From Micromonospora yangpuensis (GTDB lineage: Bacteria > Actinomycetota > Actinomycetes > Mycobacteriales > Micromonosporaceae), in assembly GCF_900091615.1 (NCBI RefSeq), contig NZ_FMIA01000002.1, positions 3,782,001 to 3,846,000 on the forward strand: a DNA stretch of 64,000 nt. The letters run 5' to 3'. Below, one piece after another: positions 1 through 64,000 of this stretch (its first letter is position 1; each line of letters begins with the position of its first letter). The notes below the pieces were generated by a model, which was not told where the DNA came from, made no database searches, and worked only from the letters and a program-made list of their open reading frames with translations. The position numbers and the translations under genes are program-made.

Positions 1-1
1 A

Positions 2-292
2 GAGCTGGATTTCGACACCGCGCCGGAGCTCATCGCCGTCGGTGCCGAGCTGCGCCGGGAGGGTCACCAGGAGCTGCTGGTCGACCTGACCGGGGTCACT
101 CTCTGCGATTCCTCCGGGTTGAGTGCCTTCCTGGTGATGCACCGTGGCGGCTCCGGCGCGATCCGGCTGACCGGGATGAGCCCGCAGCTCCAGCAACTGC
201 TGGACCGCACCGGTCTGGCCGAGCTGCTGGCCGTGCAGCACAGCGACGTGACACACCACGGCATCACCGACGGGGACCGCGCGGTCGGCTGA
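2..292 (+). CDS. STAS-domain anti-sigma factor antagonist, 5' truncated by window edge
   Basis: The open frame enters from the left edge and ends at a TGA at 290. The visible 96 residues have the STAS pattern: a beta strand LLVDLTGV, then the phosphorylation-site loop CDSSGLS (the Ser after D is the usual phospho-acceptor of SpoIIAA/RsbV-like antagonists), then a helix and a final LTGMSPQLQQLLDRTGL segment. Proteins of this family bind an anti-sigma kinase and release an alternative sigma factor when unphosphorylated. The partner kinase is not in the window. The N-terminal residues lie outside, so the true start is unknown. Confidence 0.85.
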   Translation, partial: ELDFDTAPELIAVGAELRREGHQELLVDLTGVTLCDSSGLSAFLVMHRGGSGAIRLTGMSPQLQQLLDRTGLAELLAVQHSDVTHHGITDGDRAVG

Positions 293-345
293 GCGCCCCG
301 GCCCGATCCGGGTTTCCGGTCGGCCCGCCCGGGTAGCCGCGCGGG

Positions 346-1491
346 ATGAGCGAGACCGACGGTCGACGCACCGCCCACCGGGCGATGATCGTCATCGGGC
401 TGGTGCTGGCCACCCTGCTCAGCCTGGCGCTGCTCTGGATCACCCGACGGGTGCTGGGCTGGCTGGTGCTCGCCGCGTTCTTCGCGACCGCCCTCAAACC
501 GCTGGTCGACCGCCTGGAGCGCCGACTCGTCCGACGCCGCGCGCTGGCGACGCTGCTGGTCTTCGTGGCCACCTTCACCGTGTTCACCGCGCTGGCAGCG
601 GTGATCGTCGTGCCGCTGTTGGACGAGATCACCCATGCCGTCGACCGGGCCCCGACGCTGCTCGCCCAGGCTCGCGAGGGGCAGGGCCCGGTCGGGGCGG
701 TGCTGGACCGGCTGAATCTGAGCCGGTACGTGGCCACCCACTCCGGCCAGATCGACCAGTACGCCGACCAACTGCGCCGACCCGCCCTGGACCTGCTGCG
801 CGGCGCGGCGGAGACGGTGATCGCCATGATCAGCGTGACGGTGCTGGCGTACCTGATGGTGTTGGAGGCGCCGCGGCTGATCCGCTGCACCCTCGACCTG
901 GTCGGCCCCGGCCCGGGTGAGCGGCTACGACGGGTCGGGCGAGCGGTCTCGCGTACCGTGACCGGCTACCTCACCGGCAACCTGCTGATCAGCGTGATCT
1001 GCGGCGGGCTGACCTTTGTCGTCCTGGTCCTGATGGGGGTGCCGTTCGCCGCGGTGATCGCGCTGCTGGTGGCGATCGCCGACCTCATCCCGCTGGTCGG
1101 GGCGACCCTCGGCGCCCTGATCGCGGCGGGCGCCGGGTTCGTCCACTCGCCCACCGCCGGCATCGTGGTGCTGGTCTTCTTCGTGGTCTACCAACAGGTG
1201 GAGAACCACCTGCTGCAACCGGTGATCATGTCCCGGGCGGTCCGGCTGAACCCGCTGACCGTGCTGGTGAGCGTCTTCCTGGCCGCCGATCTGGCCGGGG
1301 TACTCGGCGCGCTGCTGGCCATCCCGGCCGCCGGGATCGTCCAGATCCTGCTCCGCGAGTTCGCCCCGGCCCGGCCCTGGCTGCGGTCCGGCCGCACCGG
1401 GAAGCCCGTTGGCAGGTCCGGGCGCACCGGGAAGCCCGCGTCCGGGCCGGTCGGCGACGACTCAGCGGCGACGGGCGGGCACCTCGGGTGA
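346..1491 (+). CDS. AI-2E family transporter (PerM/TqsA-like membrane protein)
   Basis: A 381-residue polytopic membrane protein. An N-terminal hydrophobic pair (about residues 12-60) is followed by a soluble stretch (about 90-145) and then four or five further hydrophobic segments (about 150-335). This is the usual layout of the AI-2E transporter superfamily, whose members export small molecules or act as ion antiporters. The motif around PLVGATLGALIAA and the NHLLQPVIMSR block late in the protein are typical of the family. The C-terminal 40 residues are charged and repetitive (SGRTGKP twice). Its 3' end overlaps the convergent NDH-2-like gene by 30 bp. The substrate cannot be told from sequence. 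Confidence 0.85.
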   Translation: MSETDGRRTAHRAMIVIGLVLATLLSLALLWITRRVLGWLVLAAFFATALKPLVDRLERRLVRRRALATLLVFVATFTVFTALAAVIVVPLLDEITHAVDRAPTLLAQAREGQGPVGAVLDRLNLSRYVATHSGQIDQYADQLRRPALDLLRGAAETVIAMISVTVLAYLMVLEAPRLIRCTLDLVGPGPGERLRRVGRAVSRTVTGYLTGNLLISVICGGLTFVVLVLMGVPFAAVIALLVAIADLIPLVGATLGALIAAGAGFVHSPTAGIVVLVFFVVYQQVENHLLQPVIMSRAVRLNPLTVLVSVFLAADLAGVLGALLAIPAAGIVQILLREFAPARPWLRSGRTGKPVGRSGRTGKPASGPVGDDSAATGGHLG

Positions 1492-2763
1492 GGAACTCTC
1501 CAGCGGTACGGCGTTGGCCGGCACCAGACCGAGTTGCACCGCCGGCCGGGGCAGGGCCGCGTCGAGCACCCAGTCGGCGCCGATCCGGGCCCGGTTGCCG
1601 GGCATCGCCAGCAGGTGGTAGCCCCGGGTGACGGCCTTGGCGGGCAGCCCGGACAGGGAGATCTTCAACGGGTTCGCCGCCGCGTCCCGGCCACCCAGAT
1701 CGACCACCCAGCCCAGGTCGTGGTGCTTGTACGGCCGACGTCGCCCCTGCCCGTAGGAGGCGGCGATGTTGTGCGCCACGAGCTTGCCCTGCCGCTGGGC
1801 GTGCTGGGCGGTCATCGTGCAGATCTCGCCGGGGCGGGTCAGGTCGGGCACCGCGGCGGCGTCCCCGCAGGCGTAGACCTCCGGGAACCCGGGGACGTTG
1901 AGGTACTCGTCGACGACGAGCCGGCCCCGCTCGGTACGCAGTCCCAGGTCGGCGACGAACGGATCGGGGCGTACCCCGACGCACCAGACCAGCGAGCAGG
2001 TCGAGACGTACCCGCCGTCGGTCAGCCGCACGCCGTCGGCGGTGGCCTCGGCGACCGAGGTGCCCATCCGCACGTCGACGCCCCGACGCCGCAGCACCCG
2101 GTCGGCGGTGTCCGACATCCGCCGGTCCAGCTCCGGCAGGACCCGGGGGGCCACATCCAGCAGCATCCACCGGGGGCGGATCGACAGCCGGGGTCGTTGG
2201 GCGGCCAACTGGTCGGTGAACAACTGACCGTGGGCGGCCACCTCGGTACCGGTGTAACCCGCGCCGACCACCACGAACGTCGCCCGAGCCTGCTGCTCGG
2301 CCGGATCCTGCGCCTGCTCGGCCAGCTCGATCTGCCGGACCACGTGGTCGTGCAGGTACAGCGCCTCGGGCAGGCCCCGGAAGCCGTGGGCGTACTCGGT
2401 GACCCCCGGGATGGGCAGCAGCTTGTTCACGCTGCCGACGGCGAGCACCAACCGGTCGTACGCCAGCCGGCCCCGGTCGCCCTCGGGCTGGGTGAACCCG
2501 ACCCAGCGGTTCTGCAGGTCGACCCGGTCGGCCTCACCGACGACCACGCGCACCCCGTCGAGGGTCCCGCTCAACGGCACCGAGACCCGACTCGGTTCCA
2601 CCACCCCGGCGGCCACCTCGGGCAGCAACGGCAGGTAGAGGAAGTAGTCGGTCGAGTTCAGCAGCACGATCTCGGCCCGGTCGCGGGCCAGCCGGCTGAG
2701 GGTCTTCGCCGCGTGGTATCCGGCGAAACCGGCCCCCACGATCACCACACGAGGTTTCGTCAT
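1462..2763 (-). CDS. NAD(P)/FAD-dependent oxidoreductase, type II NADH dehydrogenase-like
   Basis: A 433-residue two-dinucleotide-fold flavoprotein. The N-terminal FAD-binding GAGFAG motif lies at about residues 8-13, a second GAGYTG motif for NAD(P)H at about 176, and a late GDAAAVPD block (about 296) contacts FAD. This arrangement matches single-subunit NADH:quinone oxidoreductases (NDH-2), which pass electrons from NADH to quinone at the membrane without proton pumping. The start is placed at the ATG of MTKPRV (2763), which begins directly before the flavin-binding strand; an upstream ATG would add 11 non-homologous residues. The C-terminus is not strongly hydrophobic, so a soluble ferredoxin-reductase-like role is a less likely alternative. 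Confidence 0.82.
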   Translation of the reverse strand: MTKPRVVIVGAGFAGYHAAKTLSRLARDRAEIVLLNSTDYFLYLPLLPEVAAGVVEPSRVSVPLSGTLDGVRVVVGEADRVDLQNRWVGFTQPEGDRGRLAYDRLVLAVGSVNKLLPIPGVTEYAHGFRGLPEALYLHDHVVRQIELAEQAQDPAEQQARATFVVVGAGYTGTEVAAHGQLFTDQLAAQRPRLSIRPRWMLLDVAPRVLPELDRRMSDTADRVLRRRGVDVRMGTSVAEATADGVRLTDGGYVSTCSLVWCVGVRPDPFVADLGLRTERGRLVVDEYLNVPGFPEVYACGDAAAVPDLTRPGEICTMTAQHAQRQGKLVAHNIAASYGQGRRRPYKHHDLGWVVDLGGRDAAANPLKISLSGLPAKAVTRGYHLLAMPGNRARIGADWVLDAALPRPAVQLGLVPANAVPLESSSPEVPARRR

Positions 2764-2849
2764 ACCTGGTGCCGTTCCCGCCGACCCGCCGGACAAACCT
2801 CACCCGACGGACCGACCGGCGACCGACCGGGCCCGCTCCGGACGTGGCG

Positions 2850-2887
2850 AGGCCCCCGGCGCGGAGTCGATCCGCGCGCGGGGGCCT
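2850..2887 (-). terminator. Hairpin downstream of terC
   Basis: A GC-rich inverted repeat (AGGCCCCCG...CGGGGGCCT with an inner CGCGG/CCGCG pairing and a small bulge) lies just past the TerC stop codon and before the next gene. There is no T-tract, as is usual for actinobacterial terminators. Confidence 0.55.
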
Positions 2888-2903
2888 GGTCGTCGCGGCC
2901 GGC

Positions 2904-3923
2904 TCAGAGCCGCTCCTTGATGACCTCCGTCGGGCCGGGCTCGGCGTTGCGGGTGGCCCGCAGGCTGGTGATGGTGACGATGGTCAGCACCCCGACGATG
3001 ACCCCGAGCGAGACCAGGGTGGGGATCTCCGGCAGCCCGGGCCAGATCCCGTGCGCCCAGTGCAGGCCCAGCTTGATGCCGATGAACGCCAGGATGACCG
3101 CCAGGCCGTAGCTGAGGTGCACCAACCGGCTCAGCGCGGCGTGCAGGACGAAGTAGAGCGCCCGCAGTCCGAGCAGCGCGAAGGCGTTGGTCGCGAAGAC
3201 CAGGTACGGATCCTCGGTGATGCCGTAGACGGCGGGCACCGAGTCGACGGCGAAGACGATGTCGGTGGCGAAGACCGCGACCACGACCAGCGCCAGGGGG
3301 GTCAGCGTCCGCCGGCCGCCGAGCTTCACGATCATCCGGGTGCCGTGGTACTCGTTGGTGACCGGCATGATCCGGCGCAGCAACCGGACCGAGCGCATCT
3401 TCGAGATGTCGACTTCCTGCTCGTGCCCGGAGAGGGCGTCGCGCAGCAGCTTGACCGCGGTGAGGATCAGGATGATCGAGAAGAGCAGGAAGGCGAAGTC
3501 GAGCGTCTGCAGGGCGGCGGCGCCGAGGGCGATGAAGATCGCGCGCAGCACCAGCGCCCCGGTGATGCCGAAGAGCAGCACCCGCTGGGCGAGCGCGGCC
3601 GGCACCGCGAAGGCGGCCAGCAGCAGCATGAAGACGAAAAGGTTGTCGACGGAGAGTGACTTCTCCACCAGGTAGCCGGTGAGATACTCCACACCCTGCT
3701 GCGAGCCGAACTCGTACCAGACCCAGGCGCCGAAGGCCAACGGCAGCGCGATGTAGAACGTCGACCAGCCGAGGGCCTCCCGCATCGACACCTCGTGCGG
3801 GCGCCGGGTGACCAGGAAGTCCAGGCACAGCAGGGCGATCACGCCGGCGATGGTGACGGCCCACAGGGTGGGGGTACCGACCGACGTCAGCTCACCGGCG
3901 GACAGATAAGAGATTTCGGGCAT
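2904..3923 (-). CDS. TerC family integral membrane protein
   Basis: A 339-residue protein with about eight hydrophobic segments and acidic residues inside the membrane, as in TerC/Alx/MeeY proteins that export manganese or metallate secretion enzymes. The blocks FGAWVWYEFG, EKSLSVDNLFVF and FATDIVFAVDSVPAV are characteristic; the two Asp-containing motifs (SVDN, AVDS) are the conserved metal-coordinating pair. The ATG at 3923 follows the purine-rich GGAGACCTC directly. The leader carries a yybP-ykoY-type riboswitch, so expression is expected to rise with Mn2+. The length is normal for the actinobacterial family. Confidence 0.9.
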   Translation of the reverse strand: MPEISYLSAGELTSVGTPTLWAVTIAGVIALLCLDFLVTRRPHEVSMREALGWSTFYIALPLAFGAWVWYEFGSQQGVEYLTGYLVEKSLSVDNLFVFMLLLAAFAVPAALAQRVLLFGITGALVLRAIFIALGAAALQTLDFAFLLFSIILILTAVKLLRDALSGHEQEVDISKMRSVRLLRRIMPVTNEYHGTRMIVKLGGRRTLTPLALVVVAVFATDIVFAVDSVPAVYGITEDPYLVFATNAFALLGLRALYFVLHAALSRLVHLSYGLAVILAFIGIKLGLHWAHGIWPGLPEIPTLVSLGVIVGVLTIVTITSLRATRNAEPGPTEVIKERL

Positions 3924-3949
3924 GAGGTCTCCTCGAACACCATTCCATG

Positions 3950-4062
3950 TTCGAGGTCTCCTTCACCCAGCATTCGCTGGGCAACCACCCGAGGTGCACG
4001 CCAGTGCACCGTACTGACCGGTATGGTTCGTGGGAAGTACTCCCCTCGTGCGACAAAGATTA
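3950..4062 (-). promoter_or_regulatory. yybP-ykoY manganese riboswitch upstream of terC
   Basis: Read on the minus strand, the leader contains the two conserved blocks of the yybP-ykoY aptamer: GGGGAGTA near 4045-4038 and GGTGAAGGAGACC near 3967-3955, separated by hairpin arms (GGTGCACTGGCGTGCACC and CCCAGCGAATGCTGGG). It sits directly in front of terC, the classic target of this Mn2+-sensing class. A 9-bp stem with an 8-nt loop (3931-3939 with 3948-3956) follows immediately and could act as expression platform, since it sits between two copies of the ribosome-binding sequence GGAGACCTC. The exact aptamer boundary is approximate. A covariance-model search (Rfam RF00080) would be decisive. Confidence 0.8.
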
Positions 4063-4208
4063 GGCCAGCCGGGCCGGCTTACCAAGTCCAACGGCCCAAC
4101 CCGCCCGCGCGCGCCGCCGGCGAAGCCTGTCGTCCCCAATTTCGTCACGCTGGGTGATCTCCCCGGTCGACACCACTCGCCTGCGGGCCTGCCGGTCGGC
4201 CGCGCCGG

Positions 4209-4619
4209 TCAGGCCCGGCGCAGGGCGGTACCGGGGGCCAACGCCGGCTCGACGATTTCCCGGTAGTCGCGCGGCAGCTGGGTCACCACGTCGTCGAACT
4301 CACCGCCGGAGATCGCCTCCCGCAGGGTGGTGAAGACGGCCTGGACGGCGTACCGGGCGGCGGACTCGTCGAGCCCGGCCCGCAGGCTCACCCGGGCCAC
4401 GAACTCGGCCGCACCGAACCTGTCGGCGGCCTCGGTGCCCGGGCTCGGCCTGAGGACCAACCGCAGTGGCTTGGGCAACTGCGCGGCCAGGTCCAGCACC
4501 TCGCCGCCGGTGAGCCGCTCGGCGAGGGTCTCCAGGGTTGCCCGGGTCAACTCGACCGCCCGCTCGCCGGACGTGCGGGCACGCCGGGCCACCTGGTCGA
4601 TGAAGGTGTCGTAGTCCAT
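4209..4619 (-). CDS. DUF2267 domain protein
   Basis: A 136-residue soluble protein starting MDYDTFIDQVARRA, the usual opening of DUF2267 proteins, with two helical halves (AVELTRATLETLAERLTGGE, then SARYAVQAVFTTLREAISGGE) and a QLP motif in each (AAQLPKPLR, VTQLPRDYR). This internal duplication is typical of the family. The start at 4619 is preceded by GAGGGAG; the open frame continues upstream, but that part is low-complexity and has no homologous look. Function is unknown; members often sit near stress genes. Confidence 0.82.
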   Translation of the reverse strand: MDYDTFIDQVARRARTSGERAVELTRATLETLAERLTGGEVLDLAAQLPKPLRLVLRPSPGTEAADRFGAAEFVARVSLRAGLDESAARYAVQAVFTTLREAISGGEFDDVVTQLPRDYREIVEPALAPGTALRRA

Positions 4620-4951
4620 GCCCGTACTCCCTCGGCTCGTCGGGGCGGCACGGGTACCCGCGGCTGCGGCGGGGAAACGGGGCGCGGCGCCCGGGCCTCG
4701 ACCGGGCCGAAAGCCCACCGGGCCGGAACAGAGCGGGCCGAAAGCCCACCGGGCCGAAACAGGCGGTGCCCCGGACCGCGAACCGCGACCGGGGCACCAC
4801 AGAACCTGACTCCGCCAGCCGGACCCGAACCGGGTCACGGCCGCGAGGCGGATGTACGCCCGAACCGGGCGGGCATCACTGCCGCCGTAAGCATACGTGC
4901 GCCATCGTCCTAACGGATGATTTTCAGCAGAACTGTGGCCCATCGCACGTT
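4620..4951. other. Intergenic region with a short direct repeat
   Basis: No gene is seen between DUF2267 and the pirin gene, which both run leftward; the DUF2267 start and the pirin coding region bound it loosely (pirin coding occupies from 4996 upward). The only structure is a duplicated 28-30-bp segment, GGGCCGAAAGCCCACCGGGC in both copies, at 4701-4731 and 4733-4763 (period 32). Each copy can fold into a small GGGC/GCCC hairpin. Confidence 0.5.
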
Positions 4952-4995
4952 CTTGATCACCTTGGCGGGTACGTGCGGAGCGGGCCGACGCCGGC

Positions 4996-5952
4996 TCAAC
5001 CGCGGGTGCCGCCGTGCCGGTCCCGCACCTTCAGCCGGGTGGTGGGCAGTGCCGGGGCGGGCAGGGGCGGCGCCGGATCGTCGGCCACGGCACCGAACCG
5101 GTCGCTGCCGGCCGCCCAGTCCTGCCGGGCGGCGGCGACCTCCTCGTGGGAGCGGCCGACGAAGTTCCACCACATCACCAACGGCTCCTCGAACGGGACG
5201 CCGCCCAGCAGCAGCAACCGGCTGCCGGGCTCGGCCCGCAGGGTCAACTCCGTCCGACCGGCCCCCAGGTAGAGCAGCACGCCGACCTCCAGCGTCATCC
5301 CGTCGACCTCGGCGGAGCCGGACATGGCAAGCAGTCCGTACTCGAAGTCGTGGCGCAGCGGCACGGTGGCCGGTCGGGGGCCGCCGACAGCGAGGTCCAC
5401 CCCGACCAGCGGCGTGTGCACCACGGCCGGGGACCGGGCGTCGCCCAACTCGCCGACCAGGACCGTACCGACCAGGTCACCGCCCTGCCAGGTCGGCAGG
5501 TCGGCGTGGTGGGCGAAGTCGGCCGCGCCGGCCCGCGCCGGGTCGGGTAGGGCCACCCAGAGCTGCACGCCATGCATGACCGGTGGGCGCGTCGCGGGCG
5601 AGCGTTCGGAGTGGGCGATGCCGTACCCGGAGGTCATCACGTTGAGCTGGCCGGGCCGGATGGGCTGGACGTTGCCGAGGCTGTCCCGGTGGATGATCTC
5701 CCCGTCCAGCAGCCAGGTGACGGTCTGCAGCCCGGTGTGCGGGTGCGGCGGTACGGTCATCCCCGGCCGTTCGGCGACGTCGTCCGGGCCGAAGTGGTCC
5801 ACGAAGCACCACGCGCCGACCATCCGGCGCTGCCGCTGCGGTAGCAGCCGGCGCACCGTGGTCCAACGCCCCAGCGGCACGTCGTGGCCGGGCAACAGGA
5901 CGCTGCCCGGATCGGTCGCGGCCGTGCCGGCTGGCCGGGTCAGCGCCGGCAT
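4996..5952 (-). CDS. Pirin family protein
   Basis: A 318-residue bicupin. The N-terminal cupin has the pirin metal-binding pattern (FVDHFGPD then PHPHTGLQTVTWLLDGEIIHRDSLG, His residues near 55-100) and the GYGIAHSER motif. The C-terminal cupin lacks metal ligands, as usual. Pirins are iron-containing proteins of varied roles, some with quercetinase activity; bacterial ones are poorly understood. I start at the ATG at 5952; a GTG at 5970 adds six residues and cannot be excluded. It is followed on the same strand by nothing closer than DUF2267, so it may be monocistronic. Confidence 0.85.
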   Translation of the reverse strand: MPALTRPAGTAATDPGSVLLPGHDVPLGRWTTVRRLLPQRQRRMVGAWCFVDHFGPDDVAERPGMTVPPHPHTGLQTVTWLLDGEIIHRDSLGNVQPIRPGQLNVMTSGYGIAHSERSPATRPPVMHGVQLWVALPDPARAGAADFAHHADLPTWQGGDLVGTVLVGELGDARSPAVVHTPLVGVDLAVGGPRPATVPLRHDFEYGLLAMSGSAEVDGMTLEVGVLLYLGAGRTELTLRAEPGSRLLLLGGVPFEEPLVMWWNFVGRSHEEVAAARQDWAAGSDRFGAVADDPAPPLPAPALPTTRLKVRDRHGGTRG

Positions 5953-5986
5953 CGTTTCGGTACGCTCCACCGAGCTGACTCTACGC

Positions 5987-7579
5987 TCAGCTGCGCCCGA
6001 CGGTCACCAGGTTGGCCCCGGCGACCAGGTCCACCCAGATGCGGTCGGTGGCGTTGTCCCACTGCGGGCTGTCGACCACCTGCCCGGCGGCGATGCCGGC
6101 CTGCCGCTGGTCGTACACCCGGATCGTGCCGGCGCCGGAAGCGGCCCGGACCCGCGCCGGAGGGTCCCCGGCCGACCGGATCAGCAGCTCGTTCAGGCCG
6201 CCGGACATCCGCACCGACAGGGTGCCGGTGACCTGCGGCAACCGTAGGTCGACCCGGGTCGCTCCGCCGATCAGCTCCACCCCGGCCAGCCGGCCCCGGC
6301 TCAGGTCGAGCACCTGCTCGTCGACCCCGCCCACGATCTTCAACTGCCAGGTGACCCGCGAGTTCAGCACCACGTCGACGACTCCGGGGCCGGGTCGACC
6401 GGTCTGCTCGACGTACAGCCGGACCTTGTCCCCGCGCAGCTGCGGTTCCGGTCTGACACCGCCGGCCGGGGCACCGATCCGGTACAGGTCGTCACCGAGG
6501 TCGTCGGCGCGCAGCGCCAGGGTGGTGAGTCCGTCGAGGAGCTCGAAGGTGGCCGCACGCCGACCGTCCAGCGCCGCGGTCAACGCACCGTCGGGAGCCG
6601 GCTCCGCCGGCACGGCGGTCTCACCCGTGGGTGGTCGACCGTCACCGTCCCCGGAGAACGCCACCCCCAGCGGATTGGGGGCGGCGAGCGTGGCGGCCAC
6701 GGCGGCGGCGCCGAGGGCGAGCACCACCACGACAGCGGCGGTCAACCACCTGGTACCTCGCGACCAGCGGCGCCGGGGCGGCGGCGAACCGTCCGCCGGC
6801 GTGCCGTCGACGTCGATCAGCAGCCCGTCGTCCGGTGGTCCGACCGGCGGCCAGGGCGACATGCCGAGACGGTGGTCGTCGGGTCCCGGCCCGACGTCGC
6901 CGACCAACGGCTCCCACGGGTCGTGCTGGTAGCCGCCGTCGACCCGGCCCAGGGCGCCGGCCACCCAACCCGGGGCGGGATCGGCCGGCACGGCGGCGGA
7001 CTCGACACTGTGCGGGGCCGCGTCGGCGGGCTTGACGGCAGCCTCGTCCGGACTCGGGCCGGCGTCGACAGGGCGCGGGCCGGCGTCTGCCGGTGGCGCG
7101 CCCGCCTCGACGCGACGCGGAGCCGCCTCGGCAGGCACGGCGGCAGGTTCGACGCGACCGGGCACCGGGTCGAAGATGGACGGCGCGGTGCCGGCGGAGG
7201 CCGAGACCGACGCGGTGTCGGCGGGGGCCGACGCGGGGTCAGCCGGGGCCCAGCCCGATGCGGCGCTAGCGGACGCGGCGGCGGGGGCCGACGCGGGGTC
7301 GGCCGGAGCCCAGCCCGATGCGGCGTCGGCGGTGGTCGGCGCGTTGTCGGCTGGTGCGACGCGGACGGGGTCGTCGGCCGGCGCACGGTCGGCGCGCGTC
7401 GGACCGTTGGCCGGCCGGTGCGGTGGTGTGGGCGGAGCGCCCCCGGTCGCTACATCCGGCCAGAACTCCTCCGTGGTCGGCACGGTGGCCGGTGCGAGTC
7501 CCACGATCTCGATCGTGGGCTCGTCGGCATCCGGGACAGGTCTCGTCACCGGACGTCGGTACATCTCGTGGTCCGACAC
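5987..7579 (-). CDS. Single-pass membrane protein with Ala/Pro-rich N-terminus and beta-rich C-terminal domain
   Basis: About 530 residues from a GTG at 7579 (preceded by AAGGGGAAGG). The first ~270 residues are low-complexity Ala/Pro/Asp with a near-perfect 24-27-residue duplication containing ASGWAPADPASAPA. A hydrophobic segment at about residue 300 (WLTAAVVVVLALGAAAVAAT) follows a basic cluster, predicting the repetitive region is cytoplasmic and the C-terminus outside. The external 220 residues alternate short hydrophobic strands with Gly turns (GGVDEQVLDLSRGRLAGVEL, GGATRVDLRLP, GGLNELLIR), as in DUF4097-like beta-solenoids. No enzyme motif is visible. Function unknown. Confidence 0.7.
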   Translation of the reverse strand: MSDHEMYRRPVTRPVPDADEPTIEIVGLAPATVPTTEEFWPDVATGGAPPTPPHRPANGPTRADRAPADDPVRVAPADNAPTTADAASGWAPADPASAPAAASASAASGWAPADPASAPADTASVSASAGTAPSIFDPVPGRVEPAAVPAEAAPRRVEAGAPPADAGPRPVDAGPSPDEAAVKPADAAPHSVESAAVPADPAPGWVAGALGRVDGGYQHDPWEPLVGDVGPGPDDHRLGMSPWPPVGPPDDGLLIDVDGTPADGSPPPRRRWSRGTRWLTAAVVVVLALGAAAVAATLAAPNPLGVAFSGDGDGRPPTGETAVPAEPAPDGALTAALDGRRAATFELLDGLTTLALRADDLGDDLYRIGAPAGGVRPEPQLRGDKVRLYVEQTGRPGPGVVDVVLNSRVTWQLKIVGGVDEQVLDLSRGRLAGVELIGGATRVDLRLPQVTGTLSVRMSGGLNELLIRSAGDPPARVRAASGAGTIRVYDQRQAGIAAGQVVDSPQWDNATDRIWVDLVAGANLVTVGRS

Positions 7580-7678
7580 GACCTTCCCCTTTCGCGGTCC
7601 CCCGCCAGGAGATACGTGCCCGGACCGCTTTCGGATCAACCCGGCGCAGGTCACGCTGCCGGGTGTGGAGACGCCGCT

Positions 7679-7709
7679 GGCCGGTACCCCCGGATGGGGG
7701 GTACCGGCC
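7679..7709 (-). terminator. 13-bp perfect stem terminator
   Basis: GGCCGGTACCCCC and its complement flank a 5-nt loop (7692-7696). It lies 28 bp past the stop of the lysozyme-like gene on the same strand. Confidence 0.65.
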
Positions 7710-7736
7710 AACGGCCTTGAACCTGTATCGCGGGGG

Positions 7737-8327
7737 TCAGCTGTTCCAGTGCTCGGCGACCAGGTCAGCGGCCTGCTTCTCCCACTGCGCGTAGTGGTCC
7801 GGGAACGCCGACACCTGCACCGTCTGCGCGGCCCTGGTCAACGACATGTCCTCCCAGCCATCGACCTGCTTCAGACCCTTCAGGAACGCCGTGGTCGCAT
7901 ACTGCGGATCGGTGATCTGCTCCACCGTCCCCCAACCACTGGACGGACGCTGCTGGAACAAGCCCTGCGAGTCATGATCGTTACGGTCACCCAGATGACC
8001 CAGGTTCTCCAACTTCGACTCCTGCAAACTGGTAGCGATCGCCACCACCGCGGCCCGCTCGTCCATCCCGGCCTTCTTCGTCGCCGCGATGATCTCCTTC
8101 GTGTTGGTCACCTGCTCGTCGTTCAACTCGATACGCGACTGACCCGACGGCTCACCATGCGGCAGCAGAGCCGCCGTGTCCGGCTTCGACTCCTGCACCG
8201 CAGCCACCGGAGCCAGACCCGACGTCACCGGGGTGGCATCCTGATGATTCAGCGGACCCGCCGCCAGACCACCGGCAACCGCCAGACCCGCAATACCCAA
8301 CACACTCCTACGAATGATCGTCGTCAT
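7737..8327 (-). CDS. Secreted lysozyme-like/transglycosylase-fold protein, copy 1
   Basis: A 196-residue protein starting at the ATG of MTTIIRR (GGAG 8 bp upstream). Residues 1-25 form a signal peptide (SVLGIAGLAVAGGLAAG). The C-terminal domain begins at about 80 and contains the catalytic-looking IATSLQESKLENL helix (Glu of QESK is the likely acid), then HDSQGLFQQRPSSGWG and YAQWEKQAADLV, the pattern of actinobacterial lysozyme-superfamily wall proteins. It is a paralogue of the gene at 10400-11107, sharing LQESKL, HDSQGLFQQRPSSGWGT and QTVQVSA blocks. A role in peptidoglycan remodelling is an inference from family and secretion. Confidence 0.75.
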   Translation of the reverse strand: MTTIIRRSVLGIAGLAVAGGLAAGPLNHQDATPVTSGLAPVAAVQESKPDTAALLPHGEPSGQSRIELNDEQVTNTKEIIAATKKAGMDERAAVVAIATSLQESKLENLGHLGDRNDHDSQGLFQQRPSSGWGTVEQITDPQYATTAFLKGLKQVDGWEDMSLTRAAQTVQVSAFPDHYAQWEKQAADLVAEHWNS

Positions 8328-8788
8328 GAGAAAGCTCCAACCTGGGGGTCGACACCCACACCACAAGGGGAAAAACACCGGTGCGGATGCGAGCACCACG
8401 AGGCGCCCACCAACAAGAAAAGGGGAAAGATCCCGCCGACCGGGAGCAGAGAAGAACCCCTGCTCACCGCGCCGGGTCCAGATGTAACGACCGACCACCC
8501 ACCGTCATTCCCCGGCGGGCCCACCCGGCCCGGCCCGCAGGCCGAACCGCCGAGCTACTCGGTCGTACGCAGGGTGTAACGACCCCCGGCCCGCACCCAT
8601 TCCACCCCGACCCCGCCCAGAGAACCGGACAAAACCCCCGACGCGCCTCAACTCGCCCCCAACAAGGGACAGGCGTTCACCTCAGACCCCCCGAAGAGAC
8701 AAAGCGGACATAAGGCCTGGTCGGCTGCGTTCACGGCCGCACTGTCCACGGGCCGACGAGCGACCCAATCACCCACCCGCACCCAGGC
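8328..8788. other. Leader/intergenic region of the lysozyme-like gene
   Basis: No coding sequence is supported. On the minus strand there are two copies of TCGTTACA (8490-8483 and 8582-8575, 92 bp apart) that may be regulatory. I looked for a c-di-AMP (ydaO) aptamer, common before actinobacterial wall hydrolases, and did not find its conserved blocks. Confidence 0.4.
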
Positions 8789-8843
8789 GGTAGATCTTGG
8801 ACATTTACCGTTCTATGTGAACGGTAAATGTCCAAGATCTACC
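8789..8843. repeat. Perfect 25-bp inverted repeat with 5-nt loop
   Basis: Arms 8789-8813 and 8819-8843 are exact reverse complements (left arm begins GGTAGATCTTGGACATTTAC); the loop is TATGT. The arms are AT-richer than the surroundings. It could be a transcription terminator, a dispersed palindromic element or the relic of a mobile hairpin. Confidence 0.8.
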
Positions 8844-8931
8844 CGACACCCGCGATCCACGTCGGGGCACCGTACACGGGCATCCGGTACGCCCTGGAGC
8901 ACACCGCGCCCGGACCCCCGCCCGCCCACGT

Positions 8932-8981
8932 GTAAGGAAGGGCCCCTTTTACATCAGAAAGCGATAACAGGGGGCCCTTCC
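8932..8981. repeat. Intergenic hairpin whose right arm is split by the insertion sequence
   Basis: GTAAGGAAGGGCCCC (8932-8946) pairs with GGGGCCCTTCC (8971-8981) plus TTAC found on the far side of the IS (10383-10386). Removing the IS and one target duplication restores a perfect 15-bp stem with a 24-nt loop. It lies between two genes transcribed in the same direction and is likely a terminator. Confidence 0.75.
8974..8981. repeat. Left 8-bp target site duplication
   Basis: GCCCTTCC directly abuts the left end of the element and is repeated at 10375-10382. Confidence 0.85.
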
Positions 8982-10374
8982 CGGGACTGCGTAGATTTCC
9001 GTGTTTGACCTGGGTGTGGTCCGTTGGACAGGACGTCGATCCTGTCCAGGAAGGACCACGTCATGGCAGACAAGAAGAATCCGGTTCAGCTTCCGGGGCC
9101 GTCGGTGGCGGAGCGGGAGTTCGCCCAGCAGTTGGTCGAGCGGGCCAAGGCCGACGGAGTCTCGTTGGTCGGATCGGGTGGGCTCCTCGCCGGGATTACC
9201 CGCACCGTCCTGGAATCAGCGCTCGACGCCGAGTTGGACGCCCACCTCGACGACGCCGGTGTTGACGAGGAGACCGGTCGGCGGGTCAACATCCGTAACG
9301 GTCACGGGGTGAAGACGGTGCAGACCGAGGTCGGGCCGGTGCGGATCCAGGTCCCTCGGGACCGGGCCGGGTCGTTCACCCCGCGGATCGTGCCGAAACA
9401 CGCCCGCCGCCTTGACGGCTTCAACGAGGCGATCCTGTCGTTGTACGCGAAAGGGTTGACGACCGGGGAGATCTCCGCGCATCTCGCCGATGTGTATGAC
9501 GCCGAGGTGTCCCGGGAGTTGATCAGCCGGGTCACCGACAGTGTCCTGGCCGACATGGAAGCGTGGCGGCAACGCCCCCTGGACCGGATCTATCCGGTGG
9601 TGTTCATCGACGCCCTGGTGATGAAGATCCGCCAGGGGCAGGTCGCGAACCGACCCGTCTACGTCGTCGTGGGGATCAGCCTCGACGGGGAACGCGACGT
9701 GCTCGGCATGTGGGCCGGCACCGGCGGTGAGGGCGCCAAGCAGTGGGCCGCCTACCTCACCGAACTGCGTAACCGGGGCGTCGAGGACGTGTTCATGGTC
9801 TGCTCCGACGGACTCAAGGGCATGACCGACGCGATCGAACAGGTGTGGCCGCTCGCGGTGCATCAGCAGTGCGTCGTCCACCTCGTCAGAGCCAGCCTGC
9901 GCTACACCAACCGCAAGGACTGGCAGAAGATCACCCCCGCGTTGCGGGAGATCTACACCGCGCCCACGGTGGCCGCCGCCGAGACCCGGTTCGAGGCGTT
10001 CGCCGCCGAGTTCGGCGACCGCTACCCGGCCGTCATCAAGCTGTGGCGCCAGTCCTGGCCCCAGTTCGTGCCGTTCCTGGACTACAACCACGAGGTCCGC
10101 AAAGTCCTCTACACCACCAACATCATCGAGTCCCTGAACGCCCGGTTCCGGCAGGCCGCCCGCCGCCGCGGGCATTTCCCGACCGAGCAGGCCGCGATGA
10201 AGGTCCTCTACCTCGTCGTCCAGCAGAAACGCCGGGGCGGCGGGAGTATCACCGGCCGGGTCTACGGTTGGGCCAAGGCCCTCAACGCCCTGATCCTGGC
10301 CTACAGCGACCGGATCACCATCTAACAACCTCGATCACACCACAGGCCCAAACACGGAAATCGCCACACTCCCG
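8982..10374 (+). mobile_element. Complete IS256-family insertion sequence
   Basis: A 1393-bp element bounded by imperfect terminal inverted repeats. The left end starts CGGGACTGCGTAGATTTCCG; the right end, read inward, starts CGGGAGTGTGGCGATTTCCG, and both continue GTGTTTG. An 8-bp direct repeat GCCCTTCC flanks it, the expected duplication size for IS256. It carries one full-length transposase with intact catalytic residues, so it may be active. Confidence 0.92.
9063..10325 (+). CDS. IS256-family (mutator-type) transposase
   Basis: A 420-residue DDE transposase from the ATG at 9063 (AGGAAGG upstream). The family landmarks are present: FIDALVMKIRQGQV with the first catalytic Asp (about residue 180), VCSDGLKGM with the second Asp (about 247), the HQQCVVHLVR insertion-domain entrance and TTNIIESLNARFR with the catalytic Glu (about 355). 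Length is normal and there is no frameshift. Transcription opposes the two flanking lysozyme-like genes. Confidence 0.95.
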   Translation: MADKKNPVQLPGPSVAEREFAQQLVERAKADGVSLVGSGGLLAGITRTVLESALDAELDAHLDDAGVDEETGRRVNIRNGHGVKTVQTEVGPVRIQVPRDRAGSFTPRIVPKHARRLDGFNEAILSLYAKGLTTGEISAHLADVYDAEVSRELISRVTDSVLADMEAWRQRPLDRIYPVVFIDALVMKIRQGQVANRPVYVVVGISLDGERDVLGMWAGTGGEGAKQWAAYLTELRNRGVEDVFMVCSDGLKGMTDAIEQVWPLAVHQQCVVHLVRASLRYTNRKDWQKITPALREIYTAPTVAAAETRFEAFAAEFGDRYPAVIKLWRQSWPQFVPFLDYNHEVRKVLYTTNIIESLNARFRQAARRRGHFPTEQAAMKVLYLVVQQKRRGGGSITGRVYGWAKALNALILAYSDRITI

Positions 10375-10382
10375 GCCCTTCC
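10375..10382. repeat. Right 8-bp target site duplication
   Basis: GCCCTTCC, identical to 8974-8981, immediately follows the right inverted repeat. Confidence 0.85.
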
Positions 10383-10399
10383 TTACCGGTAAATGGGGG

Positions 10400-11107
10400 T
10401 TACCAGAGTTCGTGGACGATGTCGGCTGCCTGCTGCTCCCATTGGGCGTAGGCGTACGGGTAGGCCGAGACCTGGACGGTCTGGGCGGCGGCGGTCAGCG
10501 GCAGCTCCTGCCAGCCGCCGACGTTCTTGAGTGCCTCGAAGAACGCGGTGGCGGCGTACTCGGGGTCGGTGATCTGGTCGGGCGTGCCCCAACCGGACGA
10601 CGGACGCTGCTGGAACAGGCCCTGCGAGTCGTGGTCGTTGTACATGCCCAGGTGGCCGAGGTTGTAGAGCTTCGACTCCTGTAGCGAGGTGGCCACGCCG
10701 ATGACCGCGCCACGCTCCCCCACGCCGGTCTGCTTGGCGGTCGCGATGATGGCCCGGGCGTTGGAGACCTGGGCGTCGTCCAGGGGGATGCGGGACTGGG
10801 CGCCCTCGACGCCGTGCGGGATCAGTTCGTCCCGGGTCGGCTTGGCCGTCTCGGTCCGGGCGCCGCCGGCCTGCCAGGCTCCGGTGGTCAGCCCGGACTC
10901 GACCGGGTCGGCCGCTCGGCTCTTACCGGTGGCCAGGTCGATGGCGGCCACCGCGCCGGCGTGCGGGGTGCTGGTGATCGGTGCGGCGACGGCGGTGGGC
11001 CCGAAGGCCAGGCCGCCGATGACGGCCACCCCGACGACGGAGAGGGTGGCCTGACGGGAGGGGGTCTTGGCGATGGCGGGGAGCCATCGGGTGAAGGGGG
11101 ACTTCAC
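10400..11107 (-). CDS. Secreted lysozyme-like/transglycosylase-fold protein, copy 2
   Basis: A 235-residue protein. The GTG at 11107 (GAAAGG 8 bp upstream) opens a basic N-terminus and a signal segment (ATLSVVGVAVIGGLAFG). The C-terminal domain (about 120-235) carries the same blocks as copy 1: GVATSLQESKLYNL, HDSQGLFQQRPSSGWGT, QTVQVSA and YAQWEQQAADIV. The linker (40-110) is unrelated between the copies, so they are ancient rather than recent duplicates. The IS insertion now separates them by 2 kb. The family is secreted and probably wall-acting; the substrate bond is not proven. Confidence 0.75.
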   Translation of the reverse strand: MKSPFTRWLPAIAKTPSRQATLSVVGVAVIGGLAFGPTAVAAPITSTPHAGAVAAIDLATGKSRAADPVESGLTTGAWQAGGARTETAKPTRDELIPHGVEGAQSRIPLDDAQVSNARAIIATAKQTGVGERGAVIGVATSLQESKLYNLGHLGMYNDHDSQGLFQQRPSSGWGTPDQITDPEYAATAFFEALKNVGGWQELPLTAAAQTVQVSAYPYAYAQWEQQAADIVHELW

Positions 11108-11371
11108 GATGGTTGCCCTTTCGATCGTTACGACGCGCTGCGACGGTGAGCGCCTCTTCGGGACAGGGGCTGCCGACGCGGGTGTGCTGGTCGGCGCTTT
11201 GGGGATGCCAACCACCCCGCCGTGTCCGTCATTCCGGACATGCGGCTATCGGCGCGGGCTGTGGTCCGGGTCACGCCCGGGAATCGGACGGGCCACCCCC
11301 GACCCGTCACAACCCAACGAGCGGACCGGATGCCCGCACCGTCCCGGACCGGGAGCGGCCGGAAACGCCGA

Positions 11372-11509
11372 GGTGCGCCCGGCGATCGGACGCCCGCGCC
11401 GTCCCCGGCCCACGACCGACCGGGAAACGAACGGGGTGCGCCCGGCGATCGGACGCCCGCGCCGTCCCCGGCCCACGACCGACCGGGAAACGAACGGGGT
11501 GCGCCCGGC
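11372..11509. repeat. 63-bp tandem repeats in intergenic DNA
   Basis: Two full copies (11372-11434, 11435-11497) and the first 12 bp of a third are nearly identical; a degenerate copy precedes them from about 11326. Units begin GGTGCGCCCGGCGATCGGAC. The region lies past the 3' end of the MBL gene and before the lysozyme-like gene start. No gene on either strand is credible here. Confidence 0.75.
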
Positions 11510-11530
11510 ACCCGCCGGACGCACCCCGTT
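11493..11530 (-). terminator. Hairpin after the MBL hydrolase gene
   Basis: AACGGGGTGCG (11493-11503) pairs perfectly with CGCACCCCGTT (11520-11530) around a 16-nt loop, 11 bp past the stop of the minus-strand gene. One arm belongs to the tandem repeat array. Confidence 0.6.
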
Positions 11531-11541
11531 CTCCGACTCGG

Positions 11542-12171
11542 TCAGTGGCCCCGGGCCAGCCACTGCTCCAACTGGGGTGCCTCGGCGCCGATGGTGGTGC
11601 TGTCGCCGTGCCCGGTGTGCACCACGGTCTCCGGCGGCAGGGTGAGCAGCCGGGTCCGGATCGAGGCGATGATGGTGTCGAAGTCGCTGTACGAGCGCCC
11701 GGTGGCACCCGGACCGCCGGCGAAGAGCGTGTCGCCGGTGAAGACGACCCCCAGCTCCGGCGCGTGGAAGCTGCACGCGCCCGGGCTGTGCCCCGGCGTG
11801 TGCAGCACCCGCAGGCTGGTCCCGGCCACCTCGATCGTCTCGTCGTCGACGAGTTCACCGGCGGGTGGGACGTCGGGGTGGACCATGTCCCACAGCACCC
11901 GGTCGGCGGGGTGCAGCAGCACCGGCGCGTCGACGGCCCGGGCCAGGGCCGGGGCGAACAGGACGTGGTCGTCGTGACCGTGGGTGGCCAGGACGGCCCG
12001 GACCCGCCGACCGGCAACCACCGCCAGGATCGCGTTGACGTCGTGCGGGGCGTCGAAGACGACGCACTCGGTGTCGTCGCCGAGCACCCACACGTTGTTG
12101 TCGACGTCGAAGGTCTGCCCGTCGAGGGAGAACGTGCCGGAGGTGACCGCGTGGTCGATACGGGCCGCCAT
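11542..12171 (-). CDS. MBL-fold hydrolase partnered with mycothiol formaldehyde dehydrogenase
   Basis: A 209-residue metallo-beta-lactamase-fold protein. The metal motif HGHDDH is at 64-69, followed by HTPGHSPG (about 128-135) and a late HTGHGDSTTIG block, a set typical of glyoxalase II-like thioesterases. Its ATG overlaps the stop of the upstream dehydrogenase gene by one base (TGATG), so the two are translationally coupled. By analogy with other actinobacteria it probably hydrolyses S-formylmycothiol formed by the dehydrogenase, releasing formate and mycothiol. The substrate is inferred from context. Confidence 0.85.
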   Translation of the reverse strand: MAARIDHAVTSGTFSLDGQTFDVDNNVWVLGDDTECVVFDAPHDVNAILAVVAGRRVRAVLATHGHDDHVLFAPALARAVDAPVLLHPADRVLWDMVHPDVPPAGELVDDETIEVAGTSLRVLHTPGHSPGACSFHAPELGVVFTGDTLFAGGPGATGRSYSDFDTIIASIRTRLLTLPPETVVHTGHGDSTTIGAEAPQLEQWLARGH

Positions 12172-13256
12172 CAGAACACCACCACCGAGCGCAGGACGTC
12201 ACCGTGGTGCATCCGGGTGAACGCCTCCTCCACCTGGTCCAGCCCGATCTCCTCGGTGACGAACGCGTCGAGGTCGAGGCGGCCCTGCAGGTACAGCTCG
12301 GTCAACAGCGGGAAGTCCCGGCTGGGCAGGCAGTCGCCGTACCAGCTGGACTTGAGCGACCCGCCGCGGCCGAAGACATCGAGCAGCGGCAGCTCGACGG
12401 TCATCTCCGGGGTCGGCACGCCTACCAGCACGACCGTGCCGGCGAGGTCGCGGGCGTAGAAGGCCTGCTTCCAGGTCTCCGGCCGACCGACGGCGTCGAT
12501 GACCACGTCGGCGCCGAAGCCACCGGTGGCCGCCTGGATCGCCGCGACCGGGTCGTCCTCGGAGGCGTTGACGGTGTGGGTGGCACCGAACCTGCGGGCC
12601 CAGTCGAGCTTGCGGGAGTCGGTGTCCACCGCGATGATCGTCGTCGCCCCGGCCAGGACCGCGCCGGCGACGGCCGCGTCACCGACGCCACCACAGCCGA
12701 TCACGGCCACCGAGTCGCCCCGGGTCACCTGCCCGGTGTTCATCGCCGCGCCGAGCCCGGCCATCACCCCACAGCCGAGCAGGCCGACCGCCGCCGGTCG
12801 GGCCGCCGGCGCCACCTTGGTGCACTGGCCGGCGTGCACCAGCGTCTTCTCGGCGAAGGCGCCGATGCCCAGGGCCGGGGTCAGCTCGGTGCCGTCGGTG
12901 AGGGTCATCTTCCGGGTGGCATTGTGGGTGGCGAAGCAGTACCAGGGGCGGCCGCGCCGGCAGGCCCGGCAGGTGCCGCAGACGGCCCGCCAGTTCAGCA
13001 CCACGAAGTCGCCCGGCGCCACGTCGGTGACGCCCTCGCCCACCTGCTCCACGGTCCCGGCGGCCTCGTGGCCGAGCAGGAACGGGTAGTCGTCGTTGAT
13101 GCCGCCCTCGCGGTAGTGCAGGTCGGTGTGGCAGACCCCGCAGGACTGCACCCGCACCACCGCCTCACCCGGCCCCGGATCGGGTACCACGATCGTGGTG
13201 ACCTCGACCGGAGCACCCTTGCTCCGCGACACGACTCCCCGGACCTGCTGACTCAC
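12171..13256 (-). CDS. mscR: S-(hydroxymethyl)mycothiol dehydrogenase
   Basis: A 361-residue zinc-dependent medium-chain dehydrogenase with a GTG start (AGGGAGG upstream). Catalytic zinc ligands are C39, H63 and a later Cys (LLGCGVMAG); the structural zinc lobe is [15 protein letters not shown]. The NAD-binding motif GCGGVG is near residue 190, followed by VDTDSRKL, an acidic strand end favouring NAD+. The NATRKM segment and overall identity pattern match mycothiol-dependent formaldehyde dehydrogenase, which oxidises S-hydroxymethyl-mycothiol to the formyl thioester. Mycothiol restricts this to actinobacteria, supporting the host assignment. Confidence 0.9.
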
Positions 13257-13329
13257 GTTGCCTCCCTGTTCCGGTTCCCAGGGCGAACCTACCGCCGATC
13301 ACCCCGGCCGGCTCACCGACCGGCCTGGG

Positions 13330-14628
13330 TCACCCGGCGGCGAGCTGCCGCCGGGTGACCCTGCGGTACCGCAGCACCTGCACCACACCGAGCGCCCAGA
13401 GCAGGTACTGCACGGCGAAGGCCCACCGGAAGGACGACAGCGCCGGGTTCGCCGCACCGGCGGGGGTGGTCAGGTCGAGCACGAAGCCGATCGCCAGGAT
13501 CAGGACGATCGAGGCGACGAAGCCACCGACGTTGACGATTCCGGTGGCGCTGCCGAGGCGGTGCGCCGGGTTGAAGGTCCGGGCGTAGTCGAAGCCGATC
13601 GCCGAGCCGGGGCCGCTGACCGCCAGCACCACCACCAGCACGACCAGCAGCCACCCCGGTGCCCGACCGGGCCAGGCGAGCACCACCGTCCACATCAGGG
13701 CGGTGCCGCCGACCAGGGCCAGGACCAGCGACGAGCGGTGGTACGGGTGCCGCGCGCAGAGCTGCGCGATGACCGGCGCGAGCAGCAGCCCGACGACGGT
13801 CATGACGGTCAGCGTCGCGGCGGCGGTGGTGGGGGCGAACCCCTGCCCCTGTACGAGGAAGGGGTAGCCCCAGAGCAGCGCGAAGACCGTGCCGGGGAAC
13901 TGGACGACGAAGTGCGTCCAGAGGCCGAGCCGGGTCCCCGGCTGCGCCCAGGCGTCGGCCAGTCGCTGGCGGACGACGGCCAACCCGGGCGGCGCGACGG
14001 TGGCGGTCTCCCGGTGCGGGGTGTCCCGGACCGCGACGGCCACCATCATCGTGACGCTCGCGCCCACCGCGGCGGCGATCAGGAACGCGGTGCTCCAACC
14101 GGTGGCATGTAGCAGCGCCACCAACGGCACCGCGCCGAGAATCGCACCGAACTGACCGAGGGTCACGGTCAACTGCACCATCATCGGGTTGCGCCGGCCG
14201 GGAAACCAGGAGGCCACCAGCCGCAGCACGCTGATGAACGTCATCGCGTCACCGAAGCCGACCAGGACCCGTCCGGTCACCGCCAGCGGCACGTCCGTGG
14301 CGAGGGCGAAGCAGAGCTGGCCGGCGACCAGCAGGGCACCGCCGACGAGCAGCAGCCGGCGGGAGCCGTACCGGTCGAGCAGCACCCCGACCGGTACCTG
14401 CATCACGGCGTACACCGCGAGTTGGGCGACGGAGAAGGTGGCCAGCGCGGAGGCGTTGATGCCGAACCGGTCGGTGGCGTCCACCCCGGTCACCGCCAGC
14501 GAGCTGCGGTGGAACACCGCCGCCGCGTACGCGCTGAGGGCCACCGCCCAGACCATCCCGGCCCGGGCAGGGGCCGCCTCGACGGCGCGGATCCGGTCGA
14601 GCACGGTGGCAGGCATGATCTCCATCAT
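13330..14628 (-). CDS. MFS transporter
   Basis: A 432-residue protein with about 12 hydrophobic segments. The MFS signature between segments 2 and 3 is GVLLDRYGSRRLLLVG, and a second copy-like loop lies mid-protein. It begins with two consecutive ATGs; GGGAG 10 bp before the first supports 14628. The central loop (VRDTPHRETATVAPP) separates two six-helix halves. Substrate is unknown. It is divergent from the photolyase-like gene with about 150 bp between the starts. Confidence 0.85.
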   Translation of the reverse strand: MMEIMPATVLDRIRAVEAAPARAGMVWAVALSAYAAAVFHRSSLAVTGVDATDRFGINASALATFSVAQLAVYAVMQVPVGVLLDRYGSRRLLLVGGALLVAGQLCFALATDVPLAVTGRVLVGFGDAMTFISVLRLVASWFPGRRNPMMVQLTVTLGQFGAILGAVPLVALLHATGWSTAFLIAAAVGASVTMMVAVAVRDTPHRETATVAPPGLAVVRQRLADAWAQPGTRLGLWTHFVVQFPGTVFALLWGYPFLVQGQGFAPTTAAATLTVMTVVGLLLAPVIAQLCARHPYHRSSLVLALVGGTALMWTVVLAWPGRAPGWLLVVLVVVLAVSGPGSAIGFDYARTFNPAHRLGSATGIVNVGGFVASIVLILAIGFVLDLTTPAGAANPALSSFRWAFAVQYLLWALGVVQVLRYRRVTRRQLAAG

Positions 14629-14777
14629 CACCGCCGGCTCCCGGCCGGTCACCGCGCCCCGGTCGGGCGTGGTCCGGGACACGTGGGGCGGGCGGTAAGG
14701 CGGAGCCGATCGGACCATATTGCGGACACCGGGCCCGCCAGCCGGCGCGACAGTGGCGCACTGGGCAGAATCGACGC

Positions 14778-16226
14778 ATGTCTCCTCACCGGTGGCTGCT
14801 CGCCGACCAACTCGGGCCGCACTTCCTCGACGACCCCGGTCAGCCGGTGCTGCTCGTCGAGGCACGGGAGGTGTTCCGCCGTCGGCCGATGCACCGGCAG
14901 AAGGCGCACCTGATCCTCTCCGCGCTGCGCCACCGGGCCGCCGAGCTGGGTGACCGGGCGGTCCTGCTGCGCACCGGCACCTTCCGGGAGGCGCTCGGGC
15001 AGCTCGGCGGGGCGGTCGAGGTGTGCCATCCGCACTCCCGGGCCGCCCTGGCATTCGCCCGGTCGGTCGACGGACTGACGGTCCTGCCGCCGCGTGGCTT
15101 CATCACCAGCCAGGCGGACTTCGCCGCCTGGGCCGACCGCAGCCGGCGGGCACCGCTGCGGATGTGGGACTTCTACCGGGAGAACAAGCGTCGGTACGGG
15201 GTGTTGACCGAGCCGGCGGGTGGTGCGCGGGCCCGTACCCCGGCTCGCCGTGACCCGCTCGACGTGCCCCCGCCGCCGGCGGTCGAGGAGGACGACATCG
15301 ACGCACAGGTGCGTCGTGACCTCGACCGGTGGGCCGCCGAGGGGGTCCGGTTCGTCGGCCGGGACTCCCCCCGCCGCTACCCGGTCACCCATGCCGAGGC
15401 CGAGGCCCGGCTGGCGCACTTCCTGCGGCACCGGCTGGCCGAGTACGGCCGGTTCGGTGCGGTGATGAGCGCCCACGACCCGACCCTGGCGCACAGTGTG
15501 CTCTCCTCCTCGTTCAACCTGGGGCTGCTCGATCCGGAGCCGGCGGTACGCCGAGCCGAACAGGCCTGGCGCGACGGGTGGGCCCCACGCTCGGCGGTCG
15601 AGCCGTTCATCCAGCAGCTGCTCGGTTGGCGCGAGTTCCTCTGGCAGCTGTACTGGTACGTGGAGCCGTCGTTCCGGGGTGGCCGGTGGCTGCCCGCCAC
15701 CGAGCCGCTGCCGGACTGGTTCCGCGACCTCGACGCCGACGCCGTGGAGGCCCGGTGCCTGGCCGACGTGCTCGCCGGGGTACGGGACCGGGGCTGGGCC
15801 CACCACGCCCAGCGGTTGCTGGTGTTGGGCAACTACGGGCTGCAGCGGGGTTGGCGGCCGGCGGAGCTGGTCGAGTGGTTCCGGCAGTCGTTCGTCGACG
15901 GCACCGACTGGGTGATGAACGCGACGGTAATCGGCATGAGCCACTACGCCGACCTGGGTCGCGTCGACACCCGGCCGTACGCGGTCGACGGGGCGTACAT
16001 CGACGAGATCAGCGACTACTGTGCCGGCTGCCGGTACGTTCCGGAACGCGCCCTCGGCGACCTGGCCTGCCCGTACACCGGGGGTTTCGAGAGTTTCCTG
16101 CACCGCAACGGGGCCCGACTGGCCGACGATCCGCGGTTGACCGCGGAGCTGGCGGCCCGGGACGATCCCGAGCACCGGGAGGCGGTGCTGGCCCAGGAGG
16201 AGAAGCGCGGCGACAACCCGCCGTGA
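14778..16226 (+). CDS. Cryptochrome/photolyase-family protein, Fe-S bacterial type (PhrB-like)
   Basis: A 482-residue member of the FeS-BCP group, which repairs (6-4) photoproducts using FAD, a lumazine antenna and a [4Fe-4S] cluster. Four cysteines match the cluster ligands: one in EARCLADVL (about 323) and three in YCAGCRYVPERALGDLACPYT. The FAD-contacting VLGNYGLQRGW, DWVMNATVIGMSHYADLG and WDFYRENKRRYG blocks are present. Length is slightly under the typical ~510. The start ATG at 14778 precedes the HRWLLADQLG strand, as in homologues. Confidence 0.9.
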   Translation: MSPHRWLLADQLGPHFLDDPGQPVLLVEAREVFRRRPMHRQKAHLILSALRHRAAELGDRAVLLRTGTFREALGQLGGAVEVCHPHSRAALAFARSVDGLTVLPPRGFITSQADFAAWADRSRRAPLRMWDFYRENKRRYGVLTEPAGGARARTPARRDPLDVPPPPAVEEDDIDAQVRRDLDRWAAEGVRFVGRDSPRRYPVTHAEAEARLAHFLRHRLAEYGRFGAVMSAHDPTLAHSVLSSSFNLGLLDPEPAVRRAEQAWRDGWAPRSAVEPFIQQLLGWREFLWQLYWYVEPSFRGGRWLPATEPLPDWFRDLDADAVEARCLADVLAGVRDRGWAHHAQRLLVLGNYGLQRGWRPAELVEWFRQSFVDGTDWVMNATVIGMSHYADLGRVDTRPYAVDGAYIDEISDYCAGCRYVPERALGDLACPYTGGFESFLHRNGARLADDPRLTAELAARDDPEHREAVLAQEEKRGDNPP

Positions 16227-16275
16227 CGTCGGCGGGCGGCGACACCGGACCCGACGGACGGCCCGGCGGCGTGGG

Positions 16276-18669
16276 TCAACCCGGCGGGGTGGCCGGATCC
16301 GGCGCCGGTGCGCGGGTCGGGGCGGACCGGGCGGCGGCCCGGCGGGCCAGGGCGTGGGTGAGCAGGCGCTGACCGACGTCCAGGAACCGGCCGTAGGACA
16401 CCGGCGCGACCCGGCCCAGCAGGTCGGGCAGCTTCGCCGACCAGCCGATGAGCACCCGTGGTCGGCGGCGACGCACCCCGGTCAGGATGATCTCGGCGGC
16501 GCGGGCCGGGTCGATGGTGAGCAGTCCCTCGAAGCGGCGCAGGTCGGCGGCGAAGTCCTCGGCGGGCACCCCGCTGCCCATCCGGGCGTTGCGCGCGATC
16601 GAGGTCCGGATGCCGCCGGGGTGCACCGAGGTGACCCCGACGCCGTCGGCCCGCAGTTCGTGCCGCAGCGCCTCGGTGAAGCCCCGGACGGCGAACTTGC
16701 TGGCCGCGTAGGCGGTCTGCCCGGCCGGGGCGATCAGGCCGAAGAGGCTGGAGACGCAGACCAGGTGGGCGCCCGGCTCGGCCTTGAGCGCCGGCAGCAG
16801 GACGTGGGTCAGCTGCACCACCGACCGGAAGTTGACGTCCATCACCCAGCCGAACTCGTCCAGGCTGATCTGGTCGAACCGGCCGCCCAGGGCCACGCCG
16901 GCGTTGTTCACCAGCAGCCGGATCCGCGGGTGCCGGTCCCGGATCTGCTCGGCGACCTCGGCGGTGCGGGTCGCGTCGGCGAGGTCGACGACGTGGCCGG
17001 TGACCTGCTGGTCGGGGTACCGGGTCCGGAGTGCGGTCAGCACCGTGGCCAGCCGCTGGGCGTCGCGGTCCAGCAGCACCAGGTCGCTGCCGCGGCGGGC
17101 CAGACCGTGGGCCAACGCCTCGCCGATGCCGCTGGCGGCACCGGTGACCACGGCGGTGCCGCCGGTGAAGTCGAAGGTACGCATCGGTCTCCTCGCTGCG
17201 GGCGCTGTCGGGGTGACCGGACCGGAGAACCGGACGCCCTCGTCGTCGAGTCGACCGTGCCGCATCAGCAGCAGGTCGCGGGGGTAGTTCTGGTGCAGCC
17301 GCCAGGGGGTGCGGGCACCCTGGCGGGGCAGCTGGTCGACGCTGCGCAGCACGTACCCGGAGCGCAGGTCGATAAGCGGCACCCGGTCGCCGTCGGGTGG
17401 CGGCAGCGGCGTGACGACCCGCTGGCCGGTGCGGTCGAGGTGGCGCAGCAGGCGGCAGACGTACCCGGCGACCAGGTCCGCCTTGAGGGTCCAGGAGGCG
17501 TTGGTGTAGCCGATGGTCAGCGCGAAGTTGGGCACCCCGGAGAGCATCATGCCCTTGTACGCGACCGTCGTGGCCAGGTCGACGTCGGTGCCGTCGACGG
17601 CGAGGGTCAGGCCGCCCAGGGCGAGCAGGTTCAGCCCGGTGGCGGTGACCACCACGTCGGCGGACAGTTCCGCGCCGGAGGCCAGGCGGATTCCGGTTTC
17701 GGTGAGGGTGTCGATCCGGTCGGTCACCACCGAGGCGCGGCCGGCGCCGATCGCGGTGAACAGGTCACCGTCGGGGACCACGCAGAGCCGCTGGTCCCAG
17801 GGGTCGTAACGGGGCGCGAAGTGCCTGTCGACGGGGTAGCCGGCGGGTAGCTGACGGCGGACGGCCCGGCGCAGCAGCCGCCGGGCCACTCCGGGGGCGC
17901 GTCGGCTGAGCTGGTAGCTGACCGTGGAGAACAGCACGTTCCTGCCCCGGACCAGCCGGTGGCCGACGCGTGCGGGCAGCCAGCGCCGCAGCGTGTCGGC
18001 GAGGGCGTCCCGCGAGGGCAGGGCGACCACGTAGCCGGGTGAGCGCTGCAGCATGGTGACGTGGGCGGCCCGCTCGGCCAACGCCGGGACCAGGGTCACC
18101 GCCGTGGCACCGCTGCCGACCACCACCACCCGCCGGCCGGTGTGGTCGAGGTCGGCCGGCCAGTGCTGCGGGTGGACCAGCCGTCCGGTGTACCGGTCGA
18201 GGCCGGGCAGCGTCGGGGTGTAGCCGGCGTCGTACCGGTAGTAGCCGGTGCAGGTGAAGAGGAACGAGCAGGTGAGCACCACCGGCTCGGCGGTGTCGCC
18301 CCGCTCGGCGTGCACCGTCCAGCGGGCGGTGGCGCTGTCGAACTCGGCGCGTACCACCCGGTGCCGGAAGCGGATGTGCCGCTCGACGTCGTACTCCCGG
18401 GCGGTGTCGCGGACGTAGTCGCGGATGGCGTCGCCGTCGGCGATGGCCCGCGGGTCGGTCCAGGGGCGGAACGCGTACCCGAGGGTGTGCATGTCGGAGT
18501 CCGAGCGCACCCCGGGGTAGCGGAACAGGTCCCAGGTGCCGCCGATGGCGTCGCGCGCCTCCAGCACCGCCCAGGTCTTGTCCGGGCAGTCGCGTCTCAG
18601 GTGGCAGGCGGCACCGATGCCGGAGAGGCCGGCGCCGACGATCAGCACGTCGACGTGGTCGCTGGCCAT
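16276..18669 (-). CDS. Fused Baeyer-Villiger-type flavin monooxygenase and short-chain dehydrogenase
   Basis: A 797-residue continuous frame. Residues 1-480 are a flavin monooxygenase: FAD motif GAGLSGIG (12-19), the BVMO fingerprint YTGRLVHPQHWP, and NADPH motif GSGATAVT. Residues 496-797 are a classical SDR: TGAASGIG, NNAG, the catalytic Ser in CVSSLFG and YAASK. The linker is SGPVTPTAPAARRP. The SDR Met (ATG at 17184) is preceded by GAGGAG at good spacing, so the SDR may also be made alone. A ketone made by the SDR could feed the monooxygenase, or the ester product chain be modified; substrate is unknown. Confidence 0.85.
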   Translation of the reverse strand: MASDHVDVLIVGAGLSGIGAACHLRRDCPDKTWAVLEARDAIGGTWDLFRYPGVRSDSDMHTLGYAFRPWTDPRAIADGDAIRDYVRDTAREYDVERHIRFRHRVVRAEFDSATARWTVHAERGDTAEPVVLTCSFLFTCTGYYRYDAGYTPTLPGLDRYTGRLVHPQHWPADLDHTGRRVVVVGSGATAVTLVPALAERAAHVTMLQRSPGYVVALPSRDALADTLRRWLPARVGHRLVRGRNVLFSTVSYQLSRRAPGVARRLLRRAVRRQLPAGYPVDRHFAPRYDPWDQRLCVVPDGDLFTAIGAGRASVVTDRIDTLTETGIRLASGAELSADVVVTATGLNLLALGGLTLAVDGTDVDLATTVAYKGMMLSGVPNFALTIGYTNASWTLKADLVAGYVCRLLRHLDRTGQRVVTPLPPPDGDRVPLIDLRSGYVLRSVDQLPRQGARTPWRLHQNYPRDLLLMRHGRLDDEGVRFSGPVTPTAPAARRPMRTFDFTGGTAVVTGAASGIGEALAHGLARRGSDLVLLDRDAQRLATVLTALRTRYPDQQVTGHVVDLADATRTAEVAEQIRDRHPRIRLLVNNAGVALGGRFDQISLDEFGWVMDVNFRSVVQLTHVLLPALKAEPGAHLVCVSSLFGLIAPAGQTAYAASKFAVRGFTEALRHELRADGVGVTSVHPGGIRTSIARNARMGSGVPAEDFAADLRRFEGLLTIDPARAAEIILTGVRRRRPRVLIGWSAKLPDLLGRVAPVSYGRFLDVGQRLLTHALARRAAARSAPTRAPAPDPATPPG

Positions 18670-18852
18670 GGCTGTTCTCCCGGTGCCGAGGGGCGGTCCG
18701 GTGCGGACCGTATCCAGCGCGGTGACGACGCGTCAACGCGGGCGGGTCGGTCGGGTTACCGGCGTGAGGTTGCAGACGACTTCCGGACATCGACGATTGC
18801 CGGCGTGTGCCACCCTGGTTGCCGACGGTGCCGACCTGGGGAGGTGGCGGCC

Positions 18853-19482
18853 ATGTTGCAGCTGTGCGAGCTCGTCGCCGTGCCCGACACCGGCCCGCTG
18901 AGCCTGGACGTGGCCGCCGGTGAGATCGCCGCCGTGACCGCCCCCGGCTGGGCGGGCACCGCGCTGGCCCGGGTGGTGACCGGCCTGGCCGCGCCGTGTG
19001 CCGGCCGGATCCGGGTCGGCGACCGGGACGTCACCGACCTGCCGCCGGCCCGCCGGCAGATCGGGTACGTCCCCGCCGGTGGCGCCCTGTTGCCGCAGCT
19101 CACCGTGCGCCGCAACATCGAGTACGGCCAACGCCGGCGGGAGCGGGTGCACGCGGTGGCCGACGACTGGGTGCGTACCGTCGTCGAGCGGCTGGAGCTC
19201 TCCCCGACGTTGGACCTGCGACCACACCTGCTCTCCGACGCCCAGCGGTTCCGGGTCGCCCTGGCCCGCGCGGCGGCCTGCCTGCCGGAGGTGCTGGTCA
19301 TCGACCTGCCCACTGGCGACGACGGCATCGGACGCCTCACCGACGTGCTGCCCCGGCTCGCCCCGCCGGGAGCGGCCGGCAGTGCCGTGCTGGTCTGCTC
19401 CGGCGACCCGAGCGTGCTCGCCGGGATCGGCCGCCTGGTCTCGGTCGGACCGGTCGACCGGCCCGGGGTGACCGGCCGGTGA
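18853..19482 (+). CDS. ABC ATPase-like protein with degraded catalytic motifs
   Basis: A 209-residue protein (GGGGAGG before the ATG) that aligns by eye along a whole ABC nucleotide-binding domain but has lost every catalytic element. Walker A reads APGWAGTAL (Lys and Ser/Thr gone), the Q-loop region is IGYVPAGGALLPQLTV (Gln gone), the signature is LLSDAQRFRVALARA in place of LSGGQ, Walker B is VLVIDLPTG (catalytic Glu to Leu) and the H-loop is CSGDPS (His to Gly). Framework residues are well kept, so it is folded but probably cannot hydrolyse ATP. Its TGA overlaps the GTG of the next gene. Confidence 0.78.
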   Translation: MLQLCELVAVPDTGPLSLDVAAGEIAAVTAPGWAGTALARVVTGLAAPCAGRIRVGDRDVTDLPPARRQIGYVPAGGALLPQLTVRRNIEYGQRRRERVHAVADDWVRTVVERLELSPTLDLRPHLLSDAQRFRVALARAAACLPEVLVIDLPTGDDGIGRLTDVLPRLAPPGAAGSAVLVCSGDPSVLAGIGRLVSVGPVDRPGVTGR

Positions 19483-20783
19483 ACCGGGCCGGGCGGGTGC
19501 GCCGCCGCACGCTGCTGCGCGCCGCCACGGCGGCCTCGGTCCCGACCGCCGTCGGGTTCACCGGCTGCCGGGGCGGGGCCCGGCCGGTCCGGGTGGCCGT
19601 GGTGTGGAGCGCCGACGAGCTGGCCCGGTTCCAGTCGGTGCTGGCCGACTACACCACCGCCACCGGGCTGCCGACCCAGGTGACCAGCGCCGGCGACGAC
19701 ATCGACGCGTTTCTCAATGCCCGCTATCTCGCCGGCACCAGCCCGGACGTGGCGATCCTGCCCCGCCCGGGCCTGGTCACCGAGTACGCCCGGCGCGGCT
19801 GGCTGGCCGAGGTGACCCCGGACGTCGGGTACCGGGCCCCGCGCGGGCTGACCGATCTGCTCTCCCCCGACGGCCGGCGCTACGGGGTCTGGGTGAAGGC
19901 GGCCCACAAGTCGCTGTTCTGGCACTACCCGTCGGTGCTGGCCAGCGAACCCCCGACCACCTGGGACGCGTTGGTCGCCCGCAGCCGGCAACTGGGGACG
20001 CTGGCCAGGTCGGGCACGGGTCCCGCGCCGTTGGCCGTCGGCGCCGCCGACGGTTGGGTGCTCACCGACTGGTTCGAGAACGTCCTGGCCGACGTGACCG
20101 CCCCCCGGGAGTACGACGCCCTGGCCCGGGGCGAGGCCGACTGGGCCGGCCCGCCGGTACGGGACGCGTTGGACCGGCTCGCCGAGATCTGGAGCATCCC
20201 CGGTGCCTTCCCCGGCGGCGGACGGCGGGCCCTGCTCACCCAGTTCCAGGAGTCGGTGATCGAGGTGGTGCACCGACGCAGCGCGGTGCTGGTCTACGGC
20301 GCGGACTTCGCCGGCGGCGTGGCGCAGCGGTTCCGCCGCGGCACCGAGGAGCCAGCGACGTTCCGGTTCCCCGGCGCCTGGGCCCTCGCCGCGCCGTTGC
20401 TGGTCGGCGGGGACGTCGCCGTCGCTTTCACCGGCTCCGGCCCCGGGGCCGACCTGGTGCGCTGGTTCACCCGACGGTCGTCGTTCCAGCGCTGGCGCAG
20501 TGCCGGCGGCTACCTGTCCCCGGACGTCAACGTGCCGACACAGGACTACCCCGACCAGAAGACGCAGCTGCTCGCCGAGCAGCTGCGGACGGCGACCAGC
20601 CCGCGCTTCGACCTGTCCGACCAGCTGCCGGGCCCGTTCACCGGTTCCGACGGCGTCGGCATCTGGCGGATCATGCAGGACTTCTTCGCCGACGTCACCA
20701 CCGGGATCCGCGCCGACGAGGCGATCCGCCGGGCCACCGGCCAGCTCGCCGTGGCGGCCCGCGCGACGGGGCCAGCGCGGTGA
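19479..20783 (+). CDS. ABC transporter extracellular solute-binding protein
   Basis: A 434-residue protein with a GTG start inside the preceding stop (GTGA). The N-terminus has RRRTLLRAATAA followed by GFTGC, consistent with a Tat- or Sec-exported lipoprotein anchored at Cys about residue 27. The body follows the group-1 (sugar-type) binding-protein fold: VRVAVVWSADELARF, then SAGDDIDAFLNARYLAGTSPDVAILPRPG, GVWVKAAHKSLFWHY and W..IM..FFADV. Such proteins deliver a sugar or oligosaccharide to the permease. It is coupled to the pseudo-ATPase and the permease. Confidence 0.85.
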   Translation: MNRAGRVRRRTLLRAATAASVPTAVGFTGCRGGARPVRVAVVWSADELARFQSVLADYTTATGLPTQVTSAGDDIDAFLNARYLAGTSPDVAILPRPGLVTEYARRGWLAEVTPDVGYRAPRGLTDLLSPDGRRYGVWVKAAHKSLFWHYPSVLASEPPTTWDALVARSRQLGTLARSGTGPAPLAVGAADGWVLTDWFENVLADVTAPREYDALARGEADWAGPPVRDALDRLAEIWSIPGAFPGGGRRALLTQFQESVIEVVHRRSAVLVYGADFAGGVAQRFRRGTEEPATFRFPGAWALAAPLLVGGDVAVAFTGSGPGADLVRWFTRRSSFQRWRSAGGYLSPDVNVPTQDYPDQKTQLLAEQLRTATSPRFDLSDQLPGPFTGSDGVGIWRIMQDFFADVTTGIRADEAIRRATGQLAVAARATGPAR

Positions 20784-22573
20784 CACCCGGCAGGCCAGCC
20801 GCGCCGGGAATCCGTCCCCCGGTGCTCGGGGAGATCGCCGTCCTCGACGACGTGGGTCCCCCACGCCGTGGCCGGGCGTACCCGGCGGCGGGCGCCACCT
20901 CGGCGCTGTTGCTGCCGGCGGGGCTGCTGCTGGGTGGGCTGCTGCTCTGGCCGGTGCTGCGGACGTTGCACGCCAGCGTCACCACCGACGGCCGGTGGGT
21001 CGGCGCCGACCACTTCCGGACGGCCTGGGCCGGGCCGGGCACTCCGGCGGTGGTGGGTCGCACGTTGCTCTGGGCCCTGGTGGTGCCCGCCGTGGTGACG
21101 GCGCTGGGTTACCTGCTGGCCACCGCGACCGGCCGTTCCGCCTCAGGTCGACTGGTCCGGCTCATCCTGGTGCTGCCGATCGGTGTCCCGCTGGTGGTCA
21201 CCGGGGTGACGTTCCGGCTGATGTACGACCCGGACCCGACCCGGGGACTGGCCACCTCGCTCGCCGCGCGACTGACCGGGGCGTCGGTGGAGACGACGCC
21301 GCTGCTGCTCGGTCCCCGCCTGGTGACGGTGGCCCTGATGTCGGCGTTCGTCTGGGCCTGGGTGGGCCTGGCGGTGGTGGTGTTCCGGGCCGCGCTGGAC
21401 GCGGTGCCGCCCAGTCTGGCCGACGCCGTCCGGGCCTACGGCGGCAGCCGGCGCGACGTGTTCTGGGACGCGCAGTGGCGGCCGTTGCTGCTGCGTACCG
21501 TGGCGGTGGTCTTCGCCCTGGTGGCGCTCGGCACCAGCCGCACCTTCGACCTGATCCTGATCATGGTGCCCGGATCGGTGCGCGACGACGCCGCGGTGCT
21601 CGCGGTGCGGGTCTGGCAGACCTCCGGCGGCACCACCACCGGCGAGGGAGCCGCGCTCGGGGTGATCTGGCTGGCGGCCGTGGCCGTCGGGATGCTGGTG
21701 GCCGCGCTCTTCGTCCGGCAGGCCTGGCCCCCGCCCCGGCACGTCGACCCGCCGCCGGACGATCCGCCGCCGGCACCGGCGCGCCGGTTACCCCGCCTGG
21801 TCGCCGCGGGCGCCGCGATCGTCTGGTTGGTGCCGTTGGCGACGCTGGTCGTGACGTCCCTGCACGCCCCGGTCGACGCCGCGGCGGGATGGTGGTCCGC
21901 CCCGCCGAGCGTGGACTCCTACGCCACCGTGCTGTCCGGCGCGGAACTGTGGCACAGCCTGCTGTTCACCCTGGCCCTCGCGACCGTGGTGACCGCGACG
22001 GTGCTCGGGGTGGCGCTGCTGGCGGCGTACCCGTTGGCCTGGTTGACCGGGCCGGCCGCCCAGTTCACCGGGTTGCTGCTGATGGCCGCGGTGGTGGTCC
22101 CGGTGCAGGTGGTCGCCGGCCCGGTCAACGAGGTCCTCGGCGCGGTCCTCTCCTCCGGCACCGCCCGAGGCCTGGCCCTGGTGCACATCGCGTTGGGTCT
22201 GCCCTTCGCGGTGTTGGTGCTGCGCAACGCCTTCGCCGACCTGCCGGCCGACCAGGTCCGCGACGCCCGGCTCGGTGGTCGGCACTGGTGGGGCACGGTG
22301 GCGCGGTTGGCCCGGCACAACCGGCCGGCGGTGGTCGCGGTCTGTGTGCTGGAGTTCGTCCAGGTGTGGAACGACCTGGTGGTCGGGTTGCTGTTCAGCG
22401 GCGCCGACGCCGCACCGCTGGGGTTGTTCCTGCACGGCCAGACCCGGCACTTCGTGGCCAACAGCGGCGTGTTGACGGCCGGCTCGGTGCTCGCCTCGAT
22501 CCTGCCGGTGGTGCTGGTCGTGCTGGCCCGTCGGCAGCTCGTCGTGGGCCTGGTCGCCGGTGGTGTGCGGTGA
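20780..22573 (+). CDS. Double-length ABC sugar-type permease (MalF/MalG-like fusion)
   Basis: A 597-residue membrane protein starting at GTG 20780 within the previous stop. The first half (about 30-310) holds six hydrophobic segments and an EAA-like loop DAVRAYGGSRRDVFW; the second (about 335-597) again has six and an EAA-like loop DARLGGRHWWGTV. In most importers these are two separate subunits; here a Pro-rich linker (PPPDDPPPAPARR) joins them. The EAA loops normally dock onto the ATPase; both are degenerate at the usual EAA residues, in keeping with the degraded ATPase partner. Confidence 0.82.
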   Translation: MTPGRPAAPGIRPPVLGEIAVLDDVGPPRRGRAYPAAGATSALLLPAGLLLGGLLLWPVLRTLHASVTTDGRWVGADHFRTAWAGPGTPAVVGRTLLWALVVPAVVTALGYLLATATGRSASGRLVRLILVLPIGVPLVVTGVTFRLMYDPDPTRGLATSLAARLTGASVETTPLLLGPRLVTVALMSAFVWAWVGLAVVVFRAALDAVPPSLADAVRAYGGSRRDVFWDAQWRPLLLRTVAVVFALVALGTSRTFDLILIMVPGSVRDDAAVLAVRVWQTSGGTTTGEGAALGVIWLAAVAVGMLVAALFVRQAWPPPRHVDPPPDDPPPAPARRLPRLVAAGAAIVWLVPLATLVVTSLHAPVDAAAGWWSAPPSVDSYATVLSGAELWHSLLFTLALATVVTATVLGVALLAAYPLAWLTGPAAQFTGLLLMAAVVVPVQVVAGPVNEVLGAVLSSGTARGLALVHIALGLPFAVLVLRNAFADLPADQVRDARLGGRHWWGTVARLARHNRPAVVAVCVLEFVQVWNDLVVGLLFSGADAAPLGLFLHGQTRHFVANSGVLTAGSVLASILPVVLVVLARRQLVVGLVAGGVR

Positions 22574-24927
22574 CCGGTCCCCGGACGCCCCGCTGGCCGG
22601 CCGCGGTGGCGGTCCTCACCCTGGTCGGCGGGGTGCTGGGCAACGTGGCCAGCAACCTGCTCGCCGGGCTGGCCGACACGATGCTCGGGCCGGCCAGCAT
22701 CGTGCTGGCGGTGGTCGGTGCGGTCGCCTCCGTGGTGGTCGAGATCCGCCGGCGGCGGGTCGAGCGGGAGCCGGCCGCCGAGCCGACGGACCTGGTCACG
22801 CCGGCCACCGGCGCGCCCTCCCTGCCCTATCCGGCCGGCTTCACCGGCCGGGCCGAGCAGACCGGGGCCATCGTGGCGGCACTGCTACGCGAGCACGCGG
22901 TGGCCGTGGTCGGGCGGCGGGCGGCGGGTACCTCGTCCTGCGCCGTGCAGGCGGCCAACCTGTGCCGGGACCGGTTCCCCGACGGCCACTACTACGTGGA
23001 CCTGCGCCGGGGCGGGCGGCCCCGCTCGGCCCGGGAGGTGCTCACCGCGCTGGCCCGCATCCTGGGCACCACGCCACCGGCGTCGGGTCGGGCCGACGAT
23101 CTGGACGAGGCCGCCGACGAGTTGCGCCGGCAGCTCGACGGCCGGCAGATCCTGCTGGTACTGGACAACGTGGACCGGGCGGCGCAGGTACGCCCGCTGC
23201 TTCCCCCGGCCGCCAGGACGTGTCGGCTGCTGCTCGCCGGTGGTCCGGCGCTGGCCTCGCTGGAGGGGCTGGTGGCGTACTGGCTCGCCGAGCCGGACAC
23301 CGCCGACGCGGTGGAGCTGTTCGCCGCCGCCGGTGGCACCGCGCCGACGCCCCGGGTCCACCGGCCCGACCCGCGCACCGACCCGGCGGTACGCGAGATC
23401 GTCGAGGTGTGCGGGCGGCAACCGCGCACCGTCCGGGCCCTGGGCTACCGGACCGCCCAGCACGGTTGGCGCTACTCCGACGTGCGGGACACCCTGCGCC
23501 GGGCGGTCGAGACCGCGCCGCACCAGCGGGTACCGGTCTCCCCGGCGGCCCGGTTGGTCACCGACCGGGACACCGCCTACCACGCGCTGTCGGCGCGGGC
23601 CCGGCGACTGTACCGGCTGATGTCGCTCAGCCCGGTGCCGTTGGACCGGCCGACGCTCGCGGCCCTGGCCGGACGACGCTGGACCGACGTGGCCACGCTC
23701 CTCGACGAGCTGGCCGCGGCGGCGTTCGTGGTCGGTGCCGCCGGTGACCGGTACGAGGTGCGTCCGCTGCTGGCCCCGTACGCCCGACTGCACCTGCGCG
23801 AGGCCGAGCCGGTCGCCGCGCGGGTCGCCGCGCAGGCCCGGCTGACCCGGCACCTGGCCCGACGGGCCGAACGGCACGCGGCGAACCTGGCGGTCACCGT
23901 CTCGTTGCTGAACCGGGGGCGGTCGCTGCCCCTGGAGGACGATCCGGCGGGCTGGTTCGACCTGCACCAGGACCTGCTGCTCGCGGTGGTCAAGGTGCCG
24001 GCCGGAGCGGCCGAGACGCTGCCCCGACGGATCCGCCGGTGGTGGTTCCGGCTGGCGGTGGCGCTCTGCGGCTGGCTGGCCCACGCCGACCGGCTCGACG
24101 AGTGGGCCGAGGTGTGCCGGATCGTGCTGGACATGCCGACCGCCGGCGACCGGCCGGAGATCGCCGGCTGGGCGCACAACGAGCTGGGGGTGCTCCGGCG
24201 CCGGCGGCACGACCCGCAGGGTGCGGCGGCGGCGCTCACCCTGGCGGTCGCCGAACGTGGTCGGCGGGGCACCGCGCAGGCCCGGATGAACCTCGGTCTG
24301 GCCCTGCTGGACCTCGGGCAGGTCGACGACGCGGTGGAGCACCTGGAGTTGTCCCGCCGGCACCGCTCCGCCGCCGACCGGGCCGGGATCGCCCTGACCG
24401 ACCTGGGGCTGGGCGCGGCCCGGCTGGCCCGGGGCGAGCTGGAGACCGCCCACCGGCACCTGGTCCGGGCGGCCAACACGTTCAGGCTGCTCGGCGACGC
24501 CCGGGGCTACGCGGCGGCCCTGACCAACCTGGTGCTGGTGCACGCCGGTCTCGGTGAGCACCTCGACGCCGCGCAGGCCGGGCAGGCGGCGCTGCGGGAG
24601 TACGAGTCGGTGGCCGACCCCGCCACCCGCGCCACCGCGCTGCTCAACGCCGGCGCGACCCTGCTGACCAGCGTCCCCGGGCAGGCGCGGGAGGCGTACG
24701 AGCTGCTGGCCGAGAGCCACCGGCTGCGGGACTCGCGACGCCCGACGGCGGGGCTGGGGCGTACCCTGCTCTATCTGGGCGACGCGGCGGCGGCGCTGGG
24801 CGACCACACCGAGGCCCGCCGGCGGTGGACCGACGCGGCGGACCTCGGCGAGGAGGTCGGTGACCCGGCCGGCCAGGCGGCGGCCGACGCCCGGTTGATC
24901 GGCGAGGGTGGCCCCGCGTCCCGCTGA
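22570..24927 (+). CDS. Membrane-anchored STAND-type NTPase with TPR repeats and a degenerate P-loop
   Basis: A 785-residue protein with GTG start overlapping the permease stop. Two hydrophobic segments (12-32 and 37-55) precede an NB-ARC-like region. The P-loop reads VVGRRAAGTSSCA, with Thr where Lys should be; Walker B ILLVLDNVD is kept. A winged-helix-like part follows (LYRLMSLSPVPLDRPTLAALAG), then at least six TPR-like helical pairs from about 500 (AHNELGVLRRRR, RMNLGLALLDLGQVDDAVEHL, TNLVLVHAGLGEHLDAA). Such proteins normally sense a signal and oligomerise on ATP. Coupling to the transporter suggests it reads transport or ligand state; that is inference. Confidence 0.8.
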   Translation: MTGPRTPRWPAAVAVLTLVGGVLGNVASNLLAGLADTMLGPASIVLAVVGAVASVVVEIRRRRVEREPAAEPTDLVTPATGAPSLPYPAGFTGRAEQTGAIVAALLREHAVAVVGRRAAGTSSCAVQAANLCRDRFPDGHYYVDLRRGGRPRSAREVLTALARILGTTPPASGRADDLDEAADELRRQLDGRQILLVLDNVDRAAQVRPLLPPAARTCRLLLAGGPALASLEGLVAYWLAEPDTADAVELFAAAGGTAPTPRVHRPDPRTDPAVREIVEVCGRQPRTVRALGYRTAQHGWRYSDVRDTLRRAVETAPHQRVPVSPAARLVTDRDTAYHALSARARRLYRLMSLSPVPLDRPTLAALAGRRWTDVATLLDELAAAAFVVGAAGDRYEVRPLLAPYARLHLREAEPVAARVAAQARLTRHLARRAERHAANLAVTVSLLNRGRSLPLEDDPAGWFDLHQDLLLAVVKVPAGAAETLPRRIRRWWFRLAVALCGWLAHADRLDEWAEVCRIVLDMPTAGDRPEIAGWAHNELGVLRRRRHDPQGAAAALTLAVAERGRRGTAQARMNLGLALLDLGQVDDAVEHLELSRRHRSAADRAGIALTDLGLGAARLARGELETAHRHLVRAANTFRLLGDARGYAAALTNLVLVHAGLGEHLDAAQAGQAALREYESVADPATRATALLNAGATLLTSVPGQAREAYELLAESHRLRDSRRPTAGLGRTLLYLGDAAAALGDHTEARRRWTDAADLGEEVGDPAGQAAADARLIGEGGPASR

Positions 24928-25025
24928 GGGAGCCGACCCGGCTGAGGGATCGGCCCTGAGTGCGGGAGCCGCCCCGGCAGGGGCACCCGCCCCGGACCCC
25001 GACGAGCACGAGGAGGCCGTCCCAC

Positions 25026-25862
25026 GTGTCGGAGACCCCCCGCCAGTTGCGGGCGGACTGTTTCCGGTGCTTCGCGCTCTGCTGCGTCGCACCGGCCTTC
25101 GCCGCCTCGGCCGACTTCGCCCTGGACAAACCCGCCGGGCGGCCCTGTGCCCACCTGGCCGGTGACTTCCGGTGCGGCATCCACGGGCAGCTGCGTGACC
25201 GGGGCTTCGCCGGGTGCACGGTCTTCGACTGCTTCGGCGCCGGCCAGCAGGTCTCCCAGGTCACCTACGGTGGGCGGAGCTGGCGCGACCAGCCGCGGTC
25301 GGCGGCGCAGATGTTCGACACCTTCGCCGTGCAGCGGCACCTGCACGAGCTGCTGTGGTACCTGACCGAGGCGGTGGCGCTGGGCCCGACCGAGCCGCTA
25401 CGCGGCCAACTGCGGCGCGCGGTGGCGGAGACCCTCCGGCACACCGACGCGAGCCCGGCGGAGCTGCTGGCGCTGGACGTCGACGCCCACCGGGCCACGG
25501 TCAACGTGCTGCTGTCGCGCGCCAGCGAACTGCTGCGTGGTCGCGGCGGGGCCGACCGGCGCGGCGCGCAGCTGGTCGGGGTCGACCTGCGCCGGGTACG
25601 CCTGGTCGGGGCCAACCTGCGGGGCGCGGTGCTGGTCGGGGCGGACCTGCGCGGCGTTGACCTCACCCGGGCCGACGTCACCGGGGCCGACCTGCGCGGC
25701 GCCGACCTGCGCGGGGCGGACCTGCGGCGCACGCTCTTCCTGCACCGCGCCCAGCTCGACGCGGCCCGGGGTGACCTGCGCACCCGGCTGCCGGCGTCGC
25801 TGTCCCGGCCCGCACACTGGTCAGCGCTGCCGCTCACCCCGACCCGCCGCGCCACCCGGTGA
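25026..25862 (+). CDS. Pentapeptide-repeat protein with Cys-rich N-terminal region
   Basis: A 278-residue protein from the GTG at 25026 (GGAGG upstream). The N-terminal 70 residues are Cys-rich (CFRCFALCC, CAHLAGDFRCGIHGQL, GCTVFDCFGAGQ), resembling a zinc- or Fe-S-binding module. The C-terminal ~85 residues carry about twelve A(D/N)L-type pentapeptides (LVGVDLRRVRLVGANLRGAV onward), predicted to form a right-handed beta-helix. The same N-terminal module plus pentapeptides is common in actinobacteria; function is unknown. It lies 98 bp after the STAND gene on the same strand and could belong to that operon. Confidence 0.8.
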   Translation: MSETPRQLRADCFRCFALCCVAPAFAASADFALDKPAGRPCAHLAGDFRCGIHGQLRDRGFAGCTVFDCFGAGQQVSQVTYGGRSWRDQPRSAAQMFDTFAVQRHLHELLWYLTEAVALGPTEPLRGQLRRAVAETLRHTDASPAELLALDVDAHRATVNVLLSRASELLRGRGGADRRGAQLVGVDLRRVRLVGANLRGAVLVGADLRGVDLTRADVTGADLRGADLRGADLRRTLFLHRAQLDAARGDLRTRLPASLSRPAHWSALPLTPTRRATR

Positions 25863-25992
25863 CGACTTCGCCGACCTGCCGGCCGAGCAGGCCCGGCCCA
25901 CGCGGGAGACCAGCCGGGCCGGATACGACGTGGCGGCGGTCTCCGGCACCGAGGACCCGATGCTGGAGGAACAGACCTGACGCCCGGCGTCC

Positions 25993-26034
25993 CGCCGGTC
26001 CGTGGCCCCGATCGGGTGGCACCACGGACCGGCG
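25993..26034. terminator. Bidirectional terminator
   Basis: CGCCGGTCCGTGG (25993-26005) pairs perfectly with CCACGGACCGGCG (26022-26034) around a 16-nt loop, between two convergent transcripts. It ends 3 bp before the ferredoxin stop codon. Confidence 0.7.
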
Positions 26035-26037
26035 GAC

Positions 26038-26265
26038 TCAGTCCAGGTGGATCGCGCCGGCCGGGCAGAGGTCGACGGCGCGACGGACCCGCTCGACGCT
26101 CTGCGGTGCCGGCTCGGCCACCCGCAGCAGCACCAGACCGTCGGTGTCGTCCTGTTCGAAGACCTCCGGGGCGGTGAGCACGCAGTTGCCGGAGCCGCAG
26201 CAGACGTCCCGGTCCACCCGCAGGCGCACCGTCGTCTCCGGCGGGGCCGGCCGGTCGGCGCTCAC
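26038..26265 (-). CDS. Small ferredoxin of a P450 system
   Basis: A 75-residue ferredoxin. Cysteines occur as CCGSGNC (with the first Cys of the second pair position replaced by non-Cys) and a distal CPAGAI, the three-cysteine spacing of [3Fe-4S] ferredoxins that serve actinobacterial P450s. The GTG start at 26265 overlaps the stop of the P450 gene (GTGA), giving tight coupling. It most likely passes electrons to the P450 encoded upstream; the reductase is elsewhere. Confidence 0.88.
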   Translation of the reverse strand: MSADRPAPPETTVRLRVDRDVCCGSGNCVLTAPEVFEQDDTDGLVLLRVAEPAPQSVERVRRAVDLCPAGAIHLD

Positions 26266-27488
26266 CAGCTGACCGGAAGCACGTCGAGGCCGAAAACCAC
26301 CGCGTTGTCCCGGATCGGCAGTTGTTCCGGCTCGGCGGTCACCCGCAGGTCGGGGAAGCGCCGGGCCAGCCCCACCAGGGCCAGCCGCAGCTCGGCGCGG
26401 GCCAGCGGCTGACCGATGCACTGGTGCACACCGAAGCCGAAGGCCAGGTGCTGGTGTGCCTGGCGGTACGGGTCGAACCCCTCGGCGTCGTCGAAGACCT
26501 CGGTGTCCCGGTTGGCCAGGGCGATCAACACGATGACCCCCTCACCGGCTCGGATCAGCTGCCCGCCGATCTCCACATCCTCGGTGGCCACCCGGGCCAG
26601 TCCGGTGCGCACGATGCTGAGGTAGCGCAGCAGCTCCTCGACCAGATCGGCGACGCGTTCGGGCTCGTCGCGCAGCAGGGCGAACTGGTCGGGTCGCCGG
26701 GTCAGCAGCAGGACGCTCAACCCGAGCATGTTGGCGGTCGTCTCGTGGCCGGCGATGAGCAGCAGCAGCGCCATGCCGACCAGCTCGTCGAGCTCCAACT
26801 CCCCCGGCTCGACCCGTTCCCGGACCAGGCGGCTGAGCAGGTCGTCGGCGGCGGCGTCGGGGTGGGCCAACCGCTCCTGGGCCAACTGCCGCAGGTAGCT
26901 CTGCAGCTCCCGGACGGCGGCCTGCACCCGCTCCATCGGCTCGTTGCGGCTGAGCAGGGTGCGGCTGTGGGCCTGGAAGAAGTCGTGGTCGGCGTAGGGC
27001 ACGCCGAGCAGGTGGCAGATCACCATCGACGGCAGCGGCAGGGCGAACGTCGACACCAGGTCGGCCGGTGGACCGACGGCGGCGAGGTCGTCCAGGCAAC
27101 GGTCGACGGTCTGCGTGATCAGCGGCTCGATCCGCCGGACATTCTTGATCATGAACTCGGCGGTGAGCATCCGCCTCAGTCGACTGTGCTCGGCGCCGTC
27201 CATCCGGATGAACGAGCCCTTGCCGTCCTCGGCGGTCTGCGGCGGCAGGGGACGCAGCAGGGGGAAGCCGGGCCGGGTGAGGTCGGAACTGAAGGCCGGG
27301 TGGCGCAGCAGGCGACGCACGTCGGCGTGCCGGCTGACCAGCCAGGCAGTGGCCCCGGTGGGCAGCCGGACCCGGGTCACCGGGGCGGCGTAGCGCTCCT
27401 GCTCGTCCTCGGCCAGCAGGGCGAAGGGGCCGCGGGCGGCGTTCACCGGCGGCCACACGGGCAATTCAGCCTCGACGGAACGGGTCAT
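26262..27488 (-). CDS. Cytochrome P450
   Basis: A 408-residue bacterial P450. The start is the ATG at 27488, preceded by GGAGGTG; longer frames add a non-homologous leader. The I-helix oxygen-activating motif is AGHETTAN (about 243-250), the K-helix ExxR lies in ELLRYL, and the heme loop is FGFGVHQCIGQPLAR (Cys at about 350). The RMDGAEHSRLRRML and ALANRDTEVF blocks match hydroxylating P450s of secondary metabolism. It is divergent from a TetR-controlled operon; two 16-bp palindromes lie in the shared promoter region. Substrate is unknown. Confidence 0.93.
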   Translation of the reverse strand: MTRSVEAELPVWPPVNAARGPFALLAEDEQERYAAPVTRVRLPTGATAWLVSRHADVRRLLRHPAFSSDLTRPGFPLLRPLPPQTAEDGKGSFIRMDGAEHSRLRRMLTAEFMIKNVRRIEPLITQTVDRCLDDLAAVGPPADLVSTFALPLPSMVICHLLGVPYADHDFFQAHSRTLLSRNEPMERVQAAVRELQSYLRQLAQERLAHPDAAADDLLSRLVRERVEPGELELDELVGMALLLLIAGHETTANMLGLSVLLLTRRPDQFALLRDEPERVADLVEELLRYLSIVRTGLARVATEDVEIGGQLIRAGEGVIVLIALANRDTEVFDDAEGFDPYRQAHQHLAFGFGVHQCIGQPLARAELRLALVGLARRFPDLRVTAEPEQLPIRDNAVVFGLDVLPVSW

Positions 27489-27574
27489 CGGGGGCACCTC
27501 CCGCAGCGACTCCTCGTATTCATGTCGTTGCGAAACGTTACCCATCGGCACACATCTACACAAGACCCGACCAC

Positions 27575-27624
27575 TTGAGCGATCGCTCAAAAGCGACTAC
27601 GCTCCGATTTGAGCATCCGCTCAA
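27575..27624. promoter_or_regulatory. Twin 16-bp palindromic operators (TetR-type)
   Basis: TTGAGCGATCGCTCAA (27575-27590) is a perfect palindrome; TTGAGCATCCGCTCAA (27609-27624) has the same 6-bp arms with an imperfect centre. Centres are 34 bp apart. They lie in the 151-bp gap between the divergent P450 and the operon ending in a TetR gene, which is the likely binder. Confidence 0.75.
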
Positions 27625-27639
27625 CCCAGGGAGGCCGCA

Positions 27640-28623
27640 GTGGACGGTAGCCACGGAGACGATCTCACCTCGAATTCCGACGACGCCCCGAAAGACCTGG
27701 ACTGGGCCTTGTTCGCCCCGGGCCCGGCGGCCGACACCGACGGCTCCCGGCCACCCCGGACGGCCGCCAACTGGATCCTGGCCGGTCTCATCGGCATGGT
27801 CGGCGTGCTCTCGTTCTTCGTCACCGTCCACACCGGACGGGCCGACAGCGCCGTGCTCTTCGTCGGCCTGCCGGTGACCCTCGCGGTGGCGCTGGCGCTC
27901 GTGCCCGGTCGGACCGGGCACGGTCGGGTCTTCGGGCTGACCACGGTCGCCCTGCTGCTCGCCGCGGTGCTGCTGCACGAGGGCGCGATCTGCGTACTGC
28001 TCGCCGCCCCGCTGGTGTATCTGGTGGTGCACGGCACGACCGCTCTGATCCACGCCGTCCGGCGCCACTCATCGGCCCACGTGCTGGTGCTGCTGCCGCT
28101 GCTGCTGGTCACCGCGACCGAGGGCACCGGTACGGGTTGGCGGGTCACCCCCGATCAGCGGGTCGAGGTGGTGCGGGTGGTCGCGTTGCCGGCCGACGAG
28201 GTCGCCGCCCGGCTGGCCGCCGGTCCCCGTCCGGTGCCGGTCCGGTCACTGCCACTGCGGCTGCTGCGGGTGCCCATGCCGCAGCAGGTCTCCGGGGACG
28301 GGCTGGCCGACGGCGACCGCTGGCTGTTCGCGTACCACGGCTCGGCGCACGGCCCCGGCGGACACCTGCTGGCCGAGGTCGACCGGAGCGGGCCGGGCCG
28401 GGTCGGCTTGCGGTTCGTGACCAACAGCTCGATCACCGGGCGCTGGCTCGACTGGCAGCGGGCCGACCTGAGCTGGCGGGCCGTCGACCCGGCACAGACC
28501 GAGGTCCGCGTGACCGTCGCCTACCGGCGCGGACTCGACCCGTCGTGGTACTTCGGGCCGCTCCAGGACGCCCTGATGCACCGGGGCGTCGGCCACCTGC
28601 TGGACATGCTGGCCCTGCCGTGA
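27640..28623 (+). CDS. Membrane protein with C-terminal SRPBCC/cyclase-like region
   Basis: A 327-residue protein from a GTG at 27640 (GGGAGG upstream). After a hydrophilic N-terminus, four hydrophobic segments occur between about residues 43 and 165 (NWILAGLIGMVGVLSFFV onward). The C-terminal 140 residues are soluble and mixed alpha/beta (VRVVALPADEVAARLAAG, RVGLRFVTNSSITGRWLDW, TVAYRRGLDPSWYFGPLQ), resembling a START/SRPBCC-like ligand-binding fold. I do not recognise a named family. It is the first gene of a coupled three-gene operon with the TetR gene. Confidence 0.65.
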   Translation: MDGSHGDDLTSNSDDAPKDLDWALFAPGPAADTDGSRPPRTAANWILAGLIGMVGVLSFFVTVHTGRADSAVLFVGLPVTLAVALALVPGRTGHGRVFGLTTVALLLAAVLLHEGAICVLLAAPLVYLVVHGTTALIHAVRRHSSAHVLVLLPLLLVTATEGTGTGWRVTPDQRVEVVRVVALPADEVAARLAAGPRPVPVRSLPLRLLRVPMPQQVSGDGLADGDRWLFAYHGSAHGPGGHLLAEVDRSGPGRVGLRFVTNSSITGRWLDWQRADLSWRAVDPAQTEVRVTVAYRRGLDPSWYFGPLQDALMHRGVGHLLDMLALP

Positions 28624-29276
28624 TCCTGCTCCGCTACCTCTGCCTGGTGGTGCCGGTGCTGCTCGCCGCGGCGCGGGCGGACTCCTCCCGCGCCGGACGC
28701 GCCGGGGCGCTGCTCGCGGTGACCGGCAGTTGGGCGTTGGCCGCGGCGGCGGTGCTGGCCGTGGCGGTCGGCGCGGCGGTCGCCGACCCGCACGAGCACG
28801 ATCACCTCGACCGTCGGTACGGGACGTCGTGGCGCGCCTACCGGCGGGCGGTGCGCCCCTGGTGGCCCCGGTGGCGGCCGTACCCGGGTAACCCGCCGGC
28901 CCGGCTCTGGCTGGACGCCGGCTGCGGGCCGTGCGCCCGGACCGGCCGGTTCCTGCTTTGCCGGCGACCTACCGGCCTGCGCCTGCGGCCGGCGGCCCGG
29001 CACCGGCAGGTGCTGTGGCGGGCGGAGTACGTGGGCGGCGACGGCCACATCGGACGGGGGGTGGTCGCCGTCGCCCACGGACTCGACCATCTCCAGCGGG
29101 GCTGGGCCTACCTCGGCTGGCTGCTGCGGCCGCCCGGCCCGGCCTGGCTGGCGCAGCTGGTGACCGATGCGATGATCGCACCGCCCCATCCGGCGCGCGT
29201 CCGAGGAGACCCATGTCCGACACCAAGCAGCGACTGCTCGACGGCACCCTCACCGCGCTGCGCGAACACGGGATAG
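28620..29276 (+). CDS. Membrane methyltransferase-like segment fused to a DCC (DUF393) thiol-oxidoreductase domain
   Basis: A 218-residue protein starting at GTG 28620 inside the preceding stop. The N-terminal part has two hydrophobic segments then RRYGTSWRAYRRAVRPWWPR, reminiscent of the C-terminal motif of isoprenylcysteine methyltransferase-like proteins. From about 100 there is LWLDAGCGPCARTGRFLL, the DxxCxxC motif that names DCC/DUF393 proteins, followed by the family's long helical tail. The last 21 codons overlap the TetR gene in another frame. The pairing of a truncated methyltransferase-like part with DCC is unusual; its reaction is unknown. Confidence 0.6.
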   Translation: MILLRYLCLVVPVLLAAARADSSRAGRAGALLAVTGSWALAAAAVLAVAVGAAVADPHEHDHLDRRYGTSWRAYRRAVRPWWPRWRPYPGNPPARLWLDAGCGPCARTGRFLLCRRPTGLRLRPAARHRQVLWRAEYVGGDGHIGRGVVAVAHGLDHLQRGWAYLGWLLRPPGPAWLAQLVTDAMIAPPHPARVRGDPCPTPSSDCSTAPSPRCANTG

Positions 29277-29866
29277 CCGGCATCTCCGCCCGGACCATCG
29301 CCGCGGCGGCCGGGGTGAACCAGGCGCTGGTCTTCTACCACTTCGGCACCGTCGACGAGCTGCTCGGCGCGGCCTGCCGGGCCGGCACCGCGCAGCGGGT
29401 GGCCCGGTACGCGCAGCGGTTCACCGAGGTGGGCTCGCTGCGTGAGCTGCTGGCGGTCGGGCAGGCCCTGCACGTGGCGGAACGCGAGCTGGGCAACGTC
29501 TCGGTGCTGGCCCAACTGCTCGCCGGGGCGCAGAGCGAGCCCCGGCTGGCCGCGCCCACCGCCGAGGCCCTGCAACTGTGGGTGGACGAGATCGAGCCGG
29601 TGCTGGTCCGGCTGCTGGCCGGCTCACCGTTGGCCGAGGTGGCCGACATCCCCGGGCTGGCCCGCGCGGTCGCCGCCGGCTTCGTCGGCCTGGAGCTCTA
29701 CGAGGGGGTCGACGCCGTCGGCGCGACCCGGGCGGTCGGGGCCCTGGAGCAGCTGGCCGTGCTGGTCGAGGCCGTCGACGACCTCGGCCCGGTGGCCCGC
29801 CGGGCGGTGCGCGCCCGGATCAGCCGCACCGCGCGCCGGAGTGGCCCGGCCCGGCCCGTCCGGTGA
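29213..29866 (+). CDS. TetR/AcrR family transcriptional regulator
   Basis: A 217-residue regulator with GAGGAG before its ATG. The N-terminal helix-turn-helix is textbook: LTALREHGIAGISARTIAAAAGVNQALVFYHFGTVDELL (residues about 12-50, split here by the recognition helix at GVNQALVFYHF). The remaining 165 residues are the ligand-binding dimer domain. It probably binds the twin TTGAGC-N4-GCTCAA sites 1.6 kb upstream to control its own operon and the divergent P450. Its last 243 bp are overlapped on the other strand by the 3' extension of the lycopene cyclase gene. Confidence 0.88.
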   Translation: MSDTKQRLLDGTLTALREHGIAGISARTIAAAAGVNQALVFYHFGTVDELLGAACRAGTAQRVARYAQRFTEVGSLRELLAVGQALHVAERELGNVSVLAQLLAGAQSEPRLAAPTAEALQLWVDEIEPVLVRLLAGSPLAEVADIPGLARAVAAGFVGLELYEGVDAVGATRAVGALEQLAVLVEAVDDLGPVARRAVRARISRTARRSGPARPVR

Positions 29867-31204
29867 ACCGGGCCGTGCGTCTGGGCCGGGCCGTGCGTCT
29901 GAGCGCGGCCGTACGTCTGGGCCGGGCCGTACGTCTGGGCCGGGCCGTACGTCTGGGCCGGGCCGTACGTCGGGTGCCACGCCGGCGGTGACCGCCGCGG
30001 GCACCGGCGCCGCCGGCACGGCCGGGCGCAGCCGGGCCGTCAGGCGGGCGGCGGCGTCACCGGCCGTCGCGGTGACCATCGGCAACAGCCTGGTCGTGCT
30101 CATCACCGCCAGTTCCTCGGCGGGGGTGCTGGTGCCGTCGAGGAACCGCAGCACCCGCTCGGCCGGGTTACGGGCGAAGAGCCGGGCGAAGAAGTCCGGC
30201 CCGCCGACCGTCCCGGCGTCCAGGGCCCGCAGCGCGACCGCGTCCATCCACCGGTGCCGACGCGGGTACGCGGGCGCGGGCACCGGTGGACCGCCGGCGG
30301 CCACGGCCCGGGCGACCTGCTCGGCCTGGCGGTGCATGGCGGAGAAGGTGAAACCGGTGGAGCCCCGGGTGGCGCCACCGGCGGTGCCGAGGCGGACCAC
30401 CCGGGGTGAGGGGCGGGCCACGAAGGGGCCGTCGGTCATCGGGATCACCCCGTTCTCCACCTCCCGCACCCGCAGCGTCGCCGGGTCGAGCCCGAGCAGG
30501 TCGCGGTACCCGGCCAGCGCCCGGTCGTAGGCCTCGGAGGTGAGCAGGCCCGGGGTGAACTCGGTGTACTCGATCAGGGCGTACCGGCTGTCGACCGGCA
30601 GCACGTAGCCGAAGGAGACACCCCGGGCCGGTTGCCGGGTGCGGAAGTCCATCAGGACCGCCCGGTCGGGGTCGAAGACCGGCGTGGCGGCCTCCACCCA
30701 CCAGCCCCGGAAGTGCTGCAGCCAGGTGGTCCGGCCGGCGCGCTCCGGTGGGCGGGGACGGGAGTCCAGCACCCACCGGGCCCGCAGCAGCGGCTGCCCG
30801 TCGGGGGCGTTCACCCGTACCCGCTGCCCGTCGTCGTCGAGCCGGCCGACGGCCGCGCCGATCCGGATGGCCGCCAGCCGCCGCTCGGCCTCGGCGGCGC
30901 GGGCGTAGAGCGGGGCGGAGCGCAGCATCGCGTACCGCAGCGGGGTGAGGTAGAGCAGCCGGCGGCCGGCCGGGGTGGTCACCTCGACCCGGTCCCAGCT
31001 CGCGCTGAGCAGTGGGTCCAGGTCGTCGTCGGGTGTGCCCCAGAAGGCCCAGGTGCGGTCCTGGCCACGCTTGTGCACCGGGTCGACCACGGCCACCCGC
31101 AGGCCGCGGACCCGGTGGCGGTCCAGGGCGGCCAGCACGAGCGACGCCGCACCGCCCCCGCCCACCAGGGCGAGGTCGACGTCCGGGACAGAGGTGACGC
31201 TCAC
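29624..31204 (-). CDS. crtY: Lycopene cyclase-like protein with long repetitive C-terminal extension
   Basis: About 526 residues from GTG 31204 (an ATG at 31303 would add 33). The FAD/NAD-binding strand is VDLALVGGGGAASLVL, followed by HKRGQDRTWAFW, SFGYVLPVDSRYALIEYTEF and GGATRGSTGFTFSAMHRQA, all typical of CrtY-type lycopene beta-cyclases, which ring-close lycopene to beta-carotene. Homologous sequence ends near residue 395 (30000); a normal enzyme would stop there. Instead DVRPGP-type hexapeptides (18-bp DNA repeats) and 80 residues antisense to the TetR gene follow. A nearby stop may have been lost when the repeats expanded. No other carotenoid genes are present. Confidence 0.8.
   Translation of the reverse strand: MSVTSVPDVDLALVGGGGAASLVLAALDRHRVRGLRVAVVDPVHKRGQDRTWAFWGTPDDDLDPLLSASWDRVEVTTPAGRRLLYLTPLRYAMLRSAPLYARAAEAERRLAAIRIGAAVGRLDDDGQRVRVNAPDGQPLLRARWVLDSRPRPPERAGRTTWLQHFRGWWVEAATPVFDPDRAVLMDFRTRQPARGVSFGYVLPVDSRYALIEYTEFTPGLLTSEAYDRALAGYRDLLGLDPATLRVREVENGVIPMTDGPFVARPSPRVVRLGTAGGATRGSTGFTFSAMHRQAEQVARAVAAGGPPVPAPAYPRRHRWMDAVALRALDAGTVGGPDFFARLFARNPAERVLRFLDGTSTPAEELAVMSTTRLLPMVTATAGDAAARLTARLRPAVPAAPVPAAVTAGVAPDVRPGPDVRPGPDVRPGPDVRPRSDARPGPDARPGSPDGPGRATPARGAADPGAHRPAGHRAEVVDGLDQHGQLLQGPDRPGRADGVDPLVELQADEAGGDRAGQPGDVGHLGQR
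29870..29971. repeat. 18-bp tandem repeats between convergent genes
   Basis: Five units plus a partial sixth of GGGCCGTACGTCTGGGCC (with small variants) directly follow the TetR stop codon. On the minus strand they encode DVRPGP hexapeptides in the cyclase extension. Confidence 0.85.
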
Positions 31205-31415
31205 CTTCCTGAGGCTGCCACACCGCCCGCCCGATGCCGGCGGCGGCGTACCGGGACGTGCCGGGGTGAACACGGGACGGCAACGAAGATTTCTCATTTT
31301 CACCGGATGGAGGACCCAACCGCCCTAGTGTTGGGCACACCGGTGCTCGTCACGGAGTTGGCCACCCGAACGACGTCCCACGCAGTCAGCGGACGAAAAG
31401 TGAGGGAACACGCGT

Positions 31416-31898
31416 ATGAAGACGAAGACACTACCCGTAGCGGCGGCGCTCGGCGTGGGACTCGGCACGGTGCTCCTCCCGGCCGCCGCGCTCGCCGACA
31501 CCACCGTGTCACCGGCGACCACACCGGTAGGCGGGACGGTCGTGCTGACCAGCTCCTGCAATCCCAAGAGCGGCGACGCGATCTTCCGGGTCACCGGCCC
31601 GGACCGGGACCAGAACGTCCGCTCCACCACGGCCGCCGCCGGCGGCGGCCTGAGCGCGGAACTCTTCACCGCCGGCTTCACCCTGGGCAGCTACACGGTC
31701 ACCTCCACCTGCGGCGACGGCAGCGACGCAGGCAGCGCGACCTTCACCGTCACCCCGATCGGGGGCGCCCCGGCCGGAGACGGTGGCGGTGGCGGCGCGC
31801 CGGAGCTGATCGCGGCGGGCGGGGTGCTGGTGGCGGCGGCGACCGGCGGCACGGTGCTGCTGGTCCGCCGCCGGCGGCAGCGCACCACACCGGCCTGA
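31416..31898 (+). CDS. Secreted membrane-anchored surface protein
   Basis: A 160-residue protein with a signal peptide (MKTKTLPVAAALGVGLGTV, cleavage near ALA-D, residue 28). The exported domain is a short Ig-like beta sandwich with two cysteines (TSSCNP and TSTCGDG) that probably form a disulfide. After a Gly-rich hinge comes a hydrophobic segment (LIAAGGVLVAAATGG) and a basic tail RRRRQ, the layout of a sortase sorting signal, yet no LPxTG-like pentapeptide precedes it. A class F sortase gene follows. It may be a plain membrane anchor or use a divergent motif. Confidence 0.7.
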   Translation: MKTKTLPVAAALGVGLGTVLLPAAALADTTVSPATTPVGGTVVLTSSCNPKSGDAIFRVTGPDRDQNVRSTTAAAGGGLSAELFTAGFTLGSYTVTSTCGDGSDAGSATFTVTPIGGAPAGDGGGGGAPELIAAGGVLVAAATGGTVLLVRRRRQRTTPA

Positions 31899-31950
31899 GC
31901 CCCGCATCCGGGCCGACCTGAGCCCGGGCAGTCCGACCCATCCCTGACGC

Positions 31951-31984
31951 GGGTGCCCGTCCCGGTTCGCCGGGGCGGGCACCC
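31951..31984 (+). terminator. 15-bp stem with UUCG tetraloop
   Basis: GGGTGCCCGTCCCGG and CCGGGGCGGGCACCC (one G-U pair) enclose TTCG, an extra-stable tetraloop, 53 bp past the surface-protein stop and just before the sortase gene. Confidence 0.7.
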
Positions 31985-32007
31985 GTCGACGCGTACGGAG
32001 GTGAGCC

Positions 32008-32718
32008 GTGAGCGGCTGCGCTCCCCCGCCCGGGGCCCGGCCTCCGGAACCGACCGGGTCGGCCGACCGCACCGGGACCAGCCGGCGCCCGGGGCAGCCG
32101 GTCGACTGGGGACCGCTGGCGCTCGGGCTGGCCGGGGTGCTCGGCGTGGCACTGCTCGTCGCCGGCCTGACCCTGGCACCGGCCCGACCACCCGGGCCGT
32201 CCGAGGCGGCCCGCCCGGCGGGTCCGGCCCTCGACCGGCCGGGACCGGCCGTGCCGGCACTGCCCCGGGCCGCCCCGGTCCGGGTGACCATCCCGGCGAT
32301 CGGGGTACGCGCACAGGTGGTTCCGGTGGCCGCCGACGCCGCCGGGCAACTGGAGGTACCCCCGCTGGACCGGCCGACGGTGGCCGGCTGGTACCGGCTC
32401 GGGGTGAGTCCCGGCGAGCCGGGCAACGCGGTGCTGGTCGGTCACGTCGACTCCCGACAGACCGGCCCGGCGGTCTTCTTCCGACTCGGTCAGCTCCGGC
32501 CGGGCGACACCGTCGAGGTGGCCCGTGCCGACGGGCGCAGCGCCCGCTTCACCGTGGACGGTGTCGCGTCGTACCCGAAGGAGCAGTTTCCCAGCGCGCT
32601 GGTCTACGGCGGCGACGGCACCGCCCGGCTGCGGCTGCTCACCTGCGGCGGCCGCTTCGACGACGCCCGCCGCGCCTACCTGGACAACACCGTCGTCTTC
32701 GCCACCCGGATCGGCTGA
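32008..32718 (+). CDS. Class F sortase
   Basis: A 236-residue membrane-anchored transpeptidase from GTG 32008 (GGAGG upstream). One hydrophobic segment (about 34-54) is followed by a Pro-rich linker and the sortase beta-barrel from about residue 85 (VRVTIPAIGVRAQVVPV). The catalytic His is in VGHVDS (about 147), the Cys in LLTCGG (about 211) and the Arg near the end (RRAYLDNTVVF region). The short domain without extra insertions matches class F enzymes of actinobacteria, which anchor or link surface proteins. The nearest candidate substrate is the preceding gene. Confidence 0.88.
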   Translation: MSGCAPPPGARPPEPTGSADRTGTSRRPGQPVDWGPLALGLAGVLGVALLVAGLTLAPARPPGPSEAARPAGPALDRPGPAVPALPRAAPVRVTIPAIGVRAQVVPVAADAAGQLEVPPLDRPTVAGWYRLGVSPGEPGNAVLVGHVDSRQTGPAVFFRLGQLRPGDTVEVARADGRSARFTVDGVASYPKEQFPSALVYGGDGTARLRLLTCGGRFDDARRAYLDNTVVFATRIG

Positions 32719-32874
32719 ACCCACCGGCCGGGACCGCCGACTGCGGGCGCGGCCACCGCGCGGCCCGGACCGCCGACTGCGGCCCGGGTCACCGGCGGGT
32801 CGCGCCGAGCGCGGGTGGGGTCGGTCGGTGCACCCCCGGTGGGGTGGGCGTTCACCGGTGGGGACAATGGTCAG

Positions 32875-33294
32875 GTGGCGAAACGGGGGGCCCACCGGGC
32901 GGTGGGTGGCGAGTCGGTCCGGCCCTGCGCGTGCGGCTCCGGCACGACGTACGGCCGGTGCTGTCGACCGTTGCACCGGGGTGAGGCGCACGCCGCCACC
33001 GCCGAGCAACTGATGCGCTCCCGGTTCAGTGCCTTCGCCGTCGGCCACCGGGACCACCTGCTGCGCAGCTGGCACTCCTCGACCCGCCCGACCGGGCTGA
33101 GCCTCGACCCCGCCCAACGGTGGTTGCGGCTGGAGGTGCTGGACCGCGAGCGCGGCGGCCTGCTGGACAGCACCGGCACGGTCGAGTTCCGGGCCCACTA
33201 CCGCACGGCCGGCCGCACCGGCACGCTGCACGAGCGCAGCCGGTTCGTCCGGGAGGACGGACGCTGGGTGTATCTCGACGCGTCGACCGGCTGA
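32875..33294 (+). CDS. YchJ-like protein with SEC-C zinc motif
   Basis: About 139 residues from a GTG at 32875; an in-frame start 60 bp upstream is possible. The N-terminus has the SEC-C motif CACGSGTTYGRCC, which binds zinc. The rest (AEQLMRSRFSAFAVG, DPAQRWLRLEVLDRERGG, VEFRAHYR, HERSRFVREDGRWVYLD) is the UPF0225/YchJ NTF2-like domain. Function is unsettled; homologues are widespread single genes. Nothing suggests it belongs to the lanthipeptide locus that follows. Confidence 0.85.
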   Translation: MAKRGAHRAVGGESVRPCACGSGTTYGRCCRPLHRGEAHAATAEQLMRSRFSAFAVGHRDHLLRSWHSSTRPTGLSLDPAQRWLRLEVLDRERGGLLDSTGTVEFRAHYRTAGRTGTLHERSRFVREDGRWVYLDASTG

Positions 33295-33326
33295 GCCGTC
33301 CGCCTCCGCCGACCAGACCCCGGCGA

Positions 33327-33360
33327 CTGACCGACCGCCTGCGCCAGGCTGACCGACCGC
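33327..33360. promoter_or_regulatory. Direct repeat upstream of the lanthipeptide operon
   Basis: CTGACCGACCGC occurs twice (33327-33338, 33349-33360), exactly 22 bp or two helical turns apart, 170-200 bp before the synthetase start. It could be a regulator site for the LuxR-type proteins of the locus, but could also be chance in GC-rich DNA. Confidence 0.35.
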
Positions 33361-33530
33361 ACCGCGACAGGTGGCCGATCGCGCGGTCCAAACGTTACAT
33401 CTGTCACGAACTAGCGTGCGGCACGCACCCGCTTGTCATGACTAACCGCACTGGAGGTGGTCGGTCCCATTGACGAGACTTTCCTTCGCCGGGACGACAG
33501 GCCGGCGGCTCAGCGAAGGGGAGGTGCCAG

Positions 33531-36149
33531 GTGGACGAGCGCTACGACAGCTACTGCGCCGCAGACCCGCTGTTCTACGACTCGCTCGGCAGCGTGACGA
33601 CCCAGCCCGGCTTCCCCACCGCCGCCCGGCCGCTGCCCGAGGGCTGGCAGAGCGAGCCGACCGGCGACTGGCTGATCTACGCCCCGGTCGACGGCACGCT
33701 GCCCGAGCAGGGCTGGAAGATCCACGTGTCGGCCACCCTGACCAACGCCGACGAGGTGCTCGCGGCGGTCTGGGACTACTGCGTCCCCCGGGGCCTGGCG
33801 TTCAAGTTCCTACGTGGACCGCGCACCCTGCTGATGCGCAACTCCAAGTACGCCGCCCGGGGCGCCAGCGGCAAGTTCGTCACCGTCTACCCACGCGACG
33901 AGGCGGAGCTGGAGCTGACCTGCAAGGAGCTCGACGAGCTGCTCGCCGGCCAGGACGGCCCGTACATCCTCAGCGACCTGCGCTACCACGCCGGTCCGGT
34001 GTACGTGCGCTACGGCGGCTTCGCCGCCCGGTACTGCCAGTCCGACGAGGGTCAGGTGGTGCCCGCGATCGCCGACGACAGCGGCACCCTGGTCCCGGAC
34101 CGCCGGGACCCGGTGTTCCACGTGCCGTCCTGGGTGACGCTGCCCGACTTCCTCGCGCCGCACCTGGCCGCCCGCAACGGCTCCCGTACCGACGAGCTGC
34201 CGTACCGGATCGAGAAGGTCATCCACTTCTCCAACGGTGGCGGCCTCTACGTCGGCCGGGACCTGCGCAGCGACACCCAGGTGGTGCTCAAGGAGGCCCG
34301 TCCGCACGCCGGGCTGGACGCCGACGGCGCCGACGCGGTGGCCCGGCTGCACCGCGAGGCGGACAACCTGCGTCGCCTGGCCGACCTGCCGCAGGTGCCC
34401 CGGGTGCACGACGAGTTCGTCTTCAGCGACCACCACTTCCTGGCCCTGGAGTTCATCGAGGGCCGGGCGTTGAACAAGGAGATCGTCGAGCGGTACCCGC
34501 TCATCGACGCGGACGCCACCGACGCGGACCGGGCCACCTACGCCGACTGGGCCCGCAGCGTCCACGCCCAGGTCGAGACGGTGATCGAGGAGATCCACGC
34601 CCGCGGGTTGGTCTACGGCGACCTGCACCTGTTCAACGTGATGATCCGGCCGGACGACACCGTCGCGCTCGTCGACTTCGAGGTGGCCGCCCCGATCGAC
34701 GGCCACCGCCGGCCGGGCCTGCGCAACCAGGGCTTCGCCGCCCCCCGGGACCGCACCGGGCCGGCCGTCGACCGGTACGCCCTGGCCTGCCTGCGGCTGG
34801 CGTTGTTCCTGCCGCTGACCCAGCTCGTGCGGCTGGAGACGACCAAGGCCGCGCAGTTGGCCGATGTGATCGCCGAGGCCTTCCCGGTGTCCCGGGACTG
34901 GCTCACCCCGGCGGTCCAGGAGATCACCGGCAGCCCGGCGACCTCGGAGGCCGCGCCGGTGACCGGGATGACCGCGCCGGACTACCGCCCACACCGGTGG
35001 GACGCGCTGCGGGCTTGCCTGGCCTCGGCGCTCCTGACCAGCGCCACCCCGCAACGCGACGAGCGACTCTTCCCCGGCGACATCGAGCAGTTCCGCAGCG
35101 GTGGCCTCAACCTCGCCCACGGTGCCGCCGGGGTGCTGCACGCCCTGGCCGTCAGTGGTGCCGGGCAGTGGCCGGAGCACGAGCAGTGGCTGCTGCGGCG
35201 GGCCACGTCGCCGGTCTCCGGCACCCGGTGCGGCTTCTACGACGGGCTGCACGGGGTCGCCTACGCCCTGGACGGGTTGGGGCGTCGGCAGGGCGCACTG
35301 GACGTGCTGGACATCTGCCTGCGCCAACCCTGGCAGGACCTCGACCACAGCCTGCGCGGCGGGCTGGCCGGGATCGGACTGAACCTGCTGCACCTGGCCG
35401 AACGGACTGGCGAGACGCGGCTGCGTGAGGAGGCCTGGCGGGTCGCCGAGCGCCTCGTCGAACAGGTCGCCGTCGACCCGGGCGGCGAGATCAGCGGCGG
35501 CCGGAACCCGTACGCCGGGCTGCTGCGCGGCCGGACCGGGCCGGCCTTGCTGCTGCTGCGGCTCTACGAGGCCAGCGGAGACCGGACGCTGCTGGCACAC
35601 GCGGCCACCGCGCTGCGCCAGGACCTGCGCCGCTGTGTGGTCCGCCCGGACGGGGCGCTGGAGGTCAACGAGGGCTGGCGCACCATGCCGTACCTCGCCG
35701 AGGGCAGCGTCGGGATCGGTCTGGTGCTCGAACGGTACCTACGGCACCAGGACGACGAGCAGTTCCGGACCGCCACGGTGGGCATCCGGCGGGCCGCCCG
35801 GTCGCCCTTCTACGCCCAGACCGGGCTCTTCGCCGGCCGGGCCGGCATCATCGCCTACCTGGCCGCGACCAGCACCGCCGGCGACGAGCCGGATGCGCTG
35901 CCGGCCCAGGTACGCCGGCTGGCCTGGCACGCGCTGCCGTACGCCGACGGGGTCGCGTTCCCCGGCGAGCAGCTGCTCCGGCTCTCGATGGACCTGGCCA
36001 CCGGCACCGCCGGTGTGCTGCTCGCGGTGGCCGCCGCCCACGGCGAGGCCGCCGCCGGACTGCCCTTCCTCGCGCCCGCACCGGGCGCCCCACGACTCCC
36101 CCGGCGTTCCGGGGGCGACCAGACCGATCCGACGACCGAAGGGAGGTGA
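33531..36149 (+). CDS. Class III lanthipeptide synthetase (LanKC, RamC/AmfT-like)
   Basis: An 872-residue trifunctional enzyme. Residues 1-215 are the lyase-like N-terminal region (MDERYDSYCAADPLFYDSLG). A kinase domain (about 220-500) has VYGDLHLFNVMI as catalytic loop and VDFEVA as metal loop. The LanC-like cyclase region (from about 520) shows Gly-rich helical repeats (GGLNLAHGAAGVLHAL, GFYDGLHGVAYAL, GSVGIGLVLERYL) without the Cys-Cys-His zinc ligands, which is the class III hallmark. It phosphorylates Ser in the precursors, eliminates and cyclises. Its stop TGA is embedded in the ribosome-binding site of the first precursor gene. Confidence 0.95.
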   Translation: MDERYDSYCAADPLFYDSLGSVTTQPGFPTAARPLPEGWQSEPTGDWLIYAPVDGTLPEQGWKIHVSATLTNADEVLAAVWDYCVPRGLAFKFLRGPRTLLMRNSKYAARGASGKFVTVYPRDEAELELTCKELDELLAGQDGPYILSDLRYHAGPVYVRYGGFAARYCQSDEGQVVPAIADDSGTLVPDRRDPVFHVPSWVTLPDFLAPHLAARNGSRTDELPYRIEKVIHFSNGGGLYVGRDLRSDTQVVLKEARPHAGLDADGADAVARLHREADNLRRLADLPQVPRVHDEFVFSDHHFLALEFIEGRALNKEIVERYPLIDADATDADRATYADWARSVHAQVETVIEEIHARGLVYGDLHLFNVMIRPDDTVALVDFEVAAPIDGHRRPGLRNQGFAAPRDRTGPAVDRYALACLRLALFLPLTQLVRLETTKAAQLADVIAEAFPVSRDWLTPAVQEITGSPATSEAAPVTGMTAPDYRPHRWDALRACLASALLTSATPQRDERLFPGDIEQFRSGGLNLAHGAAGVLHALAVSGAGQWPEHEQWLLRRATSPVSGTRCGFYDGLHGVAYALDGLGRRQGALDVLDICLRQPWQDLDHSLRGGLAGIGLNLLHLAERTGETRLREEAWRVAERLVEQVAVDPGGEISGGRNPYAGLLRGRTGPALLLLRLYEASGDRTLLAHAATALRQDLRRCVVRPDGALEVNEGWRTMPYLAEGSVGIGLVLERYLRHQDDEQFRTATVGIRRAARSPFYAQTGLFAGRAGIIAYLAATSTAGDEPDALPAQVRRLAWHALPYADGVAFPGEQLLRLSMDLATGTAGVLLAVAAAHGEAAAGLPFLAPAPGAPRLPRRSGGDQTDPTTEGR

Positions 36150-36155
36150 CACGAC

Positions 36156-36275
36156 ATGGCGCTTCTCGACCTCCAGGGCCTGGAGATGGCCCCCGCCGAC
36201 CGCACCGGCGACGGCAGCCGGGCCAGCCTGCTGCTCTGCGGCGACAGCTCGCTCTCCGTCACCACCTGCAACTGA
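36156..36275 (+). CDS. SapB/AmfS-like class III lanthipeptide precursor 1
   Basis: A 39-residue peptide, MALLDLQGLEMAPADRTGDG leader part, then a core that keeps the SapB ring pattern: ASLLLCGDSSLSVTTCN with two S-x(2)-S-x(2)-C-like units. SapB differs by Ile for Val near the end. The LLDLQ stretch is the leader recognition motif. It has GGAGGTGA 7 bp before the ATG. Precursor 1 has Leu and Arg where copies 2 and 3 have Met and Lys. The mature product is expected to be a surface-active peptide that helps aerial growth. Confidence 0.93.
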   Translation: MALLDLQGLEMAPADRTGDGSRASLLLCGDSSLSVTTCN

Positions 36276-36325
36276 CCTCCGTTCCCCCGCACTTCTGCTC
36301 GACCTCTCGAAAGGACGTGACCACG

Positions 36326-36445
36326 ATGGCGCTTCTCGACCTCCAGGGCATGGAGATGGCCCCCGCCGACCGCACCGGCGACGGCAGCAAGGCGAGCCTG
36401 CTGCTCTGCGGCGACAGCTCGCTCTCCGTCACCACCTGCAACTGA
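36326..36445 (+). CDS. SapB/AmfS-like class III lanthipeptide precursor 2
   Basis: A 39-residue precursor, identical in protein to copy 3, with AAAGGA 11 bp before the ATG. Core SKASLLLCGDSSLSVTTCN. Confidence 0.93.
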   Translation: MALLDLQGMEMAPADRTGDGSKASLLLCGDSSLSVTTCN

Positions 36446-36501
36446 CCTCTCGGCCCCAGCGCGGTGACCGTGACCTACCGATTCGAAAGGAGGTGACCAG
36501 A

Positions 36502-36621
36502 ATGGCGCTCCTCGACCTCCAGGGCATGGAGATGGCCCCCGCCGACCGCACCGGCGACGGCAGCAAGGCGAGCCTGCTGCTCTGCGGCGACAGCTCCCTC
36601 TCCGTCACCACCTGCAACTGA
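36502..36621 (+). CDS. SapB/AmfS-like class III lanthipeptide precursor 3
   Basis: A 39-residue precursor with the same protein sequence as copy 2 and only a few silent differences, preceded by AAAGGAGGTGA. It is followed by a strong hairpin before the exporter genes. Confidence 0.93.
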   Translation: MALLDLQGMEMAPADRTGDGSKASLLLCGDSSLSVTTCN

Positions 36622-36636
36622 TCACGGCAGCACGGC

Positions 36637-36669
36637 GCCCCGGGCGGTGGACGCAACACCGCCCGGGGC
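36637..36669 (+). terminator. Hairpin between precursor genes and exporter genes
   Basis: GCCCCGGGCGGTG (36637-36649) pairs perfectly with CACCGCCCGGGGC (36657-36669) across a 7-nt loop. Its place suggests partial termination or mRNA 3'-end protection, giving more precursor than transporter transcript. Confidence 0.6.
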
Positions 36670-36690
36670 CGCTGTGCGTGGGAGGACAGC

Positions 36691-38541
36691 ATGGACGTAC
36701 CCGCCGGAGCCGACCGGCTGCTGCGCTGGGCGGTACGCGCCGGCGGCGGCTGGACGTTCGGGCTGGCGGTGGTCGCCCTGGCCGGTGCGGTCGCCGAGTT
36801 GCTGCTGCCGCTCACCCTCGGCCGCGCCGTCGACGCCGCCCTGGGCGGCGACGGCGGCTGGTGGCCGGTGGCCGCCTGCGCCCTGGTGGCCCTCCTGATC
36901 GTCACCGACACCGTCGGCGACCTGGCCACCGGGTACGGGGCGGCGCGGGCCACCGAACGGGTCCGCGTCCGCCTGCTGCGCCACCTGTTCGCACTCGACG
37001 TCCGGCAGGTCCGCCGGTATCCGGTGGGTGACCTGGTGGGCCGGCTGGTGGCCCAGGCCGCCGACACCGGGCAGGCCGGCAACGCGGTGGTGCTGGGCGT
37101 CGTGTCGCTGCTGCCGCCGGTGGGCAGCGTGGTCGCGTTGACCCTGCTGGAGCCGGTGCTGGGGCTGACCCTGCTGGCCGGGCTCGTGGTGCTCGCGGTG
37201 CTGATGCGGGCCTTCGTCGCCGACGCCTCCGCCGCCGTCGGGGCGTACCAGCGGACCCTGGGCGCGATCGCCGGGCGGCTGCTGGAGGCCAGCGGCGGGG
37301 CGCGTACCGTCGCCGCCGCGGCCACCACCGACCGGGAGGTCGACCGGGTGCTGACCACCCTGCCCGAGCTGGCCCGGCACGGCCGGCACGGCTGGCAGGC
37401 GCTGGCCCGGGCCAGCGCCCGGACCGCCGCCGTCGCGCCCCTGCTCAGCCTGGCCGTGATCGCCGTCGGCGGGTACGCCCTCAGCGCCGGCTGGCTCACC
37501 CCGGGGGAACTCGTCGCCGCCGTCCGGTACGCCGCCCTCGGCGCCGGCCTGGGCGCGGTGGTGGCCACGCTCAACCGGCTGGTCCGCAGCCGGGCCGGGG
37601 CCGGCCGGGTCGCCGAGCTGCTGGCCCGACCGGCCACCCCGGACGGACACCGGCCGGTGCCGGCGGGTCGGGGTGCGTTGCGGCTGCACCGGGTGACCGT
37701 ACGTGCCGACGACGGACGACCGATCCTCGACGGCGTCGAGCTGGACGTGCCGGCCGGCGCCACGCTGGCGGTGGTCGGGGCGTCCGGGGCCGGCAAGTCC
37801 ACGCTCGCCGCGGTGGCCGGCCGACTGTACGACCCCGACGAGGGCGAGGTGCTGCTGGACGGGGTGCCGTTGGCCGAGTGGGACCACGCCGCGTTGCGCA
37901 CCGCGGTGGGCTACGCCTTCGAGCGGCCGGTGCTGGTCGGGGCGACCATCCACGAGGCGGTCGGCCTGGCGCTGCCGCCCGGATCCGCCGCCCCACCCGC
38001 CGGTTCCGCGCCGGCCGGCGCGGCGGTGCTGCGGGCGACCCGGGACGCCGCCATCGCCGACTGTGTCGCCCGGCTGCCCGACGGCTTCCGGACCCGCACC
38101 GAGGCCGCGCCGCTGTCCGGCGGCGAGGCACAGCGGTTGGGGTTGGCCCGGGCGCTGGCCGCCGGGCGGCTGCTCATCCTCGACGACGCGACGTCCAGCC
38201 TGGACACCGCCACCGAGCACCGCATCGCCCGCGCGGTGGCCGGACGGGCCGGTGACCGTACCCGCCTGATCGTCACCCACCGGGTCGCCACCGCGGCGGC
38301 GGCGGACCTGGTCGCCTGGCTCGACGCGGGCCGGCTACGGGCGGTCGGCCCGCACCGACGGCTCTGGGCCGACCCGGCCTACCGCGCGGTCTTCACCCCC
38401 ACCGACCCGGTCGCGACACCGCGTGGCCCGGCGGATGCGACCGCGGCGACACCGGGCGGGCCTCCCGCCCCACCCACCGGCCCGACGGCCGCTGCCGGCA
38501 CCCCGGCGGGTACGCCGGCCGGGACCGGGGGGAAACGGTGA
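36691..38541 (+). CDS. Lanthipeptide exporter, ABC half-transporter (RamA/AmfB-like)
   Basis: A 616-residue fused membrane/ATPase protein. Six hydrophobic segments span about residues 20-290. The nucleotide-binding domain has Walker A GASGAGKST (about 363), signature LSGGEAQRLGLARAL and Walker B LLILDDATSSLD, where Asp replaces the usual Glu after the Walker B Asp. The acidic residue is conservative, but hydrolysis at this site may be weak, as in heterodimeric exporters with one degenerate site. The Pro/Ala-rich C-terminal 50 residues are low complexity. It overlaps the next exporter gene by 4 bp, and the two likely form a heterodimer. Confidence 0.9.
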   Translation: MDVPAGADRLLRWAVRAGGGWTFGLAVVALAGAVAELLLPLTLGRAVDAALGGDGGWWPVAACALVALLIVTDTVGDLATGYGAARATERVRVRLLRHLFALDVRQVRRYPVGDLVGRLVAQAADTGQAGNAVVLGVVSLLPPVGSVVALTLLEPVLGLTLLAGLVVLAVLMRAFVADASAAVGAYQRTLGAIAGRLLEASGGARTVAAAATTDREVDRVLTTLPELARHGRHGWQALARASARTAAVAPLLSLAVIAVGGYALSAGWLTPGELVAAVRYAALGAGLGAVVATLNRLVRSRAGAGRVAELLARPATPDGHRPVPAGRGALRLHRVTVRADDGRPILDGVELDVPAGATLAVVGASGAGKSTLAAVAGRLYDPDEGEVLLDGVPLAEWDHAALRTAVGYAFERPVLVGATIHEAVGLALPPGSAAPPAGSAPAGAAVLRATRDAAIADCVARLPDGFRTRTEAAPLSGGEAQRLGLARALAAGRLLILDDATSSLDTATEHRIARAVAGRAGDRTRLIVTHRVATAAAADLVAWLDAGRLRAVGPHRRLWADPAYRAVFTPTDPVATPRGPADATAATPGGPPAPPTGPTAAAGTPAGTPAGTGGKR

Positions 38542-40412
38542 ACGGCGCCCGGGTGGGTGCCGGGGTGGGCCGGGTCACCTGGCGGGCGCTGCGGGACCGA
38601 CGGTCGGCGGTCGGCCGGCTGGCCGGCTGGTCGGTGCTGGAGTCGCTGCCGACCCTGCTGACCGGCTACCTGCTGGCCCGCGCGGTGGACCAGGGATTCC
38701 TCGCCGGACGGTTCGGTACCGGCCTGGCCTGGCTCGCGCTGCTCGCGACGGCCGTGCTGATCGCCGCGGCGGCCACCGGCCGGGTGTACCGGGGGCTCGG
38801 CGCGGTGGTGGAGCCGTTCCGCGACGACCTGGTGACCCGGGTGGTCACCGCGACCCTGCACGACGCCACCCGGGCCGCCGCACCGGCCACCGCCGACCCA
38901 CCCGGCACGACGGTGATCCGGGAGCCGCGCAGCGCGGCGGTGATCCGGGAGCCACGCAGCGCGGCGGTGACCCGGGAGCCACGCAGCGCGGCGGTGACCC
39001 GGCTGACCCACCAGGTGGAGCTGGTCCGGGACACCTTCGGCGGCCTGCTGATGGTGGTACGCGGCTTCCTGTTCTCCGGCACCGCGGCCCTGCTCGGGCT
39101 GCTCGCCCTGGCCCCGGTGGTGGCTGCCCTGGTGGCGGTGCCGCTGGTGGTGGGTCTGGCGGTGTTCGCGGCGGCGTTGCCCGCGATGGCCCGCCACCAG
39201 GGCGGGTACGTGCGCGCCGGTGAGACGCTCGGCGAGGCGGCGGCCACCGCCCTGGCCGGGCACCGCGACGTCTGGGCCTGTGGCGCGCAGGACCGGGTGG
39301 TCGCCGAGGTCGACCGGCGGGTACGCGCACAGGCCACCGCCGAGCGGACCGTGGCCCGGATGACCGCGGTCCGCAGCATCAGTCTCGGGCTCGGCGGTTG
39401 GCTGCCCCTGGCGGTGCTGCTCTTCGCCGCGCCGTGGCTGGTCCGCCAGGGGTTGACCCCCGGGGAGGTGCTCGGCGCGCTGGTCTACGTCAGCACCGGC
39501 CTGCAGCCGGCCCTGCACGCCCTGGTGCAGGGGGTGGGCGGCGGCGGGCTGCGGTACGTGGTGACGTTGGACCGGATCCTGCGCACCAGCGTCCCGCCCA
39601 CCGGTCCGACCTGGACCGGTCCCCCGGTCGGCGGCACACCGACGATGGCCCCCGGGCGGGTCGGTACCGGCCCGGACACGCCGGTGGCCGGGCGGCTGTG
39701 CCGGGTCACCTTCCGGCACGGGCCCCGGGCTCGGGCCGTACTCTCGGATTTCTCCCTCACCCTGCCGGCCGGCGACCACCTGGCCGTGGTCGGCCCCAGC
39801 GGGGTCGGCAAGTCCACCCTGGCCGCCCTGCTGGCCGGCCTGGTCACCCCGGAGGCCGGCACGGTCGAACTGGCCGGACGCCCGGTGCGGGGCACCCCAC
39901 CGGAGGTGCTGGCCGGGCGGCGGGTGCTGGTGCCGCAGGAGGCGTACGTCTTCACCGGCACGCTCGCCGACAACCTGTGCTACCTCCGACCGACGGTGGA
40001 CGCGGCGGCGCTGTGGGCCGCGCTCGACGCCGTCGGCGCCGGGGCCTTGGCCGACCGGCTCGGTGGGCTGGCCGCCCCGGTCGACCCGGCGCGGCTCTCC
40101 GCCGGTGAGCGGCAGCTGATCGCCGCCGCCCGGGCCTGGCTGGCCCCCGCCGCACTGGTGATCCTCGACGAGGCCACCTGCCACCTGGACCCGGCCGCCG
40201 AGGCACGGGTGGAGGAGGCATTCGCCGCCCGCGACGGCACGCTGCTGGTGGTGGCGCACCGGATCAGCTCCGCGCTACGGGCCCACCGGGTGCTGGTCCT
40301 CGACGGTGGCACACCACAGCTGGGTGGGCACCGGGAACTGCTGGACCACTCGGCGACCTACCGGGAACTGGTCGGCTACTGGGACGATCAGGCGGTACTA
40401 CCGGCGCGGTGA
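38538..40412 (+). CDS. Lanthipeptide exporter, ABC half-transporter (RamB/AmfA-like)
   Basis: A 624-residue partner of the preceding exporter, starting at GTG 38538 inside its stop. The ATPase domain has Walker A GPSGVGKST (about 420), signature LSAGERQL and a full Walker B VILDEATCHLD with catalytic Glu. Between membrane segments 2 and 3 it contains three tandem copies of a nine-residue unit VIREPRSAA/VTREPRSAA (DNA 38913-38993), an insertion not expected in such a loop. It exports the modified peptides; leader removal by a protease is not seen here. Confidence 0.9.
   Translation: MNGARVGAGVGRVTWRALRDRRSAVGRLAGWSVLESLPTLLTGYLLARAVDQGFLAGRFGTGLAWLALLATAVLIAAAATGRVYRGLGAVVEPFRDDLVTRVVTATLHDATRAAAPATADPPGTTVIREPRSAAVIREPRSAAVTREPRSAAVTRLTHQVELVRDTFGGLLMVVRGFLFSGTAALLGLLALAPVVAALVAVPLVVGLAVFAAALPAMARHQGGYVRAGETLGEAAATALAGHRDVWACGAQDRVVAEVDRRVRAQATAERTVARMTAVRSISLGLGGWLPLAVLLFAAPWLVRQGLTPGEVLGALVYVSTGLQPALHALVQGVGGGGLRYVVTLDRILRTSVPPTGPTWTGPPVGGTPTMAPGRVGTGPDTPVAGRLCRVTFRHGPRARAVLSDFSLTLPAGDHLAVVGPSGVGKSTLAALLAGLVTPEAGTVELAGRPVRGTPPEVLAGRRVLVPQEAYVFTGTLADNLCYLRPTVDAAALWAALDAVGAGALADRLGGLAAPVDPARLSAGERQLIAAARAWLAPAALVILDEATCHLDPAAEARVEEAFAARDGTLLVVAHRISSALRAHRVLVLDGGTPQLGGHRELLDHSATYRELVGYWDDQAVLPAR
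38913..38993 (+). repeat. Three 27-bp in-frame tandem repeats in an exporter gene
   Basis: Units at 38913, 38940 and 38967 begin GTGATCCGGGAGCC (third: GTGACCCGGGAGCC) and encode V-I/T-R-E-P-R-S-A-A. The near identity suggests recent slippage expansion. Confidence 0.85.
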
Positions 40413-40429
40413 GCGACGACCTCGGTCGA

Positions 40430-41014
40430 TCAGATCCAACCCGCCTCCTGGGCCACCCGGACCGCCTCCACCCGGGTCCGCGCCCGGCACCGGCGGGTGA
40501 TCCGGCTCAGGTTGTTGCGGACCGTGCCCGGCGACAGCCGCAGGTTCACGGCGATCTCGGCGACCGGCGACCCGGCCGCGGTCAGCCGCAGGATCTCGGT
40601 CTCCCGGTCGGTCAGCGGGCTCGTCCCGTCCAGCGCGGCGACGACGAGGTTCGCGTCGACCACCGGCTCGCCCCGGGCCAGCCGACGGACCCCGTCGACC
40701 ACGCTCTGCGGCGCCACGTCGGTGCCGAGGATGCCGACGGTACGTCCCTCGGCGAGCATGTCGCACAGGTCGCGGGCGCGCCGGGGCTCGGCGAGCACCA
40801 GCACCGGGCACCGCCCCACCGCCGCGCCGACGTCCCCGTCGAGCAGCGCCAGGTCGACCACGGCGACGTCGGGACGGTGCTCCCGCAGCACCGAGGAGAC
40901 CCGGTCGCCCCGGTCGAGTTCGGCCACCACGCTGATGTCGTGCTGGGCGTCGAGAACGAGCGCCAGAGCGCCCCGCACCAGGGCACCGTCGAGCGCGAGC
41001 AGAGTACGTATCAC
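40430..41014 (-). CDS. Atypical LuxR-family response regulator (RamR-like), copy 1
   Basis: A 194-residue protein from GTG 41014 (AAAGG upstream). The receiver keeps the central Asp (VAVVDLALLDG) but its first acidic pair is reduced to LDGALVRG and the switch Lys is replaced by Thr (ILGTDVA), so normal phospho-activation is doubtful. The C-terminal LuxR HTH is complete: LTDRETEILRLTAAG, VAEIAVNLRLSPGTVRNNLSRI. It faces the exporter genes with 17 bp between the stops. By position it corresponds to RamR/AmfR, activator of SapB-type operons. Confidence 0.85.
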   Translation of the reverse strand: MIRTLLALDGALVRGALALVLDAQHDISVVAELDRGDRVSSVLREHRPDVAVVDLALLDGDVGAAVGRCPVLVLAEPRRARDLCDMLAEGRTVGILGTDVAPQSVVDGVRRLARGEPVVDANLVVAALDGTSPLTDRETEILRLTAAGSPVAEIAVNLRLSPGTVRNNLSRITRRCRARTRVEAVRVAQEAGWI

Positions 41015-41162
41015 GGCGGCCTTTCCTCTCGCACCGGTAGGGAGCGACACGTGCGCCACCCGGCGACCGTCGGTGACCATTGCAACACGACGGACCCCGG
41101 ACCGCCCGTCGAGCAGTGCGCAATCTCGCGGAAGCCGGCTCGCCTTCCGCGACCGGACTGGG

Positions 41163-41774
41163 TCACAACCAGCCGTCGCGCTGCGCCCGGCGGATCGCCT
41201 CCAACCGGTTGCGGCTGCCGGTCTTGTGCAGGATCGCGGAGAGATGGTTGCGTACGGTGCCGTGCGCGAGAAAGAGGCGTCTTGCGGTCTCCTTCAGCGG
41301 CAGCCCCTCGGCGACGGTCCGCAGCACCTCCAACTCCCGCCTGGTCAGCGGGCAGGCTGTGGGTTTCAGGGCGGCCACCGCCGCGGTCGGGTCGATCACC
41401 CGCTCCCCGGCGGCCATCGACCGGACCATCCGGACCAGTTCGTCGACCGGTCCGTCCTTACCGAGGAAACCACGCACCCCGACGGCCACGGCGGCCCGCA
41501 GCACGCTGGGGTTCCACCGGCCGCACATGGCCAACACGGCGGTGCCCGGGGCGACCCGTTCGACCTCGCCGATCGCCTCGAAGGTCTCCGGTGGCGCGTC
41601 CGAGGGCAGGTCGACCACGACCACGTCCGGCCGTTCACGTCGGACGACGGTGGGCAGGTCGGCCACCGCGGCGGCCTCGGCGGCCACGTCGATGTCCGGC
41701 TGCCCGGACAACGCGGCGCAGAGCGCCCCACGTAACAGGCCCATGCTCTCCACCACGACCACCCGGATCGTCAC
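41163..41774 (-). CDS. Atypical LuxR-family response regulator (RamR-like), copy 2
   Basis: A 203-residue paralogue of the preceding regulator, starting at GTG 41774. The receiver has ES in place of the first acidic pair (VVVVESMGLLRG), retains the phospho-acceptor Asp (VVVVDLPSD) and the switch Lys (FLGKDGP). The HTH reads LTRRELEVLRTVAEG, LKETARRLFLAHGTVRNHLSAI. Two such regulators side by side are more than the single RamR of the classic cluster. No sensor kinase gene is nearby, so both may be orphan regulators. Confidence 0.85.
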   Translation of the reverse strand: MTIRVVVVESMGLLRGALCAALSGQPDIDVAAEAAAVADLPTVVRRERPDVVVVDLPSDAPPETFEAIGEVERVAPGTAVLAMCGRWNPSVLRAAVAVGVRGFLGKDGPVDELVRMVRSMAAGERVIDPTAAVAALKPTACPLTRRELEVLRTVAEGLPLKETARRLFLAHGTVRNHLSAILHKTGSRNRLEAIRRAQRDGWL

Positions 41775-42041
41775 ACGCTCTCCGATCTTGGGAAGAGCCG
41801 GACGGTGGCCGGACGGGCGCAGCGCGGGCCGGCCTGATCCGCCCGGTCAGGAGCCCGCACATCGTAGGCACGTAACATCGGCGTAGCACAGAGTAAACAA
41901 CCCGACAGTGAACTTCCGCCGGTCGATCCGCCGGTGCGGCCGGGCGGGCAGTGCGGTGCGGTGGGGCGGCGCAGCGGTGGGGCGGCGCGGGGCGCGGACC
42001 CGATCAGCGGAGGGTCCCCTCGTCGGCCCGGACACGACAGC
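41775..42041. other. Intergenic region upstream of regulator copy 2
   Basis: About 350 bp with no credible gene, holding the promoter of the minus-strand regulator (an AT-rich patch TAACATCGGCGTAGCACAGAG at 41876-41895 in part) and, further right, the terminator of the channel gene. Confidence 0.4.
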
Positions 42042-42077
42042 GGCCGGGGCCGCCGACTGGTGTCGACGGCCCCGGCC
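42042..42077 (-). terminator. Hairpin after the mechanosensitive channel-like gene
   Basis: GGCCGGGGCCG (42042-42052) pairs perfectly with CGGCCCCGGCC (42067-42077), 14-nt loop, 45 bp past the channel-like gene stop. Confidence 0.6.
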
Positions 42078-42121
42078 TGGGTACTTCCGCGCCGAACCGG
42101 GTGCGGTTCGCCGGGGCGGGC

Positions 42122-43399
42122 TCAGCGTTGTTCGTCGGCCCCGTCCGGGCGCCGGGTCGACTCGCCGTCGGTGCCGCCGCCCTGCCGGGGGATGAACCGG
42201 GTCGCGTCCACATCGCCGCGCGGCAACACCCCGGTCGCCTCCGGGTCGTCGCGCCGGATGACCCCCGTGGCCTCCGGGTCGTCGCGCGGGATGACCGTGG
42301 TGGCCTCCGGGTCGTCGCGCCGGATCACGCCGGTCGCCTCCGGGTCGTCCTGCGGGATCACGCCGGTGGCGTCGGGGTCGTCGCGCCGCATGATGGTGGT
42401 GGCCGCCAGGTCGGGCCGGGGAATGACGGTCGTGGCCTCGGGGTCGTCGCGCCGGATCACGCCGGTGGCCTCCGGGTCGTCCTGTGGGATCACACCGGTG
42501 GCGTCGGGGTCGAAGTCGCCCGGAGCAGCCGGGCCGGCCGCGGCGGCCCGAGCGGCCTCCTCGTCCCGCCGGGCCTGAGCGGCCTCCTCGTCCCGCCGAA
42601 CCTGAGCGGCCTCCTCGTCCCGCCGGGCCTGAGCCGCCTCCTCGTCCCGTCGGACCTGAGCCGCCTCCTCATCCCGCCGAGCCTGAGCCGCCTCCTCATC
42701 CCGCCGGGCCTGGTAGGCGCGGGCGTGCGAGACGATGGTGCGGGATTCCTGCTCGGCACGGCTGAGCCAGCCCTCCCACCGGTACTGCATCGGCCGGACC
42801 AGCCCGCCGCCGACACCCACCACCAGGATGCCGCCGACGGTGGCGAGCACCGCGATCAGTACCGGCGTGGTGACCGTGGTGGCGATGCCGATCTGGTTGA
42901 GCGCGGCGATGACGCCCAGGCCGAGGATGAACCAGGACGCCACGTTGGCCAACATCCGCCCGTAGGACAGACCGCCCAGGGCGCTGCTGATGATGTCCTT
43001 GACCGCGTTGGCGATGGCCGCCGCCACGACGATGATGACGATGGCCACGAAGGCACGGGGCAACCAGCCGATGATGCCGGCGATCAGGTCGGAGATGGGG
43101 TTGGGTCCCCAGATGCCGAAGGCCAGGTAGAGGGTGAGCAGCAGCACGCCGTAGTAGGCGAGCTTCGCGACGATGTCGCTGGCGTCGTACCTGGACCTGG
43201 CCAGTGCGGTGCGGATGCCGCCGCGTTCGACGGCCCGGTCGAAGCCCACCCGCTCCAGCACCTTGTCGACGATCTTCAGAACGGCCTTGGCGACCAGCCA
43301 GCCGGCGACCAGGATCGCCACGAAGGCCAGCGCCTTCGGCAGGAACAGCAGCACGGCACGGAACGCGTCACCCACGGCGTCGCCGACGTTGTCGGACAT
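42122..43399 (-). CDS. Mechanosensitive channel-like membrane protein (TM_helix repeats) with two repeat arrays
   Basis: A 425-residue protein from the ATG at 43399 (GGAGGG upstream). The first 220 residues have five hydrophobic segments, including FLPKALAFVAILVAGWLVAK and GWLPRAFVAIVIIVVAAAIA, the TM_helix motif seen in MscS-related CmpX-like proteins. A cytoplasmic coil then contains seven copies of the nonapeptide QxRRDEEAA (about 238-300). The tail has about eleven copies of a DDPEATGVIRR-type 10- to 11-mer (about 315-405). Both arrays are charged and regular, likely recent expansions. Membrane tension gating is inferred from family; ligand is unknown. Confidence 0.78.
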   Translation of the reverse strand: MSDNVGDAVGDAFRAVLLFLPKALAFVAILVAGWLVAKAVLKIVDKVLERVGFDRAVERGGIRTALARSRYDASDIVAKLAYYGVLLLTLYLAFGIWGPNPISDLIAGIIGWLPRAFVAIVIIVVAAAIANAVKDIISSALGGLSYGRMLANVASWFILGLGVIAALNQIGIATTVTTPVLIAVLATVGGILVVGVGGGLVRPMQYRWEGWLSRAEQESRTIVSHARAYQARRDEEAAQARRDEEAAQVRRDEEAAQARRDEEAAQVRRDEEAAQARRDEEAARAAAAGPAAPGDFDPDATGVIPQDDPEATGVIRRDDPEATTVIPRPDLAATTIMRRDDPDATGVIPQDDPEATGVIRRDDPEATTVIPRDDPEATGVIRRDDPEATGVLPRGDVDATRFIPRQGGGTDGESTRRPDGADEQR

Positions 43400-43552
43400 G
43401 AAAAGGGTCCCTCCACACGGTCGGGGCGGACAGTAGGGACCCCATCTTCCCCGAGCCGCAGATGGACAAACCCGGCGGGTCGTACCCGAAGCGGGTCCCG
43501 GCCTGCCGACGCGGGCCCCGCCGACCCCGGGGGACCTTCGGTGATCGGGTAG

Positions 43553-43581
43553 TGACACATCGGCACATCGGCCTGCATAAT
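43553..43581 (+). promoter_or_regulatory. Candidate promoter of the tryptophan dioxygenase operon
   Basis: TGACAC and CATAAT are separated by 17 bp, a good housekeeping -35/-10 pair, 69 bp before the GTG start in a 250-bp divergent gap. Confidence 0.45.
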
Positions 43582-43649
43582 TGCCGCTGCCACGCGCCGG
43601 CACGCCGTCGGTCTCCGACGCGCCGACGCCGAGTCGAAGGGACCACTGC

Positions 43650-44348
43650 GTGAAGCGGGACCACTGCCCGATGCTGCCGGGCGACGGCACCACGGACTAC
43701 GCGCGCTACATGCGTACCGACGCCCTGCTCGACCTGCAGCGACGGCCGGCGGAGATGCTGCACCGCGACGAGTTGCTCTTCCAGGTGGTGCACCAGTCCA
43801 CCGAACTGTGGTTGAAGCTCGCCGTGGCCGAGCTGACCGAGGCACTCACCCGGCTCGACGCCGACCAGCCGGCGGCGGCCGAGGCCCTGCTGGTCCGGGC
43901 GACGCTGGGCGTCCGGCTGGTCACCGCGCAACTCGACATGCTGGAACACCTCCGCCCGGCCGACTTCCAGACGATGCAGCCCGCGCTGGGCAACGGCTCC
44001 GGTGCCGAGTCACCCGGCTGGCGAGGGCTCCAGGCGGTCAGCCGGCAGCTCGGCCGGTCCTTCGCCGCCCACCTCGCCGCCCGGCGCGTCACCCCGGCGG
44101 CCCTGCGCGAGGCGGATCCGACGGACCCCGCCCGCCGGCTGGCCGAGGCCATGTGGACGTGGGACGAGCAGGTGTCGCACTGGCGGGCCCGGCACTACCA
44201 GATCGCCCTGCGCATCGGTGGTCACGCCCCCGCCGGCACCCCGGGCAGCCCGGCGACGATGCTCGCCCGGCTGGTCGAACACCGGTTCTTCCCGGAGCTG
44301 TGGCCACCGCAGCCGAGCACGGTCGAGCGCGCCTCCCGGACGGATTGA
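43650..44348 (+). CDS. Tryptophan 2,3-dioxygenase family protein (short form)
   Basis: A 232-residue heme dioxygenase from GTG 43650 (GAAGGGA upstream). The N-terminal active-site helix reads HRDELLFQVVHQSTELWLKL, the TDO hallmark where the first His contacts substrate. The C-terminal part WRARHYQIALRIGG supplies the proximal heme His, followed by GTPGSPATML and FFPELW as in canonical TDOs. It is 40-60 residues shorter than the usual enzyme. TDO opens the indole ring of L-tryptophan to N-formylkynurenine. It starts a three-gene unit with a second TDO-superfamily protein and a class V PLP enzyme. Confidence 0.87.
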   Translation: MKRDHCPMLPGDGTTDYARYMRTDALLDLQRRPAEMLHRDELLFQVVHQSTELWLKLAVAELTEALTRLDADQPAAAEALLVRATLGVRLVTAQLDMLEHLRPADFQTMQPALGNGSGAESPGWRGLQAVSRQLGRSFAAHLAARRVTPAALREADPTDPARRLAEAMWTWDEQVSHWRARHYQIALRIGGHAPAGTPGSPATMLARLVEHRFFPELWPPQPSTVERASRTD

Positions 44349-44406
44349 GACAGCCGGAGTTCGACCCGCACCGTCCCGATCTGACTGGAATCCCGAGGTG
44401 CTCCAC

Positions 44407-45681
44407 GTGCGCGATGTGACCCGCTGGCTGTCCGGCGCGGCCGAACCCGACAGTTTCCCCTACTCACCGGTGCTGCGGGAGTTCCACCGGGTGGGCAAGC
44501 ACTTCGTCGCCCCGGACCTGCTCGCCCTGCTCGACCAGAGCCGGATCCGGGTGCGTCCGGCGGCGGACCGGCCCACGGGTGACGCCCGGCTGCTGTGCGA
44601 CTTCCTGGACGTGGCACTGGACAAGTGGGACGGTCGGTACGACTACCGCAGCTACCTGGCCCTGCCGGTGCTCCGGCTGACGGGCCCGCCCCGACAGACC
44701 GACGACGCCGTCGAGCCGACCGACGCGCGCCGGGCCCGGGACCGGCTGCTCGTCGGCCTGGTCGCCGACGCGTTGGCGTTCGAGCTGGCCGCCGGGGTGG
44801 ACACCGACCTCCTGGCCGAGCTGCGTCCGGGGCCGCAGGTGGTGGCCAAGCGCTGCCGCCTGGGCCTGCGGGCGGTCCGGCCGGCGCTGGGCCGGCTGGG
44901 CCTGACCACCACGACGGTCGCCGAACCGGCCGCGGCGGCGGCCGCCGCCGCGCTGCACGCCATGGTCACCGCCCTGGACGACCCGACCGACCGGCAGGCG
45001 TTGCGGCTGAGCATGCTGCCGGTCTACGTGTCGCACGACGAGTACCTGTTCATCCGGGTGCTCCAGGCGTACGAGTGTCTCTTCGTGGGGCTCGCCGCCG
45101 AGCTGCACGCGACCATCGCCGCGCTGGCCGCCGGGGCGGCCCGCACCGCCGCCGAGCGGCTGGCGTACGCCCGGGAGCTGCTCAGCACCGCCAGTCCGCT
45201 CTTCTCGTTGCTGGCCACCATGCAGCCGGCGGCCTTCCGCACGTTCCGCGCGTACACCGAGGGGGCCAGCGCCATCCAGTCCCGGTCCTACAAGCTGATG
45301 GAGTCGCTGTGCCGTACCCCCGACCGGTCGCGGCTGGACTCGGCCGCCTACCGGTCGGTGCCGGAGGTCCGCGACCGGGTACGCGCCGGGCAGCCCTCGG
45401 TCGACGAGGCGTACCGGGCGGCGGTACGCGGCGGTCGGCTCGACGCCGCGGAGCAGGCCCTGCTGGTCGGGCAGCTGCACGGCTTCTCCACCGCCGTGCT
45501 GCAGTGGCGGCGCACCCACCACGGGCTGGCCACCCGGATGCTCGGCCCCCGCCCCGGCACCGGCTACACCGAGGGTACGCCCTACCTGGCGGCCACCCGG
45601 GGCATCGCGGTCTTCACCGCCGTCGCCCCCGAGTCCGGCGCGCCGTCACCTACCGAACCGACTGGAGGCTGCCCCGCGTGA
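44407..45681 (+). CDS. TDO-superfamily heme protein, large PrnB-like form
   Basis: A 424-residue protein from GTG 44407 (GAGGTG upstream), 58 bp after the TDO gene. The C-terminal half has TDO/IDO-superfamily features: SHDEYLFIRVLQAYECLF, FRTFRAYTEGASAIQSRSY, and WRRTHHGLATRMLGPRPGTG with two adjacent His that could hold heme. YTEGTPYL follows. I assign it to the PrnB-like/DUF1864 branch; PrnB rearranges chlorinated tryptophan in pyrrolnitrin synthesis. It is much larger than TDO and keeps no clear TDO substrate-binding His. The reaction is unknown. Confidence 0.68.
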   Translation: MRDVTRWLSGAAEPDSFPYSPVLREFHRVGKHFVAPDLLALLDQSRIRVRPAADRPTGDARLLCDFLDVALDKWDGRYDYRSYLALPVLRLTGPPRQTDDAVEPTDARRARDRLLVGLVADALAFELAAGVDTDLLAELRPGPQVVAKRCRLGLRAVRPALGRLGLTTTTVAEPAAAAAAAALHAMVTALDDPTDRQALRLSMLPVYVSHDEYLFIRVLQAYECLFVGLAAELHATIAALAAGAARTAAERLAYARELLSTASPLFSLLATMQPAAFRTFRAYTEGASAIQSRSYKLMESLCRTPDRSRLDSAAYRSVPEVRDRVRAGQPSVDEAYRAAVRGGRLDAAEQALLVGQLHGFSTAVLQWRRTHHGLATRMLGPRPGTGYTEGTPYLAATRGIAVFTAVAPESGAPSPTEPTGGCPA

Positions 45682-46856
45682 GCGCACCCGAACTGGCACC
45701 CGACATCGAGACGCCCCGGTGCCTGGACCCCGCCGCCCACACGGCGTTACGCGCCGAGTTTCCCCTGCTGGAGACCTGTGTCTACCTGAACAACAACTCG
45801 ACCGGCGCGGTGCCCCGGGCGGCCGAGCGGGTGCTGACCGACTACTGGGACACCCTGCGTACCTGGCGGGACGACGTCTGGCAGGGCTGGCACGTCGGCC
45901 TCGACCGGTACGCCGACTCGGTGGCCGCCCTGATCGGCGCGCCGCCGGGCAGCGTCATCACCGACGCCAACCTGAGCACCCTGCTGGCCCGGGTGGCGTC
46001 CTGTTTCGACTACCGCCCGCCCCGCGACCGGGTCGTCACCACCGACCTGGAGTTCCCGACCGTGCCGTTCATCTTCGACGCGTTCCGCCGTTACGGCGCC
46101 CGGCCCGTGGTGGTCGGCTCCGGGGGGCCGGACTTCGACCTCGACGCCCTCGACGCCGGGATCGACGAGCGGACGTTGCTGGTCTGCGTGCCGCACGCCA
46201 GCTTCACCTCCGGCGCCACCATCGACCTGCCGCGCCTGGTCGACCGGGCCCACCAGGTGGGCGCGCTGGTGGTGGTGGACGCCTTCCAGACCGTGGGGAC
46301 GGTGCCGCTGGACGTGACCGCGCTCGGCGTCGACGTGGTGCTCGGTGGGGCACACAAGTGGTTGTGCGGGGTGGGCACCGCCTTCCTGTACGTCCGCCCG
46401 GAGCTGGCGGCGACGCTGGAGCCGGCGGCCACCGGCTGGCAGGCCGGCGACCGGGCGTTGACCTTCCGCCGGTCGACCGGGTGGGCGGCCGACGCCCAGC
46501 GCTTCGCCGGCGGCACCCCGTACCCGCTGACCTCGCTGGTCTCCCAGGTCGGGCTGGACCTGCTGGCCGGCGTGGGCGTCCCGGCGATCCGACGGCACTC
46601 GCTGGCGCTGACCGGGCGGGTCCTGGAGCTGGCCGGGGCCGCCGGCATCAAGGTGGTCAGCCCGGTCGAACCGCACCGGCGGGGCGGGGTGGTGTGCCTG
46701 GACGTGCCCGACGGTGAGGCGGTCAAAAGGCGGCTGGCCGACCGGAACATGATCTGCAGCTGGCGGGGCTGGCTGCGGGTCGGACCGCACGTCTACAACA
46801 CCCTCGACGAGGTCGAGGTCTTCATGGCCGCCCTGACCGAGGAACTCCGCCGCTGA
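45678..46856 (+). CDS. Class V aminotransferase-fold PLP enzyme, kynureninase-like
   Basis: A 392-residue enzyme with GTG start inside the stop of the preceding gene. The PLP-binding Lys is in GGAHKWLCG (about 230); VVVDAFQTVG holds the Asp that pairs with the PLP nitrogen, and the N-terminal YLNNNSTGAVPRA substrate loop is typical. The fold group includes kynureninases, cysteine desulfurases and isopenicillin N epimerases. Its coupling to two TDO-superfamily genes favours a kynurenine-type substrate, which would give anthranilate or a related amine. That choice is context inference. Confidence 0.78.
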   Translation: MSAPELAPDIETPRCLDPAAHTALRAEFPLLETCVYLNNNSTGAVPRAAERVLTDYWDTLRTWRDDVWQGWHVGLDRYADSVAALIGAPPGSVITDANLSTLLARVASCFDYRPPRDRVVTTDLEFPTVPFIFDAFRRYGARPVVVGSGGPDFDLDALDAGIDERTLLVCVPHASFTSGATIDLPRLVDRAHQVGALVVVDAFQTVGTVPLDVTALGVDVVLGGAHKWLCGVGTAFLYVRPELAATLEPAATGWQAGDRALTFRRSTGWAADAQRFAGGTPYPLTSLVSQVGLDLLAGVGVPAIRRHSLALTGRVLELAGAAGIKVVSPVEPHRRGGVVCLDVPDGEAVKRRLADRNMICSWRGWLRVGPHVYNTLDEVEVFMAALTEELRR

Positions 46857-46942
46857 GCGCAGACGCGCTGAAGGACGGCGGGAACCGGATCAACCCCTCG
46901 CCCGACCAACCAGGAGGAATCACGATCACGAGAAGGTAACCG

Positions 46943-47560
46943 ATGAGCAGCAGTACCCGGCTCGGCCGACGCCGCGCCCTCCTCCTGGCCGGCACCCTGG
47001 TCCTGGCCGTCGCGGCCACCGGCTGCGGGTCCTCCGACACGACGACCACCGGCGGGCCCAGCCCGTCCGCCCCGCCCTCGGCCTCGACGCCGACGGACGC
47101 CGGGGCCGGGGTGCTGGAGATCCGCGACCCGTGGGTGAAGGCGGCCGACACCGGCATGACGGCGGCCTTCGCCACCCTGGCCAACACCGGGGACACCGAC
47201 GTCACCCTGACCGGCGCCTCGACCGACGTCTCGGTGATGGAGGTACACGAGATGGCGATGCGGGACGGCAAGATGGTCATGAAGCCCAAGGAGGGCGGTG
47301 TGGTCATCAAGGCCGGCAGCAGCCACGTACTGCAGCCCGGCGGCGACCACCTGATGCTGATGGACCTGCGCGAGCCGGTCCCGGCCGGCGCCGAACTGGC
47401 CATCACCCTCACCTTCGCCGACGGCCGCAGCCAGCGGTTCACGGCCGTGTCGAAACCGTTCACCGGCGCGCAGGAGAGCTACTCCCCCGAGCACGGCGGG
47501 CCCAGCCCGATGCCGGGCGGCAGCGCGACGCCCGGGATGACCATGAGCCCGGCGTCGTGA
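46943..47560 (+). CDS. Copper chaperone PCu(A)C-family lipoprotein
   Basis: A 205-residue protein with a lipoprotein signal (RRALLLAGTLVLAVAATGC, Cys about 28) and a Ser/Pro/Thr linker. The domain (about 60-170) has the PCuAC copper site: VHEMAMRDG, GKMVMKP, then SSHVLQPGGDHLMLMDL, providing His and Met ligands. Extra Met/His in the tail (PEHGG, PGMTMSP) may bind Cu too. It stands first in an operon with a DyP peroxidase and CopC, like the Streptomyces ECuC/DtpA locus that supplies copper to an oxidase. The oxidase itself is not here. Confidence 0.9.
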   Translation: MSSSTRLGRRRALLLAGTLVLAVAATGCGSSDTTTTGGPSPSAPPSASTPTDAGAGVLEIRDPWVKAADTGMTAAFATLANTGDTDVTLTGASTDVSVMEVHEMAMRDGKMVMKPKEGGVVIKAGSSHVLQPGGDHLMLMDLREPVPAGAELAITLTFADGRSQRFTAVSKPFTGAQESYSPEHGGPSPMPGGSATPGMTMSPAS

Positions 47561-48786
47561 CCGGTGCCCCCGGCTCCCCCGCGGTGAGCAGACGTGGGCT
47601 GCTCGCCGCGGGGGCCCTCACCGCCGGTGGCGCGCTGGCCGGCGGCGCGGCGGTCGCCGTCGGCACCGGCCGACCGGACGCCCCGGCCACCCCGCCGGTG
47701 CCGGTGGCGGCCGTCGGTACGGCGGTCGAGCCGTTCCACGGTGCCCGCCAGGCCGGGATCGCCACCGAACCGCAGGCGCACGCGGCGTTCGTGGCGTTCA
47801 CCCTGCGCCCGGCGACCGACCGGGCGGCACTGGGCCGGTTGCTGCGGCTGCTCAGCGACGACGCCGCCCGGCTGACCCAGGGCCGGCCGGCGCTGGCCGA
47901 CACCGAGGCCGAACTCGGGCTGCTGCCGGCCCGACTCACCGTCACCTTCGGCTTCGGGCCCGGCCTGTACCGGGCCGCCGGGCTGGACGACCGCCGACCG
48001 GCGTCCGTGGTCGACCTGCCGTCGTTCCGCATCGACCGGCTCCAGCCGGCCTGGTCCGGTGGGGACCTGCTGCTGCAGATCTGCGCCGACGACCCGATCA
48101 CCGTCGCCCACGCCCAACGCGTACTGGTCAAGGACTCCCGGCCGTTCGCCACCGTCCGGTGGGTGCAGCAGGGATTCCGCCGCAGCCCCGGCGTCGAGGC
48201 CGGCGGACACACCCAGCGCAACCTGTTCGGCCAGCTCGACGGGACCGCCAACCCGCAACCCGGCACCCCGCTGGACACCGCCGTCTGGATCCCCGACGGG
48301 CCGCCGTGGCTGCGCGACGGCAGCACCCTGGTCGTGCGGCGGATCCGGATGGACATGGAGACCTGGGACCTGCTCGGCCGCACCGACCGGGAACTGGCCG
48401 TCGGCCGTCGGCTGGACACCGGCGCACCGCTGACCGGCACCGCCGAACGCGACGAGCCCGACTTCGCCGCCACCGACGAGTCCGGGCTGACGGTGATCCC
48501 GGACTTCTCCCACCTCACCCGGGCCCACGTCACCGACGACCGGTTCCGGATCCTGCGCCGGCCCTACAACTACGACGGGGTACCGGCCGCCGACGGCAGC
48601 GCCGACAGCGGTCTGGTCTTCGCCGCCTACCAGGCCGACATCGAACGCCAGTTCCTGCCCATCCAACGTCGGCTCGCCGAGCGGGACCTGCTCAACGAGT
48701 GGACCACCCCGATCGGGTCGGCCGTCTTCGCCGTACCGCCCGGCTGCCCGGCCGGCGGCTGGATCGGAGAGCAGCTACTCGGATGA
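47557..48786 (+). CDS. Dye-decolorizing (DyP-type) heme peroxidase, Tat-exported
   Basis: A 409-residue enzyme from GTG 47557, overlapping the preceding stop. SRRGLLAAGALTAGG is a twin-arginine signal. The heme-site GxxDG motif is FGQLDGTAN (about 225-233), distal Arg lies late (RILRRPYNY) and the proximal His in FSHLTRAH. The layout matches A-type DyPs such as DtpA, an extracellular peroxidase of Streptomyces linked to copper-dependent development. It overlaps copC by 4 bp. Confidence 0.92.
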   Translation: MTGAPGSPAVSRRGLLAAGALTAGGALAGGAAVAVGTGRPDAPATPPVPVAAVGTAVEPFHGARQAGIATEPQAHAAFVAFTLRPATDRAALGRLLRLLSDDAARLTQGRPALADTEAELGLLPARLTVTFGFGPGLYRAAGLDDRRPASVVDLPSFRIDRLQPAWSGGDLLLQICADDPITVAHAQRVLVKDSRPFATVRWVQQGFRRSPGVEAGGHTQRNLFGQLDGTANPQPGTPLDTAVWIPDGPPWLRDGSTLVVRRIRMDMETWDLLGRTDRELAVGRRLDTGAPLTGTAERDEPDFAATDESGLTVIPDFSHLTRAHVTDDRFRILRRPYNYDGVPAADGSADSGLVFAAYQADIERQFLPIQRRLAERDLLNEWTTPIGSAVFAVPPGCPAGGWIGEQLLG

Positions 48787-49316
48787 GAACCCGAATCGTG
48801 TTGGCGCTGTCGGGTGTCGTGGTGGTCCTGCTCGGCACGCCCACACCGGCGTGGGCGCACAACTCGCTGCGCGCGGCGACCCCGGCCCAGAACGCCACCC
48901 TGACCACCGCACCGACCCAGATCACCCTGGACTTCCAGCAGCGCATCGACCCCGCCTTCACCACCATCGTGGTCACCGACGCCAGCAGCCGCCGGATCGC
49001 GGCGACGGACCCGGTGGTCACCGGCGCGACCGGCACCGCCCGGCTGACCGAGACCCTGCCCAACGGCAGCTACCTGGTCGCGTACCGGGTGGTATCGGCC
49101 GACGGCCATCCGGTCCAGGGCTCGTACCCGTTCACCGTCGCCGACCCCACCGCGCCGCAGGTCGCCCCGCCCACGCCCGCCCCGGCCGCCGCCGCGGCCC
49201 CGGACGACCGCCGGTGGACCTGGCTCGCCGTGGCCGCCGGCACGCTCGCCACGCTTGCCGGGCTCGTCGTGGTGACGCTCATCGGCCGGCGGCGGCGCGC
49301 CCGTCCGGCCCGCTGA
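48783..49316 (+). CDS. CopC-like copper-binding protein with C-terminal membrane anchor
   Basis: A 177-residue protein starting with ATG 48783 inside the previous stop. A signal peptide ends AWA-H; the mature N-terminal His (HNSLRAATPAQNATL) is the CopC Cu(II) ligand. The beta-sandwich ends with YRVVSADGHPVQGSYPFTV, whose internal Asp/His complete the site. A Pro/Ala linker and one membrane helix (TWLAVAAGTLATLAGLVVV) anchor it. It probably passes copper in the periplasm-like zone with the PCuAC protein. Confidence 0.9.
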   Translation: MRTRIVLALSGVVVVLLGTPTPAWAHNSLRAATPAQNATLTTAPTQITLDFQQRIDPAFTTIVVTDASSRRIAATDPVVTGATGTARLTETLPNGSYLVAYRVVSADGHPVQGSYPFTVADPTAPQVAPPTPAPAAAAAPDDRRWTWLAVAAGTLATLAGLVVVTLIGRRRRARPAR

Positions 49317-49352
49317 GCACCGGGTACGGGCCGAGCGGCGGGACAGGGCACC

Positions 49353-50246
49353 ATGGGAGGCATGCGCCTGGTGTCGTTGCTCCCCTCCGCGACGGAGATC
49401 GTCCACGCCCTCGGCCTCGGCGACGACCTCGTCGGGGTCACCTTCGAGTGTGACCACCCGCCGACCGCCCGCACCGACGCCACCGTGGTCGTCGGCGGCC
49501 GGGACACCCGGGGCATGAGCCCCGCCGAGATCGACGACTACGTACGCGCGCAGCTGGCCGCCGGTGGGGACCTCTACACCCTGCACGCCGACGCGTTGTC
49601 CGGGCTCGCGCCCGACCTGATCCTCACCCAGGACCTGTGCCGGGTCTGCGCCCTGCCGTCCGGGCACGTCTCCGACGCCCTCGACCATCTCGGCTGCCGC
49701 GCCGACGTGCTGTCGTTGGACCCGTACTCGCTGGACGAGGTCCTGGCGACCATCATGGAGGTCGGCGAGCGTACCGGCGTACCGGAAAGGGCCGGCGCGC
49801 TCGTGGCCGACCTGCGGGGACGACTCGCGGCGGTGGCCGCAGCGGTCGCCGGGCGACCACGACCCCGCGTCGCGGTGGTCGAATGGGTCGACCCGCCCTT
49901 CCCCGCCGGACACTGGGTGCCCGACCTGGTACGCGCCGCCGGCGGGGAACCGGTGGCCGCCCGCCCCGGCAGCCGGACGGCCCAGACCACCTGGACGGAG
50001 TTCGTCGAGGCGGCCCCCGACGTGGTGCTGGTCTCCCCCTGCGGCTTCCATCTGCCGGGCGCGGTCGAACAGGCCCGGCTGGTCGCCGAGCGGCTCCCCG
50101 ACGCGGCGATCTGGGCGATCGACGGGGACGGCCTCGTGGTACGCCCCGGCCCCCGACTCGTCGACGGCGTCGAGGCGATCGCGGCGATCCTGCACCCGGA
50201 CGCGGTACCGGCCGCCCCCGCCGGGACGGTCGCCCGGGTCGCCTGA
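49353..50246 (+). CDS. BtuF-like cobalamin-binding protein without signal peptide
   Basis: A 297-residue class III binding-protein fold. It opens MRLVSLLPSATEIVHALGLGDDLVGVTFECD, has the long central helix (SLDEVLATIMEVGERTG) and the C-terminal lobe PRVAVVEWVDPPFPAGHWV. Homologues are labelled cobalamin-binding or iron-siderophore binding. No export signal precedes the first strand (an ATG 9 bp downstream is an alternative start), so it is probably cytosolic, a common actinobacterial variant. No importer genes adjoin it. Confidence 0.8.
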   Translation: MGGMRLVSLLPSATEIVHALGLGDDLVGVTFECDHPPTARTDATVVVGGRDTRGMSPAEIDDYVRAQLAAGGDLYTLHADALSGLAPDLILTQDLCRVCALPSGHVSDALDHLGCRADVLSLDPYSLDEVLATIMEVGERTGVPERAGALVADLRGRLAAVAAAVAGRPRPRVAVVEWVDPPFPAGHWVPDLVRAAGGEPVAARPGSRTAQTTWTEFVEAAPDVVLVSPCGFHLPGAVEQARLVAERLPDAAIWAIDGDGLVVRPGPRLVDGVEAIAAILHPDAVPAAPAGTVARVA

Positions 50247-50408
50247 CCGGCAACCCCCACCACCGGTACGCAGAGCGACCGGTTGGTACCGTCACCGTGG
50301 CGCGGCATCGCTGTCGGTGGCGATCCTGACGGGTGACGCTGGTGTGATTGCCGGCCTCGTGTGGTCGGTGCCGGTCGCGGCCGGTGGGGTCCCCTGGGGA
50401 GGGTCGGC

Positions 50409-50789
50409 ATGTGGTCCGACGAGGCCGCGCTGGACGCGGCGGCGCGACGGCTCGACGACTGGGAGGCCGGCTTCGCCGACCGGGCGCAGCGGGCCCGGTC
50501 CCTGGCGGCGCGGATGCGCAAGCTGACCGGCACCGCGCAGAGTCCCGACCGCAGCATCACGGCCACCGTCGACTCGTCCGGCCGGCTCCTGGACCTGCGG
50601 CTGGACGAGAGCACCCGGCAGCACTCCGCCGCGCAGACCGCCCGGCAGGTCCTGGCCACCACCCGGGCCGCCCACGCCGACCTGCTCCGGCAGGTCACCG
50701 ACGCGACCCGGGACACCCTCGGCGACGACCCGGCCGGGCAGGCTGTCATCGACGCGTACCGGCCCGGTCCGGGTGGCACCGGTGCGTGA
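50409..50789 (+). CDS. YbaB/EbfC-like small protein
   Basis: A 126-residue helical protein (GGGGAGG before the ATG). A long coiled N-terminal helix (DEAALDAAARRLDDWEAGF) leads into a short sheet (ITATVDSSGRLLDLRLDES) and a second helix, as in YbaB/EbfC nucleoid-associated proteins. In actinobacteria such variants often pair with ESX-type small proteins, as here with the next, overlapping gene. Confidence 0.72.
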   Translation: MWSDEAALDAAARRLDDWEAGFADRAQRARSLAARMRKLTGTAQSPDRSITATVDSSGRLLDLRLDESTRQHSAAQTARQVLATTRAAHADLLRQVTDATRDTLGDDPAGQAVIDAYRPGPGGTGA

Positions 50790-51180
50790 CCCCCTCCAGG
50801 TCCGCCCCGGGGACCTGACCGCACACGCCGGGCACCTCGACCGCACCGCCGCCAGCCTCGACACCGCCCGCGCCGCCGGCCAGCACGTCCGGCTCGGCTC
50901 CGAGGCGTACGGGCAGCTCTGCGCGATGATGCCGGTGCTGCTCGGCGGCGTGCAGCGGACCCTCGTGGACGGCATCGGCACGGCAGCCGCCTCCGTCCGC
51001 GACACTGCCGGACGCGTGCGTACCAGCGCCGATGGCTACCGCGCCACCGACGCCCGCGCCGAACAGCTGCTCGACCGGGTCCAACCCGCCGGTCAGCCCG
51101 ACCCGGTCCGCGTATTCACGCAGCAGGATCGCGCCCGCGTGACCGACCACGCCCTTCCCGCCCGAGCAAATCCCGTCTGA
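50782..51180 (+). CDS. ESX/EspC-like small helical protein
   Basis: About 132 residues from GTG 50782 (an in-frame GTG at 50773 is also possible). LQVRPGDLTAHAGHLDRTAASLD is the N-terminal pattern of type VII secretion target proteins of the EspC/DUF2580 group, followed by an antiparallel helical hairpin with a TAAASVRDTAGRVR helix. It overlaps the YbaB-like gene by 8 bp. No secretion apparatus genes are visible, so secretion is an inference. Confidence 0.65.
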   Translation: MRDPLQVRPGDLTAHAGHLDRTAASLDTARAAGQHVRLGSEAYGQLCAMMPVLLGGVQRTLVDGIGTAAASVRDTAGRVRTSADGYRATDARAEQLLDRVQPAGQPDPVRVFTQQDRARVTDHALPARANPV

Positions 51181-51226
51181 CGGACCGCCCACTCGAGATC
51201 GCCGCTGCCGTGGAAAGCCGCGGAGA

Positions 51227-51703
51227 TCATGCGCCGAGTCGGGTCCACCACTGGTGTTGTCCCCAATTGGACTGCCCGGTGTAGACCGCGCCGTCGAAGT
51301 TGCTGTCCAGGATCAGGCCCGTCGCCCGGTTGCCCCAGAGGTACGAGGTGATCCCGTGATCACTGCCGATCATGTCCCAGATCTGGTGGTTGCCTCCGTT
51401 GCACGGCAGGGCGTACACGGCGCCGTTGAAATTGCTGTCCAGGCACCAGCCGGAGGCCCGGTTCACGAAGGTGTACCCCCCGTTCACCACGTTGAGGATC
51501 CAGTGCTGATTGTGGACGTTCGAGTAGCAGGGAAGCGTGTAGACCGAGTTGCCAGAGCTGTCTAGGCATCGCTTCGTGGCGTAGTTGCGCAGGGCCGTGG
51601 TGTCGGCGGCCAGTGCCGGCTGGGCGGCGACCACGAGACCGGACGCCACCAGGCCGATGGTCATGGTGACGCGGAGCAGGCTGCGGGTGAGCAGGTTCTT
51701 CAC
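51227..51703 (-). CDS. Secreted ricin-type beta-trefoil lectin
   Basis: A 158-residue protein. GTG 51703 follows GGAGG at ideal spacing and opens a signal peptide (LLTRSLLRVTMTIGLVASG, cleaved near ALA-A). The mature ~125 residues form one beta-trefoil with three QxW-like turns: NQHWIL, HQIWDM and HQWWTR, plus CLDS repeats (CLDSSGN, CLDSNFNGAVYALPC, LILDSNFDGAVYT). The lectin is free, without a catalytic domain; it probably binds sugar polymers. Confidence 0.85.
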   Translation of the reverse strand: MKNLLTRSLLRVTMTIGLVASGLVVAAQPALAADTTALRNYATKRCLDSSGNSVYTLPCYSNVHNQHWILNVVNGGYTFVNRASGWCLDSNFNGAVYALPCNGGNHQIWDMIGSDHGITSYLWGNRATGLILDSNFDGAVYTGQSNWGQHQWWTRLGA

Positions 51704-51931
51704 AGTACCTCCGATGCGAGTGCTTGACGTGAAGGTACGGTGGCGCCATTCGGCTCCGCGTCGGCGAAAACTACGTACGTGGGTGCCACGCAAAGTTAGG
51801 TGAACGGCCCTCTCAGCCCCCTCGACGGACATCACGATGTCGTCGTGCACGGGACCGACAACGGACTGCGCTGCCGCGTAGGCTCGTCATGAAGGGGAAC
51901 GGTGCGCGAAGGTACCGGGTGGGGGGGGCTC

Positions 51932-52873
51932 GTGAAGGTCGTCATTCCCGGTGGCACCGGGCAGGTCGGTTCGATCCTGGACCGGGCGTTGACGGAGGCG
52001 GGCCATGACGTGGTCCTCCTGACCCGTTCGCCCCGGGGCGAGCGTCAGGTTTACTGGGACGGTGCCACGCTCGGCGACTGGGCCGAGCAGATCAACGGCA
52101 GCGACGTGGTCGTCAATCTGGCGGGCCGCAGTGTGAGCTGCCGGTACACCGCGGAGAACCTCGACGCCATGATGCGCTCGCGGGTGGAGTCGACGCGGGT
52201 CGTCGGCGAGGCCATCGCCCGGGCAGCCCGTCCGCCCCGGGTGTGGCTGCAGATGAGCACCGCGACGATCTACGCCCACCGCCTCGACGCGGCCAACGAC
52301 GAGGACAGCGGTCTGATCGGCGGCAGTGAGCACGGGGTGCCCGGGTACTGGGCGTACAGCGTCGAGATCGCGCGGAACTGGGAAGCGGAGCAGGAGCGGG
52401 CGGAGACCCCGTACACCCGGAAGGTCGCCCTGCGGTCGGCCATGGTGATGAGCCCCGACCGCGGTGGGGTGTTCGACGTGTTGAGCTGGCTCGCGCGGCT
52501 CGGGCTCGGCGGACCGGTAGCCGGTGGCCGCCAGTACGTCTCGTGGATCCACGATCTGGACTTCGTCCGGGCTGTCCGGTTCCTGATCGCACGCGACGAT
52601 CTCACCGGCCCCGTCAACCTGGCCGCTCCGGGTCCGGTGCCGCACCGGGAGTTCATCCGGGAACTGCGGGCGGCCTGGCGGATGCCCGTCGGTCTGCCGG
52701 CCACCAGATGGATGGCCGAGGTCGGTGCGTTCGCGATCCGGTCAGACACCGAACTGCTGCTGAAGAGCCGGCGGGTCGTCCCTCGCCGACTCTCGGAGGC
52801 CGGGTTCACGTTCGACCATCCGCGGTGGCGGGCCGCCGCCCTGGACCTGGTGTCGCGGCGTCGCCGAGGTTAG
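51932..52873 (+). CDS. NAD-dependent epimerase/dehydratase, TIGR01777 (YfcH) type
   Basis: A 313-residue Rossmann protein from GTG 51932 in KVVIPGGTGQVGSIL; that GxxGxxG motif lies within 15 residues of the start. DVVVNLAGRSVSCRYTAEN and SRVESTRVVGEAI are diagnostic of the YfcH-like family, and the C-terminal DUF1731 region (ELLLKSRRVVPRRLSEAGFTF) is complete. The substrate is unknown. Neighbours show no shared pathway. Confidence 0.88.
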   Translation: MKVVIPGGTGQVGSILDRALTEAGHDVVLLTRSPRGERQVYWDGATLGDWAEQINGSDVVVNLAGRSVSCRYTAENLDAMMRSRVESTRVVGEAIARAARPPRVWLQMSTATIYAHRLDAANDEDSGLIGGSEHGVPGYWAYSVEIARNWEAEQERAETPYTRKVALRSAMVMSPDRGGVFDVLSWLARLGLGGPVAGGRQYVSWIHDLDFVRAVRFLIARDDLTGPVNLAAPGPVPHREFIRELRAAWRMPVGLPATRWMAEVGAFAIRSDTELLLKSRRVVPRRLSEAGFTFDHPRWRAAALDLVSRRRRG

Positions 52874-52951
52874 GAGCCGACCTCAGCTCGACAGGCCGAC
52901 GGGCCGGGTCGGTCGATGCTGGAGGCGGGCCAGGCGCATCGACGGTAACGG

Positions 52952-54370
52952 TCACGAGCGGCGGTTGAGGCGGAAGGGGCGGCGGACGGCGACGAACTCG
53001 TTGAGGTCGGTGGCCTCGGCGCTCTGCCGACGGGGCAGGTCGGTGGGGATGTCCGGCCGGGCCTCGTCGGCACCCTCCGGGCCGGCCCGGCCCATCCGGC
53101 GCAGCCCGAACTGCCGCCGCAACTGCACGGTCCGGTGGTCGTTCGGGCCGAAGACCTTGGTGTGGTCGTCGATCAGCCCGGCCAGTTCCTCGCTCATCTG
53201 GTCGGTGAGTCCGAGCAGGGCGTGGCAGGTCGCCACCCTCGACCGGTAGGTCAGGGCCCGCTCGGAGAGCGGGCCGTGGCGGTTGGCGACGTCGTCGGCG
53301 AGTAGCCGGTAGACCGCTGCGGCCTGCCGGTAGTCGCCGTCGGCGAAGAAGGCGTCGGCCTGCTCCGAGCGCAGGGTCAGCACGTGGCCCTCGGTGAAGG
53401 CGCCGACGGTGACCGGGCGCGGCCCGGCGGCGAGCATCCTGCTCAGGGCGCGGGCGTAGAGGCGTACCCCGTTGGGGGTGGTCGGTGATTCGACCACGCC
53501 GGGGATGGGCGCGAGGTCGGTCACGTACGCCAGCAGCAGCTGGTGGACCACGTCGGCGTCGGCGAGCCGTTCCTCGGGGCGTTTGCGCAGCATCTCCAGG
53601 ACCAGGGCCTCCAACCCGACCGGCACCTCCGGCCGGGCCTGGCGCAGCGGTGGGGGCTCGTCGCGGACCTGCCGGTTCATCACCTCGAAGGGGGTGGCGC
53701 CGGCAAAGGGGCGCCGGCCGGTGAGCAGCTCGTGGATGGTGCAGCCGAGCGCGTAGATGTCACTGGCCGGGCCGCTGACGTTCGACTCGATCCGCTCGGG
53801 GGCCATGTACTCCGGTGTGCCCATCATGAGCCCGGTCACGGTGATCAGCGACGAGTTGCTGAGCGCCGGCGCGACGGCGAGCCCGAAGTCGAGCACCTTG
53901 ACCGTGCCCTCGGGCTCCAGCATCAGGTTGCCCGGCTTGAGGTCGCGGTGGATGAGCGAGGCCCGGTGTGCCGCGGAGAGCACCGCGCAGACCTGGGCGG
54001 CCACCGCAGCTACCCAGCCGATCGGCAGGCGCCCCTCCTCGACCAGGAGGGTGCGCAGGCTGACCCCCCGGATGCGCTGCATGACCAGGTACGGCCGTCC
54101 CTTGTGGGTGCCCACGTCGTAGACGGCCGGCACGCCTGGATGTTCCAGGTGGGCGGTGATCCGCGACTCGCGGACGAAGCGCCGGGTGTAGTCGTTCTCG
54201 GCCGCCTGGTCACCGGCGGGAAACCGGATGAACTTGACCACCACCTGCCGGTCGAGCCGGATGTCCCGGCCGAACCAGACCTCCCCCATGGCTCCCTGTT
54301 CGGAGGGCCGCTGCAGTAACTCGTAGCGGCCGTTGACAAGTGTTCTCCGCCCCACAGCCGCTCCAGTCAC
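52952..54370 (-). CDS. Soluble serine/threonine protein kinase with C-terminal TPR-like region
   Basis: A 472-residue kinase with GTG start. The Hanks motifs are complete: GAMGEVWFG loop, VVVKFIRF (ATP-binding Lys), HRDLKPGNLML catalytic loop, VLDFGLA metal loop and GTPEYMAPE activation-loop end. From about residue 330 helices resembling a TPR pair follow (FFADGDYRQAAAVYRLLADDV, RVATCHALLGLTDQMSEEL). No membrane segment or PASTA domain is present, so it acts in the cytoplasm. It is divergent from the NACHT gene across 287 bp. Confidence 0.9.
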   Translation of the reverse strand: MTGAAVGRRTLVNGRYELLQRPSEQGAMGEVWFGRDIRLDRQVVVKFIRFPAGDQAAENDYTRRFVRESRITAHLEHPGVPAVYDVGTHKGRPYLVMQRIRGVSLRTLLVEEGRLPIGWVAAVAAQVCAVLSAAHRASLIHRDLKPGNLMLEPEGTVKVLDFGLAVAPALSNSSLITVTGLMMGTPEYMAPERIESNVSGPASDIYALGCTIHELLTGRRPFAGATPFEVMNRQVRDEPPPLRQARPEVPVGLEALVLEMLRKRPEERLADADVVHQLLLAYVTDLAPIPGVVESPTTPNGVRLYARALSRMLAAGPRPVTVGAFTEGHVLTLRSEQADAFFADGDYRQAAAVYRLLADDVANRHGPLSERALTYRSRVATCHALLGLTDQMSEELAGLIDDHTKVFGPNDHRTVQLRRQFGLRRMGRAGPEGADEARPDIPTDLPRRQSAEATDLNEFVAVRRPFRLNRRS

Positions 54371-54657
54371 CTGTTTCGATCGGTACCCGAAGGCTAACGA
54401 AACCGAAGTCCACTGTAGTCAGCGACACTACGCAGTGCTATCGAACGGTGCACCCTGGTGACGCCCGGGGTCGGAGTCTACCGGCAGGTGTCGACCTGCC
54501 GACGAAGGACACCCACCGACCGAAACCACCTCGTCACACCCGACCTATGGATGATCGGGCGGCCTTCCGGCCGTCCCGGGTGATAGCCAGGAGTCAATTT
54601 ACGACTACCGTCGGCTGATGCCAGCCCACCGACGCCGAATGCTCACGAGGATCACCG

Positions 54658-56826
54658 ATGTGGCGGAACCCCCGAGTGGTGGTGGCGGTCGTCATCACCG
54701 GTCTGCTCACCGCGGCGACCGTCCTGACCGGCCTGATCACCAACGAGGCGTCGGCACAGCAACGCTGGCCCGGGCTGCTGGAGTTGGTGCGCACCCACCC
54801 CTGGCACACCCTCGGTGTCCTCGCGGTGCTCCTGGTCGCGCTGACCGTCGTGCTGGCCGCTCTGCCCGAGGGCGACAGGTCACGCGGCGAGGGCACGCCC
54901 GGCCAGGACGGCGCCGCCCGCCCGGCGGCCGCAGTCCCGCCGGCGGCGTCCAGTGATCCCGTGGCACCCGCGCGGACGAGCAGCGGACGGGTGAGCCTGC
55001 TCGACGAGCGGCCCGACCGGCTGGACCGGCTCTCCGCCGGCCTGGTCGGTCGACTGGGCCGGCGGCGGACCGCGTACCCCCTTGATCTGAGCCTGGCCGA
55101 GTTGCACCGGATGGGTCTCTTCGTGCCGGGACGACTGGCCGCGTACCACGATCGTGCCGCCGGGCCGGGTGAGCAGTCCGTGGTGGCACTGGTGGCCCGG
55201 CTGCGTCGCGGTGAGTCGGTGCTCCTGCTGGGCGAGCCGGGATCCGGCAAGAGCCTCACGCTCTACGGTGTGGCGCTTGCCCTGCTGTCGGCCGGCCGGT
55301 TGCCGCTCCCGCTGCGGGCGCTGGATGCCGTGGCGCTGCTGGACACGTTGCGCGGGGCGGGACTCGATCTGGCGGGGCTGCCCGGTGCGGTGGTGCTCGT
55401 CGACGGGTTGGACGAGGCGAGTGAGTTGTTCGGCGGCGGCCCGCTGGCCACCGCCCTGCTGAACCTGATGCGGCACGCTCCCGTGCTGGTCACCTCGCGC
55501 ACCCGGGAGTACGAGGAGTGGATCGCCTTCGAGACCACGGAGATCAGCTTCGACGAGGTCTTCGTGCTCCGGGGCTGGTCGGTGGAGACCGAGTTCGCCG
55601 ACTACCTGCTCCGGTTGCAACGGCACGGGTTGATCACCGACCCGGATCTGTATCGCACGGTGGTGACCTCGCAGCGGTTGACCGGACTGGTGACCCGGCC
55701 CCTCTACGCTCGGATGTTGACGTTCATCGGCCAGGACGCGGCGACCCGGATAACCAGCACGAGCGGCCTGTACGGGGAGTACCTGACCCGCCTGGGTCAC
55801 GCCACGGACTTCGCGGTACGCAGCGGTCATCCCGACTGGACCGGCGACTCGTTGGCGCTCTGGCAGACCGCCGCCTGGTTCGTCCACTCCCGGGGACTGT
55901 CCGCCGACGCCATCCCGATCGCCGATCTGCACGTCACCCTGACCAGGGGGCGTGGCCGCAGCCCCACGGTGCGGGCTCTCGACCAGGTCATCGACCGGCG
56001 CACCCTGCACGGCATCGACATCGGCGAGTTCCTGCACTACTCGTTCTACGAGTATCTGCTGGCCCGCCACATCCGGGATCGTCTGCTCTCCGACCTGACC
56101 GCCGGACAGGCCACCGCCCTACTGCGACGGGACCTGACCAGGGAGGTCCGACATCACCTCGCCGGACAGTTGCAGGAGTTGTCCGACGAGCGGCTCGGCG
56201 ACTGGCTGTCCGCCTCGTACCGGCAGATCCGTGACGAACCGGGGATCGACCAGGCCGACCGGCTCACCGTGTGCAACCTGCTGGTCTACCTGATCTCGCG
56301 CACGAGCCCGCAGGCTCAGCGTCAGTTGGACGCGTTGCTGCACCGGGAACGCGACGAGTTCCTGCTCAGCGCGATCCTGTGGGCGTTGTGCCACCACCGG
56401 TCGGACCAGGCGCTCGCGCGCTTCTTCGCGCTGTTGCAGTACGACGCCGTGTTCCGGGCGTGCAACCGCGGTTACGTCCTCTACTACTACGGGGACGTCC
56501 GGACGGGCCGCCCGCCGTTTCTGGACGAACCGCCGCACCAGGCGCACGAGCGTACGTCGACCCGGGTGTTGGCGATGTTCGAGAGCCCGACGTTCCGGAT
56601 CATCCCGGCGCAACGTCGTTACGTCGACCTCTACACCTTCATTGACATCTATCTTGTACGCCATGAGACGGTCGACGGTCGCGCCCTGTCCACGCTCCGC
56701 GCGGCCGTCGCCGACCTGTCGGGACAGGGGTTGGCGAGCCCACTGGTGGAACAACTGTCCGAGATGCTGCAGGCAATCTCCGGTCAGCCCATACCGGACG
56801 CAAATCCACCCTCGTTCTCGGGGTGA
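54658..56826 (+). CDS. Membrane-anchored NACHT/STAND NTPase
   Basis: A 722-residue protein. The ATG at 54658 follows GAGG. Two hydrophobic segments (8-27 and 50-68) anchor the N-terminus. The NACHT NTPase core starts near 180: Walker A GEPGSGKSLTL, Walker B AVVLVDGLDEASELF, then the sensor VTSRTREYEEW. The downstream winged-helix region LTRPLYARMLTFIG is normal, and the C-terminal 300 residues are helical without clear repeats (FLHYSFYEYLLARHIRDRL). Bacterial NACHT proteins often act in phage defence or signalling. It is followed by a HAD-like gene at 39 bp. Confidence 0.8.
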   Translation: MWRNPRVVVAVVITGLLTAATVLTGLITNEASAQQRWPGLLELVRTHPWHTLGVLAVLLVALTVVLAALPEGDRSRGEGTPGQDGAARPAAAVPPAASSDPVAPARTSSGRVSLLDERPDRLDRLSAGLVGRLGRRRTAYPLDLSLAELHRMGLFVPGRLAAYHDRAAGPGEQSVVALVARLRRGESVLLLGEPGSGKSLTLYGVALALLSAGRLPLPLRALDAVALLDTLRGAGLDLAGLPGAVVLVDGLDEASELFGGGPLATALLNLMRHAPVLVTSRTREYEEWIAFETTEISFDEVFVLRGWSVETEFADYLLRLQRHGLITDPDLYRTVVTSQRLTGLVTRPLYARMLTFIGQDAATRITSTSGLYGEYLTRLGHATDFAVRSGHPDWTGDSLALWQTAAWFVHSRGLSADAIPIADLHVTLTRGRGRSPTVRALDQVIDRRTLHGIDIGEFLHYSFYEYLLARHIRDRLLSDLTAGQATALLRRDLTREVRHHLAGQLQELSDERLGDWLSASYRQIRDEPGIDQADRLTVCNLLVYLISRTSPQAQRQLDALLHRERDEFLLSAILWALCHHRSDQALARFFALLQYDAVFRACNRGYVLYYYGDVRTGRPPFLDEPPHQAHERTSTRVLAMFESPTFRIIPAQRRYVDLYTFIDIYLVRHETVDGRALSTLRAAVADLSGQGLASPLVEQLSEMLQAISGQPIPDANPPSFSG

Positions 56827-56865
56827 ACGAATGACGATCCCACGCAACCCTGGGAGGGCCGAGAA

Positions 56866-57516
56866 GTGAAACTCTTCGTCTGGGACCTGCACGGCGTACT
56901 GGAACAGGGCAACGACCGGGCGGTGGTCGACATCTCCAACGAGGTCCTGTCGTCGTTCGGCTACACGCCCCGCTTCGGGTACGCCGACGGCCGACGCCTC
57001 TACGGGCACAAGTGGTACGAGTACTTCGCCTTCCTGCTGCCCGAGGAGCCGCATGAGCGCCACCTGCAACTGCAGGACGCCTGTTTCACGCTCTCCGAGG
57101 AGCGGCCCGAGCTGCAGTACCGGTGGATGCAACCGACCCCGCACGTCAACGACGTCCTGGCCGGGATCGCCGCCCGGCACCAGCAGATCGTCATCTCCAA
57201 CACCCGCCCCGGCACCTTGGACATGTTTCTCAAGCTGTTGGAGTTGACCGACTACTTCACCCCGGACCGCGCCTTCGCGGTGGATCAACATGTCCGGGAC
57301 GTGCAGACCACCAAGAAGGACGTACTGGCCCAGTACCTCGCGACCCGTGCCCCGTTCGAGGAGATAGTGATCATTGGTGATTCAGCCGGCGACATGCACC
57401 TGGCGGAGGTCGCCGGCGGGACGACCTACCTGTTCGCCCATCCGGGTTTTGCATTCCGCAAATGTCCGTCGGATTTCCGAATTCGAGACCTACGCACGAT
57501 ACTCAACCACACGTAG
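56866..57516 (+). CDS. HAD-superfamily hydrolase-like protein with D-x-H motif
   Basis: A 216-residue protein from GTG 56866 (GGGAGGG upstream). Motif I is VWDLHGV: the nucleophile Asp is present but the usual second Asp is His. Motif II is VISNTRPG, the Lys is in TTKKDVLAQ, and motif IV is IIGDSAGDMHLA, so the catalytic frame is otherwise intact. HAD enzymes cleave phosphates; D-to-H at this place is rare and could change the reaction. It is likely cotranscribed with the NACHT gene. Confidence 0.78.
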   Translation: MKLFVWDLHGVLEQGNDRAVVDISNEVLSSFGYTPRFGYADGRRLYGHKWYEYFAFLLPEEPHERHLQLQDACFTLSEERPELQYRWMQPTPHVNDVLAGIAARHQQIVISNTRPGTLDMFLKLLELTDYFTPDRAFAVDQHVRDVQTTKKDVLAQYLATRAPFEEIVIIGDSAGDMHLAEVAGGTTYLFAHPGFAFRKCPSDFRIRDLRTILNHT

Positions 57517-57577
57517 ACCCGACGAACGCCACTAAATACACTGGCGACAGTCGATGCCTCTGTCGTGTGAGGTGCCC

Positions 57578-58497
57578 ATGGCATCACCTCGGGCCGATTG
57601 GTCCCCGTCACCGGACACACCGTCCTCGCCCTGCGATGCGTTGATCGTCGTACCACCGCCGTCACCGTCGGACACGAATCCGCCACTGGGTCCGGCGATC
57701 CTCGCGACCGCTGCGGCGCGCGGTGGTTTCCGGGTGGAGGTGCTGGACCTCAACATCCTGTTGCTCAGACGGTTCGCCAGACAGGCCGACCGCGCCGGCC
57801 CGACCCTCGGTGACCACGGCAAGGACCGCTCTGGCGTGTCCGCAGCGGCGCGGTGGCTCTTCACGCAGACCGGCCTCTACGACACCCCACCGTTGCACCT
57901 GCCCGACACCGCCGATCCGGTCGCCGGCATGCACTACCCACTGGAGGCGGTCACCGCGGCCGTCAGCGGTGCCGTCGGATCGTGGCGGGAATGGTTGGAG
58001 CAGCAGCTGCGCGCCTGTTGCGACCGTCCGCCGACGATGGTCGGGGTGTCGCTGATGGGACCGTCCCAGGTCTTCGTTGGCCTGCTCGTCCTCCGGGTGG
58101 CCAAGGCGATCTGGCCCGGCACGACGACCGTACTCGGCGGCAGCCACGTGACCCTGCTGGCCGACGAGATAGAGCGCGACCAGCGGCGGAGCGTCCTGGC
58201 CGACCTGATGCTCACCGGGCACTGCGAGGACGACTTCGTGACCACCCTGGCCGATCTCGACCCACCCGGCGTCCAACGGCCACCCGCTCCGGCGCCGGAC
58301 CGCCCCGAAGGCCCCTTCGAGTACCTTCCCACCTTCTCCGAACGGCAACTCGCCCACTGCGGGCCTTCGCCGAGGCACTGCTCGCGGAGCCGGTGACGTC
58401 GATCCGATGGAGCGCCACCACGAAGGCCAACCGGGCAGCCCCCGGTTGGCGGCGGGACTTCGTCAGCGCCCTGGAGCGGGTGGAACGGGCCCGGTAG
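57578..58497 (+). pseudogene. Remnant of a B12-binding radical SAM protein
   Basis: The ATG at 57578 (GAGG upstream) opens 270 residues with a B12-binding domain: DALIVVPPPSPSDTNPPLG, VEVLDLNI, and VGVSLMGPSQ with LGGSHVTLLADE. The frame then reaches YLPTFSERQL, where an intact protein goes on to the CxxxCxxC cluster. Instead it runs out at 58396, and the +2 frame continues with LRAFAEALLAEPVTSIRWSA, like a mid radical SAM barrel, to a stop at 58497. About 100 or more codons including the cluster Cys, and the C-terminus, are missing. Confidence 0.72.
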
Positions 58498-58532
58498 CCC
58501 TCCCGCGCGAACGCCCGGCCGACGGGACGTAC

Positions 58533-58565
58533 GCGGCGGGCCCGGCTGTGCGCCGGGCCCGCCGC
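58533..58565 (-). terminator. 14-bp stem terminator of the GH62 gene
   Basis: GCGGCGGGCCCGGC and GCCGGGCCCGCCGC enclose TGTGC, 53 bp past the stop codon of the minus-strand gene. Confidence 0.7.
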
Positions 58566-58617
58566 CGTGGTTCTCAGCCCCTCGTGGTCACGAGCGGGTC
58601 GGTCCCCGGTCGTGTCG

Positions 58618-60150
58618 TCAGCGTTGCAGGGTGAGCATCCCGGGCCGGTACGGCAGGCGGCCGTAGTCGCCGCCGGAGTTCGGGTCGCGGCCCTGGTAGA
58701 GCAGCTGCAGGTTGCAGGGGTCGATGGTCATGGTCTGGTCGGCGTTGGTCCGGATCAGCTCGCCGTGGCTGATGTCGCTGGTCCAGGTGGCGCCGCTGTT
58801 GGCCTTGCCGGCGAACGGGTTGCTCTCGGTGGCCGCCTGCGGCGTCCACGTACCACCCAGGCTGGTGGCGGTGAACGACCGGAAGTACCGGCCCTGCGCA
58901 CCGATCGCCTCGACGATCATGAGGTACCGGTTCTCACCCTGGAGCTTGTAGACCTGCACCGCCTCGAAGAGGTTGTTGGTGGTGTCGGTCATGATCGTGG
59001 TGTAGTTCGTACCGAAGCTGCTCGGGAAGTTGCCGATCGGCATGCTGGCCCGGTAGATCCGCCCGTTGTCACCGGCGAAGAACAGGTACATGTTCTGCCC
59101 GTCACCGATGAGCGCCTGGTCGATCGGCCCGGTGCCGGAGTTGGAGATGCTGCCGCTGAACAGCGTCTGCGCCGGCCCCCACGAGTTCACGTTCGTCGGG
59201 TCGGTCGAGGTCCGGTAGGAGAACGCCGGCCCACCCCACTGGTACGCCAGCACCCAGATGTTCTTCGGCGCGAAGTAGAACAGGCTCGGGGCCACCGCCG
59301 AGAACGGCATCGCGTTCTGGCTGGCCGAACCCATCTCCGACCAGTTGGTGAAGAGGCCGAAGTTCATCGAGCCCCACGACGTACCGTTGTCGTGCGTGGT
59401 GCCGTACACCAACTGCCGGCCGTTGTACGGCGCGTGGGTGAAGTCCTTCAGCGACACCCAGCCCGACCTCGGCTGGGCCAGCGGACCCGTCGACGACCAC
59501 CGGTACGACGACGGCAGGCCGCAGGTGCCACCCGGTGGCGGCGTGGTGGGCGGCGGGTTGCTGCCGCCATCGACCCGGACGAGCTGCCACTGCTGGTTGG
59601 TGCCGCCCCAGTCGTCGTACTGCACGATGTTGCCGCCGTCGGCGGTGGAGGCGCCCTGCACCTCCACGGCCTTGTTGCTGTTGCGGTTGATCAGGCGGAC
59701 GTGGCCGCCGTCGGAGTCGGCCAGGCGGAACTGCTGGTTGGTGCCGTTGCCGTCGCTCCACTGCACGATGCTGGCGCCGTTGGCGGTGGAGAAGTTGTAG
59801 ACGTCGAGGACCTTGTTGGACAGTCGGGACTTGAGCCGGTAGTAGCCGCCGCCGGAGTCGACGAACTGCCACTGCTGCTGGTTGCCGTTGTTGCGGGTCC
59901 ACTGGGTGATCCGCGCGCCGTCGTTGGTAGCCAGGTTGTAGACGTCCAGGGCCTTGCCGCTGTTGCGGTTGACCAGCACGTACCAGGCGCTGGTGTCGAC
60001 CGTCGCGGCCGCCGCCGGCGTCGACACCGCGACGGCGGCGACACCACCGACCACCACTGCCGACACACCGGCGGCGACGGCTCGCGCCAACCACCCGCGC
60101 CGCCGCCGCGACGGCGGCGCGATCGATGGAACTGTGCCCAAGGCAGACAT
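58618..60150 (-). CDS. Secreted GH62 alpha-L-arabinofuranosidase with ricin-type CBM13
   Basis: A 510-residue exoenzyme. Signal: [21 protein letters not shown], cleavage near AAA-AT. Residues about 50-175 are a full beta-trefoil with QQQW, NQQF and NQQW turns (CBM13). A Pro/Thr linker leads to the GH62 domain (about 205-510): [49 protein letters not shown] and FEAVQVYKL carrying the conserved acids. GH62 removes arabinose from arabinoxylan. Two LacI-type boxes lie upstream, suggesting induction by plant-sugar products. Confidence 0.93.
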
Positions 60151-60233
60151 GATCCTCCTTCAACGACCAACAGCCGAACGGTCTGCCCGAAGCTGGGCGC
60201 ACCGCTTCACACGGGCCGGGCGTGGTCGGGAGA

Positions 60234-60247
60234 TGTCAGCGCTAACA
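60234..60247. promoter_or_regulatory. LacI-type operator box proximal to the GH62 gene
   Basis: TGTCAGCGCTAACA is a near palindrome centred on CGCT/AGCG, 84 bp before the start codon, in the style of LacI-family operators on actinobacterial polysaccharide genes. Confidence 0.5.
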
Positions 60248-60344
60248 CCATCTCCCGCACGCCGTGGCGCACGCCTTGTCCAAGGTCCGGCGACGCGGGC
60301 CCGCCCGGTGAGCCCCGGGCGGCGCCACCCCTTGGCCATCGACT

Positions 60345-60358
60345 GTGAGCGATAACAT
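60345..60358. promoter_or_regulatory. LacI-type operator box, distal
   Basis: TGTGAGCGATAACA has the same arms as the proximal box (TGT...ACA around AGCG), 111 bp farther upstream. Confidence 0.45.
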
Positions 60359-60391
60359 GCTGTTCGTCAAGTCGTAACGTTCGATGTCCGG

Positions 60392-60875
60392 TCAGCCGGT
60401 ACGGTGCCCGCGTCGCCGTTCCAGCTCGTCGAGGATGACGTCGAGTCCGTAGTCGAACTCGGCGGCGAACGAGTAGTCGCCGCTGGCGGTGAGCTCCCGG
60501 ACCAGCTCGACGAGGTACGGGTACTCCGCCGACGGCGGCGCGACCTCGGCGACGAAGTCGGCGGCACCGGTGGAGGCGTCGAACGGCAGGTTCTGCTCGG
60601 TCAGGACGAAGCCGTAGACGTACGCGTCGACGACGGAGAAGGCGTGCGCGGCGAGGGCGACCGGGAAACCGTCGCGTCGCAGGCATCCGAGGACGGCGTC
60701 GTGGTGGCGCAGCAGCGCCGGGCCGGGGTTCCTTCTCGACTCGATGAGGGTGAGGGCCCACGGATGCCTGCCCAGGACCCCTCGTGCCGACGCGGCCCGT
60801 CGCCGCATCCCCTCCCGCCACGACGATCGCCGGTCGGGCAGCTCGATCCTGGTGAAGATCCAGTCGGCGAGGCCA
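60392..60875 (-). pseudogene. TetR-family regulator lacking its DNA-binding domain
   Basis: The 160 residues read like the second half of a TetR_C regulator: GLADWIFTRIELPD, WREGMRRRAASARGVLGRHPWALTLIESRRNPGPA, AHAFSVVDAYVYGFVL, FAAEFDYGLDVILDELER. The helix-turn-helix that should precede GLADW is absent. Homology stops where the divergent oxidoreductase gene begins (ATG at 60875), and no start codon is well placed in this frame. A deletion probably removed the 5' end and the shared promoter. Confidence 0.72.
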
Positions 60876-61837
60876 TGAGAGCCGCCGTCGTCGTCCGTTA
60901 CGGACCGCCGGAGCAGGTAGTCGTCACCGACGTACGCACGCCCGAGCCGCGCCCCGGTGAGGTGCTGGTCCGCGTCGAGGCCGCCGCGGTCACCGCCGGG
61001 GACGCCCGGCTGCGCGCCGGCCGCTTCCCGGCGGGCTTCGGCGTCCTCGCCCGGCTCGGCGTGGGCCTGCGCGGGCCTCGGGCCCGGATCCTGGGCGGCA
61101 CGCTCTCCGGTCGGATCGAGCGGGTCGGCCGGGACGTCACCCGCTTCTCCCCCGGTGACCTCGTCGCCGGGATGACCGGCATGCGACTGGGCACGCACGC
61201 CGAGTACGCCACCGTCCGGGCCGCCTCCCTGGTGCCCAAACCCGCCGGGGTAGGGCACAGCGACGCCGCCGGGGTGCTCTTCGGCGGTACGACCGCACTG
61301 TGGTTCCTGCGCGAGCGCGCCAGGATCAGGGCCGGGCACCGGGTGCTCGTCAACGGGGCCTCCGGGGCGGTGGGGTCCAGCGCCGTGCAGATCGCCGCAC
61401 ACCTCGGCGCCACCGTGACCGCGGTGACCAGCGCCCGCAACACGGCCTTCGTGACCGGGCTGGGCGCCCACCGGGTGGTCGACTACACCACGACCCCGGT
61501 CACCGGACTCGACGAACGGTTCGACATCGTCTTCGACGCGGTAGGCAACGTCTCCCGCGCCGAGGGGCTACGACTCCTGGCCCCCGGCGGCTCGCTCGTG
61601 CTGGCGGTCGCGAACCTGCTCGACACCCTCCGGGCACGCGGGCCGGTCCTCGCCGGCCCCGCGCGGGAGCGGGCCGAGGATTTCGGGTACCTACTCGATC
61701 TCGTGTCGAGCGGGCAGTTCGCTCCCGTCACCGAGGTCGTCGGCGGGCTGGACCGCCTGCCCGAGGCACATCGCCGCGTCGACACCGGCCGCAAGGTCGG
61801 CAATCTCGTGATCACCCCCCACTCGGCGGCAGGCTGA
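60875..61837 (+). CDS. Zinc-independent medium-chain oxidoreductase (quinone reductase-like)
   Basis: A 320-residue MDR enzyme. MRAAVVVRYGPPEQVV is the standard opening, GDLVAGMTG the catalytic-domain end, NGASGAVGSSAVQIAAHLGATVTAVTSARN the NADPH-binding segment, and no zinc ligands occur. The start coincides with the edge of the truncated TetR gene, so its native promoter may have been lost; GGCGAGG lies just before the ATG. Substrate is probably a quinone or alpha,beta-unsaturated carbonyl. Confidence 0.85.
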   Translation: MRAAVVVRYGPPEQVVVTDVRTPEPRPGEVLVRVEAAAVTAGDARLRAGRFPAGFGVLARLGVGLRGPRARILGGTLSGRIERVGRDVTRFSPGDLVAGMTGMRLGTHAEYATVRAASLVPKPAGVGHSDAAGVLFGGTTALWFLRERARIRAGHRVLVNGASGAVGSSAVQIAAHLGATVTAVTSARNTAFVTGLGAHRVVDYTTTPVTGLDERFDIVFDAVGNVSRAEGLRLLAPGGSLVLAVANLLDTLRARGPVLAGPARERAEDFGYLLDLVSSGQFAPVTEVVGGLDRLPEAHRRVDTGRKVGNLVITPHSAAG

Positions 61838-61914
61838 CCGCCCGGCTCGGGCCAACCCGGCCGGCGACGGCCACCTGCCCGCGTCCCCGGAGGTCGTCGC
61901 CGCGTTACCAGGAC

Positions 61915-62394
61915 GTGCACGGCGTACTCGATCATGATTTGGCGCTGCGCGACTGGGCCGTCGCGGCGGCCGGCGCGGTGGGGTTGCTGGTCGCCTCCTG
62001 GGCGCTGTTGATCCTGCTGGCCCGCCGGCTTCCGCCCGGCGTGCTGCGCGAGGTCGCCGGCTTCGTCCCGGACTGCGTCACGGCCGTCCGGCGGCTGCGC
62101 CGGGATCCCCGGGTACCCCGTCGGGCGAAGGTGGCCGTCCTGGTCGCCGGGCTCTGGGTGGCCAGCCCGGTCGACCTGATCCCCGACTTCCTGCCCGTCG
62201 TCGGGGCCCTGGACGACCTCGTCGTGGTGGCGCTCGCCCTGCGCTACGCCGGCCGGCGGGTGCCCCGGGAGGTCCTGCTGGCCGCCTGGCCGGGTGAGCC
62301 CCAGCTGATCGAACGGCTACTCGGCACGCCGTCGACCCAGGGCTGCCCCGCGCCGGTCAGTCGGCCTCGACCGGCGCTTCGCCGAAGACGGTGA
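61915..62394 (+). CDS. DUF1232 (YkvA-like) membrane protein
   Basis: About 159 residues; the GTG at 61915 is the only sensible start. One hydrophobic segment (12-33) precedes LLRDP-like LRRDPRVPRRAKVAVLVAGLWVASPVDLIPDFLPVVGALDDL, recognised by P(V/I)DLIPD and GALDD; the run is the DUF1232 domain. It overlaps the convergent chimeric gene by 38 bp. Function is unknown. Confidence 0.82.
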   Translation: MHGVLDHDLALRDWAVAAAGAVGLLVASWALLILLARRLPPGVLREVAGFVPDCVTAVRRLRRDPRVPRRAKVAVLVAGLWVASPVDLIPDFLPVVGALDDLVVVALALRYAGRRVPREVLLAAWPGEPQLIERLLGTPSTQGCPAPVSRPRPALRRRR

Positions 62395-63424
62395 AGCTGA
62401 CGACCCAGTAGGCGACGTAGAGGGCGAGCAGCAGGTACCCGTGCCACCGCCGCAGCCGGCGGGTCCAGAGGAAGTACGCGGCCAGCGCGGTCATGCCGAC
62501 GAGCACCGGCAGGTGCCAGCTGAGCACGTCGTCGTCGACGACGATGCTGCCACCGGCGAGCAGGATGATGCCGAGCTTGCCGGTCACCCCGAAGACGACG
62601 CTGCCGACCACGTTCGCGAGACCGATGTCGACCGCGCCCCGGCGGGCGGGCCGGACGGTCAGCAGCACGTCCTCGAAGGTGAGCACGAGGGTCGCGATGA
62701 TGGCGCCGAAGAGGGCTCCCTGGATCTCGAACTCCTCCAGGATGCCCTCGGTGCCGATGCTGGTCATGGCCGCGCCGACGACGAGACCGACGAGTGCGAC
62801 GACGGCCAGCCCGACCGCGGGCCAGCCGGAGCGCGGACGACCCCGGTCGAACGGCCCGGTCACGACGAAGGGCGACGGGCCTGTGAGTGTCGGACCGGTG
62901 GTGGTCGGGCCCGAAGTCGACGGGCCGGTGGTGGACGGGTCCCGGTGCCGTTCGCGGACGGCGACGTAGCCGAGGAAGAGCGCGAAGAGCAGCAGGAGCA
63001 GCCGTCCACCCGGACGCAGCACCCGGGCCATCTCACGGACCGCCGCCACCGGGTCGGGAATGGCACAGAGCGACAGGGTGCAGGTCACCGTGTCGAAGCT
63101 GGCATCGGGGTACGGCAGGGCCTGCGCGTCGCCGACGCGCAGTTCGACCGCCAGGCCGAGTGCCGTGGCGTGACGCCTGGCGATCTCCAGCATCGCCGGA
63201 CTGAGCTCGATGCCGGCAAGGCGCACCCCGGCCGGGTAGCAGGGCAGGTTACGGCCGGTGCCGACGGCCACCTCCAGCACCCGCCCGGTGGCCCGACTGC
63301 CCACCCACTGGCGACCACCGGCGAACTGGACCCGTTCCCAGAACTCGATGCCCCGGTCGTAGCGGGGTGCCACGCTCTCCCACACCCGCCGCGCCTTCGC
63401 GGTCGGGTCCTCCCCTGCTGCCAT
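62357..63424 (-). CDS. Methyltransferase/cation-antiporter chimera
   Basis: A 355-residue frame from ATG 63424 (AAGGGGG upstream). Residues 1-150 are a class I SAM methyltransferase: VLEVAVGTGRNLP (motif I), GIELSPAMLEIAR, FDTVTCTLSLCAIPDP and RVLRPGGRLLLL. There the methyltransferase stops. From LFALFLGYVAVRE on, the protein is the second half of a CaCA-type cation exchanger with four to five hydrophobic segments, including TFEDVLLTV and LANVVGSVVFG (second alpha repeat). The junction is in a CTG-rich Leu run near 62985-63000, which fits a deletion by microhomology. The exchanger's first alpha repeat is missing, so transport is unlikely. Confidence 0.7.
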   Translation of the reverse strand: MAAGEDPTAKARRVWESVAPRYDRGIEFWERVQFAGGRQWVGSRATGRVLEVAVGTGRNLPCYPAGVRLAGIELSPAMLEIARRHATALGLAVELRVGDAQALPYPDASFDTVTCTLSLCAIPDPVAAVREMARVLRPGGRLLLLLFALFLGYVAVRERHRDPSTTGPSTSGPTTTGPTLTGPSPFVVTGPFDRGRPRSGWPAVGLAVVALVGLVVGAAMTSIGTEGILEEFEIQGALFGAIIATLVLTFEDVLLTVRPARRGAVDIGLANVVGSVVFGVTGKLGIILLAGGSIVVDDDVLSWHLPVLVGMTALAAYFLWTRRLRRWHGYLLLALYVAYWVVSFTVFGEAPVEAD

Positions 63425-63590
63425 CCGACCCCCTTCGGTGACAAGTGCCCCCGCCCTCATTGTCCGCGCCGGGTCCGCCCGCGACAGGGCGGTGCCCTGA
63501 GCCAACCGGTGGCTCAGGGCACCACCGAAGCGCTGTCCGACAACGGGTCGCGGTGTCGCCACCGGCCAGTCGTGGCTCGATTCGCGCAGG

Positions 63591-63776
63591 TCAGCCGGTA
63601 GTCGCCGGGACGGACAGGTTGGTCTGGTCAGGGCACCACACCGAGGACCCCAGGTTGAGCATCAGGTCGTCCCGGATCCATCCCCGCTTGGTCGGGTTGG
63701 GGACGCTGACGACGTAGGTCCACGTGTCGATCCCGTTGATGTCCAGCGCGTAGCTTCGAACCTCCCCGTGAAGGAT
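63591..63776 (-). pseudogene. C-terminal fragment of an SH3-like secreted protein
   Basis: A 61-codon frame with no start codon; an in-frame stop lies just upstream (63777). It reads SYALDINGIDTWTYVVSV, then KRGWIRDDLMLN and VWCPDQ, reminiscent of the GW(I/V)xxD(Y/L)L edge of bacterial SH3 domains. The rest of the gene is absent. Confidence 0.45.
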
Positions 63777-63919
63777 TCAGACCGCCCTATCCTCGGGATA
63801 CATTCACCGCAGTTCAACACCAGGCGGTGTCAGAAGAACGTTTCGGATTCAATCGAACATCCGTCCCAAAACCGGCAGAGAACATCGTAGAATGTCGTTC
63901 GACATGATCCATTCGTGCG

Positions 63920-63945
63920 GGCCTCCGTGCGATCACACGGAGGCC
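63920..63945. terminator. 10-bp perfect hairpin near the right edge
   Basis: GGCCTCCGTG and CACGGAGGCC enclose CGATCA. No gene in the window ends beside it; it may serve a gene beyond the right edge. Confidence 0.6.
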
Positions 63946-64000
63946 GTCCCTCCAGTCGGCGCCCCCGACCGTCACCGTCGGGGGGCACCTCGGTTGGTGT

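Follow-up and report, generated by a model that had tools for sequence, protein, structure and literature searches.

A four-gene cassette of Micromonospora with a pseudo-ABC ATPase and a pseudo-STAND/TPR protein, a candidate transporter-derived sensor

Four plus-strand genes of Micromonospora yangpuensis raise the question of why the parts of a sugar importer should be kept beside a STAND protein when the ATP-handling residues of both the importer ATPase and the STAND protein are gone. The cassette was analyzed in a window of 64,000 nucleotides (the whole stretch of DNA under study), and its coordinates, 18853-24927, were confirmed. The 4-bp stop-to-start overlaps reported in the initial annotation were likewise found in the window sequence at all three gene junctions, each reading GTGA. 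The encoded proteins are of the ABC ATPase fold, the sugar-binding lipoprotein (SBP) type, two importer permeases in fusion, and a STAND core with TPR (Table 1).

Table 1. Features of the cassette, in window coordinates.
Feature	Position	Strand	Basis or conservation
Pseudo-ABC ATPase (NBD-like), 209 aa, without C-terminal regulatory domain	18853..19482	+	Profile, model, fold match
Former Walker A (APGWAGTAL, residues 30-38), with Thr36 in place of Lys	18940..18966	+	Thr in 67/67 rows
Ala75 of VPAGG, at the former position of the Q-loop Gln	19075..19077	+	Ala in 67/67
Leu152, at the former position of the catalytic Walker B Glu	19306..19308	+	Leu in 67/67
Solute-binding lipoprotein, 434 aa, SBP_bac_1; N-terminus twin-Arg (RRxLL) and lipobox-like	19479..20783	+	
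Lipobox Cys30 of SBP	19566..19568	+	Invariant, 22-row alignment
Fused permease, 597 aa, two type-I importer permease domains, 12 predicted TM segments	20780..22573	+	
Membrane-anchored pseudo-STAND/TPR protein, 785 aa	22570..24927	+	
Predicted pair of membrane helices at the N-terminus of the STAND protein (residues 9-65)	22594..22764	+	Model confidence low there
Former STAND P-loop (GRRAAGTS, residues 115-122), with Thr121 in place of Lys	22912..22935	+	
Former winged-helix His of STAND core, now Arg398	23761..23763	+	Arg in 56/59 rows

The ABC framework of the ATPase-like protein (NBD) proved to be real, as it was matched by the Pfam model ABC_tran (E 7.1e-16), modeled by AlphaFold2 with a mean pLDDT of 93, and most closely matched in the PDB by the folds of AlgS, MalK and CysA. 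Within this framework, the motif losses quoted in the initial annotation were all present: Walker A Lys, Q-loop Gln, LSGGQ, Walker B Glu and the switch (H-loop) His. Thr, Ala and Leu occupied the positions of the Walker A Lys, Q-loop Gln and Walker B Glu, respectively, in every one of the 67 genus rows, and the Lys and Glu of active importers were detected in none (0/67). Orthologues with an intact Walker A Lys were sought further afield and none was found; the residue was missing from 13/13 rows with other genus labels and from all 57 rows of a wider set (alignment A7, the window protein plus 56 proteins from the best 120 of 2148 matches), of which one row had the Walker B Glu. By contrast, GK[ST] was kept in 20/20 other NBDs sampled from the same genome; thus, with Thr in 67/67 orthologues, loss of Walker A is beyond chance. 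In a tree, 21 pseudo-NBDs formed one group against 25 intact NBDs with support of 100/100. Conservation was 0.945 in the NBD segment that starts at the Q-loop and reaches into the permease-docking helix, and 0.54 in the D-loop.

The STAND protein was found to have an NB-HD-WHD core followed by a repeat sensor. Its P-loop, described initially as carrying Thr for Lys, did so in most of the rows compared (Thr in 58/61, Lys in none). Lys was likewise found in 0/59 rows of alignment A8 (the window protein plus 58 proteins from the best 120 of 315 matches); among these listed matches the sensor-1 Arg position was Gly, Thr, Ala, Ser or Val in at least 55/59 rows, and the winged-helix His position was Arg in 56/59 and His in none. 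These sensor-1 and winged-helix losses are additional to those noted initially. In the stretches fetched, the P-loop of four other STAND-like genes of the same genome read GKS or GKT, and a fifth (L175) showed none; a frame beside L174 reads GVGRT. The best PDB match by E-value was the MalT homologue PH0952 (6mfv; E 2.3e-11, with a TM-score of only 0.31). The HaaT model (NF041717) aligned over nearly the full length at 116 bits, below its cut-off of 1125; HaaT and AfsR-like proteins of actinobacteria (NF041717, NF053617) share the STAND core and TPR region, but differ from the cassette protein in that the latter has lost its nucleotide motifs. HTH-bearing STAND relatives (P0235-P0237) were found neither in the named genomes, by one scan and one peptide pattern, nor in 296 genomes of the phylum.

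An NBD orthologue was detected in 67/160 genus genomes and was missing from the other 93, with a gap in E-value from 1.4e-66 to 3.7e-27. The STAND gene was also found in 67/160, and 66 genomes had both. In the genome G025 the NBD, SBP and permease were missing, and the STAND gene was a broken remnant with stops, indicating one joint loss. The complete four-gene set was present in 63/66 fetched loci, the remaining three being cut by contig ends; this conserved order bears out the initial prediction of a system. Overlaps of 4 bp were counted at successive junctions in 66/66, 63/65 and 54/63 cases, counts that favor overlap in that a 4-bp start was preferred wherever one existed. Rows were taken from the 66 fetched loci and the window (SBP 66, permease 64, STAND 61), with short rows and those cut by contig ends dropped; alignments A1-A4 comprised 25, 22, 22 and 22 rows. 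Apart from the own genome, a search at the class level matched the second permease half only, in 19/148 genomes.

Selected loss, as opposed to decay, had been suggested at the outset. Naive dN/dS, computed for pairs restricted to dS 0.1-0.8, had medians of 0.26-0.41. Since plain dN/dS is inflated by a third-position GC of 0.93-0.95, differences by codon position were also compared in 30 greedily chosen independent pairs, and positions 1, 2 and 3 of the NBD gene differed by 0.066, 0.054 and 0.175, such that third positions had changed about three times as often as first and second. Neither of the two outcomes named in the initial annotation as signs of recent decay, intact motifs in relatives or a dN/dS near 1, was thus observed. 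Recent decay, by which these would be pseudogenes with frames open by chance, could draw on the disrupted SBP or STAND gene in 4/66 loci and on dN/dS medians that are not very low. It is rejected as having almost no probability, as the same dead residues are fixed genus-wide, the pseudo-NBDs form a single group, the junctions are coupled and the codon positions differ as above, all of which support selected loss.

The initial proposal of an origin from a sugar importer is also supported. The cassette has the type-I importer architecture (SBP, two permease domains and an NBD fold), and its SBP and permease are well conserved with frames open among orthologues. The SBP retains conserved blocks of the importer SBP family, with 89/147 invariant columns identical in an intact importer relative (L148) that has an intact ATPase and no STAND gene; its overall identity to this relative is 37%, no closer than that of the NBD (35% over 142 residues), so that retention of the ligand pocket does not follow from it. 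Of the EAA-type coupling loops, the first permease loop is partly kept and nearly invariant, and in the second the EAA motif is less well retained. The fused permease aligned poorly with L148 frames, which carried out-of-gene ends, and this alignment (A6) was not used. Compared to CUT1 importers of the LpqY-SugABC type, the SBP, permease and ATPase folds are alike (profile and fold matches SugB, MalK and AlgS), whereas the fused permeases, dead ATPase and added STAND/TPR partner are not.

The conserved SBP and permease would also suit a real importer powered by a shared, intact MsiK-type ATPase. In that case the pseudo-NBD would have a structural or regulatory role within a mixed dimer, and regulation by the STAND protein would be accessory. 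An intact ATPase of the same genome (L181), which we take to be MsiK-like, groups with the ATPase of L148 with support of 100/100. There is precedent for single ATPases common to several type-I importers (PMC7658222, PMC4890002). The pseudo-NBD, however, has lost both halves of the nucleotide sandwich, which in a mixed dimer would impair the two sites alike. Asymmetric ABC dimers are known, and in these the Walker A Lys is usually kept. A private pseudo-NBD kept in 66/66 fetched loci would also be little expected if a shared ATPase had taken its place, and we regard such an importer as unlikely. An ATP-independent facilitator, in which SBP and permease pass solute down its gradient while the pseudo-NBD merely holds the permease together, would agree with open, conserved permease and SBP genes next to dead ATP motifs; it is improbable, as it explains neither the near-constant STAND/TPR partner (66/67 genomes with the NBD) nor the parallel loss of nucleotide motifs in that partner.

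A defense or cell-death switch was also weighed, in which the two-helix STAND protein would be a membrane effector that the transporter-like complex restrains until an attack sets it free. The STAND architecture, Foldseek matches that include Avs3 and plant NLRs, and the patchy presence (67/160 genus genomes) would be in keeping with this. On the other side, PADLOC anti-phage models gave no system-specific match and a single weak TPR hit in one of the four proteins, no Pfam effector domain was found, the N-terminal helices of the STAND protein (0.66) and the linker after them (0.62) were the least conserved of six segments, and its nucleotide switch motifs are lost; we give this possibility little weight.

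Loss of the ATP-handling residues from two proteins that are nonetheless evolutionarily kept suggests an ex-transporter that may now act as a sensor. We lean towards the view that the four genes encode one membrane complex derived from a CUT1-like importer, and that it is an ATP-independent ligand sensor, reminiscent of MalK-MalT, which would signal via the STAND/TPR protein. The importer-derived ATPase subunit would no longer be able to burn ATP. The lipoprotein would bind an extracellular, sugar-like ligand and dock on the fused permease, which may then change shape. The pseudo-ATPase, presumably still fitted to the permease loops, could relay this to the STAND/TPR protein anchored in the membrane; the latter, as a nucleotide-independent scaffold, would bind or free an output partner encoded elsewhere. 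Points against a sensor are the lack of a MalK-type C-terminal domain in the NBD, the lack of an evident output gene and the altered second EAA loop, as well as the 4/66 disrupted loci, the 93/160 genomes missing the NBD and an SBP identity to L148 no higher than that of the NBD.

In Escherichia coli MalFGK2-MalT, the importer ATPase MalK controls the STAND activator MalT (PMC10427625, PMC6468293), which it holds via its C-terminal domain (PMC6468293). The cassette resembles this system in pairing a CUT1-type sugar importer ATPase with a STAND protein that has a TPR sensor; it differs in that MalK and MalT are ATP users, MalT is soluble and binds DNA as an activator, and the MalK domain of contact is missing from the cassette NBD. 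The NBD and STAND genes are linked by the coupled cassette and by co-occurrence; a direct contact of their products, as in control of the MalK-MalT type, is putative. The mode would be like MalFGK2 holding MalT, but in a dedicated receptor, not a transporter with a side job.

Transporters or transporter-like proteins are used in sensing elsewhere, as in yeast transceptors, Ger spore receptors and the S-component fold (PMC5890159, PMC8617281, PMC11109136). A literature search brought up no description that we recognized as the present cassette. To our knowledge, and as far as the sources at hand describe them, none of these sensing proteins pairs an SBP-dependent ABC importer with a STAND protein. 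The cassette may thus represent, as a more tentative suggestion, a distinct receptor class in which an SBP-dependent ABC importer has become a wholly nucleotide-independent sensor, with pseudo-ABC ATPase and pseudo-STAND protein as conformational scaffolds, in a compact four-gene module across Micromonosporaceae and at least one neighboring family. If so, two textbook cases of ATP-driven machines, the ABC importer and the STAND protein, would cooperate without ATP. The cassette, being compact and genetically tractable, would then allow one to ask how conformations of a transporter are turned into signals and how STAND proteins function without nucleotide exchange, and genes labeled ATP-binding cassette and TPR in many Micromonospora genomes would be misdescribed.

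No output gene was evident among 10 flanking genes at 7 loci of other genera, where only DUF3159 recurred (L124, L132). By eye, an ABC-2-like exporter was seen 10-140 bp downstream in 28/66 genus loci and, at one further locus, at a distance of 1.7 kb; a WYL/YafY-like regulator, again by eye, was seen upstream in 40/66. A conserved fifth gene was rejected, as neither is universal or lies beside the window cassette. An apparent natural permease-STAND fusion (P0173, 1379 aa) was likewise set aside, as it looks like the product of a frameshift, its permease end being garbled.

The cassette of Micromonospora yangpuensis, carried by a genome of 6.5 Mb, was found to encode an ABC ATPase-like protein (NBD), a solute-binding lipoprotein (SBP), a fused permease and a STAND/TPR protein, with a 4-bp overlap at all three junctions. 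Among the matches listed, Micromonospora species provided the best named relatives of these proteins, and public annotation mostly read 'ATP-binding cassette domain-containing protein' or 'tetratricopeptide repeat protein'. PDB profile matches related the SBP to the chitin-oligosaccharide binding protein NagB2 and the second permease half to SugB, both from sugar importers. The N-terminus of the SBP was of RRxLL type in 66/66 rows (one orthologue per row) and included a lipobox-like site in 65/66. When the STAND protein was compared to NCBIfam, the HaaT model aligned over approximately the whole length and the AfsR model over the STAND core, with both scores far under cut-off. Its structural model had two N-terminal helices (residues 9-29 and 41-65) in a region of low confidence, and of 61 rows put through a simple hydropathy scan, 52 had two membrane segments, 7 had one and 2 had none.

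Features of the window, with position, strand and the match or architecture detected
Feature	Position	Strand	Match or architecture
FMO/dehydrogenase gene, divergent	16276-18669	-	flavin monooxygenase-like (FMO) domain fused to short-chain dehydrogenase
Pseudo-ABC ATPase gene	18853-19482	+	Pfam ABC_tran, 7.1e-16
Binding-protein gene	19479-20783	+	Pfam SBP_bac_1, 1.4e-7
Permease gene	20780-22573	+	Pfam BPD_transp_1, 3e-6; two stretches within a single protein
STAND/TPR gene	22570-24927	+	Pfam TPR_12, 1.6e-9
Pentapeptide-repeat gene, directly downstream of STAND gene	24960-25862	+	Cys-rich N-terminus, then pentapeptide repeats
Cytochrome P450 gene	26262-27590	-	adjoining ferredoxin-like frame (ferredoxin by eye)
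ABC ATPase matches	37726-40178	+	two, adjacent, in long frames; exporter-like (by eye)
HaaT-model match	~54673-54930	+	short, within a 735-aa frame

Orthologues of the NBD (E-value of 1.4e-66 or better, with paralogues beginning at 3.7e-27) were detected in 67 of 160 Micromonospora genomes. In all 67 rows, the Walker A Lys was replaced by Thr, the Q-loop Gln by Ala and the Walker B Glu by Leu, and the position of the switch His was occupied by Ser or Thr (or by Ala, Ser, Gly or Thr if the alignment was moved by one); in two rows, a His was found one or two residues beyond this position. The LSGGQ positions read Ser (63/67), then Asp, Glu or Ala, then Ala (64/67) and last Gln. GK[ST] was kept in 20/20 other NBDs sampled from the same genome. 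A search of 300 genomes yielded 14 within the family that bear other genus names (11 labels) and carry the NBD gene, and no Walker A Lys was read by eye in the 13 readable NBDs (the 14th, of locus L132, is frameshifted and was left out). In a wider set of 57 rows, the Lys position was Thr in 42, Arg in 14 and Asn in 1, and the Walker B Glu survived in one row. In the most distant member, L131, absence of the Lys was the sole change in Walker A (GPSGFGGTT), which was canonical in its other positions. When 21 pseudo-NBDs and 25 intact NBDs were placed in a tree, a branch with 100/100 support set the pseudo-NBDs apart, although this branch was long (1.26 changes per column). The tree, together with the same dead residues across rows, reveals that the motif loss is old, and a single origin is the simplest account. 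The initial annotation had favored selected loss over decay; this is supported by motifs that are dead in all genus rows and by the lack of Walker A Lys in the readable NBDs from other genera.

Coding constraint was estimated for all four genes. Median NG86 dN/dS values, inflated by a third-position GC of 0.93-0.95, were 0.41 for the NBD, 0.41 for the SBP, 0.26 for the permease and 0.34 for the STAND gene. Differences at codon positions 1/2/3 of the NBD were 0.066/0.054/0.175 in 30 independent pairs, and the mean of positions 1 and 2 over position 3 was 0.34 (NBD), 0.44 (SBP), 0.25 (permease) and 0.31 (STAND). In type-I importers, the segment running from the Q-loop into the helix after it docks to the permease and the D-loop forms the nucleotide interface. 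Conservation in the NBD was 0.945 for the former segment and 0.955 for the Walker B strand, compared to only 0.54 for the D-loop, a pattern that we read as a putative permease-docking surface kept and a nucleotide interface relaxed.

The four genes were also found to occur together. The synteny sought for them was recovered: all four were present in 63/66 fetched genus loci (the remaining three stop at contig ends) and in 13/14 loci under other genus labels (the remaining locus is cut by a contig end). Overlaps of 4 bp were detected at 66/66, 63/65 and 54/63 genus junctions, with start codons picked to favor overlap wherever one exists, and at all three junctions of L131. The STAND gene was in 67/160 genus genomes, 66 in common with the NBD. 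Genome G038 had an NBD without a STAND match; the contig there is 5,012 bp long and breaks off within the permease. In genome G025, the cassette is reduced to a STAND remnant interrupted by two stops and flanked by homologues of the FMO and pentapeptide-repeat genes of the window, and no NBD, SBP or permease was found in the 16 kb fetched around it. None of the 66 other loci yielded a homologue of the pentapeptide-repeat gene; thus, the G025 remnant lies at the same site as the cassette of the window. The losses in this genome go together. Disruption of the SBP or STAND gene in 4/66 loci (L054, L072, L084 and L085) counts against a system. Among 10 flanking genes in seven loci of other genera, only DUF3159 recurred, in two loci, and with flanks this variable the cassette looks like a largely self-contained module. 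Taken together, the four genes are a system. By class survey, 19/148 genomes besides the window's own matched the second permease half only; within the genomes sampled, the form with fused permease and STAND protein was observed solely in the family and in L147, a locus of another family. Among neighboring genes, a relative of the FMO/dehydrogenase gene was upstream on the opposite strand in 44/66 relatives, and an intact exporter-type ATPase gene, mostly paired with a large permease gene, was located 10-140 bp after the STAND gene in 28/66 loci (L031-L075).

The STAND protein has likewise lost switch residues. Its P-loop Lys was Thr in 58/61 genus rows and, in a wider set, Thr in 56/59 and Lys in 0/59; GTS was read by eye in 14/14 distant loci, including L147. 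With sensor-1 and winged-helix positions placed by alignment with four canonical relatives, at least 55/59 rows had Gly, Thr, Ala, Ser or Val where sensor 1 normally has Arg, and 56/59 had Arg at the position of the winged-helix His (His in 0/59). The Walker B Asp was retained in 59/59. By eye, four other genes among the STAND-like matches of the same genome had GKS or GKT within the sequence retrieved, no P-loop was seen in that of L175, and a frame beside the HaaT-model match of L174 had a P-loop-like GMTGVGRT with Arg for Lys; loss of this Lys is therefore not wholly unique within the genome. P0235-P0237, three relatives of the STAND protein of which one comes from an Acidimicrobiales MAG, carry an N-terminal HTH in place of the membrane helices and have P-loops of GTS or GSS without Lys. 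The change is therefore older than the membrane-anchored form or has occurred repeatedly.

An intact relative of the cassette, L148, was found in another family of the same order. Its ATPase retains GPSGCGKTT, LSGGQ, DEP and the switch His; a binding protein and two permeases encoded separately accompany it, and the locus has no STAND gene. Overall identity to L148 was about equal for the SBP (37%) and NBD (35% over 142 residues). Of 147 columns invariant among 22 window-type SBPs, 89 were identical in the L148 SBP. The SBP therefore retains the conserved blocks of its family, whereas the NBD has lost exactly the catalytic ones. The first permease of intact importers (L148:3701-5131 and L149:7088-8287) has a large insert between membrane helices.

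The main rival explanation is that the cassette remains an importer energized by a shared MsiK-type ATPase, consistent with an intact ATPase in the same genome (L181) that groups 100/100 with that of L148. We consider it slightly better than an even chance that the cassette is instead a transporter-derived, ATP-independent ligand sensor. The fuller version, an importer turned nucleotide-independent receptor with pseudo-ATPase and pseudo-STAND protein as conformational scaffolds, is put at somewhat under even. Both readings were rated slightly lower upon checking because comparison of SBPs gave no indication of better retention at the ligand site than elsewhere. In such a sensor, the ligand-bound lipoprotein would alter the permease, the pseudo-ATPase would relay this change, and the anchored STAND/TPR protein would then change its binding partners. 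The HTH-bearing relatives hint that the output is transcription.

The closest working analogue is the maltose system of E. coli, in which the idling importer MalFGK2 holds the STAND activator MalT via MalK and frees it upon transport (PMC10427625, PMC6468293). MalK contacts MalT by its C-terminal domain, whereas the 209-aa cassette NBD has no such domain, and unlike MalK and MalT, both cassette proteins are without the usual nucleotide switch residues. The best PDB match by E-value to the STAND model was the MalT homologue PH0952 (6mfv, 2.3e-11); with a TM-score of 0.31 and rmsd of 24, the individual domains correspond but are arranged differently. No description of the cassette's arrangement was recognized among the best-ranked matches in open-licence PMC literature. 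Importer-controlled STAND signaling is known, and we rate the cassette as a variant on it, of greater novelty if the ATP-independent receptor reading holds. Elsewhere in the window, the sequence retrieved around the short HaaT-model match (L173) also has a readable GEPGSGKS P-loop, and this frame is perhaps a second STAND/NACHT-like gene.
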